Source: Gammaproteobacteria bacterium (lineage in GTDB: Bacteria > Pseudomonadota > Gammaproteobacteria > Pseudomonadales > Pseudohongiellaceae). From it: DNA of 34,541 nucleotides. The notes below the pieces were generated by a model. The model worked only from the letters and a program-made list of their open reading frames with translations. It made no database searches and was not told where the DNA came from. The translations under genes and the position numbers were made by a program. Below are positions 1-34,541 of the stretch, piece by piece. The DNA is taken from the NCBI GenBank assembly GCA_947458495.1, contig CANHAR010000003.1, positions 1 through 34,541 on the forward strand. Reading direction: 5' to 3'. Position 1 is the first letter of the stretch. Each line of letters begins with the position of its first letter.

Positions 1-205
1 ACCGAGGTCAGTCCACCGATAGTCATATTGGGATGATTTCCATATCCCCTTCGAATTGTTTAACAGCAGTAGTTTTCATAACAAGCGTTAAAACATTCAT
101 CTTACGAAAAGGTGCGAAGTTTTTTCCTTGTGCATTCAACTATTGCCTGCTTACAATCAATTACATTACTAGAATCGAAGTGAGCGGTATTGATCCTTCG
201 TGCAG

Positions 206-340
206 ATGAGTCTGAAAAGCGCTTTGGCACACCATTCAATTGTTGCTCTTGCCATCGGGTTTATTCTGCTTCTGATTGGAAGGAGAAAGTTTCAGCACGA
301 TGTCAAAAATCTCAGAAAAATTAGCCTTGATCGCACATAA
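206..340 (+). CDS. Possible 44-aa single-TM small protein (MSLKSALAHHSIVALAIGFILLLIGRRKFQHDVKNLRKISLDRT)
   Basis: ATG-to-TAA ORF read from sequence; hydrophobic segment followed by basic residues; not in the supplied ORF track because of its size. Confidence 0.3.
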   Translation: MSLKSALAHHSIVALAIGFILLLIGRRKFQHDVKNLRKISLDRT

Positions 341-396
341 CAATCGCAATCAGTACGTTCCTGCTGGACCTGCCCACTGCTATTTGGAGGATACAA

Positions 397-687
397 ATGT
401 ACGGACTCATTGGAAGCTTCAAGGCCGCGACTGGGAAGCGATCTGAGCTAGTCGCAATTCTTCTCGGAGATGTCGGTGCCATGCCTGGCTGCAAAAGCTA
501 CGTCGTCGCCGAAGATCCAGCCGACGCTGACACACTGTGGGTTACTGAGGTTTGGGACAGTGCCGCCCATCACCAAGCCTCGATGGAGATTCCAGCTGTC
601 AAAGCTGCGATTTCGAAGGCCATGCCTCTTATCGCGTCGTTCGGCGAACATCGCGAGCTCAATGTTGTTGGCGGTCACGGCCTGTAA
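397..687 (+). CDS. ABM-fold (antibiotic biosynthesis monooxygenase-like) protein, 96 aa
   Basis: ABM-like pattern MYGLIGSFKAATGKRSELVAILL...MPGCKSYVVAEDPADADTLWVTEVWDS; GGAGG upstream of ATG. Confidence 0.8.
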   Translation: MYGLIGSFKAATGKRSELVAILLGDVGAMPGCKSYVVAEDPADADTLWVTEVWDSAAHHQASMEIPAVKAAISKAMPLIASFGEHRELNVVGGHGL

Positions 688-771
688 GCCCAGCGTCCCG
701 CTGGCTGAAGCACAGTCATGCCCAAGCCTTCGCTCAAGCGGCGGGGCGCCCGTTTAGCTCCAACGTTAGGT
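688..771 (+). other. Putative integron attC site (84 bp)
   Basis: Begins directly after a stop codon with GCCCAGC (R''-like, cf. RYYYAAC) and ends TTTAGCTCCAACGTTAGGT, where GTTAGGT fits GTTRRRY; next CDS ATG is at 778. Confidence 0.5.
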
Positions 772-777
772 TCCTCC

Positions 778-1380
778 ATGCCAAGTGCCGCGATTAGTAA
801 GTACTTTGACGCAACTGAGAACCGGAATATTCGGGATGACCTGATATTCGCTGTTGATAAGGTTACTGGACCAAAAGTCGCTGTAGACTGCGGCTGTGGG
901 GCAGGTGCGGATATTCAATACTTAGCTTCAAATGGATTCGCCGTGTATGGATTCGACGTGGAAGAGGAGGCGATACTGAGATGTAAGGAGCGCTTTAAAG
1001 ATATTCAAAGCGTGAAGCTGTCGAGGTCCTCCTTCAGCCAGTATGAGTTTCCAAATGTGTCCTTGGTTGTTGCTGATGCCAGTTTTTTCTTCTGCCCAAA
1101 GTCGGAATTCCCAAGTGTTTGGAGAAAGGTCTACGACTGCTTGCCCCAGGGTGGAATTTTCAGTGGCTCTTTTCTAGGCCCAGACGATACGATGGCAAGC
1201 TCAAAGTACAATCCTGATGATTTCTGGCCGGAGGTAGCGGTATTCGGCGAGGATGAAGTAAAGAAGCTTTTTGCCAAATACCAGGTGCTCCGCTTCAATG
1301 AGCATCGTACCTCGGGCGCAGCACCGGGCGGCGATCTTCATGATTGGCATATTTACTCAGTCGTCGCAAAGAAAACCTGA
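778..1380 (+). CDS. Class I SAM-dependent methyltransferase
   Basis: Motif I VAVDCGCGAGADIQYLASNGFAVYGFDVEEEAI; ATG at 778 preferred over 718, which lies inside the attC-like element. Confidence 0.75.
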   Translation: MPSAAISKYFDATENRNIRDDLIFAVDKVTGPKVAVDCGCGAGADIQYLASNGFAVYGFDVEEEAILRCKERFKDIQSVKLSRSSFSQYEFPNVSLVVADASFFFCPKSEFPSVWRKVYDCLPQGGIFSGSFLGPDDTMASSKYNPDDFWPEVAVFGEDEVKKLFAKYQVLRFNEHRTSGAAPGGDLHDWHIYSVVAKKT

Positions 1381-1504
1381 CAAATTGCTGTACTCGCAAA
1401 CAGTAGGTGCTATCGAAAAACCAAGATATGAATGCAACCAAATTGTGTATGCTCGTTAAGTCAAGACCACCAACTTTGAGTTCGAAGAGATAAGAAGAGA
1501 CAAA

Positions 1505-1987
1505 ATGCTGCAAACTATTTTTCAAACGATCCTGCCAGCTCATATTGATAACACCATCCGCGGAGTGAAGCTGCCATTCTATGTGTTCGCCTTTTTTGCG
1601 GTCGTCAGTACCGTACGAAGTTTCATCCATCTACTCTCTCCGGATGGCGGAGCGGGTAGCATCGCCGGAATGGATCTCTCGGTGCCTGGTGCGGACGGCA
1701 TTATCTTTGCCTTTGGTCTGTGGGGAAGTTCGCAGTTGCTCTTTGCTTTGATTCAGTTGCTGGTTGTTTTTCGGTACAGGTCGCTGGTGTCACTCATGTA
1801 CCTGATGCTCATTCTGGAAGTGCTTTTGCGCCAACTGGTTGGATATATGAAACCAGTCATATTTGCCCATACCCCTCCCGGCGCAATTGGTAATCAAATT
1901 ATTTTGCCGCTGGCAGTGTTCATGCTGGTGTTGTCTGTGTGGAGCACGTACAAAACAAACACAACTGCAAGAGAGTCGCGTGCCTGA
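1505..1987 (+). CDS. Multi-TM membrane protein, 160 aa, unknown function
   Basis: ORF with several hydrophobic segments; AGAAGAGA upstream of ATG. Confidence 0.6.
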   Translation: MLQTIFQTILPAHIDNTIRGVKLPFYVFAFFAVVSTVRSFIHLLSPDGGAGSIAGMDLSVPGADGIIFAFGLWGSSQLLFALIQLLVVFRYRSLVSLMYLMLILEVLLRQLVGYMKPVIFAHTPPGAIGNQIILPLAVFMLVLSVWSTYKTNTTARESRA

Positions 1988-2120
1988 TTGCGCTCGAAGG
2001 CCAGCCCGCCTGCGTGTGTCTCTTTCGTATGTCGTCACGCCTTTTCTAAAAACGCTAAAGCCACACCCACATATTTTCGCGCCAGATCAAGGGTGTCAGG
2101 CGCCACAATGAGGTTCAATC

Positions 2121-2753
2121 ATGATAGAAGCTAACTGGCTCTTGTTTCTTGCCGCGTCCGTGGCTGTCATCGCCACACCAGGCCAAGACATGATTCTTGT
2201 GATGTCGCGCTCCATCACACACGGGACTCGGGCCGGTGTTGCGACAGCCGCAGGGGTCAGCCTGGGGTTGATCGTTCATACCGCGTTGGCGACTCTCGGC
2301 CTTGGCGCCTTGCTGCGGACATCCGAGTGGCTGTTCACAGCAATCAAGTTTGTTGGAGCGGCATACTTGTTGTACCTCGGGGCCCAGTTGCTACTCACCC
2401 GGACCGCGCAACTTACCGCAACCACATCAGCGCGCCAGTCCCAACTCAAGTTATTTGCGACGGGCGCAGCCTCAAACATCAGCAATCCGAAGATCGCAGT
2501 CTTCTATTTCGCGTTCCTGCCCCAGTTCGTTTCGCCAGGCACGAGTCATGCAACACTGACCATCTTCACCTTGGGTGTCGTGTTTGCAGGTCTCACGTTT
2601 CTCATCAAAGGCCCTGTTGCCCTGTTTGCTGGCCGGCTCTCGTCTTGGTTTCAGACACGCCCGAACGCACTGGTTTGGCTTTACCGGTTCAGTGGGCTGG
2701 TAATGGTAGGGCTCGCCGTCCGACTGGCGCTTTCGCGGCGCATTGACGCCTGA
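2121..2753 (+). CDS. LysE/RhtB family amino-acid exporter
   Basis: N-terminal ATPGQDMILVMSRSITHGTRAGVATAAGVSLGLIVHTALATLGL and SNISNPKIAVFYFAFLPQFV typical of LysE/RhtB. Confidence 0.9.
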   Translation: MIEANWLLFLAASVAVIATPGQDMILVMSRSITHGTRAGVATAAGVSLGLIVHTALATLGLGALLRTSEWLFTAIKFVGAAYLLYLGAQLLLTRTAQLTATTSARQSQLKLFATGAASNISNPKIAVFYFAFLPQFVSPGTSHATLTIFTLGVVFAGLTFLIKGPVALFAGRLSSWFQTRPNALVWLYRFSGLVMVGLAVRLALSRRIDA

Positions 2754-2850
2754 CCCGGCTATGCAGCTAAAGTAATTGTCTGGCACCTTTTATGTGGTTG
2801 ATGAAAATTGCATATCCAAAACATCTGAAAAAAAAGTGGAGGAAAACGAG

Positions 2851-3255
2851 ATGGATTTTATTGAGCCTTACAAATTGACTGTGCTTGTTTTGGGGTTAAC
2901 CGGTTTTATGTTTTGGATTCAGCTGGCAATAGCGGATATCGCGGGCATAAAAAAGAAACACACGCCGGGTTTTCTGATAGAACAAAATCACAACAGCTTT
3001 TTGTTTCGGGCTAACCGCGTATTGGCAAACAGTAATGAAAGTGCAGCCATACTGATCCTGCTGTTGTTGTTTGGCATACTGTCTTCGGCAAATCCTGCAT
3101 GGCTAAACGGCTGCGCACTGGCATATTTTGCGGGTCGTTTCGGACATATGGTGTTTTACTACGGCAATTTTCAAATAGCCCGCAGTGTGGCTTTTGCGAT
3201 CAGCTTTGTGAGTTTGCTTGGTATGTTTGTTCTGGGGTTGATGGCCTGGGTTTAG
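2851..3255 (+). CDS. MAPEG family membrane protein
   Basis: Start at internal ATG 2851 after GGAGGAAAACGAG; FRANRVLANSNESAAILILLLLFG and AYFAGRFGHMVFYYGNF are MAPEG-like. Confidence 0.75.
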   Translation: MDFIEPYKLTVLVLGLTGFMFWIQLAIADIAGIKKKHTPGFLIEQNHNSFLFRANRVLANSNESAAILILLLLFGILSSANPAWLNGCALAYFAGRFGHMVFYYGNFQIARSVAFAISFVSLLGMFVLGLMAWV

Positions 3256-3308
3256 CTTGTTTATTCACTAAAGGCCATTGTGTTGCCAACATAAAACGAG
3301 GAAACAGA

Positions 3309-3764
3309 TTGGACATCAGACTGGATAACCTGGAAAGCCCCCAAGTGATTGCGTTGATTCGAGAGCATATTGCATCCATGGAGCCAACGGCTCCTCCGGA
3401 AAGCCGACACGCCCTGGATCTCACGGGATTACGACATTCAGACATATCCTTTTGGGCGATTTGGGACGGTGATGTTCTTGCGGGTATTGGAGCCCTGAAG
3501 CGGTTGTCACCAGACCATGCAGAAATCAAGTCCATGAAGACTGCAGCGCCCTACCTGCGCAAAGGCGTGGCGTCACACATGCTGAACCATATCATCGGTG
3601 AGGCTCAGCGATGTGGCTATAATCAACTGAGTCTCGAAACGGGTTCAATGGCATTCTTTGAGCCTGCGAGGAAGCTATATGCATTATTCGGGTTTGTGGA
3701 ATGTGGTCCGTTTGGGAGCTATGTTGAAGATCCCAACAGTGTATTTATGACAAAGTCGTTATAA
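3309..3764 (+). CDS. GNAT family N-acetyltransferase
   Basis: Probable TTG start at 3309 after CGAGG; MKTAAPYLRKGVASHMLNHIIGEAQRCGYNQLSLETGSM...FYxLFGF-type GNAT signature. Confidence 0.85.
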   Translation: MDIRLDNLESPQVIALIREHIASMEPTAPPESRHALDLTGLRHSDISFWAIWDGDVLAGIGALKRLSPDHAEIKSMKTAAPYLRKGVASHMLNHIIGEAQRCGYNQLSLETGSMAFFEPARKLYALFGFVECGPFGSYVEDPNSVFMTKSL

Positions 3765-3825
3765 ACAAACCGCGTAACCTTAATCTTAAGTTCCATAAAT
3801 AAGCCAGGCGGGCAACGTTAAGCAC

Positions 3826-4200
3826 ATGACCTACGATGAATTTAATCAGTTCTGCGCTTCCTTTCCGGCAACCACACATGTGGTGCAATGGGGTAACTCA
3901 GATGTTTGGAAAGTTGGTGATAAAGTGTTTGCGATAGGCGGGTGGAGTAACAAATCGGCACCGGCATTTACGTTCAAAGTATCCGATATGAACTTTGATT
4001 TTTTGAGCCATTGTGAAGGGTATCGACCGGCCCCGTACTTTGCTAATCGCGGTATGAAGTGGATACAGCAAATTGACAGTGAGGGTAAGCGGCGAGAAGA
4101 GCTTGAATACTACCTGACACAGTCTTACCGGATTGTTGCCGGCAGTTTGAGCAAAAAGAGACAAGTGGAACTGGGTATTGATTGTGATTCGTTTGACTAA
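3826..4200 (+). CDS. MmcQ/YjbR family DNA-binding protein
   Basis: TYDEFNQFCASFPATTHVVQWGNSDVWKVGDKVFAIGGW...FANRGMKWIQ typical of MmcQ/YjbR. Confidence 0.85.
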   Translation: MTYDEFNQFCASFPATTHVVQWGNSDVWKVGDKVFAIGGWSNKSAPAFTFKVSDMNFDFLSHCEGYRPAPYFANRGMKWIQQIDSEGKRREELEYYLTQSYRIVAGSLSKKRQVELGIDCDSFD

Positions 4201-4223
4201 TACAAAGTGCTAGCATTCCGCTC

Positions 4224-5321
4224 ATGCCACTTCTCACCCTAGCCGATTTCGACCAACAACTTCTCGCCCTCAAGGCCCTGCCCGTCCATCGTGGCCGGAT
4301 GTTGCGCGCCTGGTTGAACGGCAAGGCGCTTGACGCAAGTCCACGTCGCCAAAAGGAAGAAAACTTCCTGCCGCTGTCGGTACGTAATGGATTGCCTGCC
4401 TTCAGCGAAGAGCTCGACGCCGTGGCGCAGATTCATTCCCGGCATCCGGGTGCCGATGATTCGGTACGCCTGCTGGTCAGGCTGGCTGACGGGCAGATGA
4501 TAGAAAGTGTGCTGTTGCCGCGCGACGGGCTTTGTGTGTCGACCCAAGTCGGTTGCGCTGTTGGTTGCCGCTTTTGTATGACCGGCAAAAGCGGTCTGAT
4601 TCGCCAGGTGAGCAGCCTGGAAATCGTGGCGCAGGTGGTACTCGCGCGTCGCATACGCCCGGTAAAGAAAGTGGTGTTTATGGGCATGGGCGAGCCGGCG
4701 CACAACTTGGTCAATGTGCTGGAAGCCATCGATCTGCTCGGCACTGAAGGCGCCATCGGCCACAAGAATCTGGTGTTTTCCACCGTCGGCGACCGCCGTG
4801 TGTTTGACCTGCTACCGCAGCAACGTGTGAAGCCTGCGTTGGCTTTGTCACTGCATACGACCAAGGCTGACCTGCGCGAACATCTGCTGCCGCGCGCGCC
4901 AAAAATTGCGCCCGAGGAACTGATGGAGCTGGGCGAGGAGTATGCACGCAAGACCGGCTACCCTATTCAGTACCAGTGGACGCTCCTGAGAGGCATCAAT
5001 GATGGGCAGGACGAACTCGACGAAATTCTGCGCCTGTTCAAGGGCAAGTACGCGGTGCTGAATATCATCCCGTTTAACAGTCTTGAAGGTACGGGGCTGG
5101 ACGCTGGCAATGGTGTGAGTTACGAACGCCCCGATGTCGCGCGCATCCGGGAGATCGTCAAGTACCTGCACAGCCGTTATGTGCTGACCAAAGTGCGTAA
5201 CAGCGCCGGGCAAGACGTGGACGGTGGCTGCGGCCAGTTGCGCGCCCGTGCTGCCGGTTCTCCAGAACGTTATAGGCCAGACAGTATAAAATCGAGTACA
5301 GTGATTATCTCTGATCGGTAA
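4224..5321 (+). CDS. RlmN/Cfr-family radical SAM RNA methyltransferase (RlmN-like)
   Basis: CAVGCRFC (CX3CX2C) cluster motif, GMGEPAHNL, LALSLHTT, NIIPFN and C-terminal DVDGGCGQL with the RlmN methylation cysteine. Confidence 0.88.
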   Translation: MPLLTLADFDQQLLALKALPVHRGRMLRAWLNGKALDASPRRQKEENFLPLSVRNGLPAFSEELDAVAQIHSRHPGADDSVRLLVRLADGQMIESVLLPRDGLCVSTQVGCAVGCRFCMTGKSGLIRQVSSLEIVAQVVLARRIRPVKKVVFMGMGEPAHNLVNVLEAIDLLGTEGAIGHKNLVFSTVGDRRVFDLLPQQRVKPALALSLHTTKADLREHLLPRAPKIAPEELMELGEEYARKTGYPIQYQWTLLRGINDGQDELDEILRLFKGKYAVLNIIPFNSLEGTGLDAGNGVSYERPDVARIREIVKYLHSRYVLTKVRNSAGQDVDGGCGQLRARAAGSPERYRPDSIKSSTVIISDR

Positions 5322-5384
5322 GGGCATAAATCGTACGCTACGGGATATCCAGATGTCTTGAATACAAACGTGATAATCGACAGC

Positions 5385-5480
5385 ATGTATTTACCCTTGC
5401 TGCTTGGCCTGCTTATACTCTTGCTGATATCAGTCTACATGGGAACAACTTTCCATCGTGGGGTCAGGCCTCACAAATAG
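5385..5480 (+). CDS. Possible 31-aa single-TM small protein (MYLPLLLGLLILLLISVYMGTTFHRGVRPHK)
   Basis: Short ORF with strongly hydrophobic segment; alternative upstream GTG/TTG starts; no obvious RBS. Confidence 0.25.
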   Translation: MYLPLLLGLLILLLISVYMGTTFHRGVRPHK

Positions 5481-5531
5481 AGCGCTGATAGTCATAAAAA
5501 ACGCAGTATGGACTATCCATCCGGAGGGGCA

Positions 5532-7799
5532 ATGTCTAAAGATCAATTCAGCATCCAACTATTTTTAGTGCATTTTTTGCTGATGTTTTTGTTCAGTTCA
5601 TCTTCCGGTTTTGCGCAGGAAGCCATTGTCACCACTGACGTCAGGCCCAGTATGCAAGCATTGCGGATTCCCGCTGACACGCAGGTGCGGCTCGACGGTA
5701 ACCTTGACGAGGGAGTCTGGGCGCTGGCACAACCGATAACAGATTTTCGTCAGCAGGAACCGGTCGAAGGCGGTGTGCCGAGTGAGCCGACCGAGATTCG
5801 TGTTCTGTACGATGATGAGGCGCTGTATATCGGCGCGATGCTCTACGACTCTGACCCTGATGGCATTCTTGCGTACCAGTTGCAACGTGATGCCGGTTTG
5901 AGTACCGATGACCGCTTTATGTGGATTATCAGTACCTTTGATGACAACCGCACGGGCTATTTTTTTGAAACCAATCCGGCCGGTCTGCTCGGTGATGGCC
6001 TGATCGAGGGCGGCGGTGGTTTTAACAAGCGTTGGAATGGCATCTGGAACATGAGAACCGCCATTCAGACGGATGGTTGGTCGGTCGAAGTGCGTATCCC
6101 TTTTTCGACACTTAACTTTGACCCAGCGCTGGAGTCGTGGGGAATCAACTTCCAGCGCACCATACGGCGCTATAACGAAGAGATTTTGTGGAACGGCTGG
6201 CGTCGTACCGAAGGCCTGTTCCGTCCAGTGCATACCGGGCAACTGCAGGGTCTGACCGGCCTGAGTCAGGGGCGCGGTATCGAGCTCAAGCCGTTTATTA
6301 ATGCCTCAACAAGCAGGAACGCTGCGGCCAGTGCCGGTCGGGAAAGCGAGGCCAAAACAGGCATTGATATCACCTATTCTCTAACGCCATCACTGCGCGC
6401 CGCTGTCACCTTGAACACGGACTTTGCTGAAGTCGAAGTTGATAACCGTCAAGTGAATCTCACGCGTTTCCCGCTGCGGTTCCCGGAGCAACGAGAATTT
6501 TTTCTTGAGGGCTCCGGGGTGTTCTCGTTTAATTCGGCTGATCCCTTTTTTAGTCGGCGTATAGGATTGGTGGATGGCCAGGAGGTGCCGATTGACTTTG
6601 GAGCACGCCTTGGCGGCCAAATTGGTGACTATGAAGTTGGCGTCTATCAGGTGCGTACCGGCGATACCATGCTGGAGAACGGAGATGGTTCTTTTCGTCC
6701 TTGGGCTGCAGAAGACTTCACGGTTGCCCGTGCCAAGCGCCGGCTGTTTCAGCAGTCTCATGTCGGCATGATTTATACACGCAGGGCGTCGGAAGACACC
6801 CCCGGCAGGGTGACTTTGTCTGACCGTCATACGGTGGGCGCCGACCTGAACTTCTCCACCTCACAATTCCTCGGTCAGTACAACGCGCAAGTTGAAGGTT
6901 TTGCGCTGTACCACAATGACCCGGTCGCCGGAAGGGATTCGAGCTCGTCAGACAGGAGCTCGCGCGGTATACGCATGTCTTTCCCAAACGACCTGATTCG
7001 TGTGAATTCATCTCATCGTGAATTTGGGGAGCAGTGGGATCCGTCGGTTGGTTTTGTGGACCGTCGCGGTTTCCGGCGACATCAACAGACCTTCACGGTT
7101 GCGCCTCGCCCGCAGGGATGGCAATCCATCCGTCAGACCGAACACGAGATTGAGTTCGAATATTTGACCGATCTGGATAACCGTCTGCTGACCCGGAATA
7201 TCGAGATCACTCCACTGCAAATAAATTTTGAAAGTGGAGACCGGATCGGAGTGGAAGTGGAACGTAACTTTGAACGTCTCGACCGTACCTTTACCATTTT
7301 CGGGCGAGGTGATAGTGCGATTCGTATTCTGCCCGGCGATTATCATTCGGATAGCTGGTCTGCCGGTATAGACACGGCAGGGCGGCGCATGCTCTCTGGC
7401 AGTTTGGAAGTTGAACGCTCTGAGTTCTGGGGAGGGGATCGTGACACGATTGAACTGTCCGGCACCATCCGTTCACGCGGCGGTGTTTCACTGACTGCCA
7501 ACTATCAGCGCAATGATGTGACGCTGCCGCAAGGCGAATTCGACACCAATCTTGTGCGCGTGTCCGGTGCCTGGAATCTGAGTCCGTGGATCGCCGTGAC
7601 GGGCAACGTGCAGTACGATGATCTGTCAGATGTCGTGGGTCTATACGCGCGCGTGCGCTGGATTGTGCAACCCGGAAATGATGTCTTCCTGGTGTGGAGC
7701 AACAACTGGTTGTATGACGATGGCCCGCTCAGCGACAGCCGCTTCACCACACTGTCCAGTGGTGGAGCATTAAAGTTAAATTACACGCTGCGGTTTTAA
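5532..7799 (+). CDS. DUF5916 domain protein with N-terminal CBM9-like domain, exported, outer-membrane type
   Basis: Signal peptide; LDGNLDEGVWALAQPITDFRQQEPVEGGVPSEPTEIRVLYDDEALYIGAMLYDSDPD; PEQREFFLEGSGVF; C-terminal LKLNYTLRF; GGAGGGGCA before ATG 5532. Confidence 0.88.
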   Translation: MSKDQFSIQLFLVHFLLMFLFSSSSGFAQEAIVTTDVRPSMQALRIPADTQVRLDGNLDEGVWALAQPITDFRQQEPVEGGVPSEPTEIRVLYDDEALYIGAMLYDSDPDGILAYQLQRDAGLSTDDRFMWIISTFDDNRTGYFFETNPAGLLGDGLIEGGGGFNKRWNGIWNMRTAIQTDGWSVEVRIPFSTLNFDPALESWGINFQRTIRRYNEEILWNGWRRTEGLFRPVHTGQLQGLTGLSQGRGIELKPFINASTSRNAAASAGRESEAKTGIDITYSLTPSLRAAVTLNTDFAEVEVDNRQVNLTRFPLRFPEQREFFLEGSGVFSFNSADPFFSRRIGLVDGQEVPIDFGARLGGQIGDYEVGVYQVRTGDTMLENGDGSFRPWAAEDFTVARAKRRLFQQSHVGMIYTRRASEDTPGRVTLSDRHTVGADLNFSTSQFLGQYNAQVEGFALYHNDPVAGRDSSSSDRSSRGIRMSFPNDLIRVNSSHREFGEQWDPSVGFVDRRGFRRHQQTFTVAPRPQGWQSIRQTEHEIEFEYLTDLDNRLLTRNIEITPLQINFESGDRIGVEVERNFERLDRTFTIFGRGDSAIRILPGDYHSDSWSAGIDTAGRRMLSGSLEVERSEFWGGDRDTIELSGTIRSRGGVSLTANYQRNDVTLPQGEFDTNLVRVSGAWNLSPWIAVTGNVQYDDLSDVVGLYARVRWIVQPGNDVFLVWSNNWLYDDGPLSDSRFTTLSSGGALKLNYTLRF

Positions 7800-7963
7800 A
7801 CGGAGATCAAGTTGGGAAAAATAACCAATCTTGTATGACGCCGAGACCTTAATCTCTGAGAAAGTCTCAGAAATATCGGACTTGCTGCTGCAGCTTGAGA
7901 AACCGGTTTTGATTGGAAAATAATCTCGCCACTCATTCCATACAACATCAGGAGTTGTTTGAA

Positions 7964-8177
7964 TTGAAAATTCCAGAGCCACTCAAGAAGGGCAGCCGCA
8001 TCGCAGTTACTGCATTTTCGGAAGGTATCTCGTCGCTGTCGCCCCTCCATGGGGTTACCGGTGATCTACGATGTTGATATAGGGCATGTGCCGCCCAATC
8101 TGACGCTATTTAATGGTTGTTATGCGGAAATTGGCCTATTGAATGGCCAGGGCAAAATGAGGCAGTGGCTGAAGTAA
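7964..8177 (+). pseudogene. Internally deleted, frameshifted remnant of S66 (LD-carboxypeptidase/MccF-like) peptidase
   Basis: N-terminal piece LKIPEPLKKGSRIAVTAFSEGIS in frame of 7964; C-terminal piece MGLPVIYDVDIGHVPPNLTLFNGCYAEIGLLNGQGKMRQWLK* in a different frame from 8049; middle of the family absent. Confidence 0.7.
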
Positions 8178-8211
8178 CAGGCGGAACATCACAATGGGTT
8201 AATGACAAAAA

Positions 8212-8745
8212 ATGATTTTAGTACTGGACCATGACCCTGATTGGGTAGCGAGTTTTGAAAAGGAAGCCAACAGGATTCGTGCGGCATTAGGTGCTAACCT
8301 CGTGAATATTCACCACATCGGCAGTACTTCAATAACTCACACAAAAGCAAAACCTGTCATCGATATGCTGCTGGAAGTGTCATCACTTGATGAGCTGGAC
8401 CAACAAAGCGCATCACTCCAAGCGTTGAATTACGAGGCCAAAGGTGAGTTTGGTATTCCGGGCCGCCGTTACTTCCGGCTGGATGATGCTGCCGGGCGCA
8501 GAACACATCAGGTGCATTCGTTTGAAGCCGGGTCGAAGAATGTTATCCGACATCTCGCTTTCAGGGACTACATGCGGGCACATCCAACTATCGCCACAGA
8601 GTACGGTGAGTTAAAGCAGCGCCTTGCCAAAGAGAATCCAGACAATATGGCAGCTTACATTGATGGCAAGGATGCATTTGTCAAAGAGCATGAGCGGCGT
8701 GCATTGCAATGGGCGTCATGTGACACACATAAAACAAGACCTTGA
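8212..8745 (+). CDS. GrpB family (UPF0157) nucleotidyltransferase-like protein
   Basis: DHDPDWVASFEKEANRIRAALGANLVNIHHIGSTSITHTKAKPVIDMLLEV and GRRYFRLDD...THQVHSFEAGS. Confidence 0.92.
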   Translation: MILVLDHDPDWVASFEKEANRIRAALGANLVNIHHIGSTSITHTKAKPVIDMLLEVSSLDELDQQSASLQALNYEAKGEFGIPGRRYFRLDDAAGRRTHQVHSFEAGSKNVIRHLAFRDYMRAHPTIATEYGELKQRLAKENPDNMAAYIDGKDAFVKEHERRALQWASCDTHKTRP

Positions 8746-8748
8746 TCC

Positions 8749-8940
8749 ATGTACAGAATCGTCAATGTAATCGACTATCCTGCAGGAATGGAAGCTGCGA
8801 TTGCAGGCTACAAAGAAATATTTCTCACCACAGATCTTAACAACTTTTATGAAAAGTTCGGCTGGACACAAATGGACAATGGATACAGTCCGGATGGCCA
8901 GGTATCAAAAATATGTAGAATCGCGGTATCGCTGAAATGA
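8749..8940 (+). pseudogene. Internally deleted GNAT acetyltransferase remnant (63 aa)
   Basis: MYRIVNVIDYPAGMEAAIAGY (N-terminus) joined directly to IFLTTDLNNFYEKFGWTQMDNGYSPDGQVSKICRIAV (C-terminus); too short for a GNAT domain. Confidence 0.6.
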
Positions 8941-9002
8941 CATGAAGCTGATGTCATGCGTGGAGTTGTTCTACCCTTTATAAAAATATTTGGAGAAAAA
9001 AT

Positions 9003-9494
9003 GTGGTCGACATTCTGATGGTTGTGGCAGGGGTCACTTTGTATCTGATACTTGCACATTTTGTCAGCTACAAACTCGGAAAGAATCGAATTTTAAAGAG
9101 GCAGAAATGGGATCTGAATATCTGCTGCGGGAGAACCGACGGCGGGGGAGTGAATGCTGATATTTTCCAGCACGATCAACTACCGGGTTTTGTACAGGTC
9201 AGCAGTATCTATGACTTGCCCTTCAAAGACGCTGAGTTTGAAACAGTGTTGTGCTCACACACCATAGAGCATGTTGAGGATCCTGAGAGGTTCTATGCGG
9301 AATTACAGCGAGTGGGCAGGCGCGTCACTTTAGTGGTGCCGCCGCTATACGATGTCGCGGCCGTTCTTAGCATCATGGAGCACAAGTGGATCTTTCTGAC
9401 ATTCAAAAAAGAGCACCACAATTTGCCGGCATTTGTGAAATTGCCATTTGCTGATGTTATTCAGAGGCGATTTGGACAAAGGAATAATGCCTGA
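9003..9494 (+). CDS. SAM-dependent methyltransferase-like protein with N-terminal TM segment, possibly truncated
   Basis: GTG start after GGAGAAAAA; NICCGRTDGGGVNADI...LPFKDAEFETVLCSHTIEHVEDPERFYAELQRV. Confidence 0.65.
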   Translation: MVDILMVVAGVTLYLILAHFVSYKLGKNRILKRQKWDLNICCGRTDGGGVNADIFQHDQLPGFVQVSSIYDLPFKDAEFETVLCSHTIEHVEDPERFYAELQRVGRRVTLVVPPLYDVAAVLSIMEHKWIFLTFKKEHHNLPAFVKLPFADVIQRRFGQRNNA

Positions 9495-9563
9495 GTATTT
9501 TTTGCTGTGTTCGGTGGGGCATTGCTTTTGCTGAATAATCCGTCGCAAAAAATACTTGCATTA

Positions 9564-9600
9564 CATACTGTGCGCTGCATAGTATGTGCCGCACAGTATG
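9564..9600. promoter_or_regulatory. Inverted repeat, candidate PadR operator
   Basis: CATACTGTGCG-N15-CGCACAGTATG, perfect 11-bp arms, immediately upstream of padR-like ATG at 9610. Confidence 0.6.
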
Positions 9601-9609
9601 AGGCGGGAA

Positions 9610-9957
9610 ATGACAACATCTTCACTTGAAAAAATGCGGCTGGAGCTGCGACGCGGTGTATTAGTGCTGGCAGTGCTTGCATCGCTCAGGCAACCGCACT
9701 ACGGCTATTCACTGCGCAAGCAGCTGCTGGCGCGAGGCATTGATATTGATGAGGGTACGCTTTACCCGCTGATTCGGCGGCTGGCAGAGCAGGACTTACT
9801 GGACAGTGAATGGCAACAGGCCGAGGGTCGGGAGCGGCGTTATTACCAGTTATCCGACAAAGGGACAGAGCTGCTGATGCAGCTCACTGACGAATGGCAA
9901 GTTCTGAATGCCGCGCTGGGTCATATCCTTGGTGGCGTGGCAGAGGAGGCAACATGA
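9610..9957 (+). CDS. PadR family transcriptional regulator
   Basis: LRRGVLVLAVLASLRQPHYGYSLRKQLLARGIDIDEGTLYPLIRRLAEQDLLDSEWQQAEGRERRYYQLSDKG. Confidence 0.93.
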   Translation: MTTSSLEKMRLELRRGVLVLAVLASLRQPHYGYSLRKQLLARGIDIDEGTLYPLIRRLAEQDLLDSEWQQAEGRERRYYQLSDKGTELLMQLTDEWQVLNAALGHILGGVAEEAT

Positions 9958-10901
9958 TGGACCTGGTGGCGCGCTATGTTGCGGCCGTGCAGCGCGAATT
10001 GCCGGAGAGCAAACGTGAAGAAATTGGCCGTGAACTTAAAGCCAATATCATGGATCAGCTTGACGCACTGACAGACCAACAGGGTGCCTTAAGCGAAGCC
10101 GCTATTAGCGAAGTTCTCAAACGTATGGGCCATCCCGGTCGGGTGGCGAGGCAGTTTGTGCCGCCACAGCCATTGATCGCCATCCACTACATGCCGGTTT
10201 ATCAACACACTCTTTTCCTGGTGCTGGGCCTGTTGTTTCTCTTGCAGGTGGTGCAAACCGCGCTGGTCTGGATGTCCAGCAGCGACATGGGCATCATCGC
10301 TTACCTGTTCGCTGTGGCACGGGGTTTTATTGAGGATTCACTGTTCGGTTTTGCGGTCATCACGCTAATTTTCTATCTGATGTCGCGCCAGACGCATGAG
10401 CAAAATGATGACTCGGACGCCAACTGGCAGCCGCAGCAATTGCCAGATGCCAGCCACGGCTGGCAGGTGATTTCACGACAAGACATTTTCTCAGACCTGG
10501 CAACCTATCTGTTCTTGTTGGTTGTTATCTGGTATCCGGCAGTTATGACGGTCGAGCAAACTGACAGTGTGCGCATCGCACTGAGTGACCATGCCCACCA
10601 GTTTTTGCGATGGGTCAGTCCATTGCTAGTGCTGGGGATTGTTGCCAGTATGTGGCAGTTGCGCAGGCGTCTGTGGAGCCGACGCATGCTGCAGGGCAAT
10701 ATTGTTCTCAATCTGAGTTTTGTGATTGTGACCCTGATGCTGGCGGTCTTCACGCCACTGCTGATTCTTGATCAGGCTCAATCGCCAGGCGTGTATGACC
10801 TGGCTCTGCTTGAGCGCAGCGCGCAGGTCACTTTGATCATTATTGCCTTGTTCCCCCTGTGGGAGGCGGGCCGCGATCTGTTGAGACTGCGCCAGTTTTG
10901 A
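9954..10901 (+). CDS. PadR-partner membrane protein with N-terminal HAAS/DUF1700-like domain
   Basis: MMDLVARYVAAVQRELPESKREEIGRELKANIMDQLDAL...VLKRMGHPGRVARQF followed by several TM segments; ATGA overlap with padR-like stop. Confidence 0.8.
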   Translation: MMDLVARYVAAVQRELPESKREEIGRELKANIMDQLDALTDQQGALSEAAISEVLKRMGHPGRVARQFVPPQPLIAIHYMPVYQHTLFLVLGLLFLLQVVQTALVWMSSSDMGIIAYLFAVARGFIEDSLFGFAVITLIFYLMSRQTHEQNDDSDANWQPQQLPDASHGWQVISRQDIFSDLATYLFLLVVIWYPAVMTVEQTDSVRIALSDHAHQFLRWVSPLLVLGIVASMWQLRRRLWSRRMLQGNIVLNLSFVIVTLMLAVFTPLLILDQAQSPGVYDLALLERSAQVTLIIIALFPLWEAGRDLLRLRQF

Positions 10902-11119
10902 TGTGACAAGGGAATTTTTGTAAACAAACCAGGGTCAATTCAGGAGAGACACAAGCGACAAGAATTTGCGTTGACGACCGGCGGATTTACGGTCCGGGCT
11001 CGTCGCCATCGCCTGGCCACGATGAGTTTATTGGTGGAACTGTCGCAAAACTGTTAGTTTCGTTCAAATTGCCGGGCAACCGCTTTAACTCAAAAAAAAT
11101 ACTCAATAAAGAGGGAAAA

Positions 11120-12820
11120 ATGATGACAACACGCAGCAGCCCGCCTTGGGCGGAGTCTCTGGGACATATTTCATCGCAGATGCCGGCGGTGCCAGACGAG
11201 TCGATTCCGGGCATCGTGGAGCGCCATGTACACGAGGCACCCGATGCCCCTGTCATTTATTACCTCGGACTGCAGATGACCATTGGCCAGGTTGACGATT
11301 TGGCTAACCGCCTGGCCAATATGCTGCGCGGTCTGGGCGTGGAGCGCGGTGATGTGATCGGTTTGCACCTGCCCAACTGCCCGCAATACGTGATCGGATT
11401 GCTGGCAGCAGCCAAACTTGGTTGCCCGGCTTCGGGTGTCTCACCGCTGCTAAAAGCGGATGAAATTGTGTATCAGGTAGGCAATGCCAACATCCGCGTA
11501 TTGATTACCCTTGATCAGATGTTTGCAGCTTCTGCTGCCAGTCTTGACGGCCGCTTGCCGGATCTGAAGGCGGCGATTGTCACCGGGCCTATTGATTTTC
11601 TGCCGGGCTGGAAAAAAACCCTCGCAGCCTGGACTGGAAAAGTACCGCGCACCGTGTTGCCAACCCTGAAACACATCCGTGTGTGTGCGCTGTGGCCTGA
11701 CATACTAAAAGCAGACAATACCCGCGTATTTGAACCGTGCCGCATGGAAGATGTGTTTATGATCCAGTACACCGGCGGCACCACCGGCAACCCAAAAGGC
11801 GCGGAGTTGTCGCTGCGTAACGTTCTCAGTAGCGTGATTCAGAACGAAACCATGGTCGAGTACGAAATCGGCCGAGAGACCTTTGCCAGTGTGTTGCCGT
11901 GGTTCCATATCGCAGGTCTCAGTGCCCTGTTTATGGGGATTCGTAAGCGAGCCCTGATGATTGTGGTGCCCAACCCGCGTGACGTTAAAACCTACTGCAA
12001 GGCCATGATCAAACGACCGCCAACCGTGCTTGGCAATGTGCCCACGCTTTACCAGATGCTGCTGGATGAGCCGCTGTTTAAGCAGGTGGATTTCTCGCGC
12101 TTAAAAATTGCCGTCTCTGGTGCGGCGCCGGCGCCGGTGGAGTTGATTCGCCGTGTGGAGGAAATCATCGGCCAAGGCAAGTTCTGCGAAGCCTACGGTC
12201 TGACGGAGACCAGTCCTACACTCACCATCAATCCCCCTGGCAGAGCCAGGCCCGGCACCATCGGCGTACCGTTGCCCGGTACGGATATCCGCATTGTTGA
12301 TGCGGAAACGGGCACCAGAGAAATGCCCTTTGATGAACCGGGTGAACTGATTGCCAGTGGGCCCCAAGTGTTTCGCGGATATCTGGGGCTTCCCAATGAG
12401 ACCAATAAGGCCTTGCGCAGTTTTGACGGCCAAACCTACTTCTACACCGGCGACGTGGCGCGTATGGACAAAGATGGTTACATCACCATCTGTGACCGCG
12501 CCAAAGACATGCTGATTGTGGGCGGATATAAGGTGTTTTCAGTGGAAGTGGAAAACAAACTGAAGGAAGTACCGGAAATCGAGTTATCCGCTGTGATTGG
12601 TACACCGGATAAGGACAGGCCCGGAAACGATGTGGTCAATTTGTATGTGCAGCTTTCCAAAGTGGGTAAAGAGCTCGGCGACGATGCTGTACGCGAAAAA
12701 ATTCTGGCGTTTTGCCGCGACAAAATGGCGGCATTCAAAGTGCCAAAACATATCCACATCATTGCCCAGATACCCCTGACCCCCGTGGGCAAGGTGGACA
12801 AAAAAGCACTGCGTCAGTGA
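11120..12820 (+). CDS. AMP-dependent synthetase/ligase (fatty acyl-CoA ligase-like, ANL superfamily)
   Basis: YTGGTTGNPKGAELS, EAYGLTETSPTL, YFYTGDVARMDKDGY, GGYKVFSVEVE, PLTPVGKVDKKALR. Confidence 0.93.
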   Translation: MMTTRSSPPWAESLGHISSQMPAVPDESIPGIVERHVHEAPDAPVIYYLGLQMTIGQVDDLANRLANMLRGLGVERGDVIGLHLPNCPQYVIGLLAAAKLGCPASGVSPLLKADEIVYQVGNANIRVLITLDQMFAASAASLDGRLPDLKAAIVTGPIDFLPGWKKTLAAWTGKVPRTVLPTLKHIRVCALWPDILKADNTRVFEPCRMEDVFMIQYTGGTTGNPKGAELSLRNVLSSVIQNETMVEYEIGRETFASVLPWFHIAGLSALFMGIRKRALMIVVPNPRDVKTYCKAMIKRPPTVLGNVPTLYQMLLDEPLFKQVDFSRLKIAVSGAAPAPVELIRRVEEIIGQGKFCEAYGLTETSPTLTINPPGRARPGTIGVPLPGTDIRIVDAETGTREMPFDEPGELIASGPQVFRGYLGLPNETNKALRSFDGQTYFYTGDVARMDKDGYITICDRAKDMLIVGGYKVFSVEVENKLKEVPEIELSAVIGTPDKDRPGNDVVNLYVQLSKVGKELGDDAVREKILAFCRDKMAAFKVPKHIHIIAQIPLTPVGKVDKKALRQ

Positions 12821-12827
12821 GGCGAGT

Positions 12828-14396
12828 ATGGACAAGGACGTGTCGGGCAATGCACTAAAACGCGGGTGGTTTACGCGCTTTCTGGACTCTGTGGAATGGT
12901 TGGGTAACCTGCTACCGCATCCGGTCACGCTGTTTGCGGTGCTGGCGCTGCTGATGATCCTGCTGTCTGGATTATTCGGCGCGATGGGCGTCTCGGTGCC
13001 GGACCCGCGGCCGTCGGCCGCTGAAGGCGCAACCATTGAGGCGGTCAGTCTGTTGAATGGGGATGGCCTGCGCCGCATTCTTGAAAATCTGGTGCCCAAT
13101 TTTGTGAATTTTGCGCCGCTGGGCGTGGTGCTGGTTGCCATGCTTGGCGTCGGCATCGCAGAAAAATCCGGGCTGTTGTCGGCGGTTGTTCGTGGCATTG
13201 TGTTAACGGCCCCCAGACACGTTGTCACAGTGGCCATCGTGTTTGCCGGGGTCATTTCCAACACAGCCGGGGAAATGGGGTATGTGGTGCTGATACCGCT
13301 GTCAGGTGCGGTGTTTCTGGCACTGGGCCGGCATCCACTGGCAGGCATGGCAGCGGCGTTTGCCGGCGTGTCCGGTGGCTACAGCGCCAATCTACTGATA
13401 GGTACAATTGACCCCTTGCTGGCGGGTATCACCCAGGAAGCCGCCCGCCTGATTGACCCCTCCTATGAAGTGGATGCGACTGCCAATTGGTACTTTATGG
13501 CGGCGAGCACTTTTGTCATCACCATTGTCGGGGCGCTGGTCACCACCTACATTGTTGAACCCAAACTCGGCGCTTACGATGATTCACAGGCGGATCCGTC
13601 GGTGCTGGATAGCCGCACCATGGAAACCATCACACCGCTGGAACACAAAGCACTGCGGCGAGCCGGTCTGGCAGCGCTCGGGGTATTCGCGCTGATGGCA
13701 TTGCTGGCACTGCCGGAAGGTGCCCCTCTGCGAGATCCGGTCAGTGGTAATTCCGGTCCGTTTTTCCGCAGTATTGTTGCCTTTATTCTGGTGTTCTTTC
13801 TGGTGACGGGTGTCGCCTACGGGCGTGTTACCGGGTCGATGCGCAATGATCGTGATGTGATTGATGCCATGGCATCAGCGATATCCACGCTGGGTCTTTA
13901 CATCGTGCTGGTATTTTTTGCAGCGCAGTTTGTGGCGTTTTTTGGGTGGTCAAATCTTGGCATTATTACCGCGGTCACCGGTTCAGAATTCCTGATAGAG
14001 GCTCAGTTAACCGGCCCGATAGTGTTTCTGTTTTTTATTGCCATGTGTGCCATTGTGAACCTGATGATCGGATCGGCATCTGCGCAGTGGGCGGTGACCG
14101 CGCCGGTGTTTGTGCCCATGCTGATGTTGATCGGCTATTCGCCGGAGCTGATTCAGGCGGCATACCGCATTGGTGATTCCGTCACCAATATCATCACCCC
14201 GATGATGAGTTACTTCGGGCTGATTCTGGCGTGGGCCTCGCGCTATAACCGACAGATTGGTATAGGCACACTGATTGCCATCATGCTGCCTTATACAATT
14301 TTCTTTTTTATTTTCTGGGTTACGTTGTTCTACGTGTGGGTGTTTGCGTTGGGATTGCCGGTAGGGCCTGGTACGGGCACGTATTACCCCGGTTAA
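12828..14396 (+). CDS. AbgT family transporter
   Basis: LDSVEWLGNLLPHPVTLFAVLALLMILLSGLFG...VPNFVNFAPLGVVLVAMLGVGIAEKSGL...GSASAQWAVTAPVFVPMLMLIGYSPE. Confidence 0.92.
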   Translation: MDKDVSGNALKRGWFTRFLDSVEWLGNLLPHPVTLFAVLALLMILLSGLFGAMGVSVPDPRPSAAEGATIEAVSLLNGDGLRRILENLVPNFVNFAPLGVVLVAMLGVGIAEKSGLLSAVVRGIVLTAPRHVVTVAIVFAGVISNTAGEMGYVVLIPLSGAVFLALGRHPLAGMAAAFAGVSGGYSANLLIGTIDPLLAGITQEAARLIDPSYEVDATANWYFMAASTFVITIVGALVTTYIVEPKLGAYDDSQADPSVLDSRTMETITPLEHKALRRAGLAALGVFALMALLALPEGAPLRDPVSGNSGPFFRSIVAFILVFFLVTGVAYGRVTGSMRNDRDVIDAMASAISTLGLYIVLVFFAAQFVAFFGWSNLGIITAVTGSEFLIEAQLTGPIVFLFFIAMCAIVNLMIGSASAQWAVTAPVFVPMLMLIGYSPELIQAAYRIGDSVTNIITPMMSYFGLILAWASRYNRQIGIGTLIAIMLPYTIFFFIFWVTLFYVWVFALGLPVGPGTGTYYPG

Positions 14397-14437
14397 ACCG
14401 TGACCAACAACAATTCAAATAAAGGACATTCGTGACC

Positions 14438-14521
14438 ATGTCATCAAAAACACTGCCATTGTTTCTGCTAAATCGTGAGCGTCGGCTTGAAAAAATTGCC
14501 AACGCGGCAAGAGCGGGCTGA
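14438..14521 (+). CDS. Possible 27-aa small ORF (MSSKTLPLFLLNRERRLEKIANAARAG)
   Basis: ATG with AAAGGACA upstream in the abgT-methyltransferase gap; no homology basis. Confidence 0.2.
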   Translation: MSSKTLPLFLLNRERRLEKIANAARAG

Positions 14522-14545
14522 AAACAACTTCAGGGGCGGCGCAAA

Positions 14546-15298
14546 ATGGAAAACATGCAACTGGTGATCGACCTGCACATTGAAGGCGCGCGTCAGGGTC
14601 CAGGCAGCCGGCAGGCCACTGAAAGAGCCATTGATTTTGCAGTGTCAGATCGCTCAATACCGTTAGAAGTTGCGGATATCGGGTGCGGCACAGGAGCCTC
14701 GGCAATATTGTTGGCGCAACTGCTCAATGCCAATATAACGGCCGTTGATTTTCTCCCGCAGTTCCTCGATGTGCTCAGAACCAAAGCCGATCAGCTCGGT
14801 GTCAGCGACAGAATCACCACGCTCGCATGCTCCATGGAAAGTCTGCCCTTTACGGATGAGCAATTTGATGTCATCTGGTCAGAAGGTGCCATCTACAATA
14901 TGGGTTTTGAAAACGGCATTCAACAATGGAAGCGTTTGCTAAAAGCCGGGGGTGTGTTGGTGGTGTCAGAGATTACATGGACTACTGCGCAGCGGCCTTT
15001 GGAAATACAGGACTATTGGGACACGCACTATCCAGAAATCGGAACAGCATCATCAAAAATGAAGGTGCTGGAAGATCATGGTTACACGCCGTTGGCCTAT
15101 TTTGCTCTCGGAGAAGAATGCTGGCTGGAAAACTACTACCAGCCATTGCAAGAACGATTTCAGCAGTTTCTGGCGAGACATCATCACAGCAGCGAGGCTA
15201 CTAATCTGGTGGCAGCTGAGGAGCGGGAGATCAGCCTCTTTCAACAGTTCCGGCAGTACTTCAGTTACGGTGTTTATATTGCCCGCAAAAACTCTTGA
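14546..15298 (+). CDS. Class I SAM-dependent methyltransferase
   Basis: VADIGCGTGASAILLAQLLNANITAVDFLPQFLDVLRTKADQLGVSDRI...FDVIWSEGAIYNMGFENG. Confidence 0.9.
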   Translation: MENMQLVIDLHIEGARQGPGSRQATERAIDFAVSDRSIPLEVADIGCGTGASAILLAQLLNANITAVDFLPQFLDVLRTKADQLGVSDRITTLACSMESLPFTDEQFDVIWSEGAIYNMGFENGIQQWKRLLKAGGVLVVSEITWTTAQRPLEIQDYWDTHYPEIGTASSKMKVLEDHGYTPLAYFALGEECWLENYYQPLQERFQQFLARHHHSSEATNLVAAEEREISLFQQFRQYFSYGVYIARKNS

Positions 15299-15408
15299 TG
15301 ATTGGTTCATGCTGTAATTTATTGTCATACTGCTGTCATGAGTTTTTCCTTACTATCCGCAACGGTTTGCATTGTTTAAACCGGCTATTTCAAAGGTTGC
15401 AGATTGTC

Positions 15409-17172
15409 ATGAGTCAGCGTTACTGGGAATTTTCGCGGTTAACCGTTGTGTTCACGTTGTCACTGACCATCCTGGCGGGCTGCGTCCCCGCCACTAAAGA
15501 CGTGGATAGTCAGGCTGTTGCTCCCCATCTTGAGTGGCTGGCGTTTCGGGTGCGAAGTGACGCCAACGTATCATTAAATGCTGATACCGGCTGGGCCGCG
15601 CCAGAGAATTCAGCGGCGGATACTCAGTATGACCAACCGTTCCGCTTCAGGATTCAGGTCAGATCAACAGTGTCGCCCCCCGAAGGCCATTTGCTACGTC
15701 TGCAATACCGCCACAATGGTGAGACATGGCACCCACTTGGGTTTGCGAGGTTTCCGTATCCTGATTTTGCGACACCGGTTGTGTCTGTCATTGCTACCGA
15801 GGCTTACACACATGGTGAGGAAACCGAGCGGCTGCTGGGCGCGGCCGATCTGCCATGGGATGACGGTGCCGGCGTTAATGCGGTAGATTCGACACCGGTC
15901 TGGCGAACAACAAATGATGCGCTGGAATGGGAGTGGCCATTAGTAATCAGGCGTTTCTCCGATGGTCCAAGCTTTGCTGAAGACGGCGATATTGTTGAGT
16001 TGAGAGTGGTGGACGGGCAGGGACGTGCGCTGGCAGGACAGCAAAGCACCGAAATACGTCTGACCGCTGCGCCCGGACACTTGGGCGGTACGTTTATTGA
16101 AACGCCTAATCGTATTGGCCCGTATCAGTCTGCGGCGGGTCATTTGTATTTTTTTATGGAGCCAGCGGAAACCGACAACTGGTTTATGGCGGTGAAGTCC
16201 ACGGATGCCGGGCAATCATGGCGCGAAGTTGATGGCAACAAGCGCCCGTATACTGGTGACCTTGAGAGTGTCTCGTCGGCGCAAACAGGATCCGTGATTC
16301 ATTTGATTCATCAGGTCAGTCGCGAAGTGTTCTACCATGCTTTTCAAATGGATGATGCCGGATCCGCGCAAGGTCAGTGGCTTGTCACCGATGAGAGCAT
16401 CGCGACACCTGACGAGCCGCCAACGCAGTTTGCAGATCTGGTGGCCCGCAGCGATGGCAGTCTGGTGACGCTGTACGGCGGCGCTCAACGCCTGTTTATG
16501 CAGAGTCGCTCTGCACAAGGCGTTTGGGGTCAGCCGCAGGAGATTGACAGCGATGTGCCGCCCGGCTTGTCAGGGCCGGTGATGGCGATTGCTGCAGATG
16601 ACACCATCACCATGGCGTATACGGGGCGCGATGGTAGCGGATTTGTGCGTCATCTTCGTGCGGATGGTTCGTTGTCGGCACGGCAAGCGTTCTCTGCCAA
16701 TCTGGGTACAAGCGATGATCAGAACGGCGCTATTGTTCCCATGGTGGTGTTCGCGGAAACCGGGGAAACCGTGCTGATTTATCGCGAGCAGACGGGGTTT
16801 TTGTTTGAACGACGCTTTTCCAGTGATGGTCTGTTATCAGCGCCGGTGCAGGTCGCACAGAATACGGTCATTACCAATGCCGTAGACTCTGAGCAAGTGG
16901 GTGCAGATCTGATTTTGCATGATTCACGTTTGCATCTGCTGTTTATTGATGCACAGTCGCGCTCGATTTTTTATACGCGCTCAAGTGCAATGGGCAACTG
17001 GTCAGCGCCGCAAGCGGTGGTTGAGAATATTCAGGCAGCGTGGGTACGCGGTTCTGTGCACCGCGACGCAGCGGGCAACCCGGTGTACGGTTTTGTCTTT
17101 GATGCCGGTTCTATGGGCGGATCTGGCTTTAATCGTTATCAGGCGTTACCGCTGCAGCCCGTTGCACAGTAA
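15409..17172 (+). CDS. Lipoprotein with sialidase/BNR-like beta-propeller
   Basis: Start at 15409; lipobox LTILAGC; repeated propeller elements such as WFMAVKSTDAGQSWREVDG and IFYTRSSAMGNWSAPQAV. Confidence 0.65.
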   Translation: MSQRYWEFSRLTVVFTLSLTILAGCVPATKDVDSQAVAPHLEWLAFRVRSDANVSLNADTGWAAPENSAADTQYDQPFRFRIQVRSTVSPPEGHLLRLQYRHNGETWHPLGFARFPYPDFATPVVSVIATEAYTHGEETERLLGAADLPWDDGAGVNAVDSTPVWRTTNDALEWEWPLVIRRFSDGPSFAEDGDIVELRVVDGQGRALAGQQSTEIRLTAAPGHLGGTFIETPNRIGPYQSAAGHLYFFMEPAETDNWFMAVKSTDAGQSWREVDGNKRPYTGDLESVSSAQTGSVIHLIHQVSREVFYHAFQMDDAGSAQGQWLVTDESIATPDEPPTQFADLVARSDGSLVTLYGGAQRLFMQSRSAQGVWGQPQEIDSDVPPGLSGPVMAIAADDTITMAYTGRDGSGFVRHLRADGSLSARQAFSANLGTSDDQNGAIVPMVVFAETGETVLIYREQTGFLFERRFSSDGLLSAPVQVAQNTVITNAVDSEQVGADLILHDSRLHLLFIDAQSRSIFYTRSSAMGNWSAPQAVVENIQAAWVRGSVHRDAAGNPVYGFVFDAGSMGGSGFNRYQALPLQPVAQ

Positions 17173-17202
17173 AAAAGGCCACAATTTTGTGACCCTTTCT
17201 TT
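17171..17202. terminator. Bidirectional rho-independent-like terminator between convergent genes
   Basis: AAAAAAGGCCACAATTTTGTGACCCTTTCTTT: hairpin with one mismatch, A-tract one side and T-rich the other, between convergent CDSs. Confidence 0.6.
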
Positions 17203-17215
17203 CACTGCCATATCA

Positions 17216-17506
17216 TCAGCCTTCAAGAAGCGCTTTCAGATAGGCCACATGCCTGGTAAAAGCGCGCCGTCCATCGGCGGTTAGTGCCACACGCGTGCGA
17301 GGCTTTTTACCTAAGAAGTCTTTTGTGACTGCAATGTATCCGGCCTTTTCAAGCGCGGTCAGATGTGTTGCCATGTTGCCGTCACTTGCGCTGATCAGTG
17401 CCTTCAGCGTGCTGAACTCCATCAATTCAGCCGAGCTCAGAGCATTCAGGATCGATGTTATGCGCAGTCGGGTTGACTGGTGAATCACTTCATCCGGGCC
17501 TTCCAT
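17216..17506 (-). CDS. Winged-helix transcriptional regulator (ArsR/MarR-like), 96 aa
   Basis: MEGPDEVIHQSTRLRITSILNALSSAELMEFSTLKALISASDGNMATHLTALEKAGYIAVTKDFLGKKPRTRVALTADGRRAF. Confidence 0.88.
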   Translation of the reverse strand: MEGPDEVIHQSTRLRITSILNALSSAELMEFSTLKALISASDGNMATHLTALEKAGYIAVTKDFLGKKPRTRVALTADGRRAFTRHVAYLKALLEG

Positions 17507-18087
17507 TACACTCTCCTCAGCCACAGGCCGCCAGCAATCAGACTGCCGCCGCCAGCAACGCCCATCCACAGTGAATAGTAATGTTCGATGTTGAAAAAAC
17601 CAAACAGGATTGCCAGTGCGGTGATCGCGCCTATCCAGAACAGTCTCATCCCGATCCACACACCAACACCCATGTAAGTGCATGCCCAGAACAGAGAAAT
17701 CAATGCGTTGAACTGTCGGGCATCCAAAGGCCAGACGATGCTTACCATTGCCACAAAAAATGCCAGTACCACACCTTGTGAAACGCCCATGCGCATGGCG
17801 ACCTGCGCCGATTGGCCTGCTTGGTTGGTGTCACGTGCGCCTCGTCGTTTTGCTTGCACGCTGGCCAGCACGATTGTCAGTGTGGTGCCGGTGAGGATGC
17901 CAACAAGCCAGGCCATATCAGCAAGTGCCGGGGCAAACTGGGTCGTTGAGTTGGCTACCAGCCATACCATTCCCCACAATATTAAAAAGGGGGCGGCGTC
18001 ACCGTAGCCATGGAGTTTGTCAACGCGCGATCGTGCATCATTGATGTCTGACAGTGCCTGGGCAGCTTCGTCTCGGCTGATTTGCAT
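17506..18087 (-). CDS. Multi-TM membrane protein paired with the wHTH regulator
   Basis: MQISRDEAAQALSDINDARSRVDKLHGYGDAAPFLILWGMVWLVANST with several TM segments; stop overlaps the start of the downstream regulator. Confidence 0.75.
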   Translation of the reverse strand: MQISRDEAAQALSDINDARSRVDKLHGYGDAAPFLILWGMVWLVANSTTQFAPALADMAWLVGILTGTTLTIVLASVQAKRRGARDTNQAGQSAQVAMRMGVSQGVVLAFFVAMVSIVWPLDARQFNALISLFWACTYMGVGVWIGMRLFWIGAITALAILFGFFNIEHYYSLWMGVAGGGSLIAGGLWLRRV

Positions 18088-18161
18088 AAGATGTCTCCTG
18101 TGTGTTTGGGGTAGTTTGTGTTGAGATATTAACTTTTTGAATCTGTTGAAAGTCAATATGG

Positions 18162-18195
18162 AGAGTACTTTCTAACAAAGAGTACAATCTGTCAA
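18162..18195. repeat. Tandem 17-bp imperfect direct repeat, candidate operator
   Basis: AGAGTACTTTCTAACAA followed directly by AGAGTACAATCTGTCAA (13/17 identical), upstream of the minus-strand membrane/wHTH operon. Confidence 0.4.
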
Positions 18196-18280
18196 TAATT
18201 ATTTCTGCCTTTGACAAGCACTGATAAAGGAATAGACTGAACTCGCAGGTGCAGGTCTCTCACAACGGCAGGATGAGCTG

Positions 18281-18580
18281 GTGATTAGAACGTCGGTACA
18301 CAGGGTGATTGTGTTTAGCATGGCTTTGCTGTGCCTGGTGTCGTTTGCCAACGCCGAATATTTTGGACCACAAAGCACTGAGGAAGTCACACACTATTCC
18401 ACCACTGACGACTACATCTGTTCCAGAGCGACATCAGATGACAGGACGGATATCCCTTCACAAGAGATATTCACACCTGCTCATCAGGGTTGCTCTTCCC
18501 CTCCGCTTCACCCGGTACACCCGGTTTTATCGCAACGCTCCACCTCTTGGAAAATACGCGGTCCGCCCTCGCAGTTCTGA
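18281..18580 (+). CDS. Possible small exported protein
   Basis: GTG-start ORF with signal-peptide-like VFSMALLCLVSFANA; remainder has no recognisable domain. Confidence 0.3.
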   Translation: MIRTSVHRVIVFSMALLCLVSFANAEYFGPQSTEEVTHYSTTDDYICSRATSDDRTDIPSQEIFTPAHQGCSSPPLHPVHPVLSQRSTSWKIRGPPSQF

Positions 18581-18629
18581 ACTGACTTGGCGATTACCAA
18601 CTATTTTTGCAATTTGTGAGGAGTACGCT

Positions 18630-19190
18630 ATGCATACGATCAGTCTATTTCCCGTTAACCGTGTTGCCCACATGGTGCAGCCTGATGAGTTTAACGACCT
18701 TGATATGAATTCCCCGGCCACCGAGTTTTTTACGGATTTTAAGAAACACAGACCCTTGACGATTGAAAGTTCGACTCTTGCGGTCGACGTGGAATCGCTG
18801 ATGCGAAAGGCGCATGTGCGCATGAAGCTGGTGGTGGATGTGGACAATGAGTTTGTTGGCACCATCAGCACGGAGGAACTCAGCGAACAGCACTTTATGA
18901 TCCGAATCGCTAACGGTGAGCGCCTTGCCGACATCACCGTCAGCGATATGATGTGCCCCAAACACGAACTGCTTGCGCTGGATATTGAAGAACTGCAGCA
19001 GTCCACCATCAGGGACATTATTACGGCTCTGCAGCGTTCTGGGCAGCAGCATTGTCTGGTGGTCGACCGGCACAACGATCATATTCGTGGGCTGATTTCA
19101 GCCAGCGATGTGGCGCGCCGGCTGCATATGCCCATCAAGATAGAAAAAGTCCCGACCTTTGTTGATATATTCAGGTCAATCAGGAGATAG
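18630..19190 (+). CDS. CBS-domain protein
   Basis: Start at ATG 18630 after GTGAGGAG; MKLVVDVDNEFVGTISTEELSEQ and QQHCLVVDRHNDHIRGLISASDVARRL are CBS repeats. Confidence 0.8.
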   Translation: MHTISLFPVNRVAHMVQPDEFNDLDMNSPATEFFTDFKKHRPLTIESSTLAVDVESLMRKAHVRMKLVVDVDNEFVGTISTEELSEQHFMIRIANGERLADITVSDMMCPKHELLALDIEELQQSTIRDIITALQRSGQQHCLVVDRHNDHIRGLISASDVARRLHMPIKIEKVPTFVDIFRSIRR

Positions 19191-19206
19191 GCTAAGTGAG
19201 CGGCGG

Positions 19207-19743
19207 ATGCCAGACAAGCAGAGTGTTCTGATCGGATTGATCGATCCCAAAAGCCCCGCCAATGTCGGGGCTGTGATGCGCGCCGCCGGGTGTTATCGGG
19301 CAGATAGTGTTCGATACACCGGCGAGCGCTTTGGGCGTGCAGCCCGGTACCAGACAGATACCAAAAACATGGCAACAAAGATTCCGCTGCAGCAGGTTGA
19401 TTGCCTGCTGCAGGATCTGCCGCCGGCAGTAAAAGTTGTTTGTGTGGAGTTTGCTGAGGGCGCGCAGCCATTGCCGGGGTTTATCCACCCGGCGCATGCG
19501 CTGTACATTTTCGGGCCGGAAGACAGCTCAATTTCTCAGGACATCATCAACAGGGCTGATGCTGTTGTCTACGTCCCCACGGTGGGCTGCATGAATCTGG
19601 CCGCCAGCGTCAATGTGCTGCTGTACGACCGGCTTAGCAAAGCTGCCGGATCACCTGTGGGTCATCACACGCTTGTCAGTGACGAGGATTTGATAAAAAG
19701 CAGTCGGGATGTTAATAATCGCCTGACCGTAAATCGCCAGTGA
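19207..19743 (+). CDS. TrmH/SpoU family RNA methyltransferase
   Basis: LIGLIDPKSPANVGAVMRAAGCY; ALYIFGPEDSSIS; VVYVPTVGCMNLAASVNVLLYDRL. Confidence 0.9.
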   Translation: MPDKQSVLIGLIDPKSPANVGAVMRAAGCYRADSVRYTGERFGRAARYQTDTKNMATKIPLQQVDCLLQDLPPAVKVVCVEFAEGAQPLPGFIHPAHALYIFGPEDSSISQDIINRADAVVYVPTVGCMNLAASVNVLLYDRLSKAAGSPVGHHTLVSDEDLIKSSRDVNNRLTVNRQ

Positions 19744-19755
19744 CAAGGAAAAATA

Positions 19756-20694
19756 ATGAACAAAAATAACGCTGCATTGCTATGTTTGAGCCTGGCCGCT
19801 GCCAGTCTGTCAGCCCCTGTGCTGTCACAGGACTGGGTGCCCTCGCGTTACGGTGCAGATGACAGGATTGGTGCAGCAAACAATCTCAGCACGGACATCG
19901 TTGTGGATGCCGCCCGCCTGATCACCACGGGCAAGGTGTATTCGCTGGGTGTGGAAACTGCAGAAGATTCACCCGCCTATGGCACTCGCACCTTTACCAT
20001 CGACATTATTGCGTCCGGCGCAACTGTGCCGGTTGGTACCGATGTGGTGACGTCCAATGACGAGCGGGTGACCACCAGTTTTGGAATAGGATCCCAAATT
20101 GACGGTCTGGGGCATCTCGGCATTGGCAATCAGTACTACAACGGTCTGACCAGCGAGCAGATTGTTGCCGACGGCGGACTGGCCGAGCTGGGAACGCACA
20201 CCATTCCACCCATTGTGACTCGCGGCGTGTTGCTGGATATGACCAGGCACTTCGGCGTCAACATGGTTAGTGAAGGTACGGCATTTAACCGTGCTGAAAT
20301 CGAGGCGGCCGCCAGCGCTCAGGGCATTCAGATCCGATCAGGCGATGTGGTGTTGTTCCACACTGGGTGGATGCAGTTGCTGGGCACCGATAACCAGCGG
20401 TTCATCTCTGTGCAGCCGGGTGTGGGCGTGGAGGGCGCAGAATATCTTGCTGACCTTGGGGTGGTCGCCATTGGTGCGGACACGCCGGCCCTGGAAGTGA
20501 TTCCTTTTGAAAATCCCCAGCGTGTGTTTGCGGTGCACCAGACTTTGTTGGCCAAGGAAGGGGTCTACATTTTGGAAAGCATGAACACTGCTGAGCTTGC
20601 GGCAGACAGTGTTCATGAATTTATGTTTGTGCTCGGGCAGCCAAAATTCAAAGGTGCGGTACAAACAGTGATTAATCCGATCGCCATTCGCTAA
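19756..20694 (+). CDS. Exported cyclase family protein (kynurenine formamidase/isatin hydrolase-like)
   Basis: Signal peptide; ADDRIGAANNL...GSQIDGLGHLGIGNQYYNG...SGDVVLFHTGW...GADTPALEV. Confidence 0.85.
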   Translation: MNKNNAALLCLSLAAASLSAPVLSQDWVPSRYGADDRIGAANNLSTDIVVDAARLITTGKVYSLGVETAEDSPAYGTRTFTIDIIASGATVPVGTDVVTSNDERVTTSFGIGSQIDGLGHLGIGNQYYNGLTSEQIVADGGLAELGTHTIPPIVTRGVLLDMTRHFGVNMVSEGTAFNRAEIEAAASAQGIQIRSGDVVLFHTGWMQLLGTDNQRFISVQPGVGVEGAEYLADLGVVAIGADTPALEVIPFENPQRVFAVHQTLLAKEGVYILESMNTAELAADSVHEFMFVLGQPKFKGAVQTVINPIAIR

Positions 20695-20696
20695 GG

Positions 20697-20725
20697 GTTT
20701 GTGCTCCCGGTGGGGGAGCTCAAAC
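20697..20725. terminator. Strong hairpin between convergent genes (possible terminator, no U-tract)
   Basis: GTTTGTGCTCCC-GGTGG-GGGAGCTCAAAC, 11 of 12 stem positions pair; overlaps the end of the minus-strand CDS. Confidence 0.4.
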
Positions 20726-21409
20726 AGCGTTATCGTCAATCGGCTGTTGGTGCTCGTCGACAACAACATTACCGGTTATCGACAGATACAGGGCCGCAAA
20801 CGACGCCTTGATCCACATGATGGCCGGAAACACACCCACCAGCAGCAAAGCCAGGCCAGCGAAGAATATGAAGATCGACACAAAGCCAAGCGCAAATATC
20901 TTAAACGCATGACCACGAGTGATTCTCCAGCTTGCCTCTACCGCCGCAATCGGATCAAGCCCTTCATCCATGACCAGATAAGACACAAAGGCCAGTCGAC
21001 AGGCCACATAAATGCCTGGGATCAAAAACACGATCAAACCAATACCAATCAGTCCAAAGGTTAACAGTGATGCAAGCACCACGTTGATATAGTTTTTGAA
21101 GCCATCAAAAATGCGCTTCACTTCGACCTGGTCGCCACGAACGGCTTTTACAAAGATCATGTCGGCGCCGTAGTTCACGATCGGGTACAGCAGCAACGCG
21201 TAGGCGGTGCTCAAAAATTGCAGCAAGGTATCGAACTCTTCGCCATCCAGTTCAAGCGGCGCCATAAACACCACTACCACCAAGACTGCCAGGAACAACA
21301 CCAGAAAGTTGTTCTTTATGCTTTTCCAGCCATACGCAAGCGCACTGCCAATGCCAGCTTTGGGCATGGGTTCCCGATCGTTCATCGTCTGATTCATACT
21401 GTGCTCCAT
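20720..21409 (-). CDS. Multi-TM membrane protein, unknown function
   Basis: Hydrophobic ORF with ...LIVFLIPGIYVACRLAFVSYLVMDEGLDPIAAVEASWRITRGHAFKIFAL, a pattern shared by several integral-membrane DUFs. Confidence 0.75.
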   Translation of the reverse strand: MEHSMNQTMNDREPMPKAGIGSALAYGWKSIKNNFLVLFLAVLVVVVFMAPLELDGEEFDTLLQFLSTAYALLLYPIVNYGADMIFVKAVRGDQVEVKRIFDGFKNYINVVLASLLTFGLIGIGLIVFLIPGIYVACRLAFVSYLVMDEGLDPIAAVEASWRITRGHAFKIFALGFVSIFIFFAGLALLLVGVFPAIMWIKASFAALYLSITGNVVVDEHQQPIDDNAV

Positions 21410-21477
21410 AGAGTGGGTAAACGGATTGATGATTCACTCTTGAAGCGGAAAGTAGCCTCGTCGCCTGCAAATGCAAA

Positions 21478-21517
21478 CCTACCAAGGTAGTGTTTTGCAG
21501 ATTCCTACTTTGGTAGG
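21478..21517. promoter_or_regulatory. Tandem palindromic boxes, candidate operator in a divergent promoter region
   Basis: CTACCAAGGTAG at 21479-21490 and CTACTTTGGTAG at 21505-21516, centres 26 bp apart, between divergent CDSs. Confidence 0.5.
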
Positions 21518-21591
21518 GCACTGGTTTGTGATGCGGGTGGTATATTTTGGCCATAAAGACACCGTTCCACTGACGACATCCTGGCAGCTGC

Positions 21592-22524
21592 ATGCTCAAT
21601 TACGACAACATCAATTTCGACACTCTGCCGCTTTGGTTGAGCTTTGTCTTGTGCCTGTCGATGACCGCGGGCGGCTTGCTGATACTGTTCCGATTCCATC
21701 AGACGCGAAAAAGCAGCAGCTTCCAATATCTGCAAATTTTCCTGATCTTGCTGTATGTCTATGGCTATTACAGTTTGTGGAGCGGGATTCTGTTGTCGGG
21801 TTTTATGCAGATCGAAAATGTTCAACGGGTTGCATTGCTGCTGGCGCAAATGGGCGCACCCTTTTTGATGGTGAGTCTGACCATGTTGTTGGTATGGGCA
21901 GCCCGGCTGCAAAAACGGCCAGTGATGCCCGTGCTGCTGTTGACCGCCGTCTCCAGTGCCGTGGTCGTGTTAGCGCTGGTCTGGTGGGGTTGGTCGCTGG
22001 CAGACAGCCTCTCCAGCCTTGGGTCCGTTGTGGCCATGACCAGTACGCTGGCATTGCTGGGGGTGTTACTGAGTGGAAAGCAGCCATTCATCAGTCGACT
22101 CGGCAAGCGATGGCTGATGATGCTGATTTTTGCCTCCGGCATTATTCATCTGTTTGTATTCACGCCACTGACTGCCTATCAACATTTTAATGGTGTGTTT
22201 GCGTTTCTGTTTTATCTATTTAATACCGCAATGGTTGTTGTCTATTGTTATGAAGCGACAGAAGAAACGGCACCACCCTCGTTGCCGCTGGACGACATAT
22301 TGCATCGCTATGGCATCAGTAAACGAGAAGCCGACGTGCTGCGTGGCATTTATGCCGGGCAAACCAACCAGGAGATTGCCAACCAATTGTTTATCTCATT
22401 GCAGACCGTCAAGGATCATTCATCGCGCATTTATCAGAAGACCTTCGTCAAAAACCGGGCGCAATTGACCACACTGATTCGTGAGAGCCAGAATAACCAT
22501 CCTGGTGTATCAATCAGGTCCTGA
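21592..22524 (+). CDS. Membrane-anchored LuxR-type regulator: multi-TM N-terminus and C-terminal LuxR HTH
   Basis: About 7 hydrophobic segments then ILHRYGISKREADVLRGIYAGQTNQEIANQLFISLQTVKDHSSRIYQKTFVKNRAQL. Confidence 0.9.
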   Translation: MLNYDNINFDTLPLWLSFVLCLSMTAGGLLILFRFHQTRKSSSFQYLQIFLILLYVYGYYSLWSGILLSGFMQIENVQRVALLLAQMGAPFLMVSLTMLLVWAARLQKRPVMPVLLLTAVSSAVVVLALVWWGWSLADSLSSLGSVVAMTSTLALLGVLLSGKQPFISRLGKRWLMMLIFASGIIHLFVFTPLTAYQHFNGVFAFLFYLFNTAMVVVYCYEATEETAPPSLPLDDILHRYGISKREADVLRGIYAGQTNQEIANQLFISLQTVKDHSSRIYQKTFVKNRAQLTTLIRESQNNHPGVSIRS

Positions 22525-22740
22525 CCTTTGAAGGGAAAGAGGTCAGTATGGGTGCGATGTATTCAATGACTTACGGGCCATTGATATCTGGACAGGTGAG
22601 GCAGACCATCCGGAGCGGTGTGATTGGCAATAGACGGGCGTTAAACCGCAAAAACGGAGGCGGTCTGCTTAGCATCACACGCGGTGTCACACACGGGGTT
22701 TACACGCGGGGAAAGCGTGATTTTTTAAAAGGAAATAGGG

Positions 22741-22974
22741 ATGAACATATTTGACAATTTCTGGTTTTATATTGTGCTGATCGTGTTGATTACACAGTAT
22801 TTTGGATACCGCAAAGGCATGACAAAACTCGATCGCAAGGTCAGCAGCATCAGTGACAATGAGATTCAGAAGGAACTCGATAACGTTAAGCAGCGGCTGA
22901 TTGTGCTGGAACGCATCGTTACCGACAAAAATTATGACCTCAATGATGAGCTCAGCAAGATCAAAGGGTTGTAA
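22741..22974 (+). CDS. PspB-like small membrane protein
   Basis: N-terminal TM plus coiled-coil ELDNVKQRLIVLERIVTDKNYDLNDELSKI, resembling PspB; AAAGGAAATAGGG upstream of ATG. Confidence 0.6.
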   Translation: MNIFDNFWFYIVLIVLITQYFGYRKGMTKLDRKVSSISDNEIQKELDNVKQRLIVLERIVTDKNYDLNDELSKIKGL

Positions 22975-23068
22975 GTTCCGTCTGACAGAATTGGGTGACT
23001 GTCAAGCTTGGTGGCAGATGCAGCATGCATTACTATCCGGGCGATAACATCACGTTGGAGCTCACACT

Positions 23069-25228
23069 ATGCTGGATCGCATACTGAATAAAAACAAAGC
23101 ACACCATATCTGGCGCTTTTTCAGATCAGGCGGCTTTGATCAGGTGAGGCTGGAAACCGCTGATGACCTGCGGCATTTGTCTGAGTTAGACCCCAAACTG
23201 TGGACTGTCCTCAATTGCCCCACCACCGGGCTGGAGTTTGATGCGCGCACCGCAGCATTGCTCGATGCTGATGGCGATGGCCAGATTCGTGTGCCGGAGA
23301 TTCTTGCGGCCGTGAAGTGGAGCTGCGAGCGCCTGGTTGATGCCGGCATCCTGTTTCAGAATCAAGGTTTGCCGCTTGCTGCCATCGCAGATCACGACGC
23401 CGAAGGTGCCGGCATAAAAGCAGCCGCCATGACAGTGCTTCAGTACATGGGCAAGTCGTCGGATGATGCGCTGGAAGTGGCTGATCTGTCCGACATCACA
23501 CGTTTGTTTTCTCCGGATTATTTTAACGGTGACGGCGTGGTGGTGGCAGAACTGAGCAACGAGGCAGACGTACGCCAACTGATCCATGAGGTTCTTGACA
23601 CCCAGGGCGGGTCACCAGACAGAAGCGGCGTCAATGGCGTGACCTCGGCATCTGTTGCCGCATTTTATGCGCAGGCGCAAGCGGTGCTGGACTGGCACAA
23701 GGCAGCGGCAGACGGTGATGTGCAGTTTCAGCCGCTGGGTGACAAAACCGCAGACGCTGTTGCTCTGTTTGAGAAAGTGCAGGCCAAAATTGATGACTAT
23801 TTTGTGCGCTGTCAGCTGGCTGCGTTTGATGCGCGCGCGGTGGATGCGCTAAATCCGGCGCCAGCGGTTTATGCGGTGTTAAACAATCGCGCGATCAGCA
23901 ACAGTGATGCAGATGTGTCTGCCTTACCCCTGGCATCAGTTGGTGCTGGTCAGGCGCTGCCATTGGGTCAAGGTCTTAACCCCGCTTGGGCGGGCGCCAT
24001 ACAGAATTTGCAGGATAGCGTCATTAAGCCCCTTTTGGGGGATGCGGCAGTCAAACAGGACGAGTTAAGTGCGGGGCAGTGGGCTGAGGTATCGGCACGC
24101 TTGTTGGCATGGCGAAACTGGCAAGCCTCGAGACCTGACACTGCGGTGCATAAGCTGGGTGTTGAGAGATTACAGGTGATCGTAGATGGTAACGGCCAGG
24201 AAAAACTGACAGCACTGATCGAACAGGATCTTGCCGCCAACAGTTTTGGCGCAACGATTGATGCCGTTGAAAAGCTGGTGCGTTATCAGCGTGACCTGGT
24301 GACGCTGCTGGAGAACTTTGTTTCCTTGAGTGATTTCTACCGAGGCAAAGGCAAGGCCATTTTTCAGGCGGGTACCTTGTATCTGGACCAACGCAGTTGT
24401 GAGTTGGTGATGCGGGTTAACGATATGGCGCGTCATACAACCATGGCGCCCTTCAGTGGGTGTTATCTGGTGTATTGCACCTGCGAGCGTCAGGGCGAGG
24501 CACCACTGTTAATTGTGGCAGCAATCACCGGAGGCAAGGTGGATGAGTTGATGGTGCCTGGCCGCAACGGAATTTTTTATGATCGTCAGGGCCGTGACTG
24601 GCTCGCTACCGTTAACAAGGTGGTTGTTAAGCCTGTCAGCCTGCGGCAGGCGTTCTGGTCTCCGTATATTCGAGTAGCCGCATTTATCGAAGCACAACTG
24701 CACAAGTTTGCAGCCTCGCGTGACAAAGACATAGAGAACAAGACCACGGTGGATGTCCCCCTTGTGGCCGCTCCCAAAGCTCCCGCCGCCAATTTTGATA
24801 TTGCGAAGTTTGCGGGTATTTTTGCGGCCATGGGGCTGGCGGTGGGCGCCATCGGCACGTCGTTGGCCGCGTTAGCCGCGGGACTGTTTGCGTTAGCCTG
24901 GTGGCAGATACCGCTGGTGCTGGTGGGGGTCATGCTGTTGATTTCCGGTCCTTCAGTGTTTATGGCTTACCTGACGTTACGGGGCCGCAATCTGGGCCCG
25001 TTGCTCGACGCTAATGGTTGGGCCGTGAACACGAGGGCGCGTATAAACGTGCCATTTGGCGCCTCACTGACAGGACTGGCTACATTACCGGCAGGCGCCA
25101 GTCGCTCGCTGATTGATCCGTTTGCAGAAAAGAAGCACCCATGGAAAACCTGGGTAGTCCTCAGTATGGCGGTTATTGTGGTCGCCGCGCTCTGGTACCA
25201 GGGCGTATTTGCGGGCTTGCTGGGGTGA
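23069..25228 (+). CDS. Large uncharacterised protein with EF-hand-like loop and C-terminal TM segments
   Basis: 719-aa ORF; DADGDGQIRVPEI near N-terminus; C-terminal TM hairpin and terminal TM segment. Confidence 0.8.
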   Translation: MLDRILNKNKAHHIWRFFRSGGFDQVRLETADDLRHLSELDPKLWTVLNCPTTGLEFDARTAALLDADGDGQIRVPEILAAVKWSCERLVDAGILFQNQGLPLAAIADHDAEGAGIKAAAMTVLQYMGKSSDDALEVADLSDITRLFSPDYFNGDGVVVAELSNEADVRQLIHEVLDTQGGSPDRSGVNGVTSASVAAFYAQAQAVLDWHKAAADGDVQFQPLGDKTADAVALFEKVQAKIDDYFVRCQLAAFDARAVDALNPAPAVYAVLNNRAISNSDADVSALPLASVGAGQALPLGQGLNPAWAGAIQNLQDSVIKPLLGDAAVKQDELSAGQWAEVSARLLAWRNWQASRPDTAVHKLGVERLQVIVDGNGQEKLTALIEQDLAANSFGATIDAVEKLVRYQRDLVTLLENFVSLSDFYRGKGKAIFQAGTLYLDQRSCELVMRVNDMARHTTMAPFSGCYLVYCTCERQGEAPLLIVAAITGGKVDELMVPGRNGIFYDRQGRDWLATVNKVVVKPVSLRQAFWSPYIRVAAFIEAQLHKFAASRDKDIENKTTVDVPLVAAPKAPAANFDIAKFAGIFAAMGLAVGAIGTSLAALAAGLFALAWWQIPLVLVGVMLLISGPSVFMAYLTLRGRNLGPLLDANGWAVNTRARINVPFGASLTGLATLPAGASRSLIDPFAEKKHPWKTWVVLSMAVIVVAALWYQGVFAGLLG

Positions 25229-25333
25229 CCAGTATCGCGCATTATCCAAAGCGGGTGATGTTGACGGTGTTTACGGCACTTGATCTTTATCATTCTCCGT
25301 TTCAGAAGTTTTATCCTTGCTCAGGAGTCAGTC

Positions 25334-25885
25334 ATGGTCAACAACTCAAATTCAACCTGTCTGGTCTACATTGCCACCAGTGTTGATGGATTTATTGCGC
25401 GCCCGGATGGTGATGTGCAGTGGCTGGAGCGACCGGAGTATTCAGTTGAAGCGATGAAGGGATTGTCGTATGAGCAATTTATCACCGACATTGATGCCGT
25501 GGTGATGGGCCGAAATACCTTTGAAAAGGTACTAAGTTTTGGTGAATGGGCTTATGACATTCCCGTTGTTGTACTGACAACACGTGATATGGAAATCCCT
25601 GATCGCCTTAAAGGTTTGGTGTCGGTTGATGCCGGCAAACCGGAAGCAATAATTAAACGTCTGACACAAAAAAAGCTCAACAGAATTTACATTGATGGAG
25701 GTTTGACCATTCAGGCATTTTTGCTTGCCGATTGTATCGATGAACTGATCATTACCCGCATACCGGTGTTGCTGGGCAGTGGCTTGCCGCTGTTCAGTAT
25801 CACGGGTGCAGAACGAACGTTAAAATTATTGAACGCAGTGTCTTCAAAAAATGGATTTGTTCAGGAGCGTTATATCGTTACCTGA
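25334..25885 (+). CDS. Dihydrofolate reductase family protein (RibD C-terminal-like)
   Basis: VYIATSVDGFIARPDGDVQWLE...DAVVMGRNTFEKVL...RIYIDGGLTIQAFLLADCIDELIITRIPVLLGSGLPLF. Confidence 0.92.
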   Translation: MVNNSNSTCLVYIATSVDGFIARPDGDVQWLERPEYSVEAMKGLSYEQFITDIDAVVMGRNTFEKVLSFGEWAYDIPVVVLTTRDMEIPDRLKGLVSVDAGKPEAIIKRLTQKKLNRIYIDGGLTIQAFLLADCIDELIITRIPVLLGSGLPLFSITGAERTLKLLNAVSSKNGFVQERYIVT

Positions 25886-25896
25886 GGAGAGAGTTT

Positions 25897-26616
25897 ATGT
25901 TTACTTTGTTTATTGCCAACAAAAATTATTCGTCCTGGTCTTTGCGCCCATGGATATTGATGCGTCAACTGGGCATCACCTTTGAAGAGGATCTGGTGCC
26001 GTTTTGTGATGGCTCCAGTTGGGAGCTGTTCCGCAAGTTCAGCCCCAGCGGCAAAGTCCCGTGCCTGATGGACAATGGTGTGGCGATCTGGGACTCCATG
26101 GGGATTACCGAGTATCTGGCAGAGCGCCGCGAAGGTGTGTGGCCTCGTGATGACCGGGCGCGCGCTTGGGCGCGATGTGCCGCCGCGGAAATGCATTCGG
26201 GGTTTTCAGTGTTACGCGATATCTGCGGCATGAACGTTGGTATTCGTGTGGCGTTACACGAGATTTCGCCTGCGCTGCAGCAGGATCTCAACCGGCTTGA
26301 AGAACTGTGGTCTGAAGGTCTGCAATTATTTGACGGCCCGTACCTCGCGGGCAGCTCATTCACCGCGGTAGATGCGTTTTTTGCCCCGGTTGCCTACCGT
26401 ATTCAGACCTACGGCCTGCAATTGAATCCGGCATGTATGGCCTACGCACAATTGTTGCTGGAGCTGCCAGGCATGCAGCAATGGCAGCGTGAGGCGCTGG
26501 CTGAGCCGTGGCGTGACCCCGCTCATGAAGACGGTATTCCTGCGGTTGGCCGGGTGACGGCAGATTTTCGCCAGACTGCCGGGCAATCTGCCGGGGACGG
26601 AGGCATCGGCGGTTGA
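25897..26616 (+). CDS. Glutathione S-transferase family protein
   Basis: NKNYSSWSLRPWILMRQLGITFEEDLVPF...SPSGKVPCLMDNGVAIWDSMGITEYLAER. Confidence 0.93.
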   Translation: MFTLFIANKNYSSWSLRPWILMRQLGITFEEDLVPFCDGSSWELFRKFSPSGKVPCLMDNGVAIWDSMGITEYLAERREGVWPRDDRARAWARCAAAEMHSGFSVLRDICGMNVGIRVALHEISPALQQDLNRLEELWSEGLQLFDGPYLAGSSFTAVDAFFAPVAYRIQTYGLQLNPACMAYAQLLLELPGMQQWQREALAEPWRDPAHEDGIPAVGRVTADFRQTAGQSAGDGGIGG

Positions 26617-27509
26617 TGGATCAAAGCCTGAGGCATCAGAGCGTGCCCCGTGTGTCCTCAACCCGCAGCACACCTGTTACTGCGTTTGCTCTGCTTGCGC
26701 TGGGTCTGATAATGGCCGGCTGCGCAGCCAGGCCGGCGCAGGATTCCATCGCCTTGTCTCAGTCATTTTTTGACCCTGGTGCACAGACAAATATTGTTGA
26801 AACCCGCGGCGGGCTGCACTGCCGCATTTTTCATCCGCGTGAATGGTTAACGCCTGATGCGCCGTCTGGTCAGCGCAAACAACACCCGCTAGTGATCTGG
26901 GGCAATGGCACTCACGCCAGCCCTGCGGCCTATCGCAGTTTATTGGAACATTGGGCCAGCCATGAGTTGATAGTGGTGGCGTCCATGTCACCCAATGCCG
27001 GTCGTGGTGTTGAAATGCGCGATTGTCTGAATTACATGCTCACTCAGAACTCTGATAGTGCCAGCCCCTTCTTTCAACGCGTTGACAGTGAGCGCGTGGC
27101 CGCTGCGGGCCATTCTCAGGGCGGTGGAGGGGCGATCATGTTGGGCCGTGATGAACGCATCACCACCGTGGTGGCAATCCAGCCTTATGTGCTGGGCGAG
27201 CGGCATAACCCGCAGGCGGCCGCCAATCAACGTGGGCCGATGTTGTTGTTGTCGGGTCAGGAGGACTTTAGTGCGAGCGCCACGACAAATCAGCAGCCGG
27301 TGTTCGATTCTGCCAATGTGCCGGTATTCTGGGCAAACCTGCGCGGCGCTACGCACTTTGCGCCCATGGATACCGGGGGCAGTTTTCGCGGGCCCATGAC
27401 GGCGTGGCTGCGCTGGAAATTGCTTGACGATGTGCAGGCGGCGCGGATGTTTGAAGGCGAGGGCTGTGTGTTGTGCGCGGATGAGCGTTGGCTGATTCAG
27501 ACCCGATAA
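26616..27509 (+). CDS. Alpha/beta hydrolase lipoprotein (chlorophyllase/PET hydrolase-like)
   Basis: Lipobox LIMAGC; HPLVIWGNGTHASPAAYRSLLEHWASH; AAAGHSQGGGGAIML nucleophile elbow; TGATG overlap with the upstream GST gene. Confidence 0.82.
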   Translation: MDQSLRHQSVPRVSSTRSTPVTAFALLALGLIMAGCAARPAQDSIALSQSFFDPGAQTNIVETRGGLHCRIFHPREWLTPDAPSGQRKQHPLVIWGNGTHASPAAYRSLLEHWASHELIVVASMSPNAGRGVEMRDCLNYMLTQNSDSASPFFQRVDSERVAAAGHSQGGGGAIMLGRDERITTVVAIQPYVLGERHNPQAAANQRGPMLLLSGQEDFSASATTNQQPVFDSANVPVFWANLRGATHFAPMDTGGSFRGPMTAWLRWKLLDDVQAARMFEGEGCVLCADERWLIQTR

Positions 27510-27569
27510 ACGCCTTTGCCCGCAACGGCCTTTTTGCCAGAGTCTTCCGTTGGGCAAGAAGCTGCCGCG

Positions 27570-28109
27570 TCAGCGCTGGCTGATCTGCCCGAGCAGATTA
27601 TTGATCTCGCGACTCAGATCCCCATCATTGCCGGCAAAGCTCAGTGCACGGCGCGCAAAACCTTCGGCTTCACCATAACGCTGTTGCTGATAACGGATAC
27701 TGGCCAGCCGATACCACAGATAACCATCACGCGGGCTGATGCGCAGAGCGCGCTCACTCACGGCGGCGGCTCGCTCCAGGTCGCCATCGGCAATTGCCTG
27801 ATCTACCGATGCCAGCAAGGTCGATGCCGGTGTTCCCGCGGGTGCAGCACGCTCCCGTGGGGTTTCCGGTACCGGCTCGGGCGGTGGTGGTGCTGTCTCG
27901 GGCTGGGCTGGAATATCTACCCGTTGTGGCGGTACCTGAACCGGAAAGGATCTTGCGGCTTCCTGAACCGGCGCAACCGGTTCGGCCGCGTCACGCACGG
28001 AGGCGGGCTCACTGGTGGATACCGGAGCCCCGGGGCGTGATGCCCCGCTATAGCTGGCGCAGGCACTGAGCAGGCTCAGTAACAGTAAAACACTGATTCG
28101 GGTCATCAT
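27570..28109 (-). CDS. TPR-containing lipoprotein, candidate PBP1B activator (LpoP-like)
   Basis: Lipobox LLSLLSAC; proline-rich linker; AIADGDLERAAAVSERALRISPRDGYLWYRLASIRYQQQRYGEAEGFARRALSFAG; ATGA overlap with PBP1B. Confidence 0.75.
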   Translation of the reverse strand: MMTRISVLLLLSLLSACASYSGASRPGAPVSTSEPASVRDAAEPVAPVQEAARSFPVQVPPQRVDIPAQPETAPPPPEPVPETPRERAAPAGTPASTLLASVDQAIADGDLERAAAVSERALRISPRDGYLWYRLASIRYQQQRYGEAEGFARRALSFAGNDGDLSREINNLLGQISQR

Positions 28110-30457
28110 GGGTTTAGGTTCCTGACGCGGTCGATCAAGGTGTCGAGCAAGGTGTCGGTATTGTCACAGCGGGTAGCCGGGTCAGGCAACTGTCCAGCTC
28201 TGAAGGGCAGCATCACGGCAGTACTGCAGTCAAGTCCGTTCCCGCTGCGCACGGGTTGCTCGGCAACACGCTGGAATACGATGTCGGAGGGGGCAAACGA
28301 CTGTCGTGGTTGTATGTCGAGTCTGCCCATAATGTCTGTCCATACCCGCAGCGCACCAGAGGATCCGGTTAAGCCGGTTTCGCGGTTGTCATCATGCCCA
28401 AGCCAGACCACGCCAACCAGATCGCTGCCATAACCTGCAAACCAGCTGTCGCGCAGATCGTTAGTGGTGCCGGTTTTTCCGGCAAGGGGCAGGTTGTTGT
28501 CGAGCCGGTTAATCATGTTGCGTGCGGTACCACGTTCAAAAACGCCTTGCATGGCCCATTCCAGCAGAAACATGTCGGCCGGATCAGCGACCTGCTGAGT
28601 TTCGATGCCATAACGGGCAAGGCGTTCACCGGTGCCGGTTGTCACTGCTTCCACGGCGCGCAGCGGTGACCGGAAGCCGTTGCTGGCCAGCGTTTGGTAC
28701 ATCTGCGCAACATTCAATGGGCTCATGTTCACGGAGCCCAGCAAGACCGAGGGGAAGGGAGGGGGATTACTCTCAAGGCCCAGTTCCCGCAAAGTCTCCA
28801 CCACATCGGCAACGCCGACCTTCATGCCCATATCAACGGTGGCCAGATTTAATGAGCGTTGCAGTGAGTCGTACAGATACACATCGCCATACATCTGGTT
28901 ATCGTAGTTACGCGGTGACCACGAGTCGCCGTTGTCCAGTGCGATTGTTACCGGCGCGTCGCTGAGTATGCTGGCCAGAGTAAAATCGCCGGACTCCAGA
29001 GCGGTCAGCACCACTGCCGGTTTGACCAGCGATCCTATCGGCCTTACCGCCCGCAGTGCACGATTAAAGCCTGTATAGCCGGGTCGTCTGCTGCCGGCTA
29101 CCGCGCGGATATCGCCGGTACTGGCGTCGGTGATAACCATCGCAGCCTCAAGCGGATCGCCTGCTGGACGGTCTGGTCCGTCAGGCACCTCAACAGCGGC
29201 GACGGCATCACCAAGCGCTGCTTCCATGGTGTTCTGAACGCGAAGGTCCAGCGTGGTGAAGATACGCAATCCTTCAGTCTGCAGGGCGTCGGCATCGTAA
29301 TCGCGCGACAGGTCATTACGCACCAGGTCCATAAACGCCGGATAACCACTGCCGCGTTGCGTCGGCCGCGCCGATACACTGAGCTCTTGCGCCTGCGCCT
29401 GCTCCATTTGTTGCTGGGTGATAAATCCCTGGTTCATCATTTGCGCCAGCACCACATTACGCCGGTCGGTTGCCCGTTCAGGATTGCGGCGCGGATGGTA
29501 AAACGACGCACCACGCGGCAATCCGGCCAGTAACGCCAATTCATCCAGCTCGAGCTCGTCCAGTGGGCGCCCGAAGTAATGTTCTGCCGCCAGCGCAAAA
29601 CCATGGATGGCGCGATTGCCGTCCTGGCCGAGGAAAATTTCGTTCATGTAAGCGCCAAGGATTTCGTCTTTGCTGAAATGCAGTTCGAGGGCCAGCGCCA
29701 TCAGCGCCTCTTCGATTTTCCGGCGAAGTGTCTGTTCTTCAGTCAGATACAGATTTTTGATCAATTGCTGTGTCAGCGTGCTGCCACCCTGCACAATGCT
29801 GCCGGCGCGAATATTGGTGACAAAGGCGCGGGCAATACCAATCGGATCGACGCCAACATGGCTGTAAAAGCGCTGATCTTCGACGGCGATCACGGCGTTG
29901 ACCAGATGTTCAGGAACGTCGCTGAGTGCCAGAGGCAGCCTGTCCTCGCCGGTATCAGGATTTATCTGCGCAATTTCTACGGGCTCCAGCCGCGCGAGTG
30001 CCAGCTCCCCGGTTGCTTCGTTGCCGCGTAATGAGTTTACCCGTCGCCCCAGAAAGTCGACATCCACATAGACGCTGGGCTCGTCTCCATCCCAGAAACT
30101 GAAGCCGCGAGTCCACAACCTCACCCGTGAGCTGCTGGCGTTATACTCCCCTGGCTCGTTGACCTGATTGGCTTCGCGGTAACCCAGCCTTTGCAAGGTG
30201 TCGGTCAAATCTGCTGCCGACAGGTGTGCGCCGGCATAGAGCTCAACCGGGCGCGCATACAGCCTTGCCGGCAGAGCCCATTGCAATGCGCTGAAGTCAC
30301 GGCGGATTTTGTAGTCAATCCAAACGCACCAGATGGCAATGGCGGCCACTAACAGCAAAACCATCCGACGCACAAGCCAGCCCGTTTTGCCGGACGCCCC
30401 GGAGCGCCGCGGCTTCGCGGGTGTTGCTGGTTTCTTGGAAGATCGTGAAGTAGCCAT
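28106..30457 (-). CDS. mrcB: Penicillin-binding protein 1B (bifunctional glycosyltransferase/transpeptidase)
   Basis: AVEDQRFYSHVGVDPIGIARAFVTNIRAGSIVQGGSTLTQQLIKNLYL; GSLVKP (SxxK), SLN, GKTGTTND (KTG). Confidence 0.95.
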   Translation of the reverse strand: MATSRSSKKPATPAKPRRSGASGKTGWLVRRMVLLLVAAIAIWCVWIDYKIRRDFSALQWALPARLYARPVELYAGAHLSAADLTDTLQRLGYREANQVNEPGEYNASSSRVRLWTRGFSFWDGDEPSVYVDVDFLGRRVNSLRGNEATGELALARLEPVEIAQINPDTGEDRLPLALSDVPEHLVNAVIAVEDQRFYSHVGVDPIGIARAFVTNIRAGSIVQGGSTLTQQLIKNLYLTEEQTLRRKIEEALMALALELHFSKDEILGAYMNEIFLGQDGNRAIHGFALAAEHYFGRPLDELELDELALLAGLPRGASFYHPRRNPERATDRRNVVLAQMMNQGFITQQQMEQAQAQELSVSARPTQRGSGYPAFMDLVRNDLSRDYDADALQTEGLRIFTTLDLRVQNTMEAALGDAVAAVEVPDGPDRPAGDPLEAAMVITDASTGDIRAVAGSRRPGYTGFNRALRAVRPIGSLVKPAVVLTALESGDFTLASILSDAPVTIALDNGDSWSPRNYDNQMYGDVYLYDSLQRSLNLATVDMGMKVGVADVVETLRELGLESNPPPFPSVLLGSVNMSPLNVAQMYQTLASNGFRSPLRAVEAVTTGTGERLARYGIETQQVADPADMFLLEWAMQGVFERGTARNMINRLDNNLPLAGKTGTTNDLRDSWFAGYGSDLVGVVWLGHDDNRETGLTGSSGALRVWTDIMGRLDIQPRQSFAPSDIVFQRVAEQPVRSGNGLDCSTAVMLPFRAGQLPDPATRCDNTDTLLDTLIDRVRNLNP

Positions 30458-30495
30458 GGGCGGCTAGTATAGCGGTTAGTCGTGGGGTTAGTCGT

Positions 30496-30532
30496 GGGGA
30501 CGGAGAGATCATTTTTTGATCCCTCCGTCCCC
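30496..30532. repeat. 37-bp palindrome, copy 1 (one stem mismatch)
   Basis: GGGGACGGAGAGATCATTTTTTGATCCCTCCGTCCCC. Confidence 0.9.
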
Positions 30533-30568
30533 ATTCAGTATGATCGTGGCTTAGTCGCGGTTTAGTTG

Positions 30569-30605
30569 GGGGACGGAGAGATCATTTTTTGATCTCTCCG
30601 TCCCC
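30569..30605. repeat. 37-bp palindrome, copy 2 (perfect stem)
   Basis: GGGGACGGAGAGATCATTTTTTGATCTCTCCGTCCCC: 16-bp stem, 5-nt loop. Confidence 0.95.
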
Positions 30606-30639
30606 ATCCAGTGTTTTTGTGATTTCAAGGATTACGACG

Positions 30640-32181
30640 ATGAGAATGTTCAAACTGGTGTGTATAGGTGTTTGTGCGCTGCTGATATCGGGTGTTGCAT
30701 CTGCACAGTATCTGCAAACTACAACGCGGTTTTCGAGCCAGCCTGCCCAAGGGGCAGACAGTTTGGTGGTGCTGGTGCCGGCAGGGGTATCAGTTCAGTT
30801 GAGTGACTGGTCGCAAGTAACGACGGATCAGGTGGCGCGCGCCATCAGCGCCGCAGAGTTTACCGGAGAAACTGGTCAACAGATGTTGCTGCTGGCGCCT
30901 GCCGGACTGTCAGTCGACAGATTGATCCTGCTCGGCCTTGGTGAGCCTGCCGAACTGCCACGTCATCGCGCGGAAACGATAGGCGCATCATTGTCGGTGA
31001 TGATCAACGACACACATGCGGCAACCGTGGCAATCAGTACTGGCCTGATCGCGGATGCTGACCAGGCGGCACGAATCGCGGCAGAGGTGGCGCATGGTGT
31101 TGACCTGCGAAATTATCGATTTGATCGTTACAAAAGCGAGCCCGATCCGCGACCTGCGCAGAGCTTTTATTGGCAGGTTGCTGCAGAGTCCGCGGCCCTG
31201 GAGTCCTACGCCCTGTTATCGGCATTGGCCGAAGGCGTGTTTACAGCGCGCGAGTTGACCAACCTGCCGGGTGGTGATGGTTTTCCGGCGGCATTTGCCG
31301 AGTATGCTCGTCAGCAACTTGCCCCACTGGGTGTGGAAGTCACCATCCTGACACCGGAACAGGTTCTTGAGCAGGGCATGGGCTCTCTTTACGGGGTCAG
31401 TCAGGGCAGTCAGCACAAAGCCCATCTGTTGGTAGCACATTGGAAAGGCAGCGACGATCAGGCGATTGCGCTGGTTGGTAAGGGCAATACCTTTGATACA
31501 GGTGGCTACAATCTCAAAACCGATTCTGCATCCATTTTGCAAATGCAGACTGATAAGGCTGGCGGTGCTGCAGTTGTTGGTGCGATAAAGGCACTGGCGG
31601 GTCAGCGGGTTGCCGTGAATGTGGTCGGTGTGGTGCCCTTGTCGCAAAATGCTATTTCCGGTGAGGCAATCTTGCCGGGCGACGTCTTGACGGCGGCTGA
31701 TGGCACAACCATCGAGGTAGCCAGCACTGACGCCGAAGGCCGGCTGATTCTGGCAGATGGAATCTGGTATGCACGTCATCACTACAATCCGCGCGCAATT
31801 GCCGATATAGCAACCCTGACGGGTGCAAAAACCACTGCTCTGGGTACTGCGTATTCCGCTATTTTCACCAACCAACCGGAAATCCGTGACTCGCTGAGTC
31901 TGGCGGGTGAGATAACACAAGAATTGGTCTGGCCATTGCCGCTGGATAACTACAGCGGAATTATAAACAGCCGCATTGCCGATATACGCAACTCGGGTAC
32001 GCCCGGTGCGCAGGCTGGCGCGATTTTTCTGCAACACTTTGCCGGCGATACACCCTGGGTACACATTGATATGGCTGGTGAAGCCTTGGCAGACAGTGCC
32101 AGTGGCATAAGCGCGGCCGGAGCGACTGGTCATGGCGTGCGTCTGCTGGCTGAATGGGTAAAACTTTTTTCTGATCAGTAA
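30640..32181 (+). CDS. M17 leucyl aminopeptidase family protein with N-terminal signal peptide
   Basis: MRMFKLVCIGVCALLISGVASAQ; VGKGNTFDTGGYNLK; MQTDKAGGAAVVGAIKAL; STDAEGRLILADGIWYA. Confidence 0.93.
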   Translation: MRMFKLVCIGVCALLISGVASAQYLQTTTRFSSQPAQGADSLVVLVPAGVSVQLSDWSQVTTDQVARAISAAEFTGETGQQMLLLAPAGLSVDRLILLGLGEPAELPRHRAETIGASLSVMINDTHAATVAISTGLIADADQAARIAAEVAHGVDLRNYRFDRYKSEPDPRPAQSFYWQVAAESAALESYALLSALAEGVFTARELTNLPGGDGFPAAFAEYARQQLAPLGVEVTILTPEQVLEQGMGSLYGVSQGSQHKAHLLVAHWKGSDDQAIALVGKGNTFDTGGYNLKTDSASILQMQTDKAGGAAVVGAIKALAGQRVAVNVVGVVPLSQNAISGEAILPGDVLTAADGTTIEVASTDAEGRLILADGIWYARHHYNPRAIADIATLTGAKTTALGTAYSAIFTNQPEIRDSLSLAGEITQELVWPLPLDNYSGIINSRIADIRNSGTPGAQAGAIFLQHFAGDTPWVHIDMAGEALADSASGISAAGATGHGVRLLAEWVKLFSDQ

Positions 32182-32220
32182 ACACGATAGTCCATTTCAA
32201 GACCATTACAGGATACATGC

Positions 32221-33663
32221 ATGATGATTCCAATCCCGCGTCAGGATGATGTAGTAAAGGGCCCACACCGTTTTGAAAAGGATCTGCTGGGGCAGCTGGC
32301 GGTGCCGGCAGAGGCCTATTATGGTGTTCAGACTCAGCGTGCACTGGAGAATTTCATATTGTCCGGCGTGCCGCTGGCGCACTTTCCCAAGTTGATCGTG
32401 GGTCTGGCGATGGTGAAAAAGGCTGCCGCCTTTGCCAACCACGATATTGGCGAGCTGGAGAGTGTCAAGTTTGATGCGATTTGTGTGGCTTGTGACCGCA
32501 TCATCAATGGCGAGTTTCATGATCAGTTTGTTGTTGACATGATCCAGGGCGGAGCGGGCACCTCCACCAACATGAATGCCAACGAAGTGATCGCTAATGT
32601 CGCTCTGGAGCATCTGGGATTTGGGAAAGGCGAATACAGCAAGCTGCATCCCAATAATGACGTCAACATGTCGCAGTCAACCAACGATGCGTATCCCACG
32701 GCGATTCGTGTAGGGCTGCAGCTATCCCATTCTGAACTGGTGGATAGTCTGACGCTGTTGCAGCAAGCGTTTGCCGTTAAACGTGACGAATTTAAATCAA
32801 TCATCAAAATGGGGCGTACTCAGCTGCAGGATGCTGTGCCAATGACTCTGGGTCAGGAGTTTGGCGCATTTGCCACCACGTTAGGTGAAGATGTGGAACG
32901 AATCGAGGGTCTTTACGACCTGATACGAGAGGTCAATCTGGGCGGCACCGCCATCGGCACCGGGCTCAATGCTGACCCGCGTTATGCGGTGTTGGCGGTC
33001 AATCACTTGACGCGGATTTGTGGACATCCTATGCGCCTGGCACCGGATCTGATTGAAGCAACGTCGGATATGGGTGCGTTTGTGCTGTTTTCGGGAATGA
33101 CCAAGCGTCTTGCGGTCAAACTGTCCAAAATCTGTAATGACCTGCGCCTGTTGTCCAGTGGTCCACGTACCGGGCTGTTTGAAATCAACCTGCCGCCACA
33201 GCAGCCTGGTTCCTCCATCATGCCCGGCAAGGTCAATCCGGTAATCCCCGAGGCGGTCAATCAGGTGGCGTATCAGGTCATTGGTAATGATCTGGCGATT
33301 ACCATGGCCGCCGAAGCGGGCCAGCTGCAACTCAATGTCATGGAGCCGCTGATTGCGTACAAGATTCTTGAGTCGATGCGTTTGCTGCACCGCGCCATGG
33401 ATATGCTGCGCGAGCGTTGTATTGTTGGCATTACCGCGAACGAAGACCGTTGCCGCGAGCTGGTAAACAACTCGATAGGATTGATCACGGCACTGAATCC
33501 CTACATAGGTTACGACAATGCCACGCGTATTGCCGGGATTGCCCTGCTCACAGGGCGCGGTGTGCTGGAACTGGTCAGAGAAGAGGGACTAATTGAGGAA
33601 TCCCTGCTGATCGAGATACTGACACCGGAAAACATGGTGTATCCACGCTCGCAGCGGCGTTAA
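32221..33663 (+). CDS. aspA: Aspartate ammonia-lyase
   Basis: GAGTSTNMNANEVIANVALEHLG, HPNNDVNMSQSTNDAYPTAIRV, GSSIMPGKVNPVIPEAVNQVAYQVIGND. Confidence 0.93.
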   Translation: MMIPIPRQDDVVKGPHRFEKDLLGQLAVPAEAYYGVQTQRALENFILSGVPLAHFPKLIVGLAMVKKAAAFANHDIGELESVKFDAICVACDRIINGEFHDQFVVDMIQGGAGTSTNMNANEVIANVALEHLGFGKGEYSKLHPNNDVNMSQSTNDAYPTAIRVGLQLSHSELVDSLTLLQQAFAVKRDEFKSIIKMGRTQLQDAVPMTLGQEFGAFATTLGEDVERIEGLYDLIREVNLGGTAIGTGLNADPRYAVLAVNHLTRICGHPMRLAPDLIEATSDMGAFVLFSGMTKRLAVKLSKICNDLRLLSSGPRTGLFEINLPPQQPGSSIMPGKVNPVIPEAVNQVAYQVIGNDLAITMAAEAGQLQLNVMEPLIAYKILESMRLLHRAMDMLRERCIVGITANEDRCRELVNNSIGLITALNPYIGYDNATRIAGIALLTGRGVLELVREEGLIEESLLIEILTPENMVYPRSQRR

Positions 33664-33730
33664 AAGCCTTGCCGCGCGGAGTGTGCTTTAGGGGATCAGA
33701 CACTCAATAAGATCAGACTCTTGATTAAGA

Positions 33731-34273
33731 TTAAAAACCAAAAACCGGTTGTGGATTCAGGGTCACGCTGTTGGTGTTATCACTCAGCGTGACCTGTCCG
33801 TCCTGAATAATGACCTGTAGTTGCATGGTGCGCTGGGCGAGTAGTGCCAGCGCCTGCGTGTCTTCGGTTGCCAGGTTGACAATGATCAGATTCTTTTGGC
33901 GCTCAAACTGAGTCAGGTTCTGTGCCAGCCAGATATCGGCGGTCCGACCGCCATAACTGTAAATGCGTACTTCGCTGGAGCGCCCGCAGGCTTTGCGGAT
34001 CAGTCGCTCATCAGGCGTGCCGACATCAATCCACAGATCAATCACCCCGGTCAGATCCTTTTTCCAGATGTCAGCTTCTTCATCGTTGGTGATGCCCTGG
34101 CCGAACTCCAGAAACTCCTGGGCATTCAGAGCGTATGCCAGCAAACGCACCATCATGCGCTCGTCAGTTTCTGACGGATGCCGTGCCAGCGTGATGTTGT
34201 GGTCTTCGTAGTAATGCCGGTCCATATCTGCGATCTGCAGGGAGGCTTTGAATACAGTTGCTTTAGTCGCCAT
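33731..34273 (-). CDS. yaeQ: YaeQ family protein
   Basis: MATKATVFKASLQIADMDRHYYEDHNITLARHPSETDERMMVRLLAYALNAQEFLEFGQGI; start at 34273 (the longer ORF runs into the palindrome). Confidence 0.94.
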   Translation of the reverse strand: MATKATVFKASLQIADMDRHYYEDHNITLARHPSETDERMMVRLLAYALNAQEFLEFGQGITNDEEADIWKKDLTGVIDLWIDVGTPDERLIRKACGRSSEVRIYSYGGRTADIWLAQNLTQFERQKNLIIVNLATEDTQALALLAQRTMQLQVIIQDGQVTLSDNTNSVTLNPQPVFGF

Positions 34274-34346
34274 GGTGCGCACGGTTCTCATGATCAAGTG
34301 ACAAGGATAGTCCCGGCAGCGATGATACCTTTTTTGGGATGGGGAC

Positions 34347-34399
34347 GGTGGGATGGGGACGGAGAGATCAAAAAATGATCTCTCCGTCCCCATCCCACC
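34347..34399. repeat. 37-bp palindrome, copy 3, with stem extended to 24 bp (53 bp total)
   Basis: GGTGGGATGGGGACGGAGAGATCA-AAAAA-TGATCTCTCCGTCCCCATCCCACC; core 34355-34391 is the exact reverse complement of copy 2. Confidence 0.95.
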
Positions 34400-34454
34400 T
34401 AAACCTTATCGGGTTTGGCGCCGTCTTAGTCATCAAACACGGGAATTGTTTGTT

Positions 34455-34541
34455 ATGGCAGTCGAGATAACTCCGGTCATTCGTTCGGCGCAGAATGGCG
34501 ATCGCAAAGCGTTTTATGTGCTCTATCAGCAGCACGTGGCG
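34455..34541 (+). CDS. N-terminus of an ECF-type sigma factor, truncated by window end
   Basis: MAVEITPVIRSAQNGDRKAFYVLYQQHVA resembles sigma-70 region 2 starts of ECF factors. Confidence 0.6.
   Translation, partial: MAVEITPVIRSAQNGDRKAFYVLYQQHVA

Follow-up and report, generated by a model that had tools for sequence, protein, structure and literature searches.

Palindromes in the divergent mrcB spacer of a Pseudohongiellaceae genome belong to a dispersed repeat with a RAYT-like transposase as its likely mobiliser

Whether two copies of a 37-bp palindrome between mrcB and an M17 leucyl aminopeptidase gene serve these neighbours, or belong to a repeat that moves about the genome, is the question raised by the 34,541-nucleotide stretch of DNA considered here (the window), which is contig C3 of a 2.74-Mb assembly (278 contigs, 85% complete). 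Copy 1 (30496..30532; GGGGACGGAGAGATCATTTTTTGATCCCTCCGTCCCC) has mixed arms, AGAGATC and GATCCCT, and copy 2 (30569..30605), whose variable base is T and not C, has perfect 16-bp arms around a 5-nt loop; their positions and their spacing of 73 bp, both put forward in a sequence-only reading of this DNA, were borne out, and chance is very far from accounting for them. The spacer is divergent as that reading described, since it is flanked by mrcB on the minus strand (28106..30457, start 30457), encoding a PBP1b with UB2H, transglycosylase and transpeptidase domains, and by the aminopeptidase gene on the plus strand (30640..32181, ATG at 30640); copy 2 ends 34 bp before this ATG, compared with the estimate of about 35 bp. 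A third copy, which had been missed (34355..34391), lies in another divergent spacer, between yaeQ (33731..34273, minus strand; start 34273 inferred from alignment of relatives) and a plus-strand ORF starting near 34455, and its pairing runs on into the flanks (GGTGGGAT ... ATCCCACC). None of the three palindromes is assigned a strand. Arm matches with at most three mismatches number nine in the window against 0.46 expected, and none of 100 shuffles gave as many. Folded as single-strand hairpins, copy 1 reaches -15.0 kcal/mol (z -7.4) and copy 2 -19.2 kcal/mol (z -9.5). The left flank of copy 1 (30474..30495, plus strand) contains a short tandem duplication, GGTTAGTCGTGG GGTTAGTCGT(GGGGACGG), that the sister genome G010 retains with one change, and a search of the mrcB/M17 spacer for intrinsic terminators found none.

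An assembly-wide search identified 61 exact half-sites GGGGACGGAGRGATCA, grouping into approximately 30 places, and no match to a reversed-pattern control in the same assembly. The window copies are thus not the only ones in the genome, confined to orthologous loci, which is what the sequence-only reading would have taken as the mark of operators; copies are also kept at orthologous loci, though with species-specific sequence. Contig C49 (15.7 kb, 0.57% of the assembly) holds 29 of the 61 half-sites, with a RAYT gene inside the cluster. By rough ORF-based calls from a simple script, 17 of 32 places lie between co-directional genes, 4-6 between divergent (four as first scored) and three between convergent ones, with seven inside ORFs and one at an edge. 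Two of the entries inside ORFs are a single place on the overlapping contigs C14 and C49, and copy 3 was scored as inside solely on account of a yaeQ ORF that reaches upstream of the start yaeQ probably uses, a divergent setting fitting better. On these counts promoter siting in the window is no general rule, and the suggested preference for promoters was rejected.

A search of the genome for Y1_Tnp (PF01797) returned two matches, the better of which is a RAYT-like Y1 transposase gene beside ligA on C49, outside the window (L033:2673-3359, minus strand). It is single-copy and has a cognate repeat, a trait expected of GTAG REP systems. The 228-aa product carries the catalytic motif HIH at residues 64-66, followed by YRYIELNPVRANMV; its similarity to E. 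coli TnpA-REP (4er8) is weak (E 0.045), its score of 70.7 bits against the NCBIfam REP-associated transposase model lies below the 80-bit cut-off, and a Pfam scan of six RAYT orthologues found no HTH domain. The gene has a palindrome on either side, at L033:2657-2693 and at 3392-3428, and the downstream copy overlaps its 3' end. A second Y1 gene, coding for about 323 aa (L245:1008-1979, with orthologues), is found throughout the genus and has no GGGG-type palindromes within 1-1.5 kb, and is therefore an unlikely mobiliser. Between ligA and an OmpW-like gene, a pair of short ORFs that overlap (L033:1016-1607) resembles, by eye, a gene for an HTH antitoxin together with one for a ParE/RelE-like partner.

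Orthologues of the RAYT with at least 54% identity are present in 8 of 14 congeneric genomes (G001, G002, G003, G005, G006, G008, G010 and G014), and DNA comparison places them in synteny, adjoining ligA and/or a lytic-transglycosylase-like gene. Local palindromes surround the gene in G001, G003, G006, G008, G010 and G014, with an own version in each neighbourhood examined: GGGGTCGGAGAGATCA in G001, GGGGACGGAGGAGCAAGCTCC in G014, GGGGACGGAGGNNATACTT types in G003 and G006, and GGGGACGGAGGCGGTCTACGTCCCC in G008. Half-site clusters around the RAYT are also found in G002 (19 of 106 within 5.6 kb) and G005, and 5 of 15 genomes have many copies of GGGGACGGAGRGATCA itself. G001, whose RAYT is 76% identical, uses GGGGTCGGAGR, 151 of its 158 half-sites being T-type. 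Together with the T-type counts of the genome under study, G000 (8 of 103), of G010 (9 of 96) and of G014 (11 of 212), this supports a palindrome version that would be homogeneous within a genome, G004 being mixed (60 of 114). The sample consists of draft genomes, whose contigs break at repeats, and G004, an assembly of about 700 contigs, carries copies but lacks a close RAYT match. Palindromes of the GGGGACGGAGGGATTTA kind lie around ligA in G007 and G013 (L240, L241), where no ligA-linked RAYT was found; clusters can therefore outlast, or occur without, the gene, and these are possibly relics after its loss. The ugd region of G001, about 46 kb away from the RAYT, is heavily occupied, so that regional preference or inheritance accounts for part of the clustering. 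In addition to the main palindrome, the same genome has a second repeat form at L083:16620-16675 and 18495-18557, where nested arrays built from a 15-bp unit, GGGGTCGGAGGCATT, face each other.

Copies appear to have been rewritten in place, because both window sites hold each relative's own version. The mrcB spacer is occupied in five genomes, with a single palindrome in G001 (GGGGTCGGAGGGATCA), in G002 and G005 (GGGGACGGAGGGATCA) and in G010 (window type). The aminopeptidase gene itself is present beside mrcB in G000 and G001 and absent between mrcB and fumC in G010, G002 and G005, where the palindrome remains. In the alignment of the yaeQ spacer, G000, G010, G001, G002 and G005 share the site of the palindrome, each with its own version; the position is base-identical in G001, G002 and G005, with the left sequence conserved and the arms different, and the loop is inverted between the sisters G000 and G010. 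Roughly nine C49 sites similarly agree in place and differ in palindrome sequence; G002 and G005 show intermediates there whose arms are mixed. No clean pair of empty and filled sites was found between close relatives, every comparable C49 site being occupied in G010. Shared insertion followed by replacement would be the simplest reading of these shared sites.

The repeats also extend into coding sequence. RapA of G000 and G010 has two in-frame inserts, LGTERSKNDLSVPN (GTERSKNDLSVPN twice); related inserts occur in G002, G005, G001 and G014, and none in the more distant congeners G003, G006, G007, G008, G011 and G013. LigA of G000, read through a 129-bp overlap between contigs C14 and C49, and of G010 has three related inserts, two internal and one forming an element-derived C-terminus, and LigA of G001 has GSEGSKND versions of both internal inserts. 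The inserts are located where relatives have short variable loops, and RapA insert 2 coincides with a gap when aligned to E. coli RapA from the PDB. As in Rickettsia, such repeats alter proteins that are essential or conserved, but a candidate enzyme is present here.

With regard to the immediate surroundings of the copies, 11 of 82 palindromes from five genomes pair at least 6 bp into their flanks, compared with about 1% when flanks of different copies were paired, and nested palindromes and head-to-tail half-units of 15 bp and 31 bp occur. These features suggest either template switching at hairpins or several rounds of insertion into older copies. The recurrence of six arm-adjacent bases on the same side did not clearly exceed its control in every genome, and tandem flank duplication therefore stays a description and not a statistic. 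A test for target-site duplications of the MITE kind found tandem or inverted duplications of variable size in the flanks of copies, none of fixed length.

Given that the copies are many, are enriched around the RAYT and appear as genome-specific versions around its syntenic orthologues, the palindromes are in all likelihood a non-autonomous dispersed repeat, with the RAYT-like HUH/Y1 transposase beside ligA as the probable mobiliser. No transposition was seen, and we infer RAYT-driven mobility, recognition and rewriting from sequence comparison. In single-stranded form, on the lagging strand for instance, the hairpin would be recognised by the enzyme, cut near its G-rich foot and rejoined at new places, often nearby. 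Either the RAYT or replication template switching would then swap old hairpins for the current version, and would also copy short flanking stretches to give the inverted or tandem duplicates; copies would persist where harm is small, as in spacers and variable protein loops.

This explanation works without assigning the mrcB/M17 pair a function in regulation, although a hairpin this close to the 5' side of the aminopeptidase start may influence expression as a side effect. Operators specific to this locus, or hairpins that regulate mrcB and the aminopeptidase, would be in keeping with palindromes that stand in tandem in a divergent spacer, with the occupation of this spacer in five genomes, and with a promoter-like match (30516-30544, TTGATC, 17 nt, TATGAT; 0.1 expected in shuffles) that takes its -35 from the arm of copy 1. 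We consider such a role highly improbable: copy number led to its rejection, the same element standing at some 30 unrelated places, a number of them inside genes, and the palindrome is kept in the three genomes that lack the aminopeptidase gene there, its sequence shifting genome-wide with species and not with locus. Flank palindromy and short tandem duplications are a typical outcome of template switching at hairpins. Their presence beside the copies, as well as the persistence of palindromes in G007 and G013, would fit maintenance by template switching and gene conversion alone, with the RAYT a passenger or otherwise employed. That the enzyme has no part is nevertheless unlikely in view of the density of copies around the RAYT in several genomes, of RAYT genes bounded by copies, of a palindrome version that switches together with RAYT divergence, and of related genes in distant phyla that are flanked by GGGGAC-kind inverted repeats.

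A further alternative bears on in-place replacement only, namely that copies were inserted independently after speciation at the same hot spots. A compact genome offers few insert-tolerant places, and the same spacers and protein loops are used in several species; the base-identical yaeQ-spacer position in three genomes, with conserved left sequence and different arms, and the agreement in place of about nine other sites nevertheless make this doubtful. Returning to the RAYT, we propose tentatively that a vertically inherited enzyme may rewrite palindromes in place, such that a change in its recognition would lead to replacement of the resident copies, even those within LigA and RapA. If this is true, the encoded peptides would change in concert, short repeats would be undergoing concerted evolution driven by an enzyme, and there would be a model for the way palindromes spread in frame, the Rickettsia elements among them. 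With syntenic RAYTs and switched palindromes at shared sites in nine related genomes, in-place replacement is testable. The present system, ordinary in kind, offers an unusually clear natural series on how RAYT-type enzymes maintain repeats, and matters to the question of RAYT function in the host and of RAYT-repeat persistence.

A literature search for the arm sequence gave nothing relevant among the papers listed, and the repeats were compared with three known families. Like the CGTC repeats, which include RPE-4 and RPE-6 of Rickettsia (PMC3733652), they are short palindromes in frame within protein genes. However, membership was rejected because the unpaired end tag is missing, CGTC here being fully paired inside the stem, and the CGTC repeats were reported without an associated transposase gene (PMC3733652), which the present repeats have. 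The sequence-only reading had likened the palindromes to REP/BIME elements mobilised by RAYTs; dispersal over some 30 places and a RAYT in the densest cluster uphold part of this likeness, but not the classical REP/BIME form. A single-copy, syntenic RAYT with a genome-specific cognate repeat is shared with the GTAG-type REPs, BIMEs and REPINs (Nunvar, 2010, PMC2817692; Bertels and Rainey, 2011, PMC3116915), and different REP classes around syntenic RAYTs, termed 'orthogroups', are described by Nunvar et al. (2013; PMC3686654), the passages searched there containing no mention of in-place replacement at shared sites. Unlike these families, the present element is a symmetrical single hairpin and not an inverted pair of REPs, and has tens of copies compared with the more than 100 usual for REPs. 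It also has no GTRG foot: no conserved GTAG/GTGG was found 5' of the hairpin, the left -1 base being T in 18 of 22 G000 copies (-2 base T in 14, G in 4 and A in 4) and mostly A in G002 and G005, and membership among GTAG REPs was rejected on this ground.

Inverted repeats containing GGGGWSAS flank the RAYT-like genes named TIRtrons or TIRYT; some of these TIR repeats are self-complementary and moderately abundant, and REPs have been reported inside genes, DNA ligase included (Di Nocera et al., 2013; PMC3733652). Most TIRYT genes were subsequently placed in TnpA-Y1 subclass 2.1, which also contains RAYT group 1 and near which no REP-like sequences were found (PMC6006769). Here as there, a RAYT-like gene lies between inverted repeats starting with GGGGW, in relatives too, and a dispersed family related to the flanking repeat, moderately abundant and sometimes self-complementary, is present. 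The motif differs, GGGGWCGG having G for A at position 7, so that GGGGACGG and GGGGTCGG agree with GGGGWSAS at 7 of 8 positions; the copies here form perfect hairpins, cluster about the gene and stand in frame within genes that are essential, and Pfam gives no C-terminal HTH. RAYT homologues in several other phyla have flanking inverted repeats GGGGACGG, GGGGACAC, GGGGACAG or TAGGGACAG, and such GGGGAC-kind repeats across phyla support filing the present family with the TIR repeats, with the HTH of subclass 2.1 not found. Of the known systems, the closest fit to the palindromes would be the TIR repeats (GGGGWSAS) that Di Nocera et al. (2013) reported for RAYT-like genes.
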